Source: Melioribacteraceae bacterium
GTDB lineage: Bacteria; Bacteroidota; Ignavibacteria; Ignavibacteriales; Melioribacteraceae
Assembly: GCA_030584085.1 (NCBI GenBank)
Contig: CP129490.1
Span: 2,389,511 to 2,453,510 of the forward strand
Direction: 5' to 3'
DNA: 64,000 bases
Below are positions 1 to 64,000 of the stretch, in pieces. Positions within the stretch are counted from its first letter, which is position 1; each line of letters starts with the position of its first letter. A program made the translations under genes and the position numbers. Below the pieces are notes generated by a model, which did no database searches, was not told the DNA's origin, and saw only the letters and a list, made by a program, of their open reading frames with translations.

Positions 1-690
1 ATTAGCAAACCATTCCCAACCATTTTCTATTATTTTTGGAACGTTTGCGATTGTTTCAACATTATTAATTGTAGTTGGATTTCCCCACAAACCATTTTGT
101 GCAGGGAATGGAGGTTTAATTCTTGGATATCCTCTTTTACCTTCAATGGAATTCATCAACGAAGATTCTTCACCGCAGATATATGCACCTGCACCTTTGT
201 GAATATGAATATCACAATAAAAATCAGTTCCGAAAGTTTGTTTCATTTGTTCGCCAACGTAACCCTTAGCATAGGCGTCATCTAATGCTTTTTGCATTAA
301 CTTAATCCATTTATGGTATTCACCGCGAATATATATATAAGCTGTCTTTGCACCGATTGCATAACAAGCAATCAAAATACCTTCGATAAGCTGATGAGGA
401 TTCTTTTCGAATACTTCTCTATCTTTAAACGAACCCGGTTCTGATTCATCGCCATTAACGCAGAGATATTTAGGTTTATCTGTAGTTTTTGGCATGAAAC
501 TCCACTTGAGTCCGGTAGAAAACGCAGCACCGCCTCTGCCTCTTAATCCTGATTTCTTAACTTCGTCAATAATTTCATCCGGAGTTAAACTGAAAGCTTT
601 CTTTGCGGAATTAAATCCACCGTTAGAAAGGTAGGTATCTAACACATGTAAATTTTCTATTCCGGGGAGAACTATTTTAACTTTTTCCAT
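1..690 (-). CDS. nuoF: NADH-quinone oxidoreductase subunit F (partial, 3' end outside window)
   Basis: This is the NADH-binding, FMN-carrying subunit of respiratory complex I, which passes electrons from NADH to the iron-sulfur chain. Only the first 230 residues are visible; the C-terminal Fe-S region lies beyond base 1. The glycine-rich motif [13 protein letters not shown] and the later CGEES match the FMN/NADH-binding fold of NuoF. The start ATG shares one base with the nuoE stop (TAATG), so the two genes are translationally coupled. Gene order nuoA-B-C-D-E-F is the standard complex I order. Family assignment is secure. Confidence 0.95.
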
Positions 691-1163
691 TACTTGAGTG
701 TATCCAAAATTTCTTCAACTTTATCTTTCGTTAAATTTTCAAAATAATCTTCGTTGATTGCTATCATAGGAGCATAACCACAAGCGCCCATACATTCAAC
801 TTCCTCAATTGAAACAAGACCGTCTTCAGTAACACCAAGATTATCAATGCCGTACTTTTCTTTAATTTGCTTCCAAATTTCATAACCACCGCGCAGCATA
901 CAAGATACATTTGTACAGACTTGTATGTGATGTTTGCCCATGGGTTTTTTATGATACATTGTGTAAAATGTTGCAGCACTCAAGACCGATACATTATCTA
1001 TGCCTAGTACATTTGCAATTTCCTGCATAACTTCAGTGCTGATATAACCATTTTGTTCTTGCGCAATCCAGAGTGTATCCATTACAGCGGCTAAGGCGGT
1101 TGGATATTTCTTTCTGCTTTCTTCTATTTTCTTTAGACTTTCGTCTGTAAAATTAAATGACAT
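690..1163 (-). CDS. nuoE: NADH-quinone oxidoreductase subunit E
   Basis: The 157-residue protein is the thioredoxin-fold 2Fe-2S subunit of the complex I NADH dehydrogenase module. The four cluster ligands are visible at C83, C88, C124 and C128 (motifs CTNVSC and CMGAC). The N-terminal helical part contains the usual [10 protein letters not shown] segment. Length is normal for the family. It lies 44 bases after nuoD and shares one base with nuoF, its functional partner in the peripheral arm. Confidence 0.95.
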
Positions 1164-1207
1164 TTCAATTCTTTTTAGAATTTAGAAATTAGTGTTTAGA
1201 ATTTGTT

Positions 1208-2461
1208 TTACTTATCCGCTTCTCCCATTACAGGATCAATACTACCAATGATTGCAACAACATCGGAAATCATTTGACCTTCACACATTAATGGTAATGC
1301 TTGTATGTTACAAAAACTTGGTGATCGAATTTTTAATTTCCAAGGATGCCCGCTTCCGTTGCTAACAAAGTAGAAACCGAGCTCCCCTTTTGGATTTTCA
1401 ACCGAGAAATATGTATCGCCGACCGGAGGATTAATTCCAAAATTTACCAACATGAAATCATGAATTAGCTCTTCCATCTTTGTATAAATTTCATCTTTGT
1501 GCGGTAGAACTTTTTTAGGATCGTTTGCTAAAAATTTCCCCGGTTTAATCTTATCCAAACATTGGTAAATAATTTTTACGGATTCTTTTACTTCATCAAC
1601 ACGAACAAAATATCTAGCTAAACAATCGCCTTCATTGTAAACCGGTACTTTAAAGTCCGTCTGATCGTAGAACATATATGGTTTAGCGCGGCGGATATCA
1701 TACTCAACCCCGGAACCTCTTAAGTTCGGTCCGGTAATTCCCAAAGAGATTGCTCTGTCTTTAGGCAATAAACCTATACCGTCAAGACGTTCAACAAAAA
1801 TTCTGTTTGTATTAAGTAATCGTTCAAATTCGTCGAATGCATCTTTGAATCTATCTAGGAAATTCTTAATCATTCTTAACGCCTCATCACTTGCATCCGA
1901 AGCAACGCCTCCGAAACGTGTATAACTAGTTGTGAATCTGGCGCCAATAAGTAAGTCAAATATATTTTGTATGTATTCTCTTTCTCTGAAAGTCCACATA
2001 AATGCTGTAATTGCTCCGACATCAAGCGCGAATGTTCCAACAGCAACTAGATGTCCCATTATTCTTCCGAGCTCATTAATTATCATTCGAATATAAGTAG
2101 CTCTTTCGGGGACTTCTATTCCGGCAAGTTTTTCAACCGCAAGCACGTATGCAACGTTGTTGCAAAGATTTGCTGTGTAATCAAGTCTGTCGGTGTGAGG
2201 GATGTAGTCATAATAATTCATATTCTCGGCCATCTTTTCATATCCTCTATGAAGATAACCGAGTTCCGGCACGCATTTAACAACTGTTTCACCGTCAAGT
2301 CGAAGTAATAATCTTAAAACACCATGAGTTGCGGGATGCTGCGGACCCATGTTAATAATCATTTCGTTTTCAAGTGCATCTTCAATTGTTAAATCAGGAT
2401 CTGACTCTAAAAGTTTATTCAACAATTTCTCATCATTCGTTATATCGATTTGTTTATTCAT
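1208..2461 (-). CDS. nuoD: NADH-quinone oxidoreductase subunit D (49 kDa)
   Basis: The 417-residue subunit belongs to the hydrogenase-large-subunit-like family and forms part of the quinone-binding cavity of complex I next to NuoB. The signature GPQHPATHGVLRL appears near residues 39-51, preceded by a short acidic N-terminal extension. The C-terminus ends in a segment around DPVMGEADK, as expected. NuoC and NuoD are separate genes here, not fused as in E. coli. The ATG shares one base with the nuoC stop, which suggests coupled translation. Confidence 0.96.
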   Translation of the reverse strand: MNKQIDITNDEKLLNKLLESDPDLTIEDALENEMIINMGPQHPATHGVLRLLLRLDGETVVKCVPELGYLHRGYEKMAENMNYYDYIPHTDRLDYTANLCNNVAYVLAVEKLAGIEVPERATYIRMIINELGRIMGHLVAVGTFALDVGAITAFMWTFREREYIQNIFDLLIGARFTTSYTRFGGVASDASDEALRMIKNFLDRFKDAFDEFERLLNTNRIFVERLDGIGLLPKDRAISLGITGPNLRGSGVEYDIRRAKPYMFYDQTDFKVPVYNEGDCLARYFVRVDEVKESVKIIYQCLDKIKPGKFLANDPKKVLPHKDEIYTKMEELIHDFMLVNFGINPPVGDTYFSVENPKGELGFYFVSNGSGHPWKLKIRSPSFCNIQALPLMCEGQMISDVVAIIGSIDPVMGEADK

Positions 2462-2961
2462 TAGTCTTCGTTTTTATTTGGAAGTGGAAGTGAACCGGGT
2501 ATTCCCATAACAGGAAATTCTTTTCTTAACGGATGATATTCAAATGTTTCGGGCATGTACATTCTGCGTAAATCAGGATGATTATTAAAATGAATTCCAT
2601 ACATATCCCAGGTTTCTCTTTCATACCAATTTGCACTTTCCCAAACCGAAACTACAGAATCAATTGATGGATTTTTTGCATCTTCGATAGTTGCTTTTAA
2701 CCTTATATTAAAATTTTTACTTAGTGAATAAAGATGATAAACCGCAGTAAATCTATTTTTTCTTTTAGCCCAATCAATTGCAGTAACATCAACACACATT
2801 GCAAAATCTAATTCGGGATCATCTTTTAAGAAATTCGAAAGTTCAACAATTCTTGCGGGATGAATCTCTATACAAAGATCATTTCGGAAATCAGTTATAT
2901 CTACAATATCCGACCCAAATTTTTCTTTTACTTTGGATACGATTAATTCTTTGAATTCCAT
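2461..2961 (-). CDS. nuoC: NADH-quinone oxidoreductase subunit C (30 kDa)
   Basis: The 166-residue hydrophilic subunit sits in the connecting part of complex I and packs against NuoD. The family signature is clear: YERETWDMYGIHFNNHP followed by LRRMYMPE and HPLRKEFP. It starts 9 bases after the nuoB stop and ends by overlapping the nuoD start. It has no metal ligands, as is normal for this subunit. Confidence 0.95.
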   Translation of the reverse strand: MEFKELIVSKVKEKFGSDIVDITDFRNDLCIEIHPARIVELSNFLKDDPELDFAMCVDVTAIDWAKRKNRFTAVYHLYSLSKNFNIRLKATIEDAKNPSIDSVVSVWESANWYERETWDMYGIHFNNHPDLRRMYMPETFEYHPLRKEFPVMGIPGSLPLPNKNED

Positions 2962-2970
2962 TTTAGCCGG

Positions 2971-3489
2971 TTAGTTATTACTTATTGATAAATCAACTAA
3001 TTTCTTATCTTGAAAATCTCTTGCTCGTGTACCGTCAATTTTCTTTTGAAGCTCCATCAAAGCGTTTATTAAATTTTCGGGTCTGGGCGGACAGCCGGCA
3101 GTGTAAACATCAACAGGTAAAAACTGATCAATTCCTTGAACAACCGGGTATGATCTATACATTCCTCCGGAAGAAGTACAAGCTCCCATTGCAATTACCC
3201 ATTTTGGATCAGGCATTTGATCATAAATTCTTCTGACAACATGAGCCATTTTGTAAGTAACAGTTCCGGCTACAATTATTAGATCACATTGCCGAGGAGT
3301 AAATCTCATAACTTCAGACCCGAAACGGGACATATCATATTTAGGGTCGACTGCCGACATCATTTCAATCGCACAGCAAGAAATTCCCATCGGCATCGGC
3401 CAGAGTGAACCTTTTCTTGCCCAAGCAATTACTGCATCTAATTTCGTGGTTAAATAACCATCAGAGGTGAGCTTTGATTCTAATCCCAC
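2971..3489 (-). CDS. nuoB: NADH-quinone oxidoreductase subunit B (N2 cluster)
   Basis: The 172-residue subunit carries the terminal 4Fe-4S cluster N2 that reduces quinone. The ligands are visible: adjacent C38-C39 ([11 protein letters not shown]), C104 (GACTSSGGM) and C133 (AGCPPRPE). The start codon is GTG, inside the last 10 bases of nuoA. This overlap implies translational coupling. Length and all key residues are normal. Confidence 0.96.
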
Positions 3490-3848
3490 TTTAAAGCACC
3501 TTTCTTGTATATGTAAAGGAATCCAAGTTCAAGAACAATTAGAAAAACCATCATTGGCCAGAATGCAAAGATTCCAAACTCATTGTATAGATTACGAAAT
3601 TCAACTCCCCATGGATACAAATAGATAACTTCTATATCAAATATTATGAACATCATTGCAACGAGATAGTATTTTATCGAGACTCTCTCGTTTGTTGAAC
3701 CAATTGGATCTTTACCACTTTCATAAGGCATCATTTTAATTTTTGTTGGTCTTTGTGGCCCAAACAGCGAAGATGAAAAAATTATTGCGGCAGCAAATAC
3801 TGCGGCTACAACTAGTACTAAAATGATTGGAAGATATTGTAAAATCAT
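3480..3848 (-). CDS. nuoA: NADH-quinone oxidoreductase subunit A
   Basis: This is a 122-residue membrane subunit of complex I with three hydrophobic helices (about residues 5-27, 62-82 and 92-112). The acidic segment [13 protein letters not shown] lies after the first helix and the conserved [10 protein letters not shown] is in the second. It is the first gene of the visible nuo operon. A good promoter candidate lies just upstream at 3875-3905. No clear Shine-Dalgarno sequence precedes the ATG, unlike many other genes in this window. Confidence 0.95.
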
Positions 3849-3874
3849 AGGTTATCAATTCGTTTTGAATTCAT

Positions 3875-3905
3875 CAAAATTATTACAAAATAGGGCGAAT
3901 GTCAA
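3875..3905 (-). promoter_or_regulatory. Predicted nuo operon promoter
   Basis: On the minus strand, TTGACA (3900-3905) is followed by 17 bases and TAATTTTG (3875-3882). This gives TTG-N20-TA and fits the Bacteroidota -7 consensus TAnnTTTG exactly. It would give a leader of about 20 bases before nuoA. The lysJ stop is at 3967 and I see no terminator hairpin between it and this site, so some read-through from the lys operon is possible. Confidence 0.6.
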
Positions 3906-3966
3906 TTTGATGATTATTCACGGAAATTGATGATGATGTGCGTAAAATTGAAAAATAATTCGAAAG

Positions 3967-5121
3967 TTAAGCTAAAATTTCGTTCAAATTTTCGGCTACT
4001 TTGTCCAATTGCTCCTTTGTAATAACTAAAGGAGGAAGCATTCGAATTACGGTTGTACCAGCAGGTAAAGCAAGTATTCCCCTTTTCATAAGTTCTTCTA
4101 AATATGGTTTTGATTTTTCTTTTAGTTCAATTCCAATCATCAATCCCATATGTCTTACTTCTCGAATTTTGGAAAGATTATTGATATCAAGTTTTGAAAT
4201 AAAGTACTCTCCAAGCTCGGCTGCTCTTTCGTCCAATTTATTATCTAGCATAAAATTAATAGACGCTAATCCGGCTGCGCAAGCTAATGGATTTCCGCCG
4301 TAAGTTGTTCCGTGTTTGCCCGCGGGAACTTCTAATAAATCATTGCATAATACAGCACCGACCGGAAAACCACCGGCGATTGCTTTTGCAAGACAAACCA
4401 TGTCAGGCTGAATATCAAAATGTTCATGAGCAAACATCTTCCCGGTTCTGCAGAAACCTGTTTGGATTTCATCAATTATTAGTTTGATTCCCTTTTCGTT
4501 ACAAAGTTTTTGTGTCGATTGAAGAAAATTTTTATCAGCAATATTTATTCCGCCTTCACCTTGAATAACTTCAATTATTACTCCTGCCGTCTTCTCTGTA
4601 ACTGCTTCGGCTAATTTTTCAAAATTATTAAAAGGTACGAAAGAAAATCCCGGAACTAACGGTTCGAAATCTTCCCGATATTCTTTTTTAAAAGTAGCAC
4701 TTAATGCACCGAGAGTTCTTCCGTGGAAACCTTTCATTGTGGCAATGAAATCGGTTTTTTTAGTTGAATATCTTGTAAACTTAATTGCAGATTCCATTGC
4801 TTCAGCACCCGAGTTGCACAAATATGCTTTTGTAAAATTCTTTGGCGCAATTGAAATTAGTTTTTCTAAAAATTTTGCTTTAGTATCGTTATAAAATGTG
4901 CCAGGACAAGTGACCAAAGTAGATGCTTGTTCAGTCAGTGCTTTGACAAGATACGGATTTGCATGTCCGATGCTGGCAACTCCAATACCGGCAGCACAAT
5001 CGATGTATTCGTTTCCTTTGTCGTCCCATAATGTTGCTTCTTTTCCCTTTACTAAAACTACATCGCGTTTTGGGAAGACATCAAATTCATATTTACTTTG
5101 TAATTCTTTGTAGTCAATCAT
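3967..5121 (-). CDS. lysJ: LysW-type/acetylornithine-like aminotransferase (LysJ)
   Basis: The 384-residue class III PLP aminotransferase would convert LysW-bound aminoadipate semialdehyde to LysW-bound lysine, using glutamate as amino donor. The PLP-phosphate motif NSGAEAMESAIK is at 103-114, GFHGRT at 131-136, the Asp of DEIQTGFCRTG near 218, and the Schiff-base lysine K246 in LAKAIAGG. By sequence alone it could be ArgD (acetylornithine aminotransferase). The assignment to LysJ rests on its place as last gene of the lysW operon. Its ATG overlaps the lysZ stop by 4 bases (ATGA). Confidence 0.85.
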   Translation of the reverse strand: MIDYKELQSKYEFDVFPKRDVVLVKGKEATLWDDKGNEYIDCAAGIGVASIGHANPYLVKALTEQASTLVTCPGTFYNDTKAKFLEKLISIAPKNFTKAYLCNSGAEAMESAIKFTRYSTKKTDFIATMKGFHGRTLGALSATFKKEYREDFEPLVPGFSFVPFNNFEKLAEAVTEKTAGVIIEVIQGEGGINIADKNFLQSTQKLCNEKGIKLIIDEIQTGFCRTGKMFAHEHFDIQPDMVCLAKAIAGGFPVGAVLCNDLLEVPAGKHGTTYGGNPLACAAGLASINFMLDNKLDERAAELGEYFISKLDINNLSKIREVRHMGLMIGIELKEKSKPYLEELMKRGILALPAGTTVIRMLPPLVITKEQLDKVAENLNEILA

Positions 5122-5912
5122 TTTATTACTGTCCCTTTATTTTCAATTGCATCTTTTAACGGATGCTCGGTTCTTCCATCAGCAATTATAACAGTTGCAT
5201 CGGAAGTTTCGAATAATTTATTTAATGCGTGCAACTTTCGTTTAATTCTGCCATCAACTTGTTCTTCTTTTTGACGAAGTTCTTCTTTCGTCATATTCAA
5301 AATTAATGAACTTTCATCATTTACATCCTCTAAGAATCCCGGAGCTTCAATAAATTGGATTATTCTTTCCGCTTTTAGTGTCGATTGAAATACTGCCAAA
5401 ATATCATCGTTTTCCGAATTGATAGCTTTGCCTTCTTCATCAGCAATCGGCACAGTAACAACTGGGAGATACTTATTTTGTAAAAGTAAATTAATAAAAT
5501 CACTATTAATTGCTTGAGGCTTGCCTGAATTATCACGAATGACTTTGAGTTTATTATTTTCTCTTACTCTTATTCCGGTGTTTCTTTTACCTTGCACCAA
5601 TCTGCCATCCAAGCCTGTTAACCCAACAGCATTTATTCCGGCTTGTTGAGCTAATTCAACAATTCTTTTGTTCATAACCCCGGCATAAGCCATTAGTTGA
5701 ATATCAATTGCATCATCATCACTAAAAACACTTGCATAACCCGAAACTGAAGTAATTATTTTTTTTTCATAATTTAATTTTGCTGCAAGTTGATCTCTAT
5801 AAGCATTCGCTCCATGGATAATTATAAACTGCTCATCTTTCATTGTTGAGATATCATCAATAATACCCTTAACATTAATAGACTGTCCGCCACCGATTTT
5901 AATAAGTATCAT
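5118..5912 (-). CDS. lysZ: LysW-aminoadipate kinase (LysZ, NAG kinase family)
   Basis: The 264-residue amino acid kinase phosphorylates the side-chain carboxyl of the substrate held on LysW. It starts MILIKIGGGQSIN, the phosphate-binding glycine loop of the N-acetylglutamate kinase family. It contains GVMNKRIVELAQQAGINAVG and LTGLDGRL, blocks characteristic of LysZ compared with ordinary ArgB. It overlaps the upstream amidotransferase-like gene and the downstream lysJ by 4 bases each, so translation is probably coupled across three genes. Glutamate-pathway kinase (ArgB) is the alternative, but the operon favours LysZ. Confidence 0.87.
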   Translation of the reverse strand: MILIKIGGGQSINVKGIIDDISTMKDEQFIIIHGANAYRDQLAAKLNYEKKIITSVSGYASVFSDDDAIDIQLMAYAGVMNKRIVELAQQAGINAVGLTGLDGRLVQGKRNTGIRVRENNKLKVIRDNSGKPQAINSDFINLLLQNKYLPVVTVPIADEEGKAINSENDDILAVFQSTLKAERIIQFIEAPGFLEDVNDESSLILNMTKEELRQKEEQVDGRIKRKLHALNKLFETSDATVIIADGRTEHPLKDAIENKGTVIK

Positions 5913-6547
5913 TCATTAAACTCCATAATTGTATTATTCGGAATTGTTAACCACTCATGATCATCTAAAGGATCTGAACAAATAATAAGTTCACTTTTAT
6001 TTTGCTTATAACTCATTGTAAAGTATTCTTCATCCTCATTGAATTGCGATGAAACAACAACGCTATTTTTATCAGTAAAGATAATATTCATTGCGCGAAT
6101 GTAACTTGTTCTTTGCTTTATAATTGTTGTACCCTTTTGAAGAGCTTCAAGTTTATTTCCTCGATCAAAGCGATTAATAAAATTAAATATTTTCTCAGCA
6201 CCAATTCTTCCTTCGACTTTTAACTTTACACCATTAAGTTCACCGTTAAAAATGAAGATTGTATCATTATTGTAAAACGGCATATTGTTTTCTATGGTTA
6301 TATCTTGATCACGGAAAGCACTTCTTGCATGTACTACTAGTCTATTTGTGATATTAAATTTTGAAAAATCATTCTCCCAAATTGGATTTATATTTTTGTA
6401 ATGATTCCATTCATTATTTTTTAAATATGCTAATCCCCAACCATGTCCTTGAAATTCTTTGCTGTTTTTGCAAATCACAGCAAATTTATCAAGGTATTCG
6501 GGGATTGAAAACTGATCTTTAGATTTTATAAATAATAATCTACACAT
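5909..6547 (-). CDS. Class II glutamine amidotransferase-like Ntn hydrolase in the lysW operon
   Basis: The 212-residue protein has the class II glutamine amidotransferase fold of the YafJ/EgtC type. Visible are the N-terminal nucleophile C2 (MCRLLF), GHGWGLAY at 34-41, the substrate-binding HARSAF at 73-78, NNMPF at 87-91, the oxyanion-hole FNGELNG near 100-106, and a C-terminal SDPLDDHEW block. I use the ATG at 6547 because the enzyme needs Met-Cys at its start. An upstream in-frame ATG at 6595 would add 16 residues encoded by a repeat. There is no synthetase domain, so it may hydrolyse a gamma-glutamyl bond itself. It sits between lysY and lysZ and overlaps lysZ by 4 bases. Its substrate is unknown; a role in releasing product from LysW is my hypothesis. 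Confidence 0.75.
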   Translation of the reverse strand: MCRLLFIKSKDQFSIPEYLDKFAVICKNSKEFQGHGWGLAYLKNNEWNHYKNINPIWENDFSKFNITNRLVVHARSAFRDQDITIENNMPFYNNDTIFIFNGELNGVKLKVEGRIGAEKIFNFINRFDRGNKLEALQKGTTIIKQRTSYIRAMNIIFTDKNSVVVSSQFNEDEEYFTMSYKQNKSELIICSDPLDDHEWLTIPNNTIMEFNE

Positions 6548-6550
6548 ATT

Positions 6551-6617
6551 CTTCTCTGTGTTTCTTTGTGACCTTTGTGGTGAATCTTTCACCACAGAGA
6601 ACGCAAAGGTCCACTGA
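6551..6617. repeat. CACAGAG-type 9-base-period inverted repeat element
   Basis: The plus strand reads three near-copies of a 9-base unit (CTCTGTGTT, TCTTTGTGA, CCTTTGTGG), then TGAATCTTTCA, then degenerate copies in the opposite orientation (CCACAGAGA, ACGCAAAGG, TCCACTGAG). GTGGTGAA and TTCACCAC can pair as a hairpin around a short loop. It fills almost all of the 73 bases between lysY and the amidotransferase-like gene. From memory, similar CACAGAG repeats occur between genes in many unrelated bacteria; their function is unknown. Confidence 0.6.
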
Positions 6618-6620
6618 GTA

Positions 6621-7670
6621 TTAAATTGGATGAAGACCCGGAAATTCTAGTCCCGTTGTTTCATCAAAACCGTTCATTAAATTGAAAGCTTGTAAAGCTT
6701 GTCCAGCCGCACCTTTCATCAAATTATCAATTGCACTGATAACCACAACACGATTGGAGTTTTCATCTTTCTTAAAGCCGATATCACAATAATTTGTTCC
6801 GATCAATAGTTTTGGTTCCGGGTATCTATAGTTACCTTCATTCTCTTTAACAATTCTTATGAAAGGTTCGTTACTATAAAACTCACGGTATAATTTCCAG
6901 ATATCTTTTTCTTCTAGATTTTCTTTCAGAAATAGATGAGATGTTGCTAGAACACCGCGCACCATATCAATCGAAGTAGCAGAAAAGTGAACACTAATTT
7001 TCTTTCCGCTAAAACTCAATTCTTGTATAATTTCCGCACTGTGTCTATGTCCTGTTGGTTGGTATGATCTAACAGCTCCTGCTCTTTCCGGATGATGTGA
7101 AGCATCGGATGATTTGTTACCTCCTTCACTTGATCCAACTTTTACTTCGATAACTGTTCGATCTAAATCAACTAAATCTTTTTTAAAGAAAGGATATAAT
7201 GGTAAAATAGTTGTAGTTGCATTGCAACCGGCAGAGGAAATATATTTAGCGGATTTCATTTCTTCACGATGAAGTTCAGGAATTCCATAAACAAAATCCT
7301 TTAATAGTTCCGGTCGAGCATGTTTATGATGATACCATTTCTCATATTCATTTTTGTCATTTAATCTAAAGTCAGCACTAAGATCAATAATGCGATCGGC
7401 AATCTTTAAAAAATTATCAATATTTTTTTGCGCACTTCCGTGAGGAAGACAGAGAAAAAGTAAATCGCATTTTTCCAGTTCATTCATACTGCTGAATTTT
7501 AAGTCAGTTACTTTTCTAAGATTCGGATGAGCTTTGTAAATGAACTTACCTAGATAACTTTCGGAAGTTACCTGTTTGATTTCAACTTTCGGATGAAAAA
7601 GAAGTAACCTTATTAAATCGCCACCGGCATAACCGGAACCTCCAACAACCGATACACTTAGTTTCTGCAT
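6621..7670 (-). CDS. lysY: LysW-aminoadipyl phosphate reductase (LysY, ArgC family)
   Basis: The 349-residue NADPH-dependent reductase turns the acyl phosphate made by LysZ into a semialdehyde. The Rossmann motif VVGGSGYAGGDLIRLL is at the N-terminus. The catalytic cysteine is in SSAGCNATTT (about C149), and the family motif HHPERAGAVRSYQPTGHRH follows. I chose the ATG at 7670, one base after the lysX stop, with GGAG upstream; a TTG 15 bases further upstream overlaps lysX. ArgC of the arginine pathway is the close alternative. The repeat element lies directly after its stop. Confidence 0.88.
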   Translation of the reverse strand: MQKLSVSVVGGSGYAGGDLIRLLLFHPKVEIKQVTSESYLGKFIYKAHPNLRKVTDLKFSSMNELEKCDLLFLCLPHGSAQKNIDNFLKIADRIIDLSADFRLNDKNEYEKWYHHKHARPELLKDFVYGIPELHREEMKSAKYISSAGCNATTTILPLYPFFKKDLVDLDRTVIEVKVGSSEGGNKSSDASHHPERAGAVRSYQPTGHRHSAEIIQELSFSGKKISVHFSATSIDMVRGVLATSHLFLKENLEEKDIWKLYREFYSNEPFIRIVKENEGNYRYPEPKLLIGTNYCDIGFKKDENSNRVVVISAIDNLMKGAAGQALQAFNLMNGFDETTGLEFPGLHPI

Positions 7671-7671
7671 T

Positions 7672-8514
7672 TTAATTTGCTCCAACTTTTAAGACATAGT
7701 CAACTATCTTTGCGGGAATATTTACCCCGGTAGTTGTTATGCTATTTTTGAATTCCATTGTATAGTTAACTTCGTTTACCATTAATCCATCTTTTGATTC
7801 AAAAAGATCAATAGCAACAACACCACCGCCAACTGCATGCGCTGCTTTAACCGATATTTCCGCAATGTCATTTGTAACCGGACAATTAGTTGCAACAGCA
7901 CCTCTTGCTGTGTTTGTAATCCAATGTGGTGATGTTCTATAGATTGATCCGATGCATTCATCACCAACAACAAAACTTCTAATATCACGTCCGGATTTCT
8001 CAACATACTTTTGAATATAAAAAATTGAATGATGGTATGTTCCCAAAACTGTTTTATGTTCAAGTATTGATTCTGCTGCGTCTCTATCATTTACTTTTGA
8101 AAGTAACCTCCCCCAAGAACCAACAGCCGGTTTTAGAACAACCGGATAGCCCATTTCTTCAATTGTTTCCAAAGCAGATTCTTCTGTAAAAGCAACACGA
8201 ACTTCTGGTTGAGGAATTTTTTGTTTTCCCAACTCAACGGAAGTTAAAAGTTTATCACCGCATATAGTTGCAACATGCGAATTGTTAACACATTTAACTC
8301 CGGCACTTTCGTAAAGTACGATTGAGTGCAGTGCGCGAGAGTGATTAATACTTCGTTCAATCACCACATCCAAATCAAACTGGTCAACACCAATATTAAA
8401 CGACAATTGTCGATCATCTATCATTACCAGCTCAACATTTTTTCTTTTATTGAATTCTTCAATCAAAAACTTTTCATCTTTACGAATTAACGAATGTAAA
8501 AAACCTACTTTCAT
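7672..8514 (-). CDS. lysX: LysW-aminoadipate ligase (LysX, ATP-grasp/RimK family)
   Basis: The 280-residue ATP-grasp enzyme would join the amino group of alpha-aminoadipate to the C-terminal glutamate of LysW. Seen are [17 protein letters not shown] (125-141), the nucleotide and metal-binding [17 protein letters not shown] (236-252), and [11 protein letters not shown] (254-264), which resembles the substrate end of Thermus LysX as I recall it. Length is typical. RimK and ArgX are related, but the LysW gene in the same operon makes LysX/ArgX the only sensible group. Whether it prefers aminoadipate or glutamate cannot be settled by reading. Confidence 0.88.
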
Positions 8515-8558
8515 TGTTTTCTCTCTTTTGCTGTAATTAATTTATGGATTAAACAGCA

Positions 8559-9716
8559 TCAAGAAGCGAATTGCTTATGATGCTTACAAACTTCTACTAT
8601 ATGAGGTAATTCGGAAAGTTCGACCATTCTTCCCTTTTGGCCGATTGTCTTTATTTCTTTTAGTACTTCTTTTTTCAATTCATCTTCAATGTTATCATAA
8701 TTAATAACTTGTAGAGCATAATTTAGAGAAGCCATTCCCGACATGTGATCTAATGCGAACTTCCGTTCTCTTCCAACTAATTCTGGATTTAGACTTTCAT
8801 AGTGCATTGGATTGATAGCGGCAGCATGTGTATGAACTCCGGCACAATGTGTGAACGCATTCTGACCAATTACGGGGAAGTTTAAAGGTATTGGTAGATT
8901 GGCGTGCTTGCTAACTAAGTCATACAGTTCGGGTAATAATTTCAGATTCCATTTGTCAATTTTAAAATCTGCTGCAAGTAAAGTTAATAACTGCGCGAGA
9001 TCAACAATACCGGCTCTTTCTCCAAGACCCAATACCGAAGCATCAACTATATTTGCACCGCCGCGAATACCGTCCATCGCGTTTGCTAATGCCAAACCTC
9101 TATCATTGTGGCAATGCACAGCTATCATCGGGTCAAGATTTTCATTTGTTAAACCATTCTTCAACTTTCTTACATAATCGTACATGTTGTGATCGGAACC
9201 GGGAATCATATAACCGGTTGTATCGGCAATACTAATAATATCTGCACCTGCTTTAACCGCTGCAACAGCAACCTTAATAACGTTTTCAAATTGAGAACGA
9301 ACTGTATCTTCCGGAGTATATCTTATTAATAAATCCGGTTTAACACTTTTGGCATATTTAATCACATCGGTGATTTGTTGGATCGCCGCATCCAAATCTT
9401 TTTTGAATACTGTCGATAATCTTTCATCACTAACACAATAAAAAATTCCAATAAAACTCACTCCACAATCAAGAGCTTGATCTATATCTGATTTAACTGA
9501 TCTTGAGTGTGCAGCAACTATGGCATTCAATTTCGAATGGGCAATGTTGTGAACTGCTGAGCGGATATCTTCGGTTACTGTCGGATGACCGGTTTCAATA
9601 ATGTCTATACCGATTTCATCCAATAGACGAGCAATTGCAAGTTTGATGTGACGATCAAAATAAACACCGGGCGTTTGTTCACCCTCTCGTAATGTTGAAT
9701 CCAATACCTTAATCAA
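8559..9716 (-). CDS. hcs: Homocitrate synthase-like acyltransferase
   Basis: The 385-residue DRE-TIM metallolyase would condense acetyl-CoA with 2-oxoglutarate to homocitrate, the first step of the aminoadipate route to lysine. The DSTLREGEQTPG motif is at 6-17, metal ligands H201 and H203 in VHCHNDRG, VLGLGERAG at 228-236, and HCAGVHTHA at 290-298. The start is TTG directly after the lysW stop (TAA then TTG). The related isopropylmalate and citramalate synthases share these motifs. Its length without the long LeuA regulatory domain and its place behind lysW favour homocitrate synthase. Confidence 0.8.
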   Translation of the reverse strand: MIKVLDSTLREGEQTPGVYFDRHIKLAIARLLDEIGIDIIETGHPTVTEDIRSAVHNIAHSKLNAIVAAHSRSVKSDIDQALDCGVSFIGIFYCVSDERLSTVFKKDLDAAIQQITDVIKYAKSVKPDLLIRYTPEDTVRSQFENVIKVAVAAVKAGADIISIADTTGYMIPGSDHNMYDYVRKLKNGLTNENLDPMIAVHCHNDRGLALANAMDGIRGGANIVDASVLGLGERAGIVDLAQLLTLLAADFKIDKWNLKLLPELYDLVSKHANLPIPLNFPVIGQNAFTHCAGVHTHAAAINPMHYESLNPELVGRERKFALDHMSGMASLNYALQVINYDNIEDELKKEVLKEIKTIGQKGRMVELSELPHIVEVCKHHKQFAS

Positions 9717-9881
9717 TTACTCGCCCCAATCTTCTTCTTCACTTGGAGCTTCGGCAAGTGTGAATGGATTAACACTTGTTACTTCTAATTCAGTTCCACA
9801 GTCAGGACACTCAATCAATTCACCTTTAACTGTATCTTCAGGCAGTTGAATATCCGCTGCACATACAGGGCACTCAGCCAT
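9717..9881 (-). CDS. lysW: Amino-group carrier protein LysW
   Basis: This 54-residue gene is short and easily missed. The protein has two CxxC pairs (CPVC at 4-7 and CPDC at 25-28) that should bind zinc, an acidic body, and the C-terminal signature EDWGE. The last glutamate is the residue to which LysX attaches the substrate, which then stays on LysW through phosphorylation, reduction and transamination. AAGGA lies 6-8 bases before the ATG. It is the first gene of the operon. The terminal EDWGE plus the neighbouring lysX, lysY, lysZ and lysJ make this identification very firm. Confidence 0.96.
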   Translation of the reverse strand: MAECPVCAADIQLPEDTVKGELIECPDCGTELEVTSVNPFTLAEAPSEEEDWGE

Positions 9882-9918
9882 TTTATATCCTTCATTTTTT
9901 TGAGATTAATAATTGGTG

Positions 9919-9949
9919 CGAAAGTACAGATAAATATTTTCTTTTACAA
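9919..9949 (-). promoter_or_regulatory. Predicted lysW operon promoter
   Basis: On the minus strand TTG (9947-9949) is followed by exactly 20 bases and TACTTTCG (9919-9926), one mismatch from TAnnTTTG. Spacing equals that of the nuo promoter. It would start a transcript about 30 bases before lysW. The rest of the 162-base gap after the alcohol dehydrogenase gene shows no hairpin that I would call a terminator. Confidence 0.5.
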
Positions 9950-10043
9950 CGAATTTTTATGAAATCAAAATACATTTTGTAAAACTTTTAATGAACTCAA
10001 AAAGAAAAACAGATCAATAACTACATCTCACAGAATTGACAAA

Positions 10044-11210
10044 CTAAATCAAAGCGAGTTCATATATTCTCTTAATATCATCTCTGTACAACTTCACAAG
10101 ATTTCCTATTGGTGCACGCAGTGATGCATTATCGGTAAGTTTGTCCAAATCTTTTTCAGTAACATTAATTTGTTTTAATGATGTTGGTGTACCAATTTCA
10201 TCAAAGAACTCTTTTACTTTATCTATTGTTCGCAATGCGACATTCGCCTCATCCCCGTCAAGATCAAAAACATTTCTTCCTAGTTTAGCAAATTTTAGAA
10301 TATCATTTTTATATACATATTTCATCCAAGCAGGAAACATTATCGACAGCCCAGCTCCGTGTGCTATATCATAAAACGCACTTAAAGAATGTTCAAGGGT
10401 ATGCGTTGACCAATCACCCCAACTTCTTCCTGCACCATTAATTCCATTTAATGCAAGAGTTGCAGACCATGCAAGATTTGCACGTGATTCATAATTATCA
10501 GGATTAGCCAAAAGTATTCTAACATGTTTCATGGTAGTCCGTAGTATTCCTTCAGCAATTTCATCTTGTATGTCTGTGTTTTTTGTTCCGTCAAAATAAA
10601 GTTCAAACACATGCGACATTGTATCGACTGCACCGTTAATTGTTTGTTCAACCGGCAAAGTCATTTGTACTGTTGGATCAATTACGGTTACTCTTGGGAA
10701 GGAATCGTACCCTGCAGAGAAAGCCCATTTCTTTTTTTCATCTTCTTTGGTAATTACTGCGAATGCATTCATTTCTGAGGCAGTCGCTGAAAGAGTTAAA
10801 ACGGTAAAAATCGGAATCCCTCTTGTAGCTTTCTTTTTTCCTTCAAATGCATCCCAAATATTGCCATCAAAAAGAACTCCGGCAGCAATTGCTTTAGCAC
10901 TGTCAATAACACTTCCACCTCCTACTGCTAAAACAGCTTCAAGTTTTTCATTCTTACAAAGATCAATTCCTTTTTGCACTTTTGTTAGTACAGGATTTGG
11001 TTTAACTCCCCCGAGTTCAATCCATTCAATCCCATTTTTGTTTAATGAATCAGTGACTTGTTGATAAACTCCATTCTTGAAAATAGATGATTTGCCATAG
11101 TGTAATAAAACTTTCTTAATATTATTGGATGCTATTTCGCTTCCGATTTTTTCAATCATTCCCTTCCCAAACAAAATCTTTGTTGGATTTACAAACTCAA
11201 AATTTTTCAT
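10044..11210 (-). CDS. Iron-containing alcohol dehydrogenase (YqhD/butanol dehydrogenase type)
   Basis: The 388-residue enzyme reduces aldehydes or oxidises alcohols, probably with NADPH. The nucleotide loop AVGGGSVIDSAKAIA is near 95-109. Metal ligands D196, H200, H270 and H284 fit the spacing of E. coli YqhD. The start at 11210 gives MKNFEFVNPTKILFGKG, the usual beginning of the family, with AAGG upstream. A longer reading from 11303 adds 31 residues without family similarity. It stands alone, divergent from the 2-oxoglutarate dehydrogenase gene; the 206 bases between them hold a small palindrome (AAGATA-aaa-TATCTT). Physiological substrate unknown. Confidence 0.85.
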   Translation of the reverse strand: MKNFEFVNPTKILFGKGMIEKIGSEIASNNIKKVLLHYGKSSIFKNGVYQQVTDSLNKNGIEWIELGGVKPNPVLTKVQKGIDLCKNEKLEAVLAVGGGSVIDSAKAIAAGVLFDGNIWDAFEGKKKATRGIPIFTVLTLSATASEMNAFAVITKEDEKKKWAFSAGYDSFPRVTVIDPTVQMTLPVEQTINGAVDTMSHVFELYFDGTKNTDIQDEIAEGILRTTMKHVRILLANPDNYESRANLAWSATLALNGINGAGRSWGDWSTHTLEHSLSAFYDIAHGAGLSIMFPAWMKYVYKNDILKFAKLGRNVFDLDGDEANVALRTIDKVKEFFDEIGTPTSLKQINVTEKDLDKLTDNASLRAPIGNLVKLYRDDIKRIYELALI

Positions 11211-11416
11211 ATTTTTACGCCTTTTTAAAATAAGATATTTTATCTTGTTTGCTGTTTTGTATTCTTGAGTTAAAACAGCCATTAATTTGCCATGAATATT
11301 CAATAATTTTCGATTTTTCTTTAATTTGAACTAAAGTGTGTCTAATTTTGTATAGAACATTATATCCTTTTTTAATTGTTGAAAAAAACTATAAACAATC
11401 GAGATAATATAAGAAA

Positions 11417-14400
11417 ATGGGCGAAAAAGAAGTTAGTAAGTATCATCAAGAATTATTTAATCATTTCGGATACAATTACGGTTTTGTTGCCGACCTACTT
11501 GAAAAGTATTTTGAAAATTCAAATTCGGTTTCTGAATATTGGCAAAACTATTTTGACGATTTGACAAGTGGTTCGCAAAGTAAAAACGAACAAACAAAAA
11601 CCGAATCAAAAGGGAGCAAAAACAAATCTGCTTCACTTCAACTTTCCCCTTCTTTTGAAATATCCGAGGAAGACGAACCTCAAAGTATAACGGGTGTCGG
11701 TGCGAAAATTATTGAGAACATGAATAATAGTTTAACAATCCCGACTGCAACATCATTGCGAACAATTTCGGTTAAACTATTGGAAGAGAATAGAAGAATA
11801 ATTAACCAGCACTTAAAAAGATTACATGGTAGAAAATTATCCTTTACTCATATAGTTGCTTATGCACTTGTTCAAGCTGTTAAGAAAATGCCGAACATGA
11901 ACAATTCTTTTGCGGTACTCGATAACCAGCCACATCTCGTCAAAAAACCATATATCAATTTAGGATTGGCGGTTGATATAGAACGAAAAGACGGAACTCG
12001 TTCACTTATTGTCCCGAATATTAAAAAAGCCGGTAGAATGAATTTTAAACAATTTTGTGATGCATATGATGACTTAATCGGCAAAGCAAAATCCGGCAAA
12101 ATTGAGCCCAAGGATTTTCAAAATTCTACTATTACTTTAACAAACCCAGGTGGAATAGGAACAGTTTCCTCCACACCAAGGTTAATGACGGGACAAGGTT
12201 GTATACTTGCGGTCGGCGCAATTGATTATCCTTCCGAATTCAAAGCGATGCATCAAACAGCCTTGGCAAGTTTGGGAATCGGCAAAGTAATGAATGTAAC
12301 AAGCACTTATGATCATAGAGTAATTCAAGGAGCTGAATCGGGTGAATTCTTAAAATATTTTGATGAGCTTTTACTTGGGCAGAATAATTTTTACGAGAGT
12401 CTTTTTGAAGATTTGGAAATACCTCAGCGTCCTGTAAACTGGAGAACCGATACAACTTCAACTCAAATCGGTGTGGTTTCCGGCAATGAAGAAATTGAAA
12501 AACAAGCGATTATTCTTCAGTTAATAAATATGTATCGTGTACGTGGACATCTAATTGCAAATCTGAATCCGCTATCTAAAACTGCTGCATACCATGAGGA
12601 GTTAGACCCCTCAACTTATGGATTTACAATTTGGGATTATGATAGAAAGTTTATCACCGGGAATCTTGCCGGTATGGCAACCGGTACACTTCGCGAAATA
12701 TTGGAAGCACTTCATCAAACATATTGTGAGATGATTGGTATTGAGTACATGCATATTCAAAATCCAAGTGAAAAAGCTTGGCTGCAAAGTAAAATGGAAC
12801 CGGTAAGAAATCTTCCACATTACGAAACCGATATTAAAAAACGTATTATGGATAAATTAATTATTGCCGAGGGTTTTGAACATTTTCTGCATACTCGTTT
12901 TGTGGGTCACAAAAGATTTTCGCTTGAAGGCTCGGAAACTCTAATTCCCGTTATGGATAGATTATTAGGTGTTGCGGCAGATAATGGAGTAGAAGAAGTA
13001 TTTCTTGGTATGGCCCATAGAGGTAGATTAAATGTTCTATCTAATGTTTTAGGTAAAGATTATAGCAAAATATTTTCTGAATTTGAAGAAGATTTAAATC
13101 CCGATGTACCACAAGGAACCGGTGATGTCAAATATCACTTGGGAGCAAACGGAGAATACGAAACTTATAACGGTAAAAAAATAAATGTTTCGATTGCATC
13201 AAATCCAAGTCATCTTGAATGGGTAAATCCGGTTGTAGAGGGTGTTGTTAGAGCAAAACAACAAAGATCTGAAGATACCTCACGCGATAAAATTATTCCG
13301 GTTTTGATTCATGGTGATGCGGCATTTGCCGGGCAAGGAGTAGTTGCCGAAACATTAAATTTATCTCAACTAAAAGGTTATAGGACCGGCGGTACAATTC
13401 ATATAATAATTAATAACCAAATTGGATTTACAACCTCTCCCGAAGATGCTCGTTCTTCACCTTATGCAACCGACGTTGCCAAAATGGTACAAGCTCCAAT
13501 CTTCCATGTCAACGGTGATGATCCCGAAGCTTCTGTTTGGGTAACTGAATTAGCATTCCAATATCGCCAAAAATTTAATAAAGATGTTGTGATTGATTTA
13601 TTCGGCTATAGAAGACATGGACATAACGAAGGTGATGATCCGGTCTATACTCAACCACTCATGTACAAGAAAATAAAAAGTCATCCTTCCGTTAAGCAGA
13701 TCTATGCTAATAAATTAATTAGTGAGAAAATTTATACTCAAAAAGAAATAGACAAGTTTGATTCTGAAATTTTTGATAAACTTGATAAATCACTTAAAGA
13801 ATCGAAGAAAACAAAAATTTCATTTAGACCTGATAGACCTTGGGCGATTTCAAAAGAAGAGTATGAAAAAAAGCATGAATCCCAAACTTCAAAGGTTAGT
13901 ATTGATAAACTAAATGAAGTAGTAAAAGGACTTACAAAATTTTCCGATAATTTTACGCTGAATCCAAAGTTGAAAAAACAAATTGAGAAGCGAAAAGAAT
14001 TTTTTACTGGAAGTACAAGAATTGACTGGGCATTTGCCGAAGCATTGGCGTTTGGTTCTTTATTAATTGAAGGAATTCCGGTTAGGTTAAGCGGTCAAGA
14101 CAGTGCCCGCGGAACCTTTAGCCAACGGCATTTAATTCTAACTGATATGAATGACGGAAGTGAAATTATTCCTCACAATTCAATTAGAGCAGAACAAGCA
14201 TTTCTTGAACCGTTAGATAGCTTCCTTTCCGAAGCAGCCGTATTAGGTTTTGAGTTCGGTTATAGTGCAGCCGATCCTAAAACTTTAGTATTATGGGAAG
14301 CACAGTTTGGAGATTTTGCAAACGGCGCTCAAGTGATAATTGATAATTTTATTTGCTGTTCTTATACAAAATGGAATCTGCCAAATAATTTAGTTTTATT

Positions 14401-15046
14401 ATTACCGCATGGACAAGAAGGTCAAGGTCCCGAACATTCAAGCGCAAGGTTGGAACGGTTTCTGATTCTTTGTGCTGAAAACAATATGTATGTTGCTAAT
14501 CCAACAACTCCGGCACAGTATTTTCATTTGTTGAGAAGACAGATGACCGACGGACAGGAGAAACCATTGATTGTAATGACTCCGAAGAGCTTACTGCGTT
14601 TACCTGCCGCCCGTTCCGAGGTTAAAGAATTTACCGATGGCGAATTCAAAACAATTATTGATGATGATCGTGTTTCGGATAAATCCTCAATTACAAATTT
14701 AATTTTTACCAGCGGCAAAATTTATTACGATCTTGTTAAATATCAGGAAGCCGAACAAAAAATGAACTCCGCAATTGTAAGGATTGAACAATACTATCCT
14801 CTCGATCTTGATCAGATTAAATCCATAATAAAATCTTATCAAAAAGTTAAAAAGATAAAGTGGGTTCAAGAAGAACCGCGCAATATGGGCGCTTGGAATT
14901 TCTTATTTCCGAAGTTCTTGGATATTATGGGATCGAAAAATAAGATTGAATACGTGGGTAAACCGGAAAGTCCTAGTCCTGCTCCCGGTTCATTAAAAAT
15001 GCATACAAAGTCACAAGAGGAAGTTTTGAAGAAAGCTTTTAAATAG
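11417..15046 (+). CDS. kgd: Fused 2-oxoglutarate dehydrogenase E1 / lipoyl-less E2 (Kgd type)
   Basis: The 1209-residue protein joins a short N-terminal segment, a Ser/Lys/Glu-rich linker (about 45-85), an acyltransferase (E2) catalytic domain (about 90-335) and a full thiamine-dependent E1o domain (about 360-1209). The E2 part ends in TYDHRVIQGAESGEF, the variant seen in mycobacterial Kgd, and carries no lipoyl domain. The E1 part has MAHRGRLNVL and the thiamine-binding IHGDAAFAGQG. It should act in the TCA cycle with a separate lipoyl-bearing E2 and E3 that are not in this window. It is one of only two plus-strand genes. The reading frame is intact. Confidence 0.93.
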   Translation: MGEKEVSKYHQELFNHFGYNYGFVADLLEKYFENSNSVSEYWQNYFDDLTSGSQSKNEQTKTESKGSKNKSASLQLSPSFEISEEDEPQSITGVGAKIIENMNNSLTIPTATSLRTISVKLLEENRRIINQHLKRLHGRKLSFTHIVAYALVQAVKKMPNMNNSFAVLDNQPHLVKKPYINLGLAVDIERKDGTRSLIVPNIKKAGRMNFKQFCDAYDDLIGKAKSGKIEPKDFQNSTITLTNPGGIGTVSSTPRLMTGQGCILAVGAIDYPSEFKAMHQTALASLGIGKVMNVTSTYDHRVIQGAESGEFLKYFDELLLGQNNFYESLFEDLEIPQRPVNWRTDTTSTQIGVVSGNEEIEKQAIILQLINMYRVRGHLIANLNPLSKTAAYHEELDPSTYGFTIWDYDRKFITGNLAGMATGTLREILEALHQTYCEMIGIEYMHIQNPSEKAWLQSKMEPVRNLPHYETDIKKRIMDKLIIAEGFEHFLHTRFVGHKRFSLEGSETLIPVMDRLLGVAADNGVEEVFLGMAHRGRLNVLSNVLGKDYSKIFSEFEEDLNPDVPQGTGDVKYHLGANGEYETYNGKKINVSIASNPSHLEWVNPVVEGVVRAKQQRSEDTSRDKIIPVLIHGDAAFAGQGVVAETLNLSQLKGYRTGGTIHIIINNQIGFTTSPEDARSSPYATDVAKMVQAPIFHVNGDDPEASVWVTELAFQYRQKFNKDVVIDLFGYRRHGHNEGDDPVYTQPLMYKKIKSHPSVKQIYANKLISEKIYTQKEIDKFDSEIFDKLDKSLKESKKTKISFRPDRPWAISKEEYEKKHESQTSKVSIDKLNEVVKGLTKFSDNFTLNPKLKKQIEKRKEFFTGSTRIDWAFAEALAFGSLLIEGIPVRLSGQDSARGTFSQRHLILTDMNDGSEIIPHNSIRAEQAFLEPLDSFLSEAAVLGFEFGYSAADPKTLVLWEAQFGDFANGAQVIIDNFICCSYTKWNLPNNLVLLLPHGQEGQGPEHSSARLERFLILCAENNMYVANPTTPAQYFHLLRRQMTDGQEKPLIVMTPKSLLRLPAARSEVKEFTDGEFKTIIDDDRVSDKSSITNLIFTSGKIYYDLVKYQEAEQKMNSAIVRIEQYYPLDLDQIKSIIKSYQKVKKIKWVQEEPRNMGAWNFLFPKFLDIMGSKNKIEYVGKPESPSPAPGSLKMHTKSQEEVLKKAFK

Positions 15047-15075
15047 ACGATTTGGATTGAAATTTAACGCAAACT

Positions 15076-15109
15076 AAAAACCCGACTTTTTGGAAAAGTC
15101 GGGTTTTTT
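15076..15109. terminator. Bidirectional rho-independent terminator
   Basis: An A-rich tract and AACCCGACTTTT pair with AAAAGTCGGGTT across the loop TGG, with T-runs on the 3' side of both strands. It lies between the converging kgd gene and the M23 peptidase gene and can end both transcripts. Confidence 0.9.
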
Positions 15110-15149
15110 AATGTCGCAATTAAGTTGAAACTAATAAAAAATAGAAACC

Positions 15150-16415
15150 TTATAAAACAGTTTTAGTCTCTTCAATTTCACCGGAAGCAAGAATTTGATC
15201 TTGTTCAACATTAAGACTATCAAGTTTTAGTTTAAGGTCTGACATAAAAGTCCAATACTGTTCATGTAATTCTTTGTCAACAGGTTTAGAAGGTGGAAAT
15301 TCTTGAGTTAGAAAATTTACAGGTTTTCCGTTTACATAAAATCTAAAATCCAAATGAGGACCAGTTGATAAACCGGTGCTTCCAACATAACCTATAATTT
15401 GACCTTGTCTAACAGTTACACCTTTATTTATTCCTTTCCCAAACTTAGAAAGATGTAAATAAGCCGTTGAGTAAGTTCCATTATGCTTTATCTTTAACCA
15501 ATTGCCGTTACCTCTTTGATATCCTTTTTCCACTACAACACCGTCGCCAATAGCTTGTATTGGAGTTCCGGTCGGAGCAGCGTAATCAATTCCATGATGC
15601 GGGCGGTAAATTCTTAAAACCGGATGAAGTCGGCTATTGCTGAATCTAGAACTTATTCTACCAAATTTAAGTGGTGCTTTTAAGAATGCTTTCCGTAAAC
15701 TATTTCCCTCTTCATCAAAGTAATCCGGTACTTCCCCTTCTTCGAAGTAAAATCCATAATAATCCTTACCGCGATGATTAAAAACGGCAGCTTGAATCCT
15801 TCCAACCGTCATGAATTCACCATCCAGCAACTTTTCTTCATAAATAATTTTAAAACTATCACCGGCTTGGATTCCATAAAAATCTATCTGCCAAGCAAAA
15901 ACCTCTGAAAGCTTCAGAGCTAGCAATGGACTAACTTTTAATTCAGCTAATGTTTGATATAATGAATTGTGAATAGTACCGGCAATTCGAGTCTCCCTTA
16001 TCTCAACTTCTTTTTCACCCGAAATAACGTTGATAGAATCACTCAAATCAAACACATAATACTTTAGAGGTGTTTCTTGGTAAACAAAATACTTGACTCT
16101 GTTTACAGAATCCGGTTCAATATACAGAATGTAATCTTTGCCGCTTTGTATTTTACGAATGTCAAAAACATCTTTGGATACTTGAGCAATATTGTGAATT
16201 TGTTGATAGCTAACTTTGTGAGGTAATAGGATATCCGTCAATGTTTGATTTTTCTTTACTCGTTCTCTGATTTCGATTAATGAATCGGCAATTAAACCAA
16301 ATTCATTATAAGTAATTTTCTCTTCGAGCGATAAATTCTCCTTTTCTAATTCACCATCAGAACACGCAAATAAAAAAACTAGAAGGAGAAATACTACGGC
16401 AAATCTATAATTCAT
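15150..16415 (-). CDS. M23 family peptidase lipoprotein (LytM-like, altered zinc site)
   Basis: The 421-residue protein starts with a lipoprotein signal (FLFAC, lipidated C18), so it should be anchored in the outer envelope. The C-terminal domain (about 255-375) is an M23 endopeptidase fold that would cut or bind peptidoglycan. The first zinc pair HHGIDYA (H273, D277) is present. The usual HxH motif reads GPHLDF (H354, D356), so the second histidine is aspartate. The N-terminal half may be a regulatory region. It ends the metG-to-M23 gene run just before a strong terminator. Catalytic activity is uncertain because of the substitution. Confidence 0.85.
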   Translation of the reverse strand: MNYRFAVVFLLLVFLFACSDGELEKENLSLEEKITYNEFGLIADSLIEIRERVKKNQTLTDILLPHKVSYQQIHNIAQVSKDVFDIRKIQSGKDYILYIEPDSVNRVKYFVYQETPLKYYVFDLSDSINVISGEKEVEIRETRIAGTIHNSLYQTLAELKVSPLLALKLSEVFAWQIDFYGIQAGDSFKIIYEEKLLDGEFMTVGRIQAAVFNHRGKDYYGFYFEEGEVPDYFDEEGNSLRKAFLKAPLKFGRISSRFSNSRLHPVLRIYRPHHGIDYAAPTGTPIQAIGDGVVVEKGYQRGNGNWLKIKHNGTYSTAYLHLSKFGKGINKGVTVRQGQIIGYVGSTGLSTGPHLDFRFYVNGKPVNFLTQEFPPSKPVDKELHEQYWTFMSDLKLKLDSLNVEQDQILASGEIEETKTVL

Positions 16416-16422
16416 GTATCTA

Positions 16423-17421
16423 TTAATCCTTTTGATCTTGGAGGATACGGTTTATAATTTCTACCGAAGTAATTCCTTCGGCTTCTGCATTAAAGTTGGG
16501 TATAATTCTATGGCGCAATACCGGAATCATCGATTCTTTTACGTCAGAAATATTTGGTGTGAATCTACCATTCATTACAGCTTTTGTTTTTGCGGCAAGT
16601 ATTAAATATTGTGAAGCTCTTGGACCCGCGCCCCAATTAACCCATTGCTTTACATAATCTTTTGTTGTGCTGTTAACTCTTGTTTCACTAACACATTTAA
16701 CCGCAAACTCAATAACATTGTCAGCAACCGGTACACGCCGTATTAATTGTTGATATTTAATTATTTCGGTTGCGTCAATTACTTTGTTCAAATTGGGTTG
16801 ATAACTGCTAGTTGTATTTTTTATAATCTCTAACTCTTCGTTAAATGAAGGATAGTTGAGCCAAAGATTGAACATAAAACGATCCAATTGAGCTTCCGGT
16901 AACGGATACGTTCCCTCTTGTTCAATCGGGTTTTGAGTTGCTAATACAAAAAATGGTTCTTCTACTGTATATGAATGACCAGCAGCAGTAACACGATGTT
17001 CTTGCATAGCCTCCAAAAGTGCGGCTTGAGTTTTTGGCGGAGTTCTATTTATTTCATCGGCAAGAATTATATTCGCAAAAATAGGACCTTTGATAAATCG
17101 AAAATTTCTTTGATGGGTTGTTTTATCTTCATCAATTATTTCCGTACCGGTTATGTCTCCGGGCATTAGATCAGGTGTGAATTGTATTCTATTAAAATTA
17201 AGATTCAGCACGTCAGCAAGAGTTCGTATCAATAAAGTTTTTGCTAAACCCGGAACACCTACTAATAGACAATGACCTTGTGCAAGAAATGCGACTAATA
17301 AGCTGTCAACAATTTCATCTTGACCAACAATAACTTTCTTTATTTCTTTTCTAATCGATTCAATTGATTGATTTAATTTTCCAACCAACTCAACATCTTT
17401 TGAATCCGTAAATTGTGTCAA
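16423..17421 (-). CDS. moxR: MoxR-type AAA+ ATPase
   Basis: The 332-residue MoxR-family ATPase acts as a chaperone that activates partner proteins, often with a VWA-domain protein. Walker A is GVPGLAKT, Walker B LADEINRTPPKTQ, then ATQNPIEQEGTYPLPEAQLD and the C-terminal lid. The start is TTG with GGAG just before it, and no internal ATG precedes the conserved region. No VWA partner gene is adjacent, which is less usual. It lies between surA and the M23 lipoprotein, with gaps of about 10 bases on each side. Confidence 0.9.
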   Translation of the reverse strand: MTQFTDSKDVELVGKLNQSIESIRKEIKKVIVGQDEIVDSLLVAFLAQGHCLLVGVPGLAKTLLIRTLADVLNLNFNRIQFTPDLMPGDITGTEIIDEDKTTHQRNFRFIKGPIFANIILADEINRTPPKTQAALLEAMQEHRVTAAGHSYTVEEPFFVLATQNPIEQEGTYPLPEAQLDRFMFNLWLNYPSFNEELEIIKNTTSSYQPNLNKVIDATEIIKYQQLIRRVPVADNVIEFAVKCVSETRVNSTTKDYVKQWVNWGAGPRASQYLILAAKTKAVMNGRFTPNISDVKESMIPVLRHRIIPNFNAEAEGITSVEIINRILQDQKD

Positions 17422-17433
17422 CTCTCCCCCAAT

Positions 17434-18699
17434 CTATATTCTAAGTTCCCAATAAATTTTTTCTTTTAATTCTTCTATCCATTTAGTGTATTGCTTCTGA
17501 CGTTTATGATAAATTGCTAAGCGTTTAATTTCATCATAGTCACCTTCAAAAGTTGGACGATGTTCGGGAACTCTATTATTAACTTTTATAATGTGATATC
17601 CATAAGTTTTATTATCCAGCTCTAATCTTTTGGGAAAACTAATTTCACCGATAGCCATTCCATAAACACGATCACGAAGAGTTTTATCCAATTGTGAAAC
17701 TTCAAATTTGCCCAGACTGCCGCCCAACTTTGCGGTTTCGGTGTCATCGCTATATTTTCTGGCAAAGTAATCAAAGCTTTTGTGTCCTTGCATTAAACTA
17801 TCACGAATTTCATTTAATGTTTCTATAGCATCAAGATCGGATTCATCATCACTGCTTACTTTGATCAAAATATGTCTAGTTTGTATTGACTCACCTCTTC
17901 TCTCCAGCATTTCGATAATATGATATCCAACCGGAGATTCAACCACACCTGAAATCTCGCCTTCGGCAAGCTGGAAAGCAGCAGCTTCAAATTGAGGGAA
18001 GAAGACTCCACGTTTCACAAATCCCAGTTCCCCACCTCGAGCTGCACTACCCGGATCATCAGAATATTTTTTTGCAAGCGAAGCAAAATCAGCTCCGGAT
18101 TTAATCGAATCAAGTAAACTTTGTGCAAACTCTTTCGCTTTAGTTTTTAGTCTCTCGCCTTGTTGAGGATTAATAAAAATATGCGAAAGTTCAAATCTTT
18201 CTGGAATCAATCCTAAAGAATCTTGATATGTTTCATAAAATTCTTGTACTTCGCGACGAGTAGCGTCTAATTGCCCGAAATGTTTTTGTTGAACCATATT
18301 ACTCATCATATTCTTTCGAACTTCATCACGCAATTCACGGCGAATTTTTTCGATACTCATTCCGTATGCTTGTTCCATTCTTTCTTGCGAACCATATTGT
18401 GAAATGAAGAAGTTAAGCTGATTTTGCAATTGGTTATTTACTTCCTCATCTGAAACTGTGATAGAATCTAGCTCTGCTTGTGCATATAGCAATTTTTCTT
18501 CAATCATTTTTGTTAGAATTGTATTTTGCAATTCGGGATTCTTCGGATCAATATTTCTTTGTGCCGCAACATAAGCTACTTGAAGATTTAATTCTGATTG
18601 AAGAATGATTTCATTATTAACAACGGCAATTATTCTATCTAATGATTCTTGTGCAAAAATTGTATAGACAAGAAGTAATGCAATTATAATTTTTTTCAT
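17434..18699 (-). CDS. surA: Periplasmic peptidyl-prolyl isomerase SurA-like, two parvulin domains
   Basis: The 421-residue chaperone should help outer-membrane proteins fold. It has a signal peptide (cleavage likely after LLVYTIFA), a SurA-type N-terminal domain (LDRIIAVVNNEIILQSEL), and two parvulin domains, around residues 170-265 (FELSHIFINP to GYHIIEML) and 275-375 (TRHILIKV to GYHIIKV). The ATG at 18699 is preferred over an adjacent TTG. It follows the lipoprotein gene by 4 bases and forms a set of three related chaperone genes. Confidence 0.88.
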   Translation of the reverse strand: MKKIIIALLLVYTIFAQESLDRIIAVVNNEIILQSELNLQVAYVAAQRNIDPKNPELQNTILTKMIEEKLLYAQAELDSITVSDEEVNNQLQNQLNFFISQYGSQERMEQAYGMSIEKIRRELRDEVRKNMMSNMVQQKHFGQLDATRREVQEFYETYQDSLGLIPERFELSHIFINPQQGERLKTKAKEFAQSLLDSIKSGADFASLAKKYSDDPGSAARGGELGFVKRGVFFPQFEAAAFQLAEGEISGVVESPVGYHIIEMLERRGESIQTRHILIKVSSDDESDLDAIETLNEIRDSLMQGHKSFDYFARKYSDDTETAKLGGSLGKFEVSQLDKTLRDRVYGMAIGEISFPKRLELDNKTYGYHIIKVNNRVPEHRPTFEGDYDEIKRLAIYHKRQKQYTKWIEELKEKIYWELRI

Positions 18700-18703
18700 C
18701 AAT

Positions 18704-19543
18704 TTACCTATTAATTATTACATCGTATTTTGAGTAAAGGTCTTGAATTAATTCGTCATATTTTTGAGAATTTATCATAGCAAAATATCTTTGCTTAACA
18801 TAATCTTTGATATATTCATAATCCGGGATAGAATTCGGGTCGAACACTCTAATCAGCTGAACGATATTAAAGTTACCCGGTTGCGTTTCAAATATTATAC
18901 TTGTTTCACTTTCTTCCAGATTATTGAGAACAATTCTAACTTGATTTGAAATAATTTGATAATCATAAGAGAACTTCTCTGTTGTAAATTCAACAATTGA
19001 TTTATCACCCGAGAAAACATTTACAGTTTTATTCCAATCACTTTCAATAAGTGTGGATCTAAATTGTATTGCTTTTGTTTCATCCGAAAACGAAGCTCTA
19101 TTGAAAACAAAAGCTTTATTTGAGATATACAATTCATCTTTATTTTGTTCGTAATAATTTCTTAGAACAACTTCATCCATATTATTTTCTTGTTCATTAA
19201 GTAATTGTCTTAAGTAAAGTGCAATTGCAATTCTTTTATTACTTTCGTTTACAAGCTCGAGATATTCTTGTGTCGCAAATATTCCTTTCTCTCTTGATTC
19301 CAATTGTAATATTTCGGAATCAACCCAATCTCTAACAACTTCTTCTTTATATTTATTTTTGTTGTTAGTAAACAATAACAAAGAATCTAGATTCTCCTCA
19401 GTTAATACTCTATCTCCAACTTTTGCGACAATGGTTGGAGGAATTTCCTTTTCCTTACAGCCAAAAACGGCAAGTATAAAAATTAATATTAAACTAATTA
19501 CTATGTGTTTTTGATAACCGGTCATAATATAATTCCGGTTCAT
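18704..19543 (-). CDS. SurA/PpiD N-domain-like lipoprotein without a PPIase domain
   Basis: The 279-residue lipoprotein has a signal ending ILAVFGC (C29 from the first ATG; a second ATG is at residue 7). Then follows VAKVGDRVLTEENLDSLL, the pattern that begins SurA and PpiD N-terminal domains. The middle has LYLRQLL and long helical stretches, but I find no parvulin domain like those in its two neighbours. It may be a chaperone that binds clients only. It starts inside the 3' end of the upstream PpiD-like gene and sits 4 bases before surA, so all three are probably made together. Confidence 0.72.
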   Translation of the reverse strand: MNRNYIMTGYQKHIVISLILIFILAVFGCKEKEIPPTIVAKVGDRVLTEENLDSLLLFTNNKNKYKEEVVRDWVDSEILQLESREKGIFATQEYLELVNESNKRIAIALYLRQLLNEQENNMDEVVLRNYYEQNKDELYISNKAFVFNRASFSDETKAIQFRSTLIESDWNKTVNVFSGDKSIVEFTTEKFSYDYQIISNQVRIVLNNLEESETSIIFETQPGNFNIVQLIRVFDPNSIPDYEYIKDYVKQRYFAMINSQKYDELIQDLYSKYDVIINR

Positions 19544-21467
19544 ATATTTTCCGTAAATTACTTAAGTATTCTTCTTCTAATTTTTTAGTCTGTTGTTCTT
19601 GCCAAATCCCCATCACTTCCGATTTTGCTTCGTCAAAACTTTTAGTTCGTGATGGCAATTTTTCAATTAATTTAACAATATACCAATCGTTTTCAACTTT
19701 GAACGGTTGGGAAATATCCCCTTCGTTCGACAAGTTGTTAGCAGCCTTTGCCACTTCACTAGAATTAACGTTTTGTAATAATTTCTCACCGGATTTACTT
19801 CTTAGTTTTGCATTTTTAGAATTTTCCTCAAGAATGGTGGAGAATTCCGCACCATCGTTTAATAAACTATAATCCTTCTTAATGTTATTTTCATCAGGTC
19901 TATAAATTACCGAATAGGAGACTCTATCTGGCCAAATAAAGCTATCCTTATTTTGTTCGTAGATAACTTCAAGTTGAGTTGTATCGACTGCTAGCTTATT
20001 CCAAATTTCTTCTTCTTGTAATTTGAAAATATAAAGTCCATTGCGATAATCATTCATCAGTTTTGCGAATTCTGTATTACCTTCTCTAAGCTCAAAAGCC
20101 TTTTTTGCCATCAATGATTCATATGTATAATCTAAGAACATTTTGAACATATTCATCTCTGTCATTTTGAATGTTTGGTAATTAGGATTGTCTTTGAACC
20201 ATTCCAACACACCATCAAGTGTTATGTCCCCATCATTTCTTTTAACAATTATACTATCACCATAGTTATTTCTTAATTTACTTGTCCAATAAGTTTCACC
20301 GAATGTTAGAGAATCGTTTCCGACACTAACTTTGGCTTTCAAATCTTCATTCATTTCAAAACCGTATTCAGCTTTCAATTTGTTCAGATACTTTTCCTTG
20401 TGAGGAGCGAATAAGGTACGCTGATATGTTGATTTAAAACTTTCTTTCTCGTCTTCGAACGAAGGGTATTCTTTTATCTCGTCAAGTTGAATAATATGAT
20501 AACCGAAACGGGTCTCAACTATGTCGGAGATTTCACCAACTTTTAAATTAAAAACTGCTTCATCAAAGGGTTGAACCATCATTCTTCTTTGGAAGAAACC
20601 AAGATCACCGCCTCGCTGTGCACTGCCTTCGTCATCTGAATATTTAATTGCCAGATCGTAAAAAGCTTGTCCTTCATTGAGTCTTTCTTGAACTTCTTTA
20701 ATCTTTTCAAAGGCAGCATTAGTATCAAGACCCGTACCTTGTCTAAAACTAGCGAGTATATGACGTGCTTTTATTTGATATTTACGCGGCTGCTCATCAA
20801 CTACTTTTAAAATATGAACACCATATTTAGTTTGAATCGGGTTCGGATATACTTCACCTTTATTTGTAGTATACATTGCATCATCAAATTCGGGGACAGT
20901 TTGTCCGGCAGTTAACCAATACACATCACCACTATCAGCTCTCGAGAAATCATCATCAGTATTTTCATAAGCAAGTTTTTCAAAATTTTCACCGTTTTTA
21001 ATTCTAGTAAGAATTTCATTGGCTTTGTCTATAGCTTCTTCAGTGCTGATCGAATCGGTTCTAATCAGAATATGTTTAATTCGTTTTTCGATTTTTCTTT
21101 TTTCGTAAAAATCTTTTAAACCGGGCTCTATTATATATTTTTCTTCTATGTAGGGAATACCGACAGTTTTTGTATAATCATCAATTTCCTTTTGTACTAC
21201 CGGATCATGATCGAAGCCTCGAACTTTTGCGTCTCTTAGTTTCATCTTATAGTTAACATATAGTGGTAAAAACTCTTTAATATCTTCGGTTGAGTCGGCT
21301 TTAGACTTTTCTGATTCACTTAAATTATTATAGAAAGCATCTTTCAATTCAGTATATGTGATTTCCTCTTGCCCATATTTAGCAACAACTGTTTGTTCAC
21401 TCGATGAACATGAAATTAAAAGTGATATTAGAAGAACATTTAAGACAATCATTAATACTTTTCGCAT
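19494..21467 (-). CDS. PpiD-like peptidyl-prolyl isomerase lipoprotein, two parvulin domains
   Basis: The 657-residue protein has a lipoprotein signal (LISLLISC, C20), then VVAKYGQEEITYTELKDAF, the SurA-type N-domain. Two parvulin domains follow, about 130-225 (KRIKHILIRTD to GVHILKVVDE) and 235-335 (IKARHILASF to GYHIIQLDE). A long C-terminal region contains a partial third parvulin-like block (about 525-630). It is larger than SurA and anchored by lipid, so a periplasmic foldase of PrsA/PpiD style is the best call. It is the first of three overlapping chaperone genes. Confidence 0.82.
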   Translation of the reverse strand: MRKVLMIVLNVLLISLLISCSSSEQTVVAKYGQEEITYTELKDAFYNNLSESEKSKADSTEDIKEFLPLYVNYKMKLRDAKVRGFDHDPVVQKEIDDYTKTVGIPYIEEKYIIEPGLKDFYEKRKIEKRIKHILIRTDSISTEEAIDKANEILTRIKNGENFEKLAYENTDDDFSRADSGDVYWLTAGQTVPEFDDAMYTTNKGEVYPNPIQTKYGVHILKVVDEQPRKYQIKARHILASFRQGTGLDTNAAFEKIKEVQERLNEGQAFYDLAIKYSDDEGSAQRGGDLGFFQRRMMVQPFDEAVFNLKVGEISDIVETRFGYHIIQLDEIKEYPSFEDEKESFKSTYQRTLFAPHKEKYLNKLKAEYGFEMNEDLKAKVSVGNDSLTFGETYWTSKLRNNYGDSIIVKRNDGDITLDGVLEWFKDNPNYQTFKMTEMNMFKMFLDYTYESLMAKKAFELREGNTEFAKLMNDYRNGLYIFKLQEEEIWNKLAVDTTQLEVIYEQNKDSFIWPDRVSYSVIYRPDENNIKKDYSLLNDGAEFSTILEENSKNAKLRSKSGEKLLQNVNSSEVAKAANNLSNEGDISQPFKVENDWYIVKLIEKLPSRTKSFDEAKSEVMGIWQEQQTKKLEEEYLSNLRKIYEPELYYDRLSKTHSN

Positions 21468-21490
21468 ATATTACCCTTGCATTTATTTTA

Positions 21491-22453
21491 CTAAAAAATT
21501 TTGTTGTTTCCGTTTTTAGATTGATAGGACAAAGTATTTCTTTCCCAAAAAACTTTGTCTGTGTAGCCTTGGATTTTATCATTCTTATTTGTGTTAACTA
21601 AACGATATTCCGAAATGGCGGCAAATTTTGGGTCTATTTCAATTCCGCAATAACTACGTCCTAATTTTTTTGCAACGACAGATGATGTACCTGAACCCAG
21701 AAAAGGATCAAAGACAAAATCATTTTTATTAGTACTAGCTAAAACCAACTTTGCAATCAACTTCTCCGGTTTTTGTGTTGGATGTTCCGTATTCTCGGGC
21801 ATTGACCAAAACGGAACCGAAATATCCGTCCAAATATTTGATGGGTAAGTAATTCTAAAATTGCCGTTTGTCCCATCCCAATCTTTTGGTTCACCGTTTT
21901 CATTTTTATAAGGGGCAATGACTTTACGTTTAAGTTTAACGTCTTCTACATTAAATGTATAATTGTTGCCGAGAGTACAAAACCAAATGTCTTCGGAGTT
22001 TTGTTTCCAGTTTGATTTAGAACCTCTACCTTTTTCGCGTTCCCAAGTAATTCGATTTCTTACTTTAAAATATTTTTCTAAAACTAGGTGTACCGAAGTT
22101 GAACTATACCAATCAGAGCAAAAATAAATTGATGCATTTTCTTTTAATGTATGAAATACTCTTTTTATTAAGTCATCAATCCATTCAGCGTATTCATTTA
22201 TGTTCTTTTTTGTAAATGTACTCGAGTTGAAAGTTTTATAAAGATTATAAGGTGGATCAAGAATTAAAAGATCAACAAAATTATCCGGCATAAATTGAAG
22301 TGCCTCAAATGTATCCTGCCGGATTGTTGTATTCCTTATTTTCGAAATAGACGCTTTAGAATCTAATTGAATTAGAGTTTTAGAAATTTCCCGAGCCTTT
22401 TGCTGACTAATTTTTAATGTTCTATTTCGTACGGTTTTCGTATTTAAATTCAT
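21491..22453 (-). CDS. Solitary N4/N6 DNA methyltransferase (beta class)
   Basis: The 320-residue enzyme carries motif IV DPPY at 66-69, then HPTQKP at 224-229, and the AdoMet-binding motif DPFLGSGTSS at 249-258. Catalytic motif before AdoMet motif is the beta-class order. It should methylate adenine N6 or cytosine N4 at a specific site, which cannot be read from sequence. No restriction endonuclease gene is near. It lies 9 bases after metG and 23 before a PpiD-like chaperone gene, so it is probably co-expressed with housekeeping genes. An epigenetic or protective role is possible. Confidence 0.88.
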   Translation of the reverse strand: MNLNTKTVRNRTLKISQQKAREISKTLIQLDSKASISKIRNTTIRQDTFEALQFMPDNFVDLLILDPPYNLYKTFNSSTFTKKNINEYAEWIDDLIKRVFHTLKENASIYFCSDWYSSTSVHLVLEKYFKVRNRITWEREKGRGSKSNWKQNSEDIWFCTLGNNYTFNVEDVKLKRKVIAPYKNENGEPKDWDGTNGNFRITYPSNIWTDISVPFWSMPENTEHPTQKPEKLIAKLVLASTNKNDFVFDPFLGSGTSSVVAKKLGRSYCGIEIDPKFAAISEYRLVNTNKNDKIQGYTDKVFWERNTLSYQSKNGNNKIF

Positions 22454-22462
22454 AGATATAAG

Positions 22463-24496
22463 TTACTTGACTTTTGCTCCGGATGGAACATGTTGATCGA
22501 CTTCAATAACTGAAACACCCTCACCGCAATCAGCCGCTAAGATCATTCCTTGTGACTCATTTCCAAAAAGGTTAGCAGGCTTCAAATTTGAAACTATTAT
22601 AACCTTTTTGCCAACTAATTGTTCCGGTTTATAGCTTTTTGCTATACCGGCAACAACTTGTCTTTTTTCGTCACCAATTTTAACCTGAAGTTTTAGAAGC
22701 TTGTCACTTTTGGGGATATTCTCAGCTTCAATAACTTCTGCGACTTTTAATTTTATCTTAGTAAAATCTTCTATCGAGATTTGTTCCTCTTCAATTACTT
22801 CGACATCAGTTTTTCCTAACTTATTAATTTGTTTTTCGATCACTTCATCCTCAATCTTTGTAAATAATATACTGGCTTCATGTAATCGGTGACCGTCATC
22901 TAAATTCTTTCCAGTATTTGAGAACCAATCAGTAAGTTTTGCATTCAACATTCCCAGAATTCTTTCTGATGAAGTTGGGATAATCGGATTTATCAATATT
23001 GCCAAACTATATATAGTCTGTAAACAAATATTTAGCGTAGTGCCGCATTTCTCTTTATCTGATTTAATAGTTTTCCATGGCTGAGAATCGTTAAAATATT
23101 TGTTACCGGCACGAGCTAAATTCATAACCTCTAGTGTGGCTTCTTTTATTTTATATTTTTCTATAAGGTCACTTACTTTTTTAGGATAGGACTCTAATAG
23201 AGAAATCATTTCTTTATCGATATCAGCTAGCTTGGATTGTTCCGGAACTCTTCCTTCAAAATTTTTATGGACGAATGTAAATGTTCTGTTGATAAAGTTA
23301 CCTAAGATATCGGCCAATTCATCATTATTTTTTGATTGAAATTCCTTCCAGTAAAAATCAGTGTCTTTATTTTCGGGTAAATTTGACGCGAGTGTGTAAC
23401 GAAGAGAATCTGCCGGGAAAAGATTTAGAAAATCGATCACGTCTATTCCCCAACCACGCGATTTTGAAAATTTCTTTCCTTCAAAATTTAGAAATTCATT
23501 AGCCGGAACATTTTGCGGCATAATAAATTTTTCCTCATTAACATCATTCCAAGCCATTAGTATTGCTTGAAAAATAATTGTATGGAACACAATATTGTCT
23601 TTACCAATAAATGCAACATATTTTGTTTTTTCATCCTGCCAATATTTTCTCCAAAGTTGCGAATCATTTTTCTGTTTCGATAATTCCATAGTGGCAGAGA
23701 TATAACCGAGCACGGCTTCAAACCATACATAGATTACTTTTCCTTCAGCATTATCAAGTGGGACTTTTATTCCCCAGTCTAAATCCCGAGTAATTGCACG
23801 ATCGCCTAAACCTTCTTTGAACCAATTTTTACAATATTTTAGAACATTGTCTTTCCAATTATACTTTTCGTGCATTTCATCTATATATTTTTCAATTCGA
23901 TCTTGAAAGTTTCCGAGCGGGAAAAACCAGTGAGAGGTTTCTTTTAATTTTGGAGTTTCTCCGGTTACTTTACTTTTGGGATTTTTTAATTCCGATGGAT
24001 CATATAATGATCCGCAACTTTCACATTCATCACTTCGTGCTTCTTCGTATCCGCATTTCGGACAAGTACCTTCAACATATCTATCAGGTAAAAACATTTT
24101 AGCTTTTTCATCATAAAACTGTAATGATTTTTTTTCTTTTAGAAGTCCTTGATCATAAAAACTCTTGAAAAAATTTCGAGCGTTTTCATGATGAATTGGA
24201 AGTGAAGTTCGTGAATAAATGTCGAAGGACATTCCAAATTTTTCAAAAGCTTCTTTGTTGATATTATGATAACGGTCAATAATTACTTGCGGTTTAACTT
24301 TTTCTTTATCTGCTGTGATTGTTATAGGTACTCCATGTTCATCCGAACCGCATATATAAAGAATATCACTACCTTTAAGTCGATGATATCTCACATAAAT
24401 ATCTGCCGGTAAATAAGCGCCGCTGAGATGTCCTAGATGAATAGGACCATTGGCATAAGGCAACGCCGATGTGACCAAAATCTTTTCTTTTTCCAC
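22463..24496 (-). CDS. metG: Methionyl-tRNA synthetase
   Basis: The 677-residue class I synthetase charges tRNA-Met. HLGH (20-23) is the HIGH motif and KFSKSRG the KMSKS motif. Four cysteines in the pattern CPKCG and CESCG form the zinc knuckle. A C-terminal OB-fold tRNA-binding domain occupies about residues 570-677 (DFTKIKLKVAEVIEAENIP). The start is GTG, giving MEKEKILVTSALPYANG. It begins a seven-gene run that ends with the M23 lipoprotein. All key residues are present. Confidence 0.96.
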   Translation of the reverse strand: MEKEKILVTSALPYANGPIHLGHLSGAYLPADIYVRYHRLKGSDILYICGSDEHGVPITITADKEKVKPQVIIDRYHNINKEAFEKFGMSFDIYSRTSLPIHHENARNFFKSFYDQGLLKEKKSLQFYDEKAKMFLPDRYVEGTCPKCGYEEARSDECESCGSLYDPSELKNPKSKVTGETPKLKETSHWFFPLGNFQDRIEKYIDEMHEKYNWKDNVLKYCKNWFKEGLGDRAITRDLDWGIKVPLDNAEGKVIYVWFEAVLGYISATMELSKQKNDSQLWRKYWQDEKTKYVAFIGKDNIVFHTIIFQAILMAWNDVNEEKFIMPQNVPANEFLNFEGKKFSKSRGWGIDVIDFLNLFPADSLRYTLASNLPENKDTDFYWKEFQSKNNDELADILGNFINRTFTFVHKNFEGRVPEQSKLADIDKEMISLLESYPKKVSDLIEKYKIKEATLEVMNLARAGNKYFNDSQPWKTIKSDKEKCGTTLNICLQTIYSLAILINPIIPTSSERILGMLNAKLTDWFSNTGKNLDDGHRLHEASILFTKIEDEVIEKQINKLGKTDVEVIEEEQISIEDFTKIKLKVAEVIEAENIPKSDKLLKLQVKIGDEKRQVVAGIAKSYKPEQLVGKKVIIVSNLKPANLFGNESQGMILAADCGEGVSVIEVDQHVPSGAKVK

Positions 24497-24590
24497 GTAA
24501 AAACCATTTTTAATTAGCTCTAAATATAAGAAATTTTTAAGAAATTAGATTTGGAATGAAGTGGCTTGTATCGGTATTTTGCAATTAGTG

Positions 24591-24636
24591 TAGGGAAAGA
24601 TTCCGGGTCTAACCCGGAATCTAAGGATTATCCCTA
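24591..24636. repeat. Stem-loop between fkp and metG
   Basis: GATTCCGGGT and ACCCGGAATC form a 10-base stem around the loop CTA (24599-24621). TAGGGA and TCCCTA can extend it outward. There is only a short T-tract after the stem on the minus strand, so it is a weak terminator candidate for the fkp gene or a dispersed palindrome. The rest of the 148-base gap is AT-rich without further signals. Confidence 0.6.
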
Positions 24637-24644
24637 ACAAATAA

Positions 24645-25073
24645 TTATACTATTTCAACTAATTGTATATCAAAGGTAAGATCTTTACCGGCAAGTGGAT
24701 GGTTTGCATCTAATTCGATATGTGTGTCAGTCAGGTCCGTAACCGTAACAATTACATTTTGTCCATTATCTTGAGGAAGTTGAAATTTTTGTCCGACTTC
24801 AGGGTTAAATTCAGCAGGGAGCTGACTTTTTTCAACTTTTAGAACCATTTCGTCAATTTTTGGTCCATATGCATCTTCACTTGGGATTTCCACGGTAACC
24901 GAATCCCCCGTTTTCAGACCAATAACCGCATTTTCAAACCCGGCAATGACTTGTTGCTCACCAATTTGAAATTCAAGAGGTTCTCTCCCTTTTGAAGAAT
25001 CAAATTCTGATCCATCGTTTAGTTTCCCAGTATAATGTACTTTAACGGTATCACCTTTTTTTGCTTCACTCAT
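24645..25073 (-). CDS. FKBP-type peptidyl-prolyl isomerase (SlyD-like)
   Basis: The 142-residue protein has the SlyD arrangement. The FKBP half begins VKVHYTGKLNDGSEFDSS with GREPLEFQIG, an inserted chaperone flap follows (about 65-120), and the C-terminal strand LAGKDLTFDIQLVEI closes the FKBP fold. It lacks the metal-binding histidine tail of E. coli SlyD. I use the ATG at 25073 with AAGGA upstream; the longer reading from 25127 would run through a terminator hairpin. It probably works in the cytoplasm on nascent proteins. Confidence 0.9.
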   Translation of the reverse strand: MSEAKKGDTVKVHYTGKLNDGSEFDSSKGREPLEFQIGEQQVIAGFENAVIGLKTGDSVTVEIPSEDAYGPKIDEMVLKVEKSQLPAEFNPEVGQKFQLPQDNGQNVIVTVTDLTDTHIELDANHPLAGKDLTFDIQLVEIV

Positions 25074-25090
25074 CTTTAATTCCTTTTTGA

Positions 25091-25124
25091 TTAAAAAATA
25101 AAGCCGTTCAGATTGAACGGCTTT
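25091..25124 (-). terminator. Hairpin between fadD and fkp (terminator or 5' UTR stem)
   Basis: AAAGCCGTTCA and TGAACGGCTTT form an 11-base stem with loop of three bases, followed on the minus strand by ATTTTTTAA. It fits a rho-independent terminator for the acyl-CoA ligase gene. A good promoter lies just upstream, so the fkp transcript would begin in or before this stem. Confidence 0.75.
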
Positions 25125-25155
25125 CAAAGGTAAAAAATATATTAAAGAATACCAA
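25125..25155 (-). promoter_or_regulatory. Predicted fkp promoter
   Basis: On the minus strand TTG (25153-25155) is followed by 20 bases and TACCTTTG (25125-25132), a perfect match to TAnnTTTG. It begins within the last codons of the acyl-CoA ligase gene and reads toward fkp through the hairpin at 25091-25124. Confidence 0.55.
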
Positions 25156-25157
25156 AA

Positions 25158-26981
25158 TTATCCCTCAATACCTTTGTACATCTCTTCAATTAAATGAGAA
25201 TACCTTTCTTCAACTACTTTTCTTTTAATTTTTAATGAAGGAGTCATTTCACCGCCTTCAATCGAGAATGGTTTATCAAGAACTTTGAATTTTCTTACTC
25301 TTTCATAATTGGCTAGTTTTTTCTGAAATTCACCAAGTTCTTTTTCAAGTAGTTCATTGATCTGTTTTTTCTCAATTAACTCTTCCGCGGTTTTGTATTG
25401 AATTCTATTTGCGTCTGCATATTCTTTTAATGCTTCAAAATCCGGAACAATTAATGCGCTTAAAAACATTCTTCTATCACCAATTAATACAAATTGATCA
25501 ATATATTTACTTGCAAGAAACATATTTTCGATCGGGGTTGGCGCAATATATTTTCCACCCGAAGTTTTGAAAAGATGTTTTTTACGGTCAGTAATAATTA
25601 AGAATCCCTCTGCATCAAACACTCCGATATCACCAGTATGCAGCCAACCATCTTTAATTGTCTCTTCAGTTTCTTTTTTATTTTTGTAATAACCTTGCAT
25701 TATGTTTGGACCCGCGGCTAATATTTCACCATCCTGTGCAATTTTGACTTCAACTCCGGGCATAGGTTTGCCAACAGAACCGAACTTATAATCGTTCAAT
25801 CGGTTGGCAGAAATAACGGGAGAAGATTCAGTTAATCCATATCCTTCAATTACAAGTAATCCAACCGATTCAAAAAATTGTCCGAGGTCGCGCGATAATG
25901 CAGCACCGCCTGAGATAAAGAATCTTAAATTTCCGCCTGTTCGTTCACGTAATTTTTTATAAACTAATTTATCAGCCAAAGCTCTTTTAACAGCTAGTCC
26001 GATCGGGACACCATCTCTGCTCTTTTTAGCATCCATATAATTTCTGCCGACCTCTAATGCCCAGTTAAATATTTTCTGTTTTTTCGCCGGCTGTGATTCA
26101 ACATTGCGTTTTATTCTACTGTAAATTCTTTCGAAAAGTCTTGGAACTGCAGTCATAATTGTTGGTTTTATCTCGCCCATATTCTGAGCAACTTTTTCTA
26201 TACTTTCGGCATAACATATCATACCACCACACGAGAATGCAGTGTAATAACCCGCCATTCTTTCAAAGATATGACAGAGGGGTAAGAAAGAAAGGAAAAT
26301 ATCATTTTCATCAATATGGAAAATTTCGTGAGCTGCTTTAACGTTCGAAACAATATTTTTATGAGTCAACATTACACCTTTTGGTTCACCGGTTGTACCG
26401 GATGTATAAATAATGGTACACAAATCATCTTCGTTACAAAGTTTGGCACTTTCCTCAAAATGATTAGGATTTTCAGATTTAAATTGAGTGCCTTTATCCA
26501 ATACATTCTGGAATGAATAAACATCTTGCTCATTCCCAGCATCTTCATTGTTCATTACAATAATAAACTTCAGATTTTTACATTCGTTTCTAATCTTCAA
26601 TACCTTATTTAACTGAAACTTATTTGAAACAATAATGCCTACCGATTCGGAATTGTTAAGAATAAACTGAATTGTTTCCGAGGTTGAAATGGGATACAAA
26701 GGCACATCTATTGCACCAAGACCTAATATTGCCATATCTGAATAAACCCATTCAGGGCGATTCTCTGCAATTATTGCAACTTTATCATTTCTTTTTACAC
26801 CCAGAGATGCTAATCCATTTGCAAATTTTTCAGTTGTATCAAATAATTGTTGATATGATATATCGGAGTATTCGCTTGTATATTTATATCTCAAAACTGG
26901 ACGATTTTTACCAACTGCAAACTCCTTTGTAATCTGAAAAAACAATTGCGGAATTGTTTTAAAGTCCTTATAAATAGGCAT
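25158..26981 (-). CDS. fadD: Long-chain acyl-CoA synthetase (AMP-forming)
   Basis: The 607-residue ANL-superfamily enzyme activates fatty acids to acyl-CoA through an acyl-AMP. The phosphate loop is YTSGTTGEPKG, followed by IEGYGLTESSP and GWLHTGDIGVFDAEGF with a Lys-rich C-terminal lid (ITDRKKHLFKTSGGKYIAP). The N-terminus MPIYKDFKTIPQLFFQ matches the long-chain subgroup. Start at 26981 has AAGGAG six bases upstream. The symbol is used in the broad sense; substrate chain length is not determined. It stands alone between a promoter and a terminator. Confidence 0.9.
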   Translation of the reverse strand: MPIYKDFKTIPQLFFQITKEFAVGKNRPVLRYKYTSEYSDISYQQLFDTTEKFANGLASLGVKRNDKVAIIAENRPEWVYSDMAILGLGAIDVPLYPISTSETIQFILNNSESVGIIVSNKFQLNKVLKIRNECKNLKFIIVMNNEDAGNEQDVYSFQNVLDKGTQFKSENPNHFEESAKLCNEDDLCTIIYTSGTTGEPKGVMLTHKNIVSNVKAAHEIFHIDENDIFLSFLPLCHIFERMAGYYTAFSCGGMICYAESIEKVAQNMGEIKPTIMTAVPRLFERIYSRIKRNVESQPAKKQKIFNWALEVGRNYMDAKKSRDGVPIGLAVKRALADKLVYKKLRERTGGNLRFFISGGAALSRDLGQFFESVGLLVIEGYGLTESSPVISANRLNDYKFGSVGKPMPGVEVKIAQDGEILAAGPNIMQGYYKNKKETEETIKDGWLHTGDIGVFDAEGFLIITDRKKHLFKTSGGKYIAPTPIENMFLASKYIDQFVLIGDRRMFLSALIVPDFEALKEYADANRIQYKTAEELIEKKQINELLEKELGEFQKKLANYERVRKFKVLDKPFSIEGGEMTPSLKIKRKVVEERYSHLIEEMYKGIEG

Positions 26982-27008
26982 TCTTCTCTCCTTCAAAGTT
27001 AGGGTCTT

Positions 27009-27037
27009 AATTTACGTGGGTGAGGTAAAAATTGCAA
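27009..27037 (-). promoter_or_regulatory. Predicted fadD promoter
   Basis: On the minus strand TTG (27035-27037) is followed by 20 bases and TAAATTAA starting at 27014. The spacing is the same as in the other candidates. The box matches TAnnTTTG only partly. It lies 28 bases before the fadD start and clear of the Shine-Dalgarno. Confidence 0.45.
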
Positions 27038-27060
27038 TAAAATCCGATTAAAAATATGAA
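27032..27060 (+). promoter_or_regulatory. Weak candidate promoter for the YqaA-like gene
   Basis: On the plus strand TTG (27032-27034) is followed by 20 bases and TATGAA (27055-27060). Together with the fadD promoter it shares the palindrome TTGCAA, so the two -33 elements are back to back. The -7 box is a poor match to TAnnTTTG. Confidence 0.25.
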
Positions 27061-27131
27061 TATCCTGTATATGAAATAATTTCTTTAGGGATGATAATTT
27101 TAGTATTATTGCGGTTTATTATTCTAAAAAG

Positions 27132-27746
27132 ATGAAATTAATTCGGAAAATATATGACTGGATGCTACACTGGGCCGAAACTCCTTACGGGCCAATAGCT
27201 TTATTTATTTTAGCTTTTGCAGAAGCATCCTTCTTCCCGATTCCGCCTGATGCCTTATTAATTGCGTTAGCTTTAGGTGCAAGGACAAAATCGTTTCAGT
27301 TCGCAATTAATAGTACAGTCGGTTCAGTATTAGGGGCTTTACTCGGTTACGCTATCGGACATTTTCTTTGGTGGGGTACAGACGATAGTTTTTCCGCAAT
27401 CGCACTTTTCTTTTTTGATAACATACCGGGTTTTACGCAAGAAATTTTTTATAATGTAAAAAGTCTTTACGACGAATGGAATTTTTGGATAATTTTTACT
27501 GCCGGATTCACACCAATTCCCTATAAAGTTTTTACCATATCTGGTGGAGCATTCGAGATTAATCTCATGTTGTTTGTAATAGCCTCAATTATAAGCAGAG
27601 CTGCACGTTTCTTTCTTGTTGCTTACTTAATTTGGAGATTCGGACCTCAGATAAAAAGCTTCATCGACAAATATTTTAATTTACTTGCAATCGCTTTTAC
27701 AGTATTATTGATCGGCGGGTTTGTTTTGATAAAATATCTTATTTAA
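27132..27746 (+). CDS. YqaA/DedA-family (VTT domain) membrane protein
   Basis: The 204-residue integral membrane protein has several hydrophobic helices, with the re-entrant-loop block AFAEASFFPIPPDALLIAL near residues 28-46. A second block, FTAGFTPIPYKVFTISGGAF near 121-140, corresponds to the VTT-domain motif of DedA and YqaA proteins. Members of this group are linked to lipid (undecaprenyl phosphate or phosphatidylethanolamine) flipping. The role here is inferred. It is divergent from fadD and converges on the transketolase gene. Confidence 0.82.
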   Translation: MKLIRKIYDWMLHWAETPYGPIALFILAFAEASFFPIPPDALLIALALGARTKSFQFAINSTVGSVLGALLGYAIGHFLWWGTDDSFSAIALFFFDNIPGFTQEIFYNVKSLYDEWNFWIIFTAGFTPIPYKVFTISGGAFEINLMLFVIASIISRAARFFLVAYLIWRFGPQIKSFIDKYFNLLAIAFTVLLIGGFVLIKYLI

Positions 27747-27782
27747 AAAAAGCGGTTGCAAATCATAGTAATTAACAACCGC
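27746..27782 (-). terminator. Transketolase terminator
   Basis: On the minus strand GCGGTTG pairs with CAACCGC across a 17-base AT-rich loop and is followed by seven T. It lies 8 bases after the transketolase stop and abuts the end of the convergent YqaA-like gene. Confidence 0.7.
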
Positions 27783-27789
27783 GTTAAAA

Positions 27790-29793
27790 TTATTTACCTA
27801 ATGACGCTTTTGTTCTATTAACTATATTCTCAATACTAAAACCATATTTTTCAAAAATTACTTCAAGCGGTGCAGAAGCCCCAAACTTTTCGATACTGAT
27901 ACACTCTCCGGCGTCACCAACATATTTTTCCCATCCTTGTTTAACACCGGCCTCAATTGATATTCTAACTTTTATATCTTTTGGAATAATAGAATTTTTA
28001 TATTCATCATCTTGCATCTCAAACAATTCCCAACTAGGAAAACTAACTACTCGAGTTTTTATTCCTTGAGTTTCCAATTTTTCTGAAGCATTTATTGCTA
28101 GGTCTACTTCCGAACCTGTTGAGAAAAGAATAGCATCCGGTTTACCTTTGGTATCTTTAATTATATATGCGCCTTTTTTTAATCCCTCAGCCGATGCATA
28201 TTTATTTCGGTCAATTATTTTAATCTTTTGTCGTGTTAATACTATCGCAACGGGGCCTGATTTATGCTTAATTGCGGCTTGCCATGCATAAGTTGTCTCA
28301 TTTGCATCGGAAGGACGAATAACAACTAAACCGGGAATTGCTCGAAGCGAAGAAAGATGTTCAACCGGTTGGTGAGTCGGTCCATCTTCTCCTAAGCCAA
28401 TACTATCGTGAGTGAAAACATATATTGGTCTTATGTGTGAGAGAGATGCGAGTCTAATTGCCGGACGAAGATAATCTGAGAATACTAAAAATGTTGCACC
28501 GTAAGGAATCACGCCGCCATAAAGTGCCATGCCGTTAAGTATAGCTGCCATACCAAATTCACGAATACCAAAATTTATATTTCTTCCGTTTCTATTTTCA
28601 GCAGAAAAATCTGGATCAGTTTTAATTTTTGTATTAGTAGAAGCAGCCAAATCAGCCGAGCCACCAAATAATGTGGGAAGATTTTCTGCAATTGAATTAA
28701 TTACTTTTTCAGAACTATTTCGAGTGGCTTGTTTTTCACCATAGTTTTCAAATTTTGGGAGAAGTGACTTCCATTGATCACCAAAATTACCAACCATTAC
28801 TTTTTGGAATAATTCAGCCTCTGCAGGATATTTCGCTGAATATTCAGTGAATAATTTATTCCATTTTTCTTCTTTAGTAGCACCTTCAGTCTTAAGTAAC
28901 GCGAAATGTTCCTTTACTTCTTCAGGAATGTAGAAGGTTTTACCTTCCGGCCAATTTAGATTTTTCTTTGTCGCAGCAACTTCTTCATCTCCTAGAGGGG
29001 AACCATGAGCAGAGGAAGTATCTTGTTTCTTTGGACTTCCATAACCTATGTGTGTATCTGTTATAATCAAAGCTGGTCTATCTGACTTTTTCGCATTGCT
29101 TACAGCTTCCTCTAATTTCTCTAAATCGTTTACGTCTTTTACATGTTGAACGTACCAGCCATAAGCTTCAAATCTCATTGCTGCATTATCCGACATGGAA
29201 ATCGATGTGCTTCCGTCTATCGTAATTTTATTGTTATCGTAAAAAACAATGAGTTTATTAATTTTATTATGTCCGGCAAATGAAGCGGCTTCATGTGATA
29301 CACCTTCCATAAGATCACCATCACCGGCAATAACATAAACGTAATTATCCAAAATCTTAAAATTGTCTTTATTAAATTTGGCGCTTAAAAAAGCTTGTGC
29401 AGTTGCCATACCGATCGCGTTTGCAAATCCTTGTCCTAATGGACCAGTAGAAGTTTCAACCCCGGGGGTTAATCCATATTCAGGATGACCGGGAGTAATA
29501 CTTCCCCACTGCCTAAAGTTTTGCAGATCTTCCATCGTCACTTTGTAGCCTGATAAGTGTAGAGAACTATATAGCAGCATACTTCCGTGACCAGCACTTA
29601 ATACAAATCGATCTCTATTTATCCATTTCGGATTCATTGGATTGTGATTCATAATTTTTCGATAAAGCAAATATGCAATTGGAGCACAACCCATCGGCAT
29701 TCCCGGATGGCCTGAATTTGCTTTTTGTACACCATCAACAGATAAAAACCTTATTGTGTTAATCGACATGTTTTCGATACTAGTTTGGTTCAT
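27790..29793 (-). CDS. tkt: Transketolase
   Basis: The 667-residue thiamine-diphosphate enzyme moves two-carbon units between sugar phosphates in the non-oxidative pentose phosphate pathway. The N-terminal HPGMPMGCAPIAYLLY, the thiamine/metal motif AGDGDLMEGVSHEAASFAG with DNNKITIDG, and the pyrimidine-domain TFLVFSDYLRPAIRL are all present. I chose the ATG at 29793 (GGAG 7 bases upstream); upstream in-frame codons would overlap the preceding small gene. Length is typical. It is downstream of a 111-residue gene of unknown function. Confidence 0.95.
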   Translation of the reverse strand: MNQTSIENMSINTIRFLSVDGVQKANSGHPGMPMGCAPIAYLLYRKIMNHNPMNPKWINRDRFVLSAGHGSMLLYSSLHLSGYKVTMEDLQNFRQWGSITPGHPEYGLTPGVETSTGPLGQGFANAIGMATAQAFLSAKFNKDNFKILDNYVYVIAGDGDLMEGVSHEAASFAGHNKINKLIVFYDNNKITIDGSTSISMSDNAAMRFEAYGWYVQHVKDVNDLEKLEEAVSNAKKSDRPALIITDTHIGYGSPKKQDTSSAHGSPLGDEEVAATKKNLNWPEGKTFYIPEEVKEHFALLKTEGATKEEKWNKLFTEYSAKYPAEAELFQKVMVGNFGDQWKSLLPKFENYGEKQATRNSSEKVINSIAENLPTLFGGSADLAASTNTKIKTDPDFSAENRNGRNINFGIREFGMAAILNGMALYGGVIPYGATFLVFSDYLRPAIRLASLSHIRPIYVFTHDSIGLGEDGPTHQPVEHLSSLRAIPGLVVIRPSDANETTYAWQAAIKHKSGPVAIVLTRQKIKIIDRNKYASAEGLKKGAYIIKDTKGKPDAILFSTGSEVDLAINASEKLETQGIKTRVVSFPSWELFEMQDDEYKNSIIPKDIKVRISIEAGVKQGWEKYVGDAGECISIEKFGASAPLEVIFEKYGFSIENIVNRTKASLGK

Positions 29794-29806
29794 TACTTTC
29801 TCCATA

Positions 29807-30142
29807 TTAAAATTCTTCACCATAAAATTCACCGTCAACAATTGGTGTAACACATATTAACGGTTTATCAGGTACGTTAAACTCGGTAAATATTTCCTCG
29901 AAAAGTCTATAATGCATTCCTTGTTTCTCTAATTTAGCAAAACGACTATAAGGCATGTACTGCCCTTTCTTATCAACCGGTGCTTCAAACAATATTGCTG
30001 ATTCAAAATCTTCTTTAGCAGATTTTTTTAAAAATATTATCTTTTCTTCATCAGTGCCGGATTGTTTGTATGATAAAGCTTTGAATCCGGTTACAAAATC
30101 CTTTTGAATAATTAAATAAATATTTACAATGGTTTCTAGCAA
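29807..30142 (-). CDS. Uncharacterised 111-residue protein
   Basis: I do not recognise this protein. It begins at a TTG bounded upstream by an in-frame stop, has no signal peptide, and is rich in acidic and aromatic residues (KSAKEDFESAILFEAP, MHYRLFEEIFTEF). It ends DGEFYGEEF, 13 bases before the transketolase start, so the two may be cotranscribed. The frame is intact and base use resembles the neighbours. A soluble cytoplasmic protein is likely; function is unknown. Confidence 0.5.
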   Translation of the reverse strand: MLETIVNIYLIIQKDFVTGFKALSYKQSGTDEEKIIFLKKSAKEDFESAILFEAPVDKKGQYMPYSRFAKLEKQGMHYRLFEEIFTEFNVPDKPLICVTPIVDGEFYGEEF

Positions 30143-30160
30143 TCTTTAATAAATTTATTT

Positions 30161-30190
30161 TTTAAAAAAGCCGGAAATACCGGCTTTAAA
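30161..30190 (-). terminator. Fumarase gene terminator
   Basis: AAAGCCGG and CCGGCTTT form an 8-base stem around a five-base loop, followed by a T-run on the minus strand. It is about 48 bases after the fumC stop and upstream of the 111-residue gene. Confidence 0.8.
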
Positions 30191-30237
30191 TTGTGGAAAT
30201 ACATTTATTCTAGTTTTATTATCTCATAATTCCAAAA

Positions 30238-31629
30238 TTACTTTTTAGGCCCGATCATATTTTCAGGTCTAACTTTTTCATCAAATTCTTTCTCTGTAAG
30301 CAATCCTAACGCAACTGCGGCTTCTTTTAAAGTTGAGTTATCGTTAAAAGCTTTCTTTGCTACTTTTGCTGCGTTGTCATAACCGATATGAGGATTTAGT
30401 GCAGTAACTAACATCAAAGAGTTACGCAAATTTTTATCAATGTTAACCTCATTTGCTTCAATCCCTACCACACAATGATCTGCAAAACTATCACAAGCAT
30501 CACCAAGTAATCTGATTGATTGTAAAAGATTGTAGATCATGACAGGTTTGAAAACATTTAATTCAAAATTGCCGCTTGCACCACCAAAGTTTACGGCAAC
30601 ATCATTACCCATAACCTGAGCGCAAACCATTGTCATAGCTTCAGATTGAGTTGGATTTACTTTACCAGGCATAATTGAACTACCTGGTTCATTAGCAGGA
30701 AGATTAATTTCACCAATACCGCAACGAGGACCGCTACCAAGCCATCTAACATCGTTAGCAATTTTCATCAGGGAGGCAGCCAATGTTTTCATAACGCCGC
30801 TGGCTTCTACAATCGCGTCGTGTGCTGCTAGTGCCTCAAACTTATTAGGTGCTGTTACAAAATCTAATCCGGTTATTTCTGAAATTTTTGCAGCAGATAA
30901 TTCCGCAAATTTTTCATGAGTATTTAACCCTGTTCCAACTGCGGTCCCACCAAGTGCTAATTCCTTTAATCGTGGCAAACAACTATTAATTCTATTCAAA
31001 CCATAACTCAATTGTTGTACATAGGCTGAGAACTCTTGACCAAGTGTAAGCGGAACAGCATCCATCAAGTGAGTTCTTCCTATTTTGATTATATTCTTGA
31101 ATTCTTCTGCTTTAACTTGAAGTGCGTCTCTAAGTTTAGTAACACGAGGAATTAAATGATTAACTATTTGTTCGACTGCTGCAATATGCATAGCTGTAGG
31201 AAAAGTATCATTCGAAGATTGAGCTTTGTTAACATCATCATTAGGATGAATAGGTTTTTTACTTCCTAATTCTTCGCCGGCTATTTCAATAGCTCGGTTG
31301 GCGATAACTTCATTTGAGTTCATGTTTGTTTGTGTTCCGCTTCCGGTTTGCCAAACTACTAGCGGAAAATGATCATCTAACCTTCCTTCAATAACTTCAT
31401 CAGCTGCTTTTACAATCAACTCGGCTTTTTCCTTGGTTAACATACCGAGTTCTTGATTTGTTTGAGCGGCAGCTTTCTTTAATATTCCTAAGGCTCTAAT
31501 TATTTCGCGAGGAAAAGTTTCACCACCAATTTTGAAATTCATTAATGATCTAGCTGTTTGTGCGCCATAATATTTATCAGCCGGAACTTTTACTTCACCC
31601 ATAGTATCTGTTTCAATTCTGTATTCCAT
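30238..31629 (-). CDS. fumC: Fumarate hydratase class II
   Basis: The 463-residue enzyme interconverts fumarate and malate in the TCA cycle. The signature [15 protein letters not shown], the active-site block [19 protein letters not shown] and [19 protein letters not shown] are clear. The related aspartate ammonia-lyase is less likely: the C-terminus [18 protein letters not shown] is typical of FumC. It has its own promoter, a GGGAG site before the ATG and its own terminator. Confidence 0.94.
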
Positions 31630-31655
31630 TTGCTCTCCCTGTTTTTTAAGAGATA

Positions 31656-31684
31656 AATTTAACCGATTTGATGTTGAAATTCAA
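31656..31684 (-). promoter_or_regulatory. Predicted fumC promoter
   Basis: On the minus strand TTG (31682-31684) is followed by 20 bases and TAAATTTATC beginning at 31661. Spacing is identical to the nuo and lysW candidates; the box resembles that upstream of rpsL. The leader to the fumC ATG would be about 20 bases. Confidence 0.5.
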
Positions 31685-31701
31685 TTTAAAGATATGATAA
31701 C

Positions 31702-32367
31702 TCATTTGATTCTGCGGGCACCAACATATCTTTTTTTATAGTATGAACTTTCAAGTGAGGAAACTGTAACACCTAATGATCGGCTGGCGTGTGCAAATAA
31801 ATTTTCACCTATATAGATACCCACATGCCCGGGGTACGATCGTCGAGTAGTATTAAAGAAAATCAAATCACCAAATGTTAATTCCGATTTGGAGGATATT
31901 AATTCACCGATACTAAATTGTTCACTAGAAGTTCGAGGTAATTGAAGTCCAATAGCGGTATCAAATACATGCTGTGTAAATGCAGAGCAGTCAATTCCAT
32001 TACGATCGACGCCTCCATATTTATACGGAGTTTCAAGATAAGATATAATTTCAAACAATATTTTTTCTCTCGTTGTAAAAGCCGAACTAAGTGATTGCAT
32101 TCTTTCGTATTTACCAATAAACTCTCGTGTATCAACTGGTACATCCTCAACCGGAATATCATCAAATTCCTCAAGTTCATCTGGAATATTATAAACTGTT
32201 GATGTATCCGTATTCTCAGTGGAAGTAAACCTTACCGAGGAAGGTTGTTTTTCTTCTACTTCTTTTGGACGGTTATAACGATCGGATTGTGAGGAGGGTG
32301 AACAACCGAATATAAGCCAAGTCAATAACACAACTATTAAGGAAGCGAGATAAAATCTGTATTGCAT
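31702..32367 (-). CDS. NlpC/P60 family lipoprotein peptidase
   Basis: The 221-residue lipoprotein (lipobox LIFGC, C22) has a Ser/Thr/Glu-rich spacer (about 25-80) and a C-terminal NlpC/P60 domain. The catalytic cysteine is C127 (GIDCSAF), with H181 (PGHVGIYIG) and H193 (FAHAS) completing the triad. It should hydrolyse peptide cross-bridges in peptidoglycan at the cell envelope. It follows rpoD by 5 bases and is the last gene of the deoB-rpoD operon. Length and residues are normal. Confidence 0.9.
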   Translation of the reverse strand: MQYRFYLASLIVVLLTWLIFGCSPSSQSDRYNRPKEVEEKQPSSVRFTSTENTDTSTVYNIPDELEEFDDIPVEDVPVDTREFIGKYERMQSLSSAFTTREKILFEIISYLETPYKYGGVDRNGIDCSAFTQHVFDTAIGLQLPRTSSEQFSIGELISSKSELTFGDLIFFNTTRRSYPGHVGIYIGENLFAHASRSLGVTVSSLESSYYKKRYVGARRIK

Positions 32368-32372
32368 GGAAA

Positions 32373-33227
32373 CTATCCGAGGTAAGTTCTTAGGTTCTTA
32401 CTTCTCGAAGCGTGTCTTAATCGTCTTATTGCTTTCTCTTTTATTTGACGAACCCGCTCACGAGTTAAATTGAATTTTTCGCCTATCTCTTCTAATGTTA
32501 AACTGTGTTCTGTACCTAAACCAAAATATAATTTGATAACTTCAGCTTCACGTTCCGTTAAAGTTGCGAGAGCACGTTCAACTTCACTCTTAAGTGATTC
32601 TGACATTAAGCTAAAATCGGGAGAGGGTTGTTGATCGTTTTCTAACACATCAAGCAGTCTATTTTCTTCACCTTGAGTGAAAGGTGCATCCATAGAAATA
32701 TGTCTGCCTGAAATTTTCAGAGTATCGGAAACTTCATTAATATCCATTTCCAATTCTTTAGCTAGTTCACTTGCGCTTGGTTCTCTTTCAAATTCTTGTT
32801 CTAAGTTACTGTATGCTTTACCGATTTTATTAAGCGCACCGACTCTATTTAATGGAAGTCTTACTATCCTAGATTGCTCGGCAAGAGCTTGTAAAATTGA
32901 TTGTCTAATCCACCAAACAGCATAAGAAATAAATTTGAATCCGCGGGTTTCATCAAATCTTTTTGCTGCTTTAATTAGTCCTAAGTTACCTTCATTAATA
33001 AGGTCACCAAGAGTTAGTCCTTGATTTTGATATTGCTTTGCTACACTAACAACGAATCGTAAATTAGCTTTTACTAGTTTCTCTAAAGCTGATTGGTCAC
33101 CTTTTTTAATTTTTATTGCAAGTTCAATTTCCTCGTCGGCAGTAAGCAGATCAACTTTACCGATTTCTTGCAAATATTTATCTAACGATTGACTTTCACG
33201 ATTGGTGAATTGTTTAGTGATCTTCAA
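32373..33227 (-). CDS. rpoD: Primary sigma factor (Bacteroidota-type RpoD)
   Basis: The 284-residue group 1 sigma factor directs RNA polymerase to housekeeping promoters. It lacks region 1.1 and begins [19 protein letters not shown], like the short Bacteroidota sigma factor. Region 2 ([17 protein letters not shown] to [13 protein letters not shown]) and region 4 ([20 protein letters not shown]) are complete. It starts with TTG after AGGAG; an ATG upstream is out of frame. It follows two microcompartment vertex genes by 11 bases, an uncommon neighbourhood for the main sigma factor. Confidence 0.95.
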
Positions 33228-33238
33228 AACAACATCTC

Positions 33239-33511
33239 CTAATTAAGTTCAGAGTTTATTGAATCAACAATCCCAACAATTGAAGCATCAACGGGAGCCA
33301 TGTCAACAGTTAACGGGATGACAGCTTCACTGGCGGTAATGTAGTACACAATCTCACCAGGTCCGGCACCTATTGTATCTAATGCAACAATTGGCCTACC
33401 AATATCTTCTTTTTTCGAGTTAATTGGTTGAACAAATTGCATTTTATAATTTTTCAATGACTCATATTTTCGAGTCGCCCAAATTGTTCCTATTACACGT
33501 CCAAGTATCAT
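33239..33511 (-). CDS. EutN/CcmL-family microcompartment vertex protein (second copy)
   Basis: The 90-residue protein belongs to the BMC pentamer family that caps the vertices of bacterial microcompartments. It starts [20 protein letters not shown] and has [15 protein letters not shown]. It lacks the usual GSSAR loop (TASEAVIP instead), unlike the copy just upstream. Its ATG shares bases with that gene's stop (TGATG). No hexameric shell protein or enzyme of a known microcompartment is in the window. It may be a satellite of a shell locus elsewhere. Confidence 0.87.
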
Positions 33512-33810
33512 CAGTTCTTATCTGCTTCAGTTAATTTCTCTTTAACACTTATGTCAAGTTTATCAACAATTGCCATTATAACAGCATCAACGGGTTTATT
33601 TTTCGTTATTGCTGTTTGACGCGCTGAACTTCCTTGAGCAGCCAAAATAATCTCACCGACCCCGGCACCAACTGAATCTACAGCTACCACATAATTATTC
33701 AGTGGTTTATAATCTAAGTCGAGTTCTCTAACAATCAAAAACTTTGACCCGACAAGATTTTCATCTTTACGGGTTGACCAAACAGTTCCAATTACTTTAC
33801 CTAACATCAT
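33511..33810 (-). CDS. EutN/CcmL-family microcompartment vertex protein (first copy)
   Basis: The 99-residue protein is a clear BMC pentamer subunit. It has LGKVIGTVWSTRKDENLVGSK, FLIVRELD, VAVDSVGAGVGEIIL and the AAQGSSARQT loop. The C-terminus carries an extra charged tail (SVKEKLTEADKN). It follows the PIN-domain gene by 8 bases and overlaps the second vertex gene. Pentamers are normally encoded with hexamers, so the pair on its own is notable. Confidence 0.9.
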   Translation of the reverse strand: MMLGKVIGTVWSTRKDENLVGSKFLIVRELDLDYKPLNNYVVAVDSVGAGVGEIILAAQGSSARQTAITKNKPVDAVIMAIVDKLDISVKEKLTEADKN

Positions 33811-33818
33811 AAGCTACC

Positions 33819-34205
33819 TCACAAATTTTTCGGGTCAATTATTTCTAATTCGGTATTTGAATATCTATTTATATTTTCTGTAACAACTTTCAGTTTATTT
33901 ATTTTTGCTGTCACACAGAACAATGCATCTCTTACACTATTTACCTTTTCTGTAAATTCCGAAACCAATAAACTGTAACGCGCATGAAAACCCAAAACAG
34001 TAACGGCTTTCATCAATGCATCAACGGAATCTTTTTCAATATTATCGCGAACAGTAAAATATAATTCAGCGGAATTTATAACAGTTGTGAAACAAATTCC
34101 AGACTCCATTAATTTTTCGAGGTGGGATTTTTCATTTCCCTTATAAATTAGATGATCAACAAGAACATCGGTGTCAATCAAGTATTCGTTTTTATCTTTA
34201 CTCAA
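33819..34205 (-). CDS. PIN-domain protein
   Basis: The 128-residue protein resembles PIN-domain ribonucleases. Acidic positions are D11 (YLIDTDVLVDHL), E47 (NSAELYF) and D93 (SVRDALFC). The fourth site is weak: VTENINRYSN has N113 where an aspartate is usual. Many such proteins are VapC toxins, and a 63-residue gene overlaps its start by 4 bases, as an antitoxin might. However, both lie in an operon with rpoD and microcompartment vertex genes, so a regulatory or structural RNA role is possible. Confidence 0.72.
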   Translation of the reverse strand: MSKDKNEYLIDTDVLVDHLIYKGNEKSHLEKLMESGICFTTVINSAELYFTVRDNIEKDSVDALMKAVTVLGFHARYSLLVSEFTEKVNSVRDALFCVTAKINKLKVVTENINRYSNTELEIIDPKNL

Positions 34206-34393
34206 TATACAATCCTAGAAACAAAATCTGTATTATAAAGAGAACTTTTACATTTCAAAAAATCTATCACAATTTCTTCAGGAAGTGATTGAGCTTGGAC
34301 TATCCTCTTTAGCAAATCTTTATCGATCACTTTTTCGAATCTTTCTTTTGAATTGTTGACCTCACCGGTTTTATTAGACATTGAATAATTCAT
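34202..34393 (-). CDS. Small 63-residue protein upstream of the PIN gene
   Basis: I do not recognise it by family. The protein is charged, helical-looking, and without a signal or cysteine pair (one Cys at about residue 48). It overlaps the PIN gene by ATGA, so the two are translationally coupled. That is how antitoxin genes are often placed, but I see no clear DNA-binding motif. Its starts MNYSM include a second ATG four codons in. It lies 20 bases after deoB. Confidence 0.5.
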   Translation of the reverse strand: MNYSMSNKTGEVNNSKERFEKVIDKDLLKRIVQAQSLPEEIVIDFLKCKSSLYNTDFVSRIVY

Positions 34394-34413
34394 CTATCCC
34401 AATGCGTAAGAAT

Positions 34414-35580
34414 TTAAAACTCATTTAAAAAACTTGTTCCTTCCAAATTGTTATTTACTTTAAAATAATGTGCTATAGTTTGGGCAGCGTCTGAAAATGT
34501 CTCCCGAATTCCTAGATTAATCCCTTTAATATTCTTTCTATAAAATAGAACAGGCACATATTCTCTGCTGTGATCGGTACTAGGTGTGGTGGGATCGTTT
34601 CCATGATCAGCAGTAATCAGTAATGCATCAGATAAATCTAAAGATTCAGTAAAATTTGGCAGCCAGTCATCAAACTCTTTTAATGCTTTATGAAAACCTT
34701 CCGGGTCATTTCTATGCCCGAAATAGACGTCGAAATCAACTAGGTTTGCAAATACAAAGGAATTAGAAACTCTTTTTGAATAATTCAATAACTTTGACAT
34801 TCCTTCACTGTTAGACTTTGTCTTTTCTACTATATCAATTCCTTTGTAGTTGAACAAGTCATTAATTTTGCCAATACCAACTGTTTGAATTTTATTTTGT
34901 TGGAGATAATCTAATATTGTATTAGAAGGTGGATTTAATGAAAAATCTTTTCGATTAGTTGTTCGTTCATAGTTACCTGCTTTTCCGATAAACGGTCTAG
35001 CAATAATTCTTCCCACAGCATGCTCATTAATTAAAATTTCTTCACGAGTAATTTTACAAATTTCGTAAAGTCTATCTAACGGAATTATCTCTTCATGAGC
35101 GGCAATTTGAAATACCGAATCAGCTGACGTATAAATTATCGGGAAACCGGTTTTAACATGCTCATTGCCAAGTTCTTCAATAATTGCCGTTCCGGAGGCG
35201 GGTTTATTCCCAAGTATTCCTTTTAAGTTACATTTCGAAATAAACTTGTCAATTAATTCTTTTGGGAATCCATCAGGGTAATAAGGAAAATCAAAATCCA
35301 ATTTTAGACCGGCGATTTCCCAATGTCCGCTTGTAGAATCCTTTCCTTTTGATACTTCTTTCATTTTACCAAAGGATGCTATAGATTTTTGTACGGCGGG
35401 AACTCCTTTAATTTCTGCTACATTACCTAAACCAAAATTTTGCAGATTCGGTAAATCAAGTCCACCCAACAAATCAGCCATATTACCAAGAGTATTACTT
35501 CCTTTATCTCCATATTTATCCGCGTCGGGTAATTCCCCGATCCCAACACCATCTAATATGATTGTAAAAAAATTATTCAA
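34414..35580 (-). CDS. deoB: Phosphopentomutase
   Basis: The 388-residue alkaline-phosphatase-superfamily enzyme moves the phosphate of (deoxy)ribose between positions 1 and 5, in nucleoside salvage. It starts FFTIILDGVGIGELPDA and has metal-site blocks DKGSNTLGNMADLLGG, DFDVYFGHRNDPEG and LLITADHGNDPTTPSTDHSRE. The start is TTG two bases after the upstream stop. Full length. Downstream are the small protein, PIN and microcompartment vertex genes; deoxyribose phosphate breakdown makes acetaldehyde, which microcompartments can hold, so the neighbourhood may be more than chance. Confidence 0.94.
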   Translation of the reverse strand: MNNFFTIILDGVGIGELPDADKYGDKGSNTLGNMADLLGGLDLPNLQNFGLGNVAEIKGVPAVQKSIASFGKMKEVSKGKDSTSGHWEIAGLKLDFDFPYYPDGFPKELIDKFISKCNLKGILGNKPASGTAIIEELGNEHVKTGFPIIYTSADSVFQIAAHEEIIPLDRLYEICKITREEILINEHAVGRIIARPFIGKAGNYERTTNRKDFSLNPPSNTILDYLQQNKIQTVGIGKINDLFNYKGIDIVEKTKSNSEGMSKLLNYSKRVSNSFVFANLVDFDVYFGHRNDPEGFHKALKEFDDWLPNFTESLDLSDALLITADHGNDPTTPSTDHSREYVPVLFYRKNIKGINLGIRETFSDAAQTIAHYFKVNNNLEGTSFLNEF

Positions 35581-35582
35581 AA

Positions 35583-37469
35583 TTAGTTTATACTTTTTAC
35601 GGTATTGCCCCCTTTTTCGAGAGCTTTATTGAGTGCAAGTTCAGCATTTTCCAAAACAATTTTCACATCTGTTTTGCCCGAAGCGGAAGCCACTCCAACT
35701 GAAACTGTAAATGTAGTCTGTTTTGTTACAACTGCAATAGGTTTGCGTGCAATTTTAATTCTTAACTTCTCCGCCCATAAAAACACATCTTTTGTCGATG
35801 CATTAAAGAAATAAACTCCAAAGAGTCGCTCATCCAATCTACCAAGCAGATTAACGGGAGTAATTTCCTCTTTTATAATATTAGCAATAGATTTCAATAC
35901 TTTTGGGAAAGGGTTACTTTCAAACAATGACTCTTCCTCAATGAACTCGTCAATTTTTATTAATGCTATCGCTCCTTCGGCACCCATCTCGTTTGCTTTT
36001 ACCAGATCATTTCGTAATTGTGTTATAAACGTTTCTTGATTTAGAGTCTTTGTTTCAATATCAACAGAGAGTAAGCCCTTTAATACTTTTTGAGCTGAAA
36101 AAGAATGAACCATAAAAGAAAAGATTTTTGTTGCTTGTTTCATGAAGTGAACGTCTTCCGTTGTATAAAGATTTTTCTTTAATGATTCAAAACAGAGTAC
36201 ACCATAATTCTGATCATCATATATCAGAGGTATAGCCAAAAATGAACCGTCAAAACTTATGTCTTCATTTTTTGAGAATCTAAAATATTCTCCGGTGGAA
36301 GTATCATCAATTTTTATCGGCATACCACTTAGAATTGCTTTACCAACCAGTGTACCGCCTAATTCAACTTCAAAATTTTCACCGATATATTTAAGCGTTG
36401 TTTTATTTACAATTTTGGAAGTGCGGAATTTTTGATCGGTTGGATCAAAGTACACAAAAACAAATGAATTCCATTGCAGCAAATCTTTAACCGAAGTTTC
36501 CATCAAAGCGAAAAGTTCTTTTTCATTAGCAAATTTTTTTTCGATATTGAGAACACTAAGTAATGATTTTAATCTTTGTTCCGCTTGAGATTCGGCAAAT
36601 TTATCCTCAAAAAGTGAGATTATAATTGAGAGCACTCTTACAAATCTACCTAATGAATAAATGGTTTCGATTCCAAAAGCATCGTGCACTTTTGAATCCA
36701 AGGCTAAGACACCGGCTAATGATTTGCCATAAAATAATGGAACACCAACAAAACTTTTTATCCCTTGTTTAGAATTATAATAACGAATAACATCCCTTTC
36801 AGCGTTAGGTGTAATATCCGTAAGAAGTTCGGGTTCCTCTTTCTTAACTATTTTGCTTAGAATATCATCTTCAATTTCAAATTTTTGTTCCGTTATAAAT
36901 TCGGCTGAGCTTGAGACAAACTTCTCTAATGTTAATCTTTCTTTACTTTTGTTGTACCAAAAGAAAATTGATGTATGCGCCATGTAAGCTTCTTTAACAA
37001 CATTCAGTATTTTTTCTAATACAAATGCGAACTGCTCATCATGACTTACATTTTCAGGAAGTTCCTCCGTAGCAATTTGAGCAAAGTTTTGTTTTAAATC
37101 CGATGGCTTAAAGAAATCTCTTGATTTATTATCATGATAGCTGGGAGTATAATTTTCGCTTGTAATTACTTCTATTTTTGATGGTGATAATATTTTAAAA
37201 TCTTCACCGTCATCAAATTCGTAGTTTTTGTTTTTTGGTTCTGAATCAATTTGTTGATCAGGCTCAGATGGGACTTCATCAAATTTTGTATCAAAGGATT
37301 CTTCTCTAACACTATCTCTTAAAAAAATTATGAATCCGACATAAAGCACAAGTACTGCAGCGGAAATAATTTTTAATACTAGATCTTCGGCTAGGAACAG
37401 AATTGCAATCAGCACAGGAATAAGTGAGAAGATTAAAATTCGTTTCCTATTTCTTACACTTAATCCCAT
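35583..37469 (-). CDS. Membrane protein with two GAF domains and a degenerate GGDEF domain
   Basis: The 628-residue protein has two hydrophobic helices (about 11-28 and 32-50), an acidic spacer (55-145), GAF domains at about 145-290 and 310-455, and a GGDEF-like domain at 460-628. The signature site reads GRLDERLFGV (543-552), so the GG(D/E)EF residues needed to make cyclic di-GMP are missing. It probably senses a small molecule or redox signal and acts by contact, not by synthesis. It is first in the operon, 2 bases before deoB. Confidence 0.8.
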   Translation of the reverse strand: MGLSVRNRKRILIFSLIPVLIAILFLAEDLVLKIISAAVLVLYVGFIIFLRDSVREESFDTKFDEVPSEPDQQIDSEPKNKNYEFDDGEDFKILSPSKIEVITSENYTPSYHDNKSRDFFKPSDLKQNFAQIATEELPENVSHDEQFAFVLEKILNVVKEAYMAHTSIFFWYNKSKERLTLEKFVSSSAEFITEQKFEIEDDILSKIVKKEEPELLTDITPNAERDVIRYYNSKQGIKSFVGVPLFYGKSLAGVLALDSKVHDAFGIETIYSLGRFVRVLSIIISLFEDKFAESQAEQRLKSLLSVLNIEKKFANEKELFALMETSVKDLLQWNSFVFVYFDPTDQKFRTSKIVNKTTLKYIGENFEVELGGTLVGKAILSGMPIKIDDTSTGEYFRFSKNEDISFDGSFLAIPLIYDDQNYGVLCFESLKKNLYTTEDVHFMKQATKIFSFMVHSFSAQKVLKGLLSVDIETKTLNQETFITQLRNDLVKANEMGAEGAIALIKIDEFIEEESLFESNPFPKVLKSIANIIKEEITPVNLLGRLDERLFGVYFFNASTKDVFLWAEKLRIKIARKPIAVVTKQTTFTVSVGVASASGKTDVKIVLENAELALNKALEKGGNTVKSIN

Positions 37470-37537
37470 AATATAGTTTTGTTGTTAAGAAGTTGAAAAA
37501 AAGCGATGTATAATAACAAAAGTTCAGCAAAAATTCA

Positions 37538-38119
37538 TTAATAGAATAGCTTATGGAGTCGAGAAACGATTTCTTTTTTACCGGTTCCTTTTACAGCCGA
37601 GTGAAGCAAAAGATTGTCCCCGTATGAGGCTTCGGGGAAATAATCTCTTATCTCTGATTTACGTCTAGCAATTTCAGATTGTTTAAGTTTATCAACTTTA
37701 TTTAATACCAGCGTGTATGGAAGTTGAAGAGAAATCAATAATTCATTCAATAACAGATCTAAATCAGTTGGGTGATGCCGAGCGTCAATCAAATGAAAAA
37801 TTGTAACTATTTGTCGATCACTCCGAAAATAATTACCAATTAGTTTATGCCATTCTTCTCTTTCTTTTTTTGAAACTTTGGCATAACCGAAACCGGGCAA
37901 ATCTACAATATAAAATTTATCATCAACGTTATAATAATTAATTAATCTCGTTTTACCTGGATTGGAGCTTGTCAATGCTATATTCTTACGGTTAAATATA
38001 TTATTAATAAATGAAGACTTTCCGACATTTGATCTTCCCGCCAGCACGATTTCCGGCATAATCAATTTCGGAAGTTGATTCATCAACTTGACGGATTTTA
38101 TAAAGGTTATATTCATCAT
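37538..38119 (-). CDS. engB: GTP-binding protein EngB/YsxC
   Basis: The 193-residue small GTPase helps assemble the large ribosomal subunit. G1 GRSNVGKSS, G2 PGKTRLINYY, G3 DLPGFGYAK and G4 LVLNKVDK are all seen. I use the first ATG at 38119; an in-frame TTG at 38125 lies inside the T-run of the rplQ terminator. No Shine-Dalgarno is clear, probably because the terminator takes that space. Confidence 0.93.
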   Translation of the reverse strand: MMNITFIKSVKLMNQLPKLIMPEIVLAGRSNVGKSSFINNIFNRKNIALTSSNPGKTRLINYYNVDDKFYIVDLPGFGYAKVSKKEREEWHKLIGNYFRSDRQIVTIFHLIDARHHPTDLDLLLNELLISLQLPYTLVLNKVDKLKQSEIARRKSEIRDYFPEASYGDNLLLHSAVKGTGKKEIVSRLHKLFY

Positions 38120-38123
38120 ATGC

Positions 38124-38152
38124 AAAAAAAAAGAGTAACCAATGGTTACTCT
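38124..38152 (-). terminator. Terminator of the ribosomal/rpoA gene cluster
   Basis: AGAGTAACC and GGTTACTCT form a 9-base stem with a 3-base loop, followed by nine T on the minus strand. It lies 31 bases after the rplQ stop and closes the long cluster. The engB start codon is directly after its T-run. Confidence 0.92.
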
Positions 38153-38182
38153 CTCAATTTAATAAAACTAACAGGAAGTTAC

Positions 38183-38773
38183 TTATTTATCTTCACCTTT
38201 GTCTTCTTTATCTGACTTTTTAGATTTTGTTTCTTTTTTAGCTGTGGTTGTTTTTTTCGCACCGGTAGATTTTGCTTTTGTTGTTTTCTTCGGTTTTTCT
38301 TTTGTTTCTTCAACTACATCAGCATCAGCAGCTTCTTCCTTCTTAGGTGCTTTTTTAGATTTGGTTGTTTTTGATTCAGCTTTATCCTTAGCTTCTTTCT
38401 TTTGAGCATGGATTTCGTTGTAATCAACTAATTCAACAATTGCTAATTCAGCAGCGTCACCTAAACGATGTCCAAGTTTTACAACTCTAGTATAACCACC
38501 CGGTCTATCGCCGATCTTTTCAACAATTTCGCCAAAGAGTTCTTTAAGCACTTCTTTATCTTTAATGAACTTTGCAATGTGTCTTCTAGAACCAATATTA
38601 TCATTCTTTGCTTTAGTAATCAACGGTTCTACAAACTTTTTAGTTTCTTTAGCTTTTGCCACTGTTGTTTTGATTTTCTTGTATCTTAACAACTGTGTAG
38701 CTAATTCATTTAAAGTAGCTCGTCTATGACTAGCGGTTCTTCCTAATTTTCTACCTTTAACTCTGTGTCTCAT
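38183..38773 (-). CDS. rplQ: Ribosomal protein bL17 with long charged tail
   Basis: The first ~120 residues are a normal L17 (MRHRVKGRKLGRTASHRRA). After residue ~122 there is a 74-residue tail of Lys, Glu, Ala and Thr. Such low-complexity tails occur in L17 of related phyla. It is the last gene of the cluster, before the terminator. Reading through the tail in other frames gives long open frames that are not genes. Confidence 0.95.
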   Translation of the reverse strand: MRHRVKGRKLGRTASHRRATLNELATQLLRYKKIKTTVAKAKETKKFVEPLITKAKNDNIGSRRHIAKFIKDKEVLKELFGEIVEKIGDRPGGYTRVVKLGHRLGDAAELAIVELVDYNEIHAQKKEAKDKAESKTTKSKKAPKKEEAADADVVEETKEKPKKTTKAKSTGAKKTTTAKKETKSKKSDKEDKGEDK

Positions 38774-38794
38774 TCTTAAACCTTACGGGATTTA

Positions 38795-39790
38795 TTAGTT
38801 TGTTTCAGTTTTTTCGATAATATATTTATCAACGTCCATTCCAAATTCGAGACCGTAGTTTTCAACAATCTCAATTAATTCTGCTAAAGATTTTCTTCCG
38901 AAATTTCTGAATTTGAGCATTTCACTTTCGTCTTTTCTTACAAGATCACCAAGAATTTTGATGTTTGCAGCTTTTAAACAATTGTGTGAACGAACACTCA
39001 ATTCCAAATCATCAACGCTTGTAAGTAGAATCTTTTTGACTCTTTCAGACTCCGCGTCTTTCTCGTTTTCTACTTTATCTTCTTCTTGTGTCATATCAAA
39101 ATTGATAAACAAATTGATATGATCTCTGAGAATATTAGCCGCACCGCTTAATGCGTCTTCCGGTGTAATTGAACCATCGGTTGTTACTTCGATAGATAAT
39201 TTTTCAAAATCATTACTTTCACCGATTCGTACGTTTTCAACATCGTATCTAACGTTTTTTATCGGAGTATAAATTGAATCTATTGGAATCAACCCAATTG
39301 TTTGATCTTGAATTTTTTGCTCATTACTTGGAACATATCCTTTACCAAACCCAAATCTCAACTCCATTACTAAGTTAGCTTCTTTGTTCAAAGTAGCGAT
39401 ATGAAGATCTGGATTTAGAATTTCGATATCTGCAGAAGCATCTTGAAGATCTTTTGCTTTTAATTCACCATGACCTTTTAGTGATAATTCTAATTTTGTA
39501 GCTTTCTTATTGATGATTCTCATTCTAACTTGCTTAAGATTTAGAACGATTTCCGTAACATCTTCAACTATTCCGGGCACCGAAGTAAATTCGTGCAAAA
39601 CACCTTCTATCTTAACCGCATTAATTGCAGCGCCGGTTAAAGATGATAAGAGAACTCTTCTAAGAGAATTCCCTAAAGTAACACCAAATCCTCTTTCGAG
39701 GGGCTGCATAATAAACTTACCATAATTTTCATTTGCTGTTTTTTCGTCAAGTACTAATCCGTCTGGCATCTTTATAAAAGGATAGCTCAT
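38795..39790 (-). CDS. rpoA: RNA polymerase alpha subunit
   Basis: The 331-residue protein has the N-terminal dimerisation domain (FIMQPLERGFGVTLGNSLRR) and the C-terminal DNA- and activator-binding domain (VDDLELSVRSHNCLKAANI, then FGRKSLAELIE). It lies between rpsD and rplQ as in most bacteria. Length is normal. Confidence 0.97.
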   Translation of the reverse strand: MSYPFIKMPDGLVLDEKTANENYGKFIMQPLERGFGVTLGNSLRRVLLSSLTGAAINAVKIEGVLHEFTSVPGIVEDVTEIVLNLKQVRMRIINKKATKLELSLKGHGELKAKDLQDASADIEILNPDLHIATLNKEANLVMELRFGFGKGYVPSNEQKIQDQTIGLIPIDSIYTPIKNVRYDVENVRIGESNDFEKLSIEVTTDGSITPEDALSGAANILRDHINLFINFDMTQEEDKVENEKDAESERVKKILLTSVDDLELSVRSHNCLKAANIKILGDLVRKDESEMLKFRNFGRKSLAELIEIVENYGLEFGMDVDKYIIEKTETN

Positions 39791-39826
39791 TTAGCTCCTC
39801 TTCTAATTTAATTCTAAATTTGTGAA

Positions 39827-40453
39827 TTACTTAGAGTACAACTCAACAATTAATTGTTCATTAGCGTTAAGCGGTATCTCTTCACGTGTAGGTAATTGAA
39901 CAAAAGTACCGGATAGACCTGCTTTATCTATAATTAACCAACTGTATAAATTTTCTTTTGTTCTTCTTAGTGAATCGTGAATTGCATCCAACTTTTTACT
40001 TTTATCTCGAACTGATATAACATCGCCGGGAGCGAGTGCATATGATGGAATATCAACAACGTTTCCGTTTACATTAAAGTGTCTATGTTTAACCAATTGT
40101 CTGGCAGCTTTTCTAGAAGGAGCGAATCCTAATCTAAAAACAACGTTATCTAATCTTCGTTCAAGAAGTTGGATCAGGTTTTCACCTGTAACACCTTTTT
40201 GTCTGTTTGCCCGCTCAAAATAATTTCTGAACTGAGTTTCTAACAAACCATAAATTCTTTTAACTTTCTGTTTTTCTCTTAACTGAACTCCGTACTCTGA
40301 GAATTTACCACGGCGGCTTAAACCATGTTCTCCCGGAGGGAAGTTTTTCTTTTCTATTTCACATTTTTCCGAATGACATTTCGATCCTTTGAGAAATAAT
40401 TTCTGTCGTTCTCTTCTGCACAACTTGCAGCTTGGTCCTGTGTATCTGGCCAT
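39827..40453 (-). CDS. rpsD: Ribosomal protein uS4
   Basis: The 208-residue small-subunit assembly protein starts [15 protein letters not shown]. It is the zinc-binding form, with C9, C12, C26 and C31. The S4 RNA-binding domain ([18 protein letters not shown]) follows. Confidence 0.96.
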
Positions 40454-40467
40454 TAACTTTCTCCTCG

Positions 40468-40854
40468 TTATACTCTTCTACGTTTAGGTGGTCTACAACC
40501 GTTATGCGGTATTGGCGTAATGTCTTTAATTGCAAGGATTTGCAAACCGGCTGTATTAAGCGCTCTAATTGCAGCTTCACGACCGGAACCGGGTCCTTTT
40601 ACAAAAACATCAACTCTTCTAAGCCCAAGATCGTGTGCTTCTTTTGCAGCCGCTTCGGCCGTTACTTGCGCAGCAAAAGGTGTGTTCTTACGAGAACCTT
40701 TAAAACCATTTTTACCTGCAGACGACCACGAAATCGTGTTACCGTATATATCTGTTAATGTAACGATTACGTTATTAAAAGAAGCTTTGATGTGAGCTAC
40801 CCCAACCGCGTCAACATGTACTTTCTTTTTCGTTTTTCTTTGAACTTTAGCCAA
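40468..40854 (-). CDS. rpsK: Ribosomal protein uS11
   Basis: The 128-residue protein of the 30S platform carries [16 protein letters not shown] and the basic end [11 protein letters not shown]. It is 14 bases before rpsD. Confidence 0.96.
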
Positions 40855-40877
40855 AACTAAATTCCTCCGTTATTAAA

Positions 40878-41261
40878 TTACTTCTTAGTAGGTGCTTTTT
40901 TCTTACCAGCAACAGTTCTTCTTTTACCTTTTCTTGTTCTGGAGTTTGTTCGGGTTCGCTGACCTCTAACAGGAAGTCCTCTTCTATGTCTCAACCCTCG
41001 GTAACTACCGATATCCATAAGTCTCTTAATATTTTGTTGAACCTCACTTCGCAGCGCACCTTCAACTTTGAATTCTGCTGTCATTATCGAACGAATTTTT
41101 GCAACTTCGCTTTCATCCAGTTCAGAAACTTTTTTGTTAGGATCAACTTGAGCTTTTTCCAAAATATGCAAAGCTGTAACTTGACCGATACCATAGATGT
41201 AGGTCAATCCTATATACGCTTTCTTGTTTTTTGGTAAGTCAACACCTGCAATACGAGCCAA
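40878..41261 (-). CDS. rpsM: Ribosomal protein uS13
   Basis: The 127-residue 30S head protein starts [38 protein letters not shown] and a Lys-rich C-terminal tail reach toward the tRNA sites. Confidence 0.96.
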
Positions 41262-41278
41262 ACCTAAACCTCCTTATT

Positions 41279-41392
41279 TTATCCTTGACGTTGTTTGTGT
41301 TTTGGATTTTTACAAATTACTCTTACAACGCCTTTTCTTTTTATTACTTTGCAATGTTCACAAATTTTTCTTACTGAAGCACGAACTTTCAT
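41279..41392 (-). CDS. rpmJ: Ribosomal protein bL36
   Basis: This 37-residue gene is short and easily missed. The protein reads [16 protein letters not shown] and on, with zinc ligands C11, C14, C27 and H32, the zinc-binding form. It lies between infA and rpsM in the standard order. The stop is TAA at 41279-41281. Confidence 0.95.
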
Positions 41393-41407
41393 TTTATCTC
41401 CGAAAAA

Positions 41408-41626
41408 CTATTTATATCTGTACGTAATTCTACCTTTATTCAAATCGTAGGGTGACATTTCAATTGCAACTTTGTCACCAACTAAAATTTTAATAAAGTG
41501 CATTCTCATTTTACCCGAAATGTGAGCCAATATCTCATGCCCGTTATCGAGTTTAACTTTAAAATTTGCGTTAGGCAGCGTCTCAGTTACTACACCATCA
41601 ACTTTTATTGGACCTTGTTTTGCCAT
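41408..41626 (-). CDS. infA: Translation initiation factor IF-1
   Basis: The 72-residue OB-fold protein binds the ribosomal A site during initiation. It contains [20 protein letters not shown] and [20 protein letters not shown], the family core. It follows the map gene by 7 bases. Confidence 0.96.
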
Positions 41627-41633
41627 TTAATCT

Positions 41634-42395
41634 TTATACTATTGTTAAAATTTCTGCCTTACCGTCAACTATCGCAACTGAATGCTCAAAATGACATGAT
41701 GCTGTTCCATCACTTGTTAAAACCGTCCAGCCATCATCAGCTACATAAACCGAAGATTTCCCAAGGTTTATCATCGGTTCAATTGCTATTGTCATTCCAT
41801 TTTTAATAAGAGCACCGGAACCTGGTCTTCCATAATTTGGGACTTGCGGTTCTTCATGAAGATATTTACCCATTCCATGACCACACAAATCCTTTACAAC
41901 AGAAAATCCTTCCTTTTCAACATATGATTGAACAGCGTAACCAATATCACCGATTCTATTTCCTACTCGAGCTTGTTCAATGGCCTTATACAATGATTTT
42001 TCGGTAACGCCCATAAGTTTCAATTTTTCTGAACTTAGTTCCCCGATAGCAATTGAAATGGCTGCATCACCAAAGTAGCCGTTCTTTTCGACACCAACAT
42101 CAACTGATAGAATTTCACCGTTTTGTAAAAGTCTATCACTTGGTATTCCGTGAACTACCTCATCATCAATTGAAGAACAAATTGAGCCGGGAAAATCAAA
42201 AGAACCGGATTGTGAATAACCTTTGAATGCCGGAATTGCGTCATTACTTCTTATATAATCTTCCGCAATTTTATCTAATTCTAAAGTCGATTTTCCTATT
42301 TCAGCGTATCTCTTAACAAGTTGCAATGTTTCTGCAACAATTTTACAACTTTCTCTTATGTAATCAATTTCTTTTTTAGTCTTAATAAGAATCAC
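41634..42395 (-). CDS. map: Methionine aminopeptidase type I
   Basis: The 253-residue enzyme removes the initiator methionine from new proteins. The five metal ligands are D99, D110, H173, E206 and E237, and H82 is the substrate-side histidine. There is no N-terminal zinc finger extension, so it is the simple type I form. It lies between secY and infA, with no adk gene. Confidence 0.96.
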   Translation of the reverse strand: MILIKTKKEIDYIRESCKIVAETLQLVKRYAEIGKSTLELDKIAEDYIRSNDAIPAFKGYSQSGSFDFPGSICSSIDDEVVHGIPSDRLLQNGEILSVDVGVEKNGYFGDAAISIAIGELSSEKLKLMGVTEKSLYKAIEQARVGNRIGDIGYAVQSYVEKEGFSVVKDLCGHGMGKYLHEEPQVPNYGRPGSGALIKNGMTIAIEPMINLGKSSVYVADDGWTVLTSDGTASCHFEHSVAIVDGKAEILTIV

Positions 42396-42403
42396 AACAA
42401 AAC

Positions 42404-43741
42404 CTAACCTCTACGACCACGCAATTTTCCGGACTTCATAAATCCATCATAATGTCTCATCAACAAGTGTGATTCAATTTGATTTAGTGTATCAAGTGCA
42501 ACACCAACCATAATTAATAAACTTGTACCGCCAAAGAACTGCGAGAAACTTCCTGAAACACCAAATCGATTTACAAATGCCGGTAATATCGCAACAATTG
42601 CTAAAAAGACAGAACCGGGCAAAGTAATTTTCGTTAAAATATTATCTATAAATTCAGCAGTTTGTTTTCCTGGACGAATACCCGGGACAAAGCCACCTTG
42701 TTTTTTCATATTTTCAGCAACGTCCTGCGGATTAAATGCAATAGCAGTATAGAAATATGTAAAGAACACAATCATCAAAGCATATATTGCAGAGTAAGTG
42801 AATGAGGTATAAACAAAATAACCGGCTAACGACTGCATAAATTCACTATCAGGGAAAAATGATAATACTGTATTAGGAATAAACATGATTGATTGAGCAA
42901 AAATAATAGGCATTACACCAGCCGTATTAACTCGCAATGGGATATATTGTGTCACACCACCATAAACTTTTCTTCCTACCACACGTTTTGCATACTGAAC
43001 CGGAATTCTTCTAGTACCTTGAGTAACCAAAACAATTCCAGCAATTACCGCAACCATGAAGAAAAGTATTACAATTTCGATAACAATGTTTCTTGTACCA
43101 GCAGCAATTAATCTGTATTCATCAATCATAGCGAACGGAAGCATATTAATGATACCGATGAAAATGATAAGCGATATACCGTTGCCAATTCCCTTTTCAG
43201 TTATTTGCTCACCCATCCACATCATAAACACAGTACCGGCAACCAAGAACACAACTGCGGTAAAAGTAAATCCAAACCCCGATACTTCAGGTGAAATGAT
43301 CGGTACACCGTTCGCAGTCATACTTGATAATAAAATTGTAACACTCCAAGCCTGAAGTGCTGAAATTCCTACAGTTCCATATCTTGTTAACTGAGTAATT
43401 TTCTTACGACCTTCTTCCCCTTCTCTTTGAAGTTTTTGGAAGTAAGGAACAACTGCACCCAATAACTGAATAATGATGGATGCACTGATATAAGGCATAA
43501 TTCCTAAAGCAAACACGGCAGCATTAGAAAAAGCTCCACCAACAAATAGATCGTAGAGACCAAATAAGTTATCGGATGTTTGATTAGCCATTGCTTCGGA
43601 TAACACACGTGCATCAACACCGGGTAATGTTATGTGCGCACCGATTCTGACAATCACTAAAAGAGCCAAGGTGTAAAGAATTCGCTGCCTTAGCTCGTGA
43701 ATTTTAAAAATATTCCGGAAGGTGTCTTGTAATTTTCCCAT
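42404..43741 (-). CDS. secY: Protein translocase subunit SecY
   Basis: The 445-residue channel protein has ten membrane helices and forms the core of the Sec translocon. MPYISASIIIQLL, GNGISLIIFIGI and the cytoplasmic loop PYFQKLQREGEEGRKKI are visible. It starts where rplO stops (shared base), so the two are coupled. Confidence 0.96.
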   Translation of the reverse strand: MGKLQDTFRNIFKIHELRQRILYTLALLVIVRIGAHITLPGVDARVLSEAMANQTSDNLFGLYDLFVGGAFSNAAVFALGIMPYISASIIIQLLGAVVPYFQKLQREGEEGRKKITQLTRYGTVGISALQAWSVTILLSSMTANGVPIISPEVSGFGFTFTAVVFLVAGTVFMMWMGEQITEKGIGNGISLIIFIGIINMLPFAMIDEYRLIAAGTRNIVIEIVILFFMVAVIAGIVLVTQGTRRIPVQYAKRVVGRKVYGGVTQYIPLRVNTAGVMPIIFAQSIMFIPNTVLSFFPDSEFMQSLAGYFVYTSFTYSAIYALMIVFFTYFYTAIAFNPQDVAENMKKQGGFVPGIRPGKQTAEFIDNILTKITLPGSVFLAIVAILPAFVNRFGVSGSFSQFFGGTSLLIMVGVALDTLNQIESHLLMRHYDGFMKSGKLRGRRG

Positions 43742-44202
43742 TAAACTTTCGTCTCTTTAATAGTTCCACCAGCAGATTCAATTTTTTCTTTAGCCGAAGC
43801 ACTAAATGCATTAGCTTCAACTTCTAATTTAACTTTTAATTCACCTTGGCCAAGTATCTTGTAAGGTCCAACTTTATTAATAACACCGGCTTTATAAAGA
43901 GCAACAGCATCAACTTTACCGTTTTCGAGTTTATTATCATCGGCTAATTTTTGCAGTGTACTTACATTAATCGGTTGATATTCAACTCTAAACCGGTTGG
44001 TAAAACCGCGCTTCGGAACTCTTCTTTGAAGCGGCATCTGACCACCTTCAAACCAAGCTCTGTACTTTGCACCAGATCTAGATTTTTGACCATTCATACC
44101 TCTCGTAGCTGTACCACCATGGCCGGATCCTTCACCGCGACCTACGCGTTTTCTAGTTTTTCTTGATCCTTCTGCATATTTAAGATTACTTAGAATATCC
44201 AT
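43741..44202 (-). CDS. rplO: Ribosomal protein uL15
   Basis: The 153-residue 50S protein has the Gly/Arg-rich N-terminal part (KRVGRGEGSGHGGTATRG, GQKSRSG) and a globular C-terminal domain. It lies between rpmD and secY. Confidence 0.96.
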   Translation of the reverse strand: MDILSNLKYAEGSRKTRKRVGRGEGSGHGGTATRGMNGQKSRSGAKYRAWFEGGQMPLQRRVPKRGFTNRFRVEYQPINVSTLQKLADDNKLENGKVDAVALYKAGVINKVGPYKILGQGELKVKLEVEANAFSASAKEKIESAGGTIKETKV

Positions 44203-44210
44203 TTAATCCT

Positions 44211-44405
44211 CTATTCTTCAATTTCTTCTACACTGACTAAGTGTGATACTTTATTAATCATTCCTCTTATCTGAGGGGTATCGTTATGTACTTTAAAATA
44301 ATTTGGTCTGCCAAGTCCTAAAGCCTCTATTGTAAGCTTTTGATCTTTCGGCCTATCAATCACACTTTTTGTTTGAATAACTTTTATTTTTTTCTTTTTT
44401 GCCAT
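44211..44405 (-). CDS. rpmD: Ribosomal protein uL30
   Basis: The 64-residue protein has KVIQTKSVIDRPKDQKLTIE and ALGLGRPNYFKV, with RGMINKVSHLVSVEE at its end. Short and full-length for bacterial L30. Confidence 0.93.
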   Translation of the reverse strand: MAKKKKIKVIQTKSVIDRPKDQKLTIEALGLGRPNYFKVHNDTPQIRGMINKVSHLVSVEEIEE

Positions 44406-44421
44406 TACACTGCCTCAACAA

Positions 44422-44928
44422 TTAAGCATTGAAAAGTTGTTGAATTTCCATACCACGTTTACGAGCCATACTTGCCGCATTGAGTAGGTTCAATAATCCA
44501 TTTAATGTTGCTTTAACCTGGTTGTGCGGATTTGAAGAGCCTAAAGATTTAGTTAATATATCTTGAACTCCAGCTGATTCTAATACTGCACGAACTCCAC
44601 CGCCAGCAATCAATCCAGTACCGGGAGAAGCAGGTTTTAATAGAACCTTACCAGCGCCAAATTTACCAAGTATTTCATGAGGAATAGTTCCTTTAACTAC
44701 CGGAACACGATAGACATTCTTTTTAGCGTCATCAATTCCTTTTGAGATAGCATCGGTGACTTCGTTAGCTTTACCTAAACCAACACCAACGTGACCATTA
44801 CCGTCGCCAACAACCACAATAGCATTAAAGCTGAATCTTCTACCACCTTTTACAACTTTAGCAACACGGTTGATATGAACAACTTTTTCTTTAAGATTTT
44901 CGATTCCGGATACTTTTTTGTACCTCAA
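44422..44928 (-). CDS. rpsE: Ribosomal protein uS5
   Basis: The 168-residue 30S protein has the double-stranded RNA-binding fold ([20 protein letters not shown]) and the fidelity-related loop [14 protein letters not shown]. It is preceded by a tRNA-Gln gene, which is unusual for this place in the spc cluster. Confidence 0.96.
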
Positions 44929-44983
44929 TTTCTAACTCCTTAGTTACAATAAATATTCTATTGGTGTATTACTTTTTTACTTG

Positions 44984-45054
44984 CTGCCGGGAGAGGATTC
45001 GAACCTCTACAGACGCCTCCAAAGGGCGTAGTCCTACCGTTAGACGACCCGGCA
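44984..45054 (-). tRNA. tRNA-Gln (anticodon TTG)
   Basis: The 71-base cloverleaf folds fully. Acceptor strand TGCCGGG pairs with CCCGGCA, D-arm GTC/GAC, anticodon stem ACGCC/GGCGT with loop CTTTGGA (anticodon TTG, codon CAA), and T-arm AGAGG/CCTCT with TTCGAAT. The U1-A72 first pair and discriminator G73 are as in glutamine tRNAs. The CCA end is not encoded. It sits between rplR (stop 6 bases upstream) and rpsE, inside the ribosomal protein gene run and on the same strand. Confidence 0.95.
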
Positions 45055-45059
45055 ATGAC

Positions 45060-45425
45060 CTAAATTTTTAATCCGCCTTCTCTTGCACCATCGGCAACAG
45101 CTTTAACGCGTCCATGGTATCTATAAATATTTCGATCAAAGATGGCAGATTTTATACCGTATTCAACAGCTTTTTTAGCAGCTAAAGAACCAACAATTTT
45201 GCTTTTCTCTGTTTTCGTTTTAGCTTTTTTTACTTCATCTGCAATTTCTTTAGAAATCGAAGAAACTGAAAATAATGTTTTGCCGGCATTATCATCAATA
45301 AATTGAACATAAATCTGATTTAAGCTGCGGAAAATATTCATTCTTGGTCTTTCCGCTGTTCCCCAGATTTTTTTTCGAACTCTAATTTTCTTTTTAGCTT
45401 GTTGTAATTGTGTTTTTCTTAACAT
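45060..45425 (-). CDS. rplR: Ribosomal protein uL18
   Basis: The 121-residue 5S rRNA-binding protein has ERPRMNIFRSLNQIYVQFID and the C-terminal YHGRVKAVADGAREGGLKI. The stop TAG is only 6 bases from the tRNA-Gln 5' end, so the RNA must be cut between them. Confidence 0.96.
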   Translation of the reverse strand: MLRKTQLQQAKKKIRVRKKIWGTAERPRMNIFRSLNQIYVQFIDDNAGKTLFSVSSISKEIADEVKKAKTKTEKSKIVGSLAAKKAVEYGIKSAIFDRNIYRYHGRVKAVADGAREGGLKI

Positions 45426-45443
45426 AGCTTAACTAATCTCCCA

Positions 45444-45977
45444 TTAACCAGCGGTCTTACCGGCTTTTCTGATAATTGTTTCGTCAGAGTATTTAATACC
45501 TTTTCCTTTATAAGGTTCAGGTTTTCTGAAAGATCTAATCTTTGCAGCAACCAAACCAACTAATTCTTTATCAACACCACTAATTTTTATTTGAGTTGGG
45601 GTTGTAACTTCGAGTGTAATTTCATCAGGCGGAGCAAAATATATTGGATGAGAATAACCAATATTTATAAATAAGTTTTTGCCTTTTAATTCTGCTCTGT
45701 AACCCACGCCAACTATATCAAGCGTTTTGGTATAACCATTTGTAACGCCTGTTACGATGTTTTGAATTAGTGCTCTAGTTAATCCATGCAAGGATTTACT
45801 TTCTTTTGTATCATCCGGTCTTAGAACCGATAATTCTTCACCATCAATTTTGATATTCATTTTAGGATGAACATCTAATTGCATCTCACCTAATTTACCT
45901 TTGATCTTAAGCGTTCCGTTAGTTTGATTAACTTGAACGTCTTTAATATTTATTGGTTGTTTACCTACTCTGGACAC
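45444..45977 (-). CDS. rplF: Ribosomal protein uL6
   Basis: The 177-residue protein starts MSRVGKQPINIKDVQVNQ and ends with the conserved KPEPYKGKGIKYSDE and RKAGKT block. Full length and normal order. Confidence 0.96.
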   Translation of the reverse strand: MSRVGKQPINIKDVQVNQTNGTLKIKGKLGEMQLDVHPKMNIKIDGEELSVLRPDDTKESKSLHGLTRALIQNIVTGVTNGYTKTLDIVGVGYRAELKGKNLFINIGYSHPIYFAPPDEITLEVTTPTQIKISGVDKELVGLVAAKIRSFRKPEPYKGKGIKYSDETIIRKAGKTAG

Positions 45978-45999
45978 TTTACTTACCTCTTACAAAATT

Positions 46000-46395
46000 T
46001 TACCAAATGTGTGCTAGAACTTCACCACCCATAGCTTCTCTTCTAGCTTGTTTATCGGAAACTATACCTTTTGAAGTTGAGATGACCGCCATACCAAGTC
46101 CGTTAAGAACTCTTGGAATTTCATCTTTTCCACAATATCTCTTAAGTCCCGGTTTACTAATTTTTTCTAAGCCTGTTATCGAAGATACACCGTTAACGTA
46201 CTGCAAATGAACTCTTAAAATGTTTTGTTTATTATCTTCAATTACGTTGTAGTCTTTAATGAATTTATTCTCTTTCATTAATTCTGCAATACTAATTTTA
46301 GTATTTGATGCAGGGATATCCACATAACGTTTTCTAGCTTTTACTGCATTTCTGATTCGAGTCAAAAAATCTGATATAGGATCAGTCATCGACAT
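46000..46395 (-). CDS. rpsH: Ribosomal protein uS8
   Basis: The 131-residue 16S rRNA-binding protein contains MTDPISDFLTRIRNAV and STSKGIVSDKQARREAMGGE. I keep the first ATG because AAGGAG lies 8 bases before it; a second ATG is two codons in. Confidence 0.96.
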   Translation of the reverse strand: MSMTDPISDFLTRIRNAVKARKRYVDIPASNTKISIAELMKENKFIKDYNVIEDNKQNILRVHLQYVNGVSSITGLEKISKPGLKRYCGKDEIPRVLNGLGMAVISTSKGIVSDKQARREAMGGEVLAHIW

Positions 46396-46412
46396 TTAAA
46401 ATTCTCCTTCTG

Positions 46413-46682
46413 TTACCAACTTGATTTTTTTAAGCCCGGGATTTCACCTTTTGATGCTAATTCACGAAGCACCAATCTTGAAATACCGAATTTTCTGTAA
46501 TACGAGCGAGGTCTTCCGGTCATCTGGCATCTATTTCTTAAACGAACGGGAGATGAGTTTTTTGGCAGTTCTTGCAATGCCTCGTAATCACCGTTTTCTT
46601 TTAATTCTTTACGGAGCTTTGCATACTTTTCAACAAGTTTTACTCTCTTTTCTTGTCTCGCTATTAAACTTTTTCTTGCCAT
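46413..46682 (-). CDS. rpsN: Ribosomal protein uS14 (zinc-independent form)
   Basis: The 89-residue protein is the long form without zinc cysteines. [20 protein letters not shown] is the family core. Contrasts with S4 and L36 here, which are zinc-binding forms. Confidence 0.95.
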
Positions 46683-46700
46683 GTTAGCCCTAAATTATAA

Positions 46701-47342
46701 TTAATTTGCTTCTTTTTTTCTAAAAGGTACACCGAATGATGAAAGTAATTCAAAAGCTTCTGCATCAGTTTTAGCAGTTGTAACAAACGTGATATCCATA
46801 CCTAAAACTTTTGTAATTTTATCAACATTTATTTCCGGGAAGATAATTTGCTCTTGAATTCCAAGAGTGTAATTACCGCGTCCATCAAATGATTTATCAG
46901 AAATACCTCTAAAGTCTCTTACTCTCGGTAATGCAACCGATACCAATCTATCTAAAAATTCATACATTCTTTCTTTTCGTAAAGTAACTTTTGCTCCTAT
47001 TTTCATACCTTCTCTAAGTTTAAAGTTAGAGATAGATTTTTTTGCTGATCTTACAGACGCTTTTTGACCGGTGATCATTTCAAGTTCTTTTACAGCTTCA
47101 TCAAGTAATTTCGAATCTTGAACCGCAGCACCAACACCCATATTAACAACAATCTTATCTAATTTAGGTACTTCCATAATATTGCTGTATTTAAATTTTT
47201 CTTTTAGCTTAGGAATAATTTCATCCTTATAAACAGCAGATAAACGAGCCGGAATTTTAACTGGAGTTACTTTAGTTTTTTCTGCCGGTGCCTGAGTTTT
47301 CTTTTCTTTTTGCTCTGTTTCTTTTTTTGTTTGCTTAGCCAT
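46701..47342 (-). CDS. rplE: Ribosomal protein uL5 with N-terminal extension
   Basis: The normal L5 part begins near residue 33 ([19 protein letters not shown]). It is preceded by about 32 residues rich in Lys, Glu, Gln and Pro ([20 protein letters not shown]). The extension has a clear start and no in-frame ATG after it, so it is probably real. L5 binds 5S rRNA and tRNA. Confidence 0.95.
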
Positions 47343-47366
47343 TGTAATCTAAAACTCCTAGTATAA

Positions 47367-47693
47367 TTATGACAGCATTTCGCCGCTTACTTTACTAATT
47401 CTAACCGATTTCTTTTTACCGGTTTTATCATCAATAATTATTTTCTTTCCAACTCTTGTTGCTTCACCCGATTTAGGATCAACTACCATAACGTTCGAAA
47501 CGTTAATAGGTGATTCCTTTTCGATTATTCCGCCTTGAGGATTTGCCTGAGTAGGTTTTGAATGTCTTTTACGAATATTCACACCTTCAATAATAACACG
47601 GTTATCCTGTGGATAAACTTTAAGAACTTTTCCGGTTTTCCCCTTAAAGTTGCCTGAAATTACTAAAACAGTATCATCTTTATGAATTTTCAT
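47367..47693 (-). CDS. rplX: Ribosomal protein uL24
   Basis: The 108-residue assembly initiator has the KOW motif ([20 protein letters not shown]) and [13 protein letters not shown]. Normal length and place. Confidence 0.95.
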
Positions 47694-47707
47694 TTTTAAC
47701 CTATATC

Positions 47708-48076
47708 TTATAAAACTTCTGGAGCAAGTGAAATTATTTTCATGAATTTTTTATCTCTGAGTTCTCGCGCAACAGGTCCAAAAATACGAGTACCCCTAGG
47801 TTCATTTTGAGCGTTCAATAGAACTGCTGCATTTTCATCAAATCTGATGTAAGAACCATCATCACGTTTTACTTCTTTTTTTGTTCTTACAATAACGGCT
47901 CTGGATACTTCACCTTTTTTTACTCCGCCGCCGGGCATCGCAGCTTTAACGGAAACTACTATTAAGTCTCCAACGCTTGCGTATCTTCTATTACTTCCGC
48001 CAAGAACTCTGATGCAACGAACTTTTTTTGCACCCGAATTATCTGCTACTGTTAAATTTGTTTCTTCTTGGATCAT
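47708..48076 (-). CDS. rplN: Ribosomal protein uL14
   Basis: The 122-residue protein starts [19 protein letters not shown] and has [20 protein letters not shown]. Highly conserved; no oddities. Confidence 0.97.
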
Positions 48077-48103
48077 TTCAAATACACTCCTTAAAAGAAG
48101 CTA

Positions 48104-48364
48104 TTATTTAGCTTTTTCCACAATTTCTACTAAACGCCATTTTTTATTTTTACTATATGGCCTGCATTCTTGAATTTTTACGGTATCACCAATTCCACAT
48201 TCATTGTTTTCATCATGAAACATAATTCGCGTGGTTTTCTTAAAATATTTTCTATAAAGAGGGTGAGCCATTCTTCTTTCAATAGCTACTATTCCGCTTC
48301 TTTCCATACTATTGGAAACTACTTGCCCAATTTTTGTTTTTCTTCTTCCTCTTATCTGTTCCAT
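48104..48364 (-). CDS. rpsQ: Ribosomal protein uS17
   Basis: The 86-residue OB-fold protein has the core [20 protein letters not shown] and [18 protein letters not shown]. Confidence 0.95.
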
Positions 48365-48379
48365 TAACTTCTAGAACTC

Positions 48380-48598
48380 CTATTTATTTTCTTTAGCAGT
48401 TTTTTGTTCTTCTAATTCTCTTTCACGAAGAACAGTTTTCATTTTTGCGATATCACGACGAACTTCTTTCAACTTACCAGTATTGGTTAACTGTTTTAAT
48501 TCATGTTGAAAACGCATATCAACCATGTTCTTTTCTTCATCAGCGATTCTTTTTAAGATTTCATCGGTTTTCATTTCTCTTATTTCGTAAATCTTCAT
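48380..48598 (-). CDS. rpmC: Ribosomal protein uL29
   Basis: The 72-residue helical protein near the exit tunnel has MRFQHELKQLTNTGKLKEVR and RRDIAKMKTVLRE. It lies between rplP and rpsQ. Confidence 0.93.
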   Translation of the reverse strand: MKIYEIREMKTDEILKRIADEEKNMVDMRFQHELKQLTNTGKLKEVRRDIAKMKTVLRERELEEQKTAKENK

Positions 48599-48613
48599 TG
48601 CTTTGTCCTAAAA

Positions 48614-49036
48614 TTATTTTGATTCGTAATCTGGTCTAGTAACTGATTTTGTTTTAATAGGCAATTTGTGAGAAGCTAATTTAAGAGCGTCCATTGCAAC
48701 TTCTCTTGAAACCCCCGAAACCTCAAACATAATTCTACCGGGTTTAACAACTGCAACCCAAAATTCCGGAGCTCCTTTACCTTTACCCATTCTAGTTTCG
48801 AGCGGTTTCTTTGTAACCGGTTTATCCGGGAAAATTCTGATCCAAACTTTACCATCTCTTTTCATTTTACGTGAAAGAGCAACACGACATGCTTCGATTT
48901 GTCTACTTGTAATCCAACCAGCTTCCATAGCCTTTAGACCAAAATCACCAAAACCTACTTTACTTCCTCTATAAGCTTTTCCGCGTCTTCTACCACGATG
49001 CGCTTTTCTATATTTTACTCTTTTGGGCATTAACAT
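48614..49036 (-). CDS. rplP: Ribosomal protein uL16
   Basis: The 140-residue protein carries [37 protein letters not shown] and HKLPIKTK. The first ATG fits the GGAG spacing better than the one two codons later, although most L16 proteins start at the second. Confidence 0.96.
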
Positions 49037-49057
49037 GAGAAAAAACTCCTATTCACT

Positions 49058-49699
49058 TTAATCGGATAAACGTTTTCCTAAAATCTCTCCACGGCAGATC
49101 CAAACTTTTATACCTATTGCACCGTAGATTGTAAATGATGTTGATGTTGCATAATCTATATCAGCTCTTAATGTATGAAGAGGAATTCTTCCTTCTTTAT
49201 ACTGTTCGGTACGGGCCATTTCAGCACCTCCGAGACGACCAGAGCACATAATTTTAATTCCTTCAGCTCCCATTCTCATCGCCGATGTTATTGCTGATTT
49301 CATCGCACGTCTAAATGATATACGACCTTGCAATTGTTGAGCAATGTTATCTGCAACAAGTTGTGCGTCTAACTCAGGTCTTTTAATTTCAGTTATCTGT
49401 ACTTTAACTTCTTTATCAGTTACCTTTTTCAATTCTTCTTCGAGTTGGGCAATTTCTTTTCCGCTTTTACCAATAACAACACCAGGACGTGACGTGTGAA
49501 TTGTTAGAATAACATTTTTTGATGTACGATCAATTACTATTCTCGCAATTCCTGCTTTCTTCAGCCTATTCTTAATATAGTTTCTGAGCTTTCGATCTTC
49601 TTCCAACTTAGCAGCATAACTGCCGTTTTCATACCAGTTGGATTCCCATCCTCGAATAACACCAACTCTAAAACCTACTGGATTAACTTTCTGACCCAA
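49058..49699 (-). CDS. rpsC: Ribosomal protein uS3
   Basis: The 213-residue 30S protein has the KH domain ([20 protein letters not shown]) and the C-terminal part GCKI-like [14 protein letters not shown]. Full length. Confidence 0.96.
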
Positions 49700-49716
49700 A
49701 AAATCCTCCTGAGTTT

Positions 49717-50061
49717 TTAACTTTTTGTTCCAACAACCACTGTTAGGTGGTTTGATCTCTTTCTTACTCTATATGCTCTGCCCATTGGTGCAGGTAGCAT
49801 TCTTTTTAATGTAGGACCTTGATTTACAAAAGCTTCTTTTACAACTAATTTTGCAATATCAACTTTTTCGTCTTCGGTCTTATTGTATAAGTTCGCCACA
49901 GCACTTCTCAGAACTTTTTCTGCATCTTTTGAAGCATGCTTTGTATTGAAATGCAAAATTTCAATAGCTTGTTCAACAGATTTACCTCTAATAAGATCAA
50001 CAACTAATCTCATTTTACGAGGAGATGAACTTATATAACGATGTGTTGCTTTAGCTTCCAT
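49717..50061 (-). CDS. rplV: Ribosomal protein uL22
   Basis: The 114-residue protein has [20 protein letters not shown] and the tunnel-lining hairpin near [20 protein letters not shown]. Confidence 0.96.
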
Positions 50062-50079
50062 TAAATGTCCTCAATCACT

Positions 50080-50364
50080 TTACTTTACTTTTGCCTTTTC
50101 AGCTTTAGTTCCGGGATGCCCTCTAAAAATTCTAGTAGGGGCAAATTCACCAAGTTTATGACCAACCATGTTTTCCGAAATATAAACCGGAATCATTTTA
50201 TTGCCATTGTGAACTGCAATTGTGTGACCAACAAACTCGGGTGAGATTGTACTTGTTCTCGACCAAGTTTTGACGATCTTTTTTTGATTCTTCTCATTAA
50301 GTTGTTGAACTTTTTTGAGAAGTTTTACGCTTATAAACGGTCCTTTTTTAACTGATCTTGGCAT
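50080..50364 (-). CDS. rpsS: Ribosomal protein uS19
   Basis: The 94-residue protein starts [19 protein letters not shown] and has [18 protein letters not shown]. Normal length and position. Confidence 0.96.
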
Positions 50365-50374
50365 ATGTTAAACT

Positions 50375-51202
50375 CTAGCTTTTTCTTCTTTTAACGATGT
50401 ATTTATTAGATGGATTTTTTCTTTTTCTAGTTTTCAATCCTTTAGCTTTTTGACCCCATGGAGAAACCGGATGTCCGCCACCCGAAGTTCTGCCTTCACC
50501 ACCACCCATCGGGTGATCGACTGGGTTCATAACAACACCACGTACTTTAGGTCTTCTACCAAGCCAACGTGAGCGGCCTGCTTTACCTAAACTAATATTT
50601 TCATGAACTGAATTTCCAACAGAACCAATGGTAGCCATACATTCCAGACTAACCATTCTTACTTCGCCTGAAGGTAATTTAATCTGACCATATTTACCTT
50701 CTTTAGCATTTAATGAAATTTCTGTACCAGCAGAGCGACCAATTTGTGCGCCTTTGCCCGGTTTCAATTCAATATTATGGACAATTGTACCAACTGGAAT
50801 ATCTTTTAACTTAAGTGCATTGCCTGTTTTAATATCAGCTTTGGCACCTGATATAATTGTATCACCAACATTTAATCCGTTCGGAGCAATTATATATCTC
50901 TTTTCGCCATCAGCATAATTCAATAATGCAATTCTAGCTGATCTATTCGGATCATATTCAATTGAGAAAACTTTTGCTGGTATATCCTGTTTGTCTCTTT
51001 TAAAATCAATAATTCTGTAACGTCTCTTATGTCCGCCACCAATATGACGCGAAGTGATTCTACCTTTGTTGTTTCTACCACCGGATTTTTTGAGAGCAGT
51101 AGTCAAAGACTTTTCTGGAGTATCTTTCGTGACTGCATCAAAAGCAGAGAAAGACATGAATCTTGTTCCGGGTGTATTTGGTTTTAATTTTCTAATAGCC
51201 AT
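50375..51202 (-). CDS. rplB: Ribosomal protein uL2
   Basis: The 275-residue peptidyl-transferase-centre protein has [20 protein letters not shown] and the C-terminal [19 protein letters not shown] with its conserved histidine. Full length. Confidence 0.97.
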
Positions 51203-51220
51203 TTACTAAACTCCAATTCC

Positions 51221-51517
51221 TTATGCTTCACCGAATAGATCAATTTTTTGACCTTCTTTCAACTGTACAATTGCTTTTTTGAAACGAGGGGTTTTACCAC
51301 TGAATCTACCTTTTTTGGTAAACTGTGTCTTGGTTTTACCTTTGTATTTCATTGTGTTAACCTCAACAACGTCAACATCGAACTTTACTTTGAGAGCTTT
51401 TGCGATCTCAATTTTGTTAGCATTGTAGTCAACTATAAAACCGTATTTCGATTGTTCTTTCTCTGAAATCTCGGTCATCTTTTCAGTTATTAAAGGTCTT
51501 ATTAAAACATTTCGCAT
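51221..51517 (-). CDS. rplW: Ribosomal protein uL23
   Basis: The 98-residue protein near the exit tunnel has VLIRPLITEKMTEISEKEQS and YGFIVDYNANKIEIAKAL. Normal. Confidence 0.95.
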   Translation of the reverse strand: MRNVLIRPLITEKMTEISEKEQSKYGFIVDYNANKIEIAKALKVKFDVDVVEVNTMKYKGKTKTQFTKKGRFSGKTPRFKKAIVQLKEGQKIDLFGEA

Positions 51518-51532
51518 TTCTAAACCAACTAA

Positions 51533-52159
51533 TTAGTTTAATGAATTCTGAATTTCTTCTACAGCACTCTTTTGTAACAATACTAATTGATTATTAACCA
51601 AATCATAAGTTGATGCATTAGATGCTTGTAGTATATTTAATTTTGGAACGTTTCTTCCTGATAAATAAACTTTTTCCCGAGATCCTGCTGTAAGTAATAA
51701 AGTTTTTTTACCATTAACATTTAACGAACTTAAAATGTTTACCAACTCTTTTGTTTTAGGTGAATCAAAATCAAAATCCTCAACTACCATTATTTGTTCA
51801 GCCTTGGCTTTGTATGAAAGAGCGGATTTTCTGGCTAATTGTAGAACTTTTTTATTCAATTTTTGCCTGTAGTTACGTGGTCTCGGTCCAAAAATTGTTC
51901 CTCCACCGACCCATAAAGGAGATCTAGATGTGCCGGCTCTTGCTCCGCCTCTTCCTTTTTGTTTCCATGGCTTTTTACCACCGCCTCTAACTTCAGCTCT
52001 TTCTTTAGCTTTATGAGTACCTTGGCGTTGATTTGCAAGATAAGTTTTAACAGCTAAATAAATTACATGATCATTCGGCTCAATTCCGAAGATATCATCT
52101 GATAGTTCAACCTTGCTGCTTGATTTTGTACCATCTATTTTATAGACATCAACTTTCAT
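51533..52159 (-). CDS. rplD: Ribosomal protein uL4
   Basis: The 208-residue protein has RQGTHKAKERAEVRGGGKKP and the RNA-binding loop GRGGARAGTSRSPLWVGGG. I start at the ATG at 52159 (MKVDVYKIDG); a TTG 30 bases earlier lies inside rplC. In E. coli L4 also represses this operon; no such site is proven here. Confidence 0.95.
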   Translation of the reverse strand: MKVDVYKIDGTKSSSKVELSDDIFGIEPNDHVIYLAVKTYLANQRQGTHKAKERAEVRGGGKKPWKQKGRGGARAGTSRSPLWVGGGTIFGPRPRNYRQKLNKKVLQLARKSALSYKAKAEQIMVVEDFDFDSPKTKELVNILSSLNVNGKKTLLLTAGSREKVYLSGRNVPKLNILQASNASTYDLVNNQLVLLQKSAVEEIQNSLN

Positions 52160-52169
52160 TTCTTTACCA

Positions 52170-52790
52170 CTACTTATTAATTTCAACAAGTGAATTAATT
52201 GAACCTGGAACTGCTCCCTTTACAAGAATTACATTCTTTTCGGGGATTACTTTTATAACTCTAAGATTAGATACTGTAACTTTTTCATAACCTGTTCTTC
52301 CGGCCATTCTAGTACCTTTAAAGACTCTAGAGGGATCAGAACTTGAACCAATTGAACCGGGAGCTCTAAGTCGATCGCTTTGACCGTGAGTTGTACCACC
52401 AACACCACCGAATCCATGTCGTCTCATCACACCCTGAAATCCTTTACCTTTACTTAAACCGGAAACTTTAACTTTATCACCTTCTTGAAAGATTTCAACG
52501 TTAATCGAATCTCCAACATTAAACTCGCCATCCTTAAAATTCTTGAATTCTCTTAATAAGCGAGGAGATTTTAATCCCAATTTATTATAAACTGCAAGTT
52601 GTGGTTTAGCGGTTCTTTTCTCTTTCTTTTCACCAAATCCCAGTTGAAGAGCTTTGTAACCATCTTTCTCGGATGATTTAACAGCATAAACCGGGCAAGG
52701 ACCGGCTTCAATAACAGTTACCGGGACGGATTTTCCATCCGGTAAAAATACTGAAGTCATTCCAAGTTTTTTTCCTAACAATCCTGGCAT
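52170..52790 (-). CDS. rplC: Ribosomal protein uL3
   Basis: The 206-residue protein starts [19 protein letters not shown] and has the conserved [15 protein letters not shown] and [14 protein letters not shown]. Full length. Confidence 0.96.
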
Positions 52791-52801
52791 TTTAGCAATC
52801 C

Positions 52802-53110
52802 TTATAACTTAATCTCAATATCAACACCCGCCGGAATATCTAATTTACTAAGCGAATCGACGGTTTTGTTGTTAGAGTTATGAATATCAATTATTCTTTT
52901 GTGCGCTCTAATTTCAAATTGTTCACGAGATTTTTTATCTACGTGTGGAGATCTCAATACCGTAAAAACTGTTCTTCGGGTAGGAAGAGGAATTGGTCCT
53001 GAAACAACAGCACCCGTACTTTTAACAGTCTTAATGATCTTCTCGGTAGACTTATCTATCAAAATATGATCATAAGATTTTAATTTTATTCTGATCTTTT
53101 GACCTGGCAC
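52802..53110 (-). CDS. rpsJ: Ribosomal protein uS10
   Basis: The 102-residue protein starts at a GTG (position 53110) that gives [19 protein letters not shown], the usual S10 start. AAGGAG lies 9 bases upstream. Longer in-frame readings run into a hairpin. The core [11 protein letters not shown]-like segment reads [20 protein letters not shown]. Confidence 0.95.
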
Positions 53111-53137
53111 TTTCAATCTCTCCTTATTATTCACACA

Positions 53138-53163
53138 GAGAGAAGGTGGCAAAACCTTCTCTC
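53138..53163. promoter_or_regulatory. Stem-loop in the tuf-rpsJ gap
   Basis: GAGAGAAGGT and ACCTTCTCTC form a perfect 10-base stem around GGCAAA, between tuf and rpsJ, 28 bases before the rpsJ start on the minus strand. No T-run follows, so it is not a typical terminator. It could be an RNA processing or stability site, or a control element for the S10 genes. Confidence 0.6.
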
Positions 53164-53191
53164 AATAAATTTAATTTCTACAAACTATATA

Positions 53192-54400
53192 TTATTGAAT
53201 TATTTTAGTAACAACGCCGGAACCAACCGTTCTACCACCTTCACGTATAGCGAAGCGGAGACCTTCTTCCATTGCGATTTCAGAAATAAGCGTAACTTTT
53301 AATTTTACGTTATCGCCAGGCATAACCATTTCGGTTCCTTCAGGTAATTCAGCAACGCCTGTTACGTCAGTTGTTCTAAAATAGAACTGAGGTCTATATC
53401 CTTGGAAAAATGGCGTATGACGTCCACCTTCTTCTTTTGACAGGATATAAACTTCGCCTTCAAATATTGTATGAGGTGTAATTGATCCAGTTTTCGCTAA
53501 GACCATACCTCTTTCAATTTCTTTTTTATCGATACCGCGCATTAAGATACCTGCGTTATCACCAGCCATAGCAGCATCAAGTTCTTTTCTGAACATTTCA
53601 ATACCTGTTACAACTGTTTTCTTGTGCATTCCTAGACCAATCAATTCAACTTCTTCTTGAATCTTTACTTGTCCTCTTTCAACTCTACCGGTGGCTACTG
53701 TACCACGACCAGTAATAGAGAAAACGTCTTCCACTGGCATCAAGAATGGTTTATCAGCGTCACGCTGCGGAATCGGAACATAACTATCTACAGCATCCAT
53801 TAAATCCCAAATACATTTCAATCTCTCATCAGTATCAGGAGTACCATCATCAGTTGCAGCTTCCAAAGCCCTTAGTGCACTACCTTGAATAATCGGAATT
53901 TCATCACCCGGGAATTCATATTCTGTTAACAAATCTCTCAATTCAACTTCAACTAATTCTAATAATTCAGGATCATCTACTAAGTCAACTTTATTCATAA
54001 ATACAACAATTTTAGGAACACCAACCTGACGAGCAAGTAGAATGTGTTCTCTAGTTTGCGGCATAGGACCGTCAGTTGCAGCAACTACAAGAATCGCACC
54101 GTCCATCTGAGCAGCACCGGTGATCATGTTCTTAACGTAGTCAGCGTGACCAGGACAGTCAACGTGAGCATAGTGTCTATTAGCTGTTGAATATTCAACG
54201 TGAGCAGTAGCAATAGTGATACCACGTTCTTTTTCTTCAGGAGCATTGTCAATACTATCGAATGTTCTTTTTTCGGATAATCCACGTTTTGACAAAGCCA
54301 TTGTGATAGCAGCAGTAAGTGTTGTCTTACCGTGGTCAACGTGACCAATAGTACCTATGTTTACGTGAGGTTTACTCCTATCAAATTTTTCTTTTGCCAT
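53192..54400 (-). CDS. tuf: Elongation factor Tu
   Basis: The 402-residue GTPase brings aminoacyl-tRNA to the ribosome. G1 [10 protein letters not shown]3 [11 protein letters not shown]4 NKVDLVD, and domain 2 [13 protein letters not shown] are present. It follows fusA by 48 bases. This is the only tuf gene in the window. Confidence 0.97.
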
Positions 54401-54448
54401 CGAATTCTCCTTGTTATTTTACTTTTTATTAATGATTTCCAAATTTGT

Positions 54449-56548
54449 TTAAACTGACTCAGTTTTCTTTGAACCTGTTTTTTCTGAAATTTCATCTGCT
54501 ATTGATTTTGGAACTTCAGAGTAATGTGAAAATTGCATTGTGTATATTGCTCTACCTTGTGTCATCGATCTTAAAGTAGTTGCATACCCAAACATTTCAG
54601 CTAAAGGTACTAATCCCCTAATTACTTGAGCATCCTTTCTAGATGAGAAACCTTCAATTTTTCCTCTTCTACTATTTAAATCACCCATAACATCACCCAA
54701 ATATTCCTCTGGGGTTGTAACTTCAACTTTCATCATTGGTTCTAACAAAACAGGACCGGCTTTTCTAGCCGCTTCCTTAAATGCCATTGAGCCAGCCACT
54801 TTAAATGACATTTCATCCGAATCGACATCGTGATATGAACCATCGTACAACTTAACTTTGATGTCTACAACCGGAAATCCGGCAATAACACCATTTCTCA
54901 TCGCTTCAATTATACCATTCGATACCGGTTGGATATATTCTTTCGGCACAACACCACCAACTATCGCATTTTCAAATTCATAACCTTTACCAGGTTCGTT
55001 CGGACCAACTTCAACCCAAACGTGACCGTATTTACCTCTACCACCACTTTGTTTAACAAACTTACCTTCTTGTTGCACGGTTTTTCTAATAGTTTCCCTG
55101 TAAGCAACTTGAGGTTTACCAACGTTTGCTTCTACTTTGAATTCTCTCTTCATTCTATCGACGAGAATTTCTAAATGAAGCTCACCCATACCGCTTATTA
55201 AAGTTTGACCTGTTTCATCATCAACTTTAACTTTGAATGTTGGATCTTCATCCGATAATTTGGACAATGCGTCTGATAACTTATCTTGATCAGCTTTAGT
55301 TTTAGGTTCGATGGCAATTTGAATAACCGGTTCAGGAAAAACCATTTTTTCTAGAACTATTTGATCTTTTTCGTCGCACAGAGTATCGCCAGTCTTAGTA
55401 TATTTTAGACCAACTAAAGCTGCAATATCTCCAGCTCTTAAATATTCTCTATCTGTTCTTGAGTTAGCATGCATTTCTAAAATTCTGCCAACTCTTTCTT
55501 TCTTATCCGAAACTGAATTATGAACATAAGATCCAGCTTCCAATCTACCGCTATAAACTCTAATAAAAGTAACTTTTCCAACATATGGATCAGTCATAAT
55601 TTTGAAAGCTAAGGCAGCAAATTTTGCTTTTTCATCAGGTGATACAATAACCTGATCATTTTTATCAACATGATGCGCGTGAATTTCACCAATGTCTATT
55701 GGTGAAGGCAAGAACTCGACTACTGCATCAAGTAATTTTTGAACACCTTTGTTCTTAAAAGAAGAACCGCACAGAACTGGAACGATTTTATTTTGAATCG
55801 TTGCTTTTCGAAGCACCGTTCTTACTTCATCAACTGAAATTTCTTCGCCTTCTAAATACTTTTCAAGAAGTGTATCATCAACTTCAGAAACTGCCTCAAG
55901 CATTAATGTTCGATATTTATTAGCAAGAGCTTTTAGGTCCTGTGGAATTTCTACATCTTCAAATGTAGAACCAAAATTTTCTTCGTGATACATTCTTGCT
56001 TTCATCGAAATCAAATCTATCACACCTGCAAACAAATCACCTTCACCAATGGGTAAAGTAATAGGCACCGCATTTGCTTTTAGACGATCTTTCATCATAT
56101 CGACAGCGTGATAGAAATCTGCGCCTATTCTATCCATTTTATTTACAAAAGCAATCCTTGGAACACCATATTTATCAGCTTGTCTCCATACAGTTTCAGA
56201 CTGAGGTTCAACACCACCGACAGCACAAAATAAAGCAACCGCACCATCCAAAACTCTTAATGAGCGTTCAACTTCAACCGTAAAATCAACGTGACCGGGA
56301 GTATCAATAATATTTATTTGATGATCAGCCCAATGACAAGAAGTAGCTGCACTAGTAATCGTAATACCACGCTCTTTTTCTTGTTCCATCCAATCCATAG
56401 TAGCAGCGCCATCATGAACTTCACCCATTCTGTGAAGTCTACCGGTATAGAATAAAATTCTTTCAGTGGTTGTAGTCTTACCGGCATCGATATGCGCCAT
56501 GATACCGATGTTTCTTAATTTTGTTATATCTACTCTTTTCTCTGCCAT
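54449..56548 (-). CDS. fusA: Elongation factor G
   Basis: The 699-residue translocation GTPase has G1 AHIDAGKTT, switch [12 protein letters not shown]4 [10 protein letters not shown] and all five domains. The domain IV loop ([12 protein letters not shown] and the tip before it) is complete. It lies in the str order rpsL-rpsG-fusA-tuf. Confidence 0.97.
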
Positions 56549-56573
56549 TTAAAACTTAATTACCTTTCTACGA

Positions 56574-57041
56574 TTACCACTTAAAGTGAGCGAATGCTTT
56601 ATTCGCCTCTGCCATTCTGTGTGTATCTTCTTTTTTCTTAACTGCTGAACCTTCACCTTGAGATGCTGCAATTAGTTCCGCAGCTAACTTTAAGGCCATT
56701 GATTTATCTTTTCTATCTCTTGAGTAATTTCTAATCCATCTCATTGCGAGCGAAGTTCTTCTTTGAGGTCTAACTTCCATAGGTACTTGATAGGTTGCAC
56801 CACCAACTCTACGGCTTCTTACTTCTACCATTGGGGCAACATTTTGAATTGCCTTTTGAAAAACTTCTAACGCTGGTTTTTTAGTTTTTTGTTCAATGAT
56901 CTCAAAACTATCGTAGATCATATTTCTAGTTACAGATTTTTTACCGTCCAACATCATGTAATTAATAAACTTTGAAACCAAAACGTCATTAAATTTTGGA
57001 TCAGGTTTTACAAATCTTTTTTCTGCTCTTCTTTTTCTCAT
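56574..57041 (-). CDS. rpsG: Ribosomal protein uS7
   Basis: The 155-residue 30S head protein has [20 protein letters not shown] and the C-terminal [20 protein letters not shown]. Follows rpsL by 8 bases. Confidence 0.96.
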
Positions 57042-57049
57042 AGTTCAAC

Positions 57050-57427
57050 TTATTTTGCTTTAGGTTTTTTTGTGCCGTACTTAGAACGACCTTGTTTTCT
57101 TTCTTCCACACCACTGGTATCTAACGTACCACGTAAAATATGATAACGAACACCAGGTAAATCTTTTACTCTTCCGCCTCTAATCAAAACGATTGAGTGT
57201 TCTTGAAGATTATGACCTTCACCCGGAATGTAAGCTGTAACTTCAATTTGGTTTGTTAATCTAACTCTGGCAACTTTACGTAAAGCCGAATTAGGTTTTT
57301 TGGGAGTAGTAGTATAAACTCTGGTGCAAACACCTCTTTTTTGCGGACAATTCTGCAAAGCTGGTGCTTTACTTTTCACCTTAATTTCTTTTCTTCCCTT
57401 CCTAATCAACTGACTTATTGTCGGCAC
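57050..57427 (-). CDS. rpsL: Ribosomal protein uS12
   Basis: The 125-residue decoding-centre protein starts with GTG after a strong [25 protein letters not shown] and [19 protein letters not shown] are canonical. Positions tied to streptomycin resistance (the KPNSALRK and GVRYH loops) look wild type, so no resistance change is evident. Confidence 0.96.
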
Positions 57428-57473
57428 TTATTTTCCTCCAAAATTTTAAATCGTTTCCCATAGAAAACAGACT

Positions 57474-57505
57474 CAAAATTTACCATTATTTTATTTTATT
57501 GTCAA
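57474..57505 (-). promoter_or_regulatory. Predicted str (rpsL) operon promoter
   Basis: On the minus strand TTGACA (57500-57505), 17 bases, then TAAATTTTG (57474-57482), in the rpoC-rpsL gap. Same TTG-N20-TA spacing as the nuo candidate. It lets the str/S10/spc/alpha genes be made apart from rpoBC. Confidence 0.6.
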
Positions 57506-57535
57506 TATTGTCCAATTAAATTTAAGATTGAAAAT

Positions 57536-60500
57536 CTATGATTTCTGCTTAGATTCCTCAACTTTTTCCATAGCTTCTTCTGCAACTGCTATTTCTGGCT
57601 CATCACCCACTACAAGAATCTTTTTATACTTCTTCAAGCCGGTTCCAGCCGGAATAAGATGGCCCATAACAACATTTTCTTTTAAACCAATTAGTGTATC
57701 TTCTTTTGCTGCTGTTGCTGCATTGGTTAATACTTTTGTTGTCTCTTGGAAAGATGCCGCTGATATCCAACTCTCGGTTGATAACGCTGCTTGCGTGATA
57801 CCAAGAAGGATATTATCAAATGTTGCAGGATCAGCATCTCTTACTTCAAGGAGATTCTTATCTTTCTTTTTAAGATCAGCATTAATTTCACGGGCTTTGG
57901 ACTTAGTTATTAATTGACCCAATTTTAATTTGGAATCACCCGGATCAACTGTATAAACCAGGTTCTTAATTTCTTCGTTTTCTTCACCAAACTTGACTCT
58001 ATCGACTAAATCTTCATCGATGAATTTCGTATCGCCCGAAGAAATAACTCGTAATTTTTGAAGCATTTGTTTAACTATTACTTCAATATGTTTATCATTT
58101 ATCTTAACACCCTGTAATCTGTAAACATCTTGAATTTCGTTTACAAGGTATTCCTGAACTGCGTTTGTTCCTTTAATTTTCAAAATATCATGTGGGTCTA
58201 TTGGTCCATCGGTAATTTTTTCACCGGCAGGTATTTCGTCACCTTCTTGAACGAGAATATGTTTTCCGTAAGGAACGTTATAAACTTTTTGAATAGATCC
58301 GTCAAGTGATTCAATTATGATTTCTCTTGAACCTTTTTTTCTGACTCCAAATTTAACTACACCTTCAATTTCAGAGACAACTGCTGGTTCGTGGGGACTT
58401 CTAGCTTCAAATAATTCGGTTACTCTAGGCAAACCGCCTGTAATATCTCGAGTTTTTGAGGCAGATTTTGAAATCTTTGCCAAGATTGTGCCTGCTTGAA
58501 CTTTCTCACCTTCATCAACTGAGAGATAGGCTTTTGTTGGTAAGTTAAATACTTTTTGCTCACCATCTTCGGTAGTAATTACAATACTTGGTGTAAGTGT
58601 TTTATCTTTCGATTCAATTACAACTTTTTGAACGTGACCGGTTTGTTCATCGGCTACTTGTTGAATTGTTGAGTTATCAATTAAATCAACAAAACTAACT
58701 GTACCTGCTGAATCTGTTAAGATTAAGGAGTTGTATGGATCGTGATTATAAAGAGGCTGACCTTTTTTTATTTTTGCGCCATCTTCCACCATTAATTCAG
58801 CACCATAAGGAATATCAAATTTCTTTATTTGTCTAAGATCTTCATCGAAAATACCAATTGAACCTCGACGACCTATCACAACTTTTACTTTACCGAAGAA
58901 ATCTGTTTTTTCTGCAAAGTTGACTCTATCGAATTTTACTACACCGTCAACTGTAGCTTCAACTTGTGATTGTGAAGCAATACGAGATGAAGTTCCACCT
59001 AAGTGGAATGTTCTAAGAGTCAACTGTGTACCGGGTTCGCCGATTGATTGAGCAGCAATTATTCCAACCGCTTCACCAATTTCAACCAAATGACCGGTTG
59101 TTAAGTTACGTCCATAACATTTAGCACAAACACCGCGTTTTGATTCACAAGTAAGTACTGTCCTAATATAAACCGAGTCAATGTTCGCTTCGTCAATAAG
59201 TTCGGCTTTTTCTTCTTCTATAACTTCGCCTGCTTCGACAATTAAGTCATCTGTTCTTGGATCATAAATGTCTTCTTGAGCAACACGACCAGTAATTCTT
59301 TCAGCCAATGGTTCTCTTTCAAGTTCAACATCTTTAAGTGCAGAAATGTAAACACCTCTAATCGTACCGCAATCAATTTCTGATACGATGACATCTTGAG
59401 CAACGTCGCATAACCTTCTAGTTAAATATCCCGCATCTGCTGTTTTTAATGCCGTATCTGCAAGACCTTTACGAGCACCGTGTGTGGAAATGAAGTATTC
59501 TAGTACTGATAAACCTTCTTTAAAGTTAGCAACAATCGGGTTTTCAATAATTTCACCTGATTGACCTGTTAAACTTTTTTGTGGTTTCATCATTAGACCA
59601 CGCATACCAGCTAACTGTCTAACCTGTTCTTGTGAACCTCTCGCACCGGAATCAACCATCATGTGTACTGAGTTGAATCCACCTTGATCAGTTTTAATTT
59701 TATCCATCAAAGACTTTGCAACGTTATTCGTTGTGTGTGTCCAAACGTCTATGATCTTGTTATATCTTTCGGCATCAGTAATCAAACCTTGTTCGTGTTC
59801 ATTTAAAATCTGACTTACTTTTTCATTCGAATCTTTAATAAGTTTTTCTTTTTCTTCAGGGATGATCATATCACTATAGCTAATTGAAATTCCAGCTGCG
59901 GTTGAATATCTATAACCTAAATCCTTTAGATCATCCAAGAACTTTGCAGTTTTTTCATTGCCGAGTTTTATAAACATCTTGTAAATGAATCCGCTGAAGA
60001 TTTTCTTAACAAGTAATTCATTAAAGAAACCCATTCCTTCCGGAACGATTTGATTAAATATTACTCGGCCAACAGTTGTTTCAATAAATTGTCCTTCAAC
60101 TCTAACCTTAATTTTTGCATGAAGTTCAACAACTTTAGAGTTATATGCAATCATAACTTCTTCAAAATTGCTAAACACCATTCCTTCACCTTGACCACCG
60201 GTTTTAGTTTTAGTTAAATAATAGCAACCTAAAACTATATCTTGCGTAGGAACAACAATAGGAGCACCGTTTTGTGGAGAAAGAATATTGTGACTTGAAA
60301 GCATTAATAGTCCTGCTTCAAGTTGGGCTTCATAAGAAAGCGGAACGTGAACAGCCATCTGATCACCGTCAAAATCCGCATTGAATGCTGTACAAACCAT
60401 TGGATGAAGCTGAATTGCTTTCCCATCAATAAGTATCGGCTGGAATGCCTGTATACCCAAGCGGTGCAATGTTGGTGCACGGTTAAGCATGACCGGATGA

Positions 60501-61786
60501 CCATCAATTAATTTTTCAAGAATATCCCAAATAACCGGATCTTTTCTATCGACTGCTTTTCGTGAACTCTTAACGGTTTTGAAATGACCTCTTTCAATCA
60601 ACTTGCGAATGATAAATGGTTTGAATAATTCAACCGCCATATCTTTCGGAAGACCGCATTGATGTAGTTTTAATTCTGGTCCGACAACAATTACAGAACG
60701 GCCGGAATAATCAACACGTTTACCCAAAAGGTTTTGACGGAAGCGGCCTTGCTTACCTTTAAGCATATCGCTTAATGATTTCAAAGGTCTGTTTCCATCA
60801 CTTCTGACCGCGCTTGTTCTTCTAGAGTTATCAAACAATGCATCAACTGATTCTTGAAGCATTCTCTTCTCATTTCGAAGAATGACTTCAGGAGCTTTAA
60901 TATCTATTAATCTTTTTAATCTATTGTTACGAATAATTACTCTTCTATAAAGATCATTTAAGTCAGAAGTGGCAAAACGCCCACCTTCAAGAGGAACAAG
61001 CGGTCTAAGTTCAGGAGGAATAACCGGAACTACACTTTGCACCATCCATTCAGGTCTATTAGGAACTTTACCTTCTCTTTCTCTAAAAGCTTCTAATACT
61101 CGTAATCTTTTTAAAAGATCATTTCTTTTTTGCTGTGAAGTCTCTTCTTTCAATTGCGCTTTCAATTCGAGGAATGTTGTTTCGATGTCTGTAGATTTCA
61201 AGAGAACTTTTACAGCATCTCCGCCAATTTTAGCAATGAATTTTTTGGGATCGTTATCTTCCAATGAATCATTATCATGAGGTAATGATGATAATATTTC
61301 GAAATATTGGTCTTCAGAAATTAGATCAAGATGATTTAACCCGGTTGGACCAGGATTGATAACAACATAAGATTCATAATAAATTATCTTTTCAAGTTCT
61401 TTAGTTGTCAATCCAATAATATTACCAATTTTTGATGGAAGTGCTTTAAAAAACCAGATGTGAACAACAGGAACTGCAAGAGCAATATGTCCCATTCTTT
61501 CACGTCTAACAGCTTTTAGAGTTACTTCAACACCGCATCTATCGCACACAATTCCTTTATAACGAATACCTTTATATTTACCGCAAGCACATTCCCAATC
61601 TTTTACCGGACCAAAAATCTTTTCACAGAACAAACCATCCTTTTCTGGACGAAAAGAACGATAATTTATAGTTTCCGGTTTTGTCACTTCACCATGTGAC
61701 CTTGACAAAATATCATCAGGACTAGCTAAACTAATTGTCAATTGTTCTATGTGCTTAATTTTATTTTCTTGAGCTTTAAATCTCAT
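57536..61786 (-). CDS. rpoC: RNA polymerase beta' subunit
   Basis: The 1416-residue catalytic subunit has the N-terminal zinc cysteines C66, C68, C81 and C84, the Mg-binding active site [16 protein letters not shown], and the second zinc site ([11 protein letters not shown]). No large lineage insertion is obvious by length. It follows rpoB by 21 bases. Confidence 0.97.
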
Positions 61787-61807
61787 GAGAATCTCCTAAA
61801 AGTTTAA

Positions 61808-64000
61808 CTAGTTAATTTTGATATCCAATGCTAAGCCTTGCAATTCTTTAATCAACACGCTAAAGGCTTCAGGAATATTTGGTGTTGGAATGTTTTCGCC
61901 TTTAACGATAGCCTCGTAAGTTTTTGCTCTTCCTGTAACATCATCACTTTTTACTGTTAAGATTTCTTGAAGCACATGAGCTGCACCATAACCTTCAAGC
62001 GCCCAAACTTCCATTTCTCCAAATCTCTGTCCACCGAATTGTGCTTTACCACCAAGCGGTTGTTGAGTAATTAACGAGTATGGTCCTATTGAACGAGCGT
62101 GAATCTTATCATCAACCATATGCCCTAATTTGAGCATATAAATATATCCGCAAGTAACTTTTTGATGGAATCTTTCACCTGATCTTCCATCATATAACCA
62201 AGTTTTACTTCCTTTATTTAATCCGGCTTCTTCCATCCAACCTTCTACATCTTTTACTGAAGCGCCATCAAAAATCGGAGTTTCAAACTTCAATCCTAAT
62301 TGTTTACCAACCCAACCAAGTGCAGTTTCATATAACTGACCAAGGTTCATACGTGAAGGTACGCCAAGTGGATTTAAAACTATATCAACAGGTGTTCCGT
62401 CTTCGTGATAAGGCATATCTTCAACCGGTACTACTTTCGCAACAACACCTTTATTACCGTGGCGACCTGCCATTTTATCACCAACAGTTATTTTACGTTT
62501 TTTAGCAACGTATACTTTAGCAAGTTGAACAATGCCAGGAGGAAGTTCATCACCTGATTGAATTTTAAGTTTCTCTCTTTTGTATTCTTCTTCCATCTCT
62601 GATTTGATATTGAAGTAGTTTTTAAAGAGAGTTTTTATCATTTCATTGGTTTTCTTATTATCAAACCAATCATGTGTGTAATCTAATTTTGTGACGTCTT
62701 CAATATTTGTGTAAGTATCATCTTTTATCGAAGTACCGCTCCTTAAAACAACACTTCCGTCAAGATCACGAATTCCGGTAGTAGTTTTACCATTTGAAAT
62801 TTTCGTAAGCTTTAAAACCAATTTATTATAATGGTTCTCAACTTTTCTGCTATAATTAGATTCGAGTGCATCTAATTCTTTCTTTTCAATTTTTTTAGAT
62901 TCGGCATCTTTTCTTTTTCTGCTGAAAAGTCTTGTTTTAATTACAATACCTTTTAATCCGGGAGGTGCTTTTAATGACGCATCTTTCACATCACCTGCTT
63001 TATCCCCAAATATTGCTTTAAGAAGTTTTTCTTCAGGTGTCGGATCAGTTTCTCCTTTTGGTGTAATTTTACCAATTAGAATATCACCTTCTTTAACTTC
63101 AGCACCTTCTCTAACAATACCATTTTCATCTAAATCTTTCGTTGCTTCCTCGCTAACGTTAGGAATATCACGGGTTAATTCTTCTTCGCCACGTTTAGTT
63201 TCTCTAACTTGCAATTCAAATTCTTCAATATGAATTGAAGTATAGACATCTTCCGCGACTAATCTTTCACTTAATACGATCGCATCTTCAAAGTTATAAC
63301 CACGCCAAGGCATAAAAGCAACCGATACGTTTTTACCAAGAGCTAATTCACCATTTTCAGTAGCAGGGCCATCAGCTAAAACATCCCCTTTCTTTACAAC
63401 TTGGTCAGTTTTAACAATTGGTTTTTGATTAAAACATGTTTCCTGGTTTGTACCGGAAAATTTTGTAAGATTATATTCTACTCTTCTTTCATCATCAAAG
63501 TTTGTCAATGCTTCAAAACTGTTTGCATCAACTTTGTACTTAACAATTAATTTTTTTGAATCGGAGTATTCAACAACACCATCATCTTCTGCAATAATTA
63601 AATTTCTAGAATCTCTCGCGGCTTTCCACTCCATACCTGTACCGACAATCGGTGCACTAGGTGTTAATAACGGTACTGCTTGACGCTGCATATTAGAACC
63701 CATGAGAGCTCTGTTCGCATCATCATGTTCTAAGAATGGGATTAGTGCTGCGGCAACAGAAACGATCTGTGCCGGAGCTACGTCCATATAATGAATAGTA
63801 TCCGGAGTAACGACCGGATATTCATCCTTAAATCTTGATTTAACTCTTGGATTAACAAATTTTCCACTATTATCCAAAGGAGCATTAGCTTGAGCTATAA
63901 CAAATTCATCTTCTTGATCTGCACTTAAATATTCTACATCATTAGTTACTTTACCATTTTTAACTTTTCTATACGGTGTTTCCAAAAATCCTAAGTGATT
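61808..64000 (-). CDS. rpoB: RNA polymerase beta subunit (partial, 5' end outside window)
   Basis: The last 730 residues of RpoB are present; the frame is open to the window edge ([16 protein letters not shown]). The TTG at 63985 inside that run is not a start. [33 protein letters not shown] and RNLIIAEDD-like blocks identify it. The rifampicin region lies upstream of the visible part. Confidence 0.97.

Follow-up and report, generated by a model that had tools for sequence, protein, structure and literature searches.

The lysine operon and its amidotransferase-like gene

The window, a 64,000-nucleotide stretch from the genome of a Melioribacteraceae bacterium (contig CP129490.1), carries a row of genes for LysW-dependent lysine biosynthesis on its minus strand. 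Read from position 9881 to position 3967, these genes encode LysW, a homocitrate synthase-like protein, LysX, LysY, a stand-alone protein with a predicted class II amidotransferase fold that we refer to as GAT, LysZ, and LysJ; all coordinates given for this operon are on the minus strand. The amino-group carrier protein LysW (9717..9881) possesses the tail EEDWGE and exceeds the cut-offs of PF21344 (73.7 vs. 27 bits) and TIGR01206 (66.9 vs. 53.2 bits); its C-terminal residue, the substrate-carrying Glu54, is specified by a GAG codon (9720..9722). The homocitrate synthase-like gene adjoins that of LysW (8559..9716) and best matches the LysS model TIGR02146 with 356.9 bits, below the cut-off of 413.55. 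Assignments over the respective cut-offs were obtained for the LysX ligase with its GSWGR motif (7672..8514; TIGR02144, 358.7 vs. 275.6 bits), the LysY/ArgC-type reductase (6621..7685; TIGR01850, 412.4 vs. 233.6 bits), the [LysW]-aminoadipate kinase LysZ (5118..5912; NF010659, 238.7 vs. 223 bits), and the LysJ/ArgD-type aminotransferase (3967..5121; TIGR00707, 440.1 vs. 410.05 bits). The last of these proteins scored 456.5 bits with the LysJ_Th_th model, below its cut-off of 700.

GAT (5909..6547) is a 212-residue protein that we propose as a putative LysW gamma-amide hydrolase and substitute for LysK. Its reading frame is already open from a GTG at 6595; the ATG at 6547 was chosen as the start since homologs begin at M1-C2. 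An earlier note on this DNA had described the motifs C2, HARSAF, FNGELNG, and SDPLDDHEW, a position between lysY and lysZ with a 4-base overlap, and the lack of a fused synthetase domain. All of this held up: the translation, which begins with MCR, contains the four motifs, positions 5909-5912 are common to GAT and lysZ, and profile searches (Pfam, NCBIfam) of the 212 residues revealed no synthetase domain. GAT reached 19.9 bits with Pfam GATase_4, below the gathering score of 23, and 53.2 bits with the EgtC model TIGR03442, far under the cut-off of 218.65; M20 models gave no match at E 0.001.

The gap between lysY and GAT holds a 31-base inverted repeat (6554-6618; 74% complementary, 3-base loop), the core of which occurs in a single copy in the window and was absent from the other loci examined, apart from copies of the same place. 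An Rfam search of positions 3000-11500 yielded no family over its gathering score. Judged from the list of open reading frames, a row of genes downstream of the operon (690-3848) reads as NADH dehydrogenase subunits, and a 1209-residue frame (11417-15046) reads as a fused 2-oxoglutarate dehydrogenase enzyme.

Predicted fold and active site

A predicted model of GAT (mean pLDDT 93.3, pTM 0.91) has EgtC as its nearest solved structure (Foldseek E 2.9e-13), which upholds the likeness in fold drawn in the earlier note. Alignment with EgtC structure 4zfl gave a Z of 25.8 and an rmsd of 1.7 over 199 residues at 17% identity, and GlmS, PurF, and others followed as the next nearest structures. EgtC, the ergothioneine Ntn hydrolase (TIGR03442; PDB 4zfj, 4zfk, and 4zfl), cuts a gamma-glutamyl amide bond, that of gamma-glutamyl-hercynylcysteine sulfoxide, and resembles GAT in fold, N-terminal Cys, and stand-alone nature. 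Unlike EgtC, GAT falls below the TIGR03442 cut-off, possesses a Gly in place of the Asp of TDSE, and is sited in LysW clusters; its expected substrate would be the C-terminus of a protein.

The hallmarks of class II amidotransferases, an N-terminal Cys, HxR, and Asn-Gly, are present as C2, R75, and N101-G102 in 33/33 loci from 26 genomes. Cys2 (codon 6542..6544), the presumed N-terminal nucleophile by analogy with the fold family, is invariant in the 82 rows of our alignment, as are Arg75 of HARSAF (6323..6325) and Asn101-Gly102 (6242..6247). In GlmS and PurF, the corresponding Arg holds the alpha-carboxylate of the substrate, and the Asp of a TDTE or TDSE motif holds its free alpha-amino group. 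We assume that Arg75 has the same role in GAT, and take Asn101-Gly102 to be the oxyanion hole. The Asp of these relatives is replaced in GAT by Gly116 (6200..6202). Gly116 is present (IGAE, with TGAE in L156) in all 33 loci recovered by whole-protein or profile searches, seven of which come from a genome already represented, so that 26 genomes are covered; for the best 80 loci analyzed below, it is partly built in, since these were drawn with patterns including GRIGAEKI. The Asp is retained in GlmS, in two amidotransferases of the same Melioribacteraceae genome, and in 15/15 EgtC-like proteins, which score just below the EgtC cut-off and are compared here through a distant cross-family alignment. 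In LysW, the alpha-carboxylate of the terminal Glu is free, whereas its alpha-nitrogen is engaged in a peptide bond, so loss of the Asp would be expected if LysW were the substrate. Judged from the sequences, a Gly in place of the Asp suits the C-terminus of LysW better than it suits free glutamine or the substrate of EgtC.

Distribution of GAT, LysW, and LysK

GAT was found in 19 of 58 related genomes and was sited between LysY and LysZ in each of the 19, which argues that its placement in the operon is not due to chance. In a class sample of 255 genomes, LysW over the cut-off and GAT were each present in 24, and these were the identical genomes. The earlier note had named a lysK elsewhere in the genome, combined with the absence of GAT from the operons of relatives, as the finding that would speak against its proposal; we observed the opposite, as no protein of this genome passes the LysK cut-off (see below) and all 24 genomes with a LysW over the cut-off carry GAT. 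At a threshold of E 1e-6, LysW was detected in 26 of the 255 genomes, including two with weaker LysWs and no GAT (G020 and G224). Neither of these weak LysWs has LysX, LysY, or LysZ within the surrounding stretches of 17 and 16 kb, and they are possibly relics. Their tails read WDE (L154 in G020) and WDD (L155 in G224); one adjoins a LysJ-like gene, and the other stands alone. Kinship among the genomes makes all these co-occurrence counts less independent than they appear.

A scan of genome contigs recovered 241 relatives of GAT, of which the best 80 were analyzed. LysZ adjoins GAT in 77 of these 80 loci; the contigs end at this place in L043 and L098, and L108 carries GAT without recognized lys genes. 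By their record titles, the best 80 stem from Ignavibacteria, Calditrichota, KSB1, Deltaproteobacteria, SAR324, Gammaproteobacteria, Binatia, and Woesearchaeota, with the proviso that most records are metagenome bins and that some taxon names are possibly wrong. For 24 genomes whose GAT locus lacked a LysW, a search with TIGR01206 found one in nine and none in 15, and in 12 of these 15 the locus is cut by a contig end upstream of GAT. The remaining three loci (L090, L107, and L108) are uncut upstream and have none of LysW, LysX, and LysY close by. As TIGR01206 is unmatched throughout these three genomes, they count against a strict rule that ties GAT to LysW; in L090 and L107, GAT is accompanied by LysZ and LysJ. 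Across 52 loci, GAT distances correlated with those of LysZ, LysY, LysX, and LysJ (r of 0.84, 0.81, 0.75, and 0.82; 0/500 permutations each), and the four Lys enzymes mostly track each other more closely (r of 0.77-0.91). Such values would be expected of a constant component of the pathway, though common descent by itself also produces them.

Several proteobacterial GAT clusters have no homocitrate synthase alongside, so their product may be ornithine; for 15 loci, the flanking regions were inspected at the level of raw open reading frames only. The GAT cluster of L096 contains a tandem pair of LysX-like genes (7260-8926), of which one may serve aminoadipate and the other glutamate. One genome titled Deltaproteobacteria (G289) has two LysWs over the cut-off (L190 and L192), each adjoining a LysX.

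The earlier note had seen no gene for LysK in the window, and we extended the search to the entire genome of this bacterium, a single contig of 3,742,376 bases that is 99.35% complete. No protein passed the cut-off of the LysK model TIGR01902; the best match (81 vs. 163.1 bits) is a protein that passes the cut-offs of the YgeY models. The five best-scoring M20 proteins, to which this identity scan was confined (nine further PF01546 matches lie outside it), proved to be a PRK08201-type dipeptidase, a TIGR01891 amidohydrolase, YgeY, a beta-Ala-His dipeptidase, and PepT, and among the best 25 models for each, none of the LysK, ArgE, or DapE models scored over its cut-off. We also considered a missing LysA as an indicator that the LysW pathway is the sole route to lysine; this proved a weak test and is not relied on. 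TIGR01048 (lysA) was unmatched at 1e-6 in 7/24 GAT genomes and in 22/231 others; the genome under study has two matches (best 4.4e-63), and G010 possesses LysW and GAT with no TIGR01048 match.

TIGR01902 was not matched over its cut-off in any of 33 genomes (31 with GAT, the other two being G020 and G224), nor in any of 50 GAT genomes across phyla; the latter are 50 of 66 chosen and share at least four genomes, by identical coordinates, with the set of 33. The same search passed in 4/14 control genomes. TIGR01902 is a single model that a diverged LysK could escape, and matches below the cut-off were present in 28/33 and 41/50 genomes; since such M20 proteins are common, a divergent hydrolase could perform the release in those genomes. 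At E 0.001, the M20 model PF01546 matched in 10 of 14 GAT genomes searched, including one archaeal genome (L108), and gave no match in four other archaeal GAT genomes (L078, L075, L064, and L079), whose completeness is not stated. L078 belongs to archaeon GW2011_AR15, which is present as one chromosome record, and its biosynthetic row could be assigned with NCBIfam models: a homocitrate/isopropylmalate synthase, large and small subunits of homoaconitase type, and an enzyme of homoisocitrate dehydrogenase type, then LysX, LysY, GAT, LysZ, and LysJ. Its LysW gave no hit at 1e-20 and was detected by similarity. Read from raw open reading frames, L064 has the same layout.

Clusters with the opposite composition were found on plasmids. 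LysW matched 9 of 72,556 plasmid records (E 0.1), and an M20 hydrolase related to the LysK of Deinococcus was present in all nine LysW clusters; eight of these hydrolases were annotated, that of L176 was found via tblastn, and all nine align. GAT had no match in the plasmid records at E 1e-3; its absence alongside LysK is accordingly read from plasmid records, not host chromosomes, and from a weak control. For that control, we considered letting TIGR03442 stand in for GAT in the control genomes and rejected this, as the model gave matches in 10/14 controls at 1e-3, a threshold at which GlmS-type proteins are picked up as well. At 1e-9, it detected only Synechococcus among the controls but misses the true GATs of G032, G003, G118, and G069, so that the lack of a match in Thermus, Deinobacterium, Haloferax, and Sulfolobus is to be taken only as a hint. 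Conversely, relatives of the plasmid M20 proteins occur in 2/99 GAT loci (L013-L111, with stretches of varying length), namely L082 and L090, at least 5 kb away from GAT and with 27-35% identity. Two further plasmids were noted. On that of Thermomicrobium roseum, LysX stands by itself, the annotation of the surrounding 12.8 kb listing neither LysW nor LysK nor GAT. A Staphylococcus epidermidis plasmid (NZ_CP043848.1; L178) carries a cluster of LysW, a RimK-like ligase, an ArgC-like protein, and an M20 protein, possibly an amino-group-carrier pathway that does not serve lysine synthesis.

LysK, the [LysW]-lysine hydrolase (M20; TIGR01902, NF003367), performs the same step that we propose for GAT, and the two belong to unrelated families, LysK using a metal and GAT a presumed Cys nucleophile. 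The operon of Deinococcus starts with homocitrate synthase, two homoaconitase-type subunits, LysW, and LysX, and ends with an ArgC-type reductase, a kinase, an aminotransferase, and, as its last gene, the [LysW]-lysine hydrolase, whereas GAT lies between LysY and LysZ. As in the LysW pathway of Thermus and Deinococcus, LysW, LysX, LysY, LysZ, LysJ, and a homocitrate synthase-like gene are gathered here in one operon; the differences are the presence of GAT, the missing LysK, and, in some relatives, a Gln-ended LysW. In the open-licence literature searched, we found no report of a GAT-type gene in the LysW pathway. A passage on the lysine genes of Caldithrix abyssi places LysWXZYJ and Hcs in one locus, with other pathway homologs scattered over the genome, and LysK is unnamed in that passage (PMC5317091). 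The "LysW" in the pertinent text of another paper is a different protein, a predicted transporter (PMC545781), and was set aside.

LysW tails and the proposed role of GAT

The C-termini of LysW proteins from GAT genomes brought out a feature that is absent from the earlier note. Among 69 such proteins (56 from the best-80 loci, 10 from nine further genomes, those of G069 and G195, and that of the window), the last residue is Glu in 53 and Gln in 16, with no third variant. In the 56, the terminal codons, GAA/GAG and CAG/CAA, differ by a single base, and on a quick tree of 47 loci (Gln in 14) the terminal residue changed at least eight times. All 12 LysWs taken from elsewhere (nine from plasmids, two of them with one and the same protein, and three from the PDB; 11 distinct) end in Glu. 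The search for GAT covered only the plasmid records among them, and so small a set does not prove that only GAT genomes have Gln tails. As described in a passage of PMC10433800, LysW is loaded via the gamma-carboxyl group of its last Glu, and LysX recognizes the EDWGE tail through its GSWGR motif. A LysW ending in Gln should not be loadable unless it is deamidated. Since deamidation of Gln is the same gamma-amide cleavage that we propose for GAT, the Gln-ended LysWs suggest a possible second, priming role of this enzyme. No LysW paper on deamidation or a C-terminal Gln was among the matches listed in the open-licence literature. To the best of our knowledge, a carrier-priming step has not been described for LysW.

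The Gln tails could also be read to mean that GAT only deamidates or repairs LysW from Gln to Glu, and that an unrecognized hydrolase, e.g., a diverged M20 protein, releases lysine; the 16/69 Gln-ended LysWs and the frequent M20 proteins below the cut-off are compatible with this. We consider it improbable, since GAT would have no work to do on the 53/69 LysWs, including that of the window, that already end in Glu, yet the gene is kept, and since the four archaeal GAT genomes L078, L075, L064, and L079 have no PF01546 match. Somewhat less probable still is that GAT acts as an editing hydrolase, stripping misloaded LysW (LysW-Glu or stalled intermediates), with the role of LysK filled otherwise. 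The chemistry would be the same, and LysX relatives can load either Glu or aminoadipate according to the part of PMC10433800 that treats them. An editing function would leave unexplained why LysK over the cut-off is absent from the GAT genomes tested and why clusters carry either an M20 protein, as in the nine plasmid clusters, or GAT. The class II amidotransferase fold and N-terminal Cys would suit a glutaminase subunit that feeds ammonia to an operon partner, a reading that we regard as the least probable since we know of no step in the LysW lysine pathway that takes up ammonia, no ammonia-using synthetase is fused to GAT or present among the scanned neighbors, and the Asp that would hold the amino group of free glutamine is Gly in GAT.

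The comparative evidence, namely the place of GAT in the operon, its co-occurrence with LysW, the absence of a LysK over the cut-off, and the predicted fold, supports the suggestion of the earlier note that GAT could replace LysK as the last enzyme of the LysW-carried lysine pathway, to which we assign a probability of roughly 80%. GAT would then probably cut the finished lysine off the carrier by a chemistry other than that of LysK. We infer its reaction, substrate, and second role from fold, conservation, neighborhood, co-occurrence, and the Gln tails. In the proposed sequence of events, LysX would load aminoadipate onto LysW, and LysZ, LysY, and LysJ would convert LysW-aminoadipate to LysW-lysine. 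Cys2 of GAT would attack the gamma-amide through which lysine is attached, by its alpha-amino group, to the last Glu of LysW; lysine would leave while the LysW gamma-glutamyl group is held on Cys2 as a thioester, and water would then free LysW-Glu for the next round. As suggested by fold and conservation, Arg75 may grip the free C-terminal carboxylate of LysW, Asn101-Gly102 may serve as the oxyanion hole, and Gly116 may leave room for the LysW chain. In lineages with a Gln-ended LysW, GAT would first convert the Gln to Glu by deamidation and thereby make the carrier fit for loading by LysX.

The pupylation system offers a parallel for such a dual function. In some actinobacteria, Pup is encoded with a Gln, and Dop both deamidates Pup and cuts the Pup-lysine bond, as laid out in a passage of PMC8599861. 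Should both roles of GAT hold, the two enzymes would have in common that they deamidate a terminal Gln and cut a gamma-Glu isopeptide bond on a small carrier. According to the same source (PMC8599861), the fold of Dop is glutamine synthetase-like, and the enzyme requires ATP to form its active-site phosphate. GAT, by contrast, has a predicted amidotransferase fold; the GAT model lacks the glutamine synthetase-like fold of the Dop/PafA family. We see about an even chance that a logic of this type operates across bacteria and archaea, with LysW made in many lineages as an inactive precursor ending in Gln and with one Ntn hydrolase that primes this precursor, later discharges lysine, and replaces LysK.

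If the proposed role is true, the missing last step of LysW-dependent lysine biosynthesis would be filled in Ignavibacteria, Calditrichota, some proteobacteria, and Woesearchaeota. It would also mean that one essential step has passed between two enzyme types, a metallopeptidase and a cysteine Ntn hydrolase. With the Gln-ended carriers, the pathway would gain a step that primes its carrier, a parallel to pupylation in an unrelated fold. For genome annotation, this would mean that organisms scored as lacking LysK may nevertheless make lysine.
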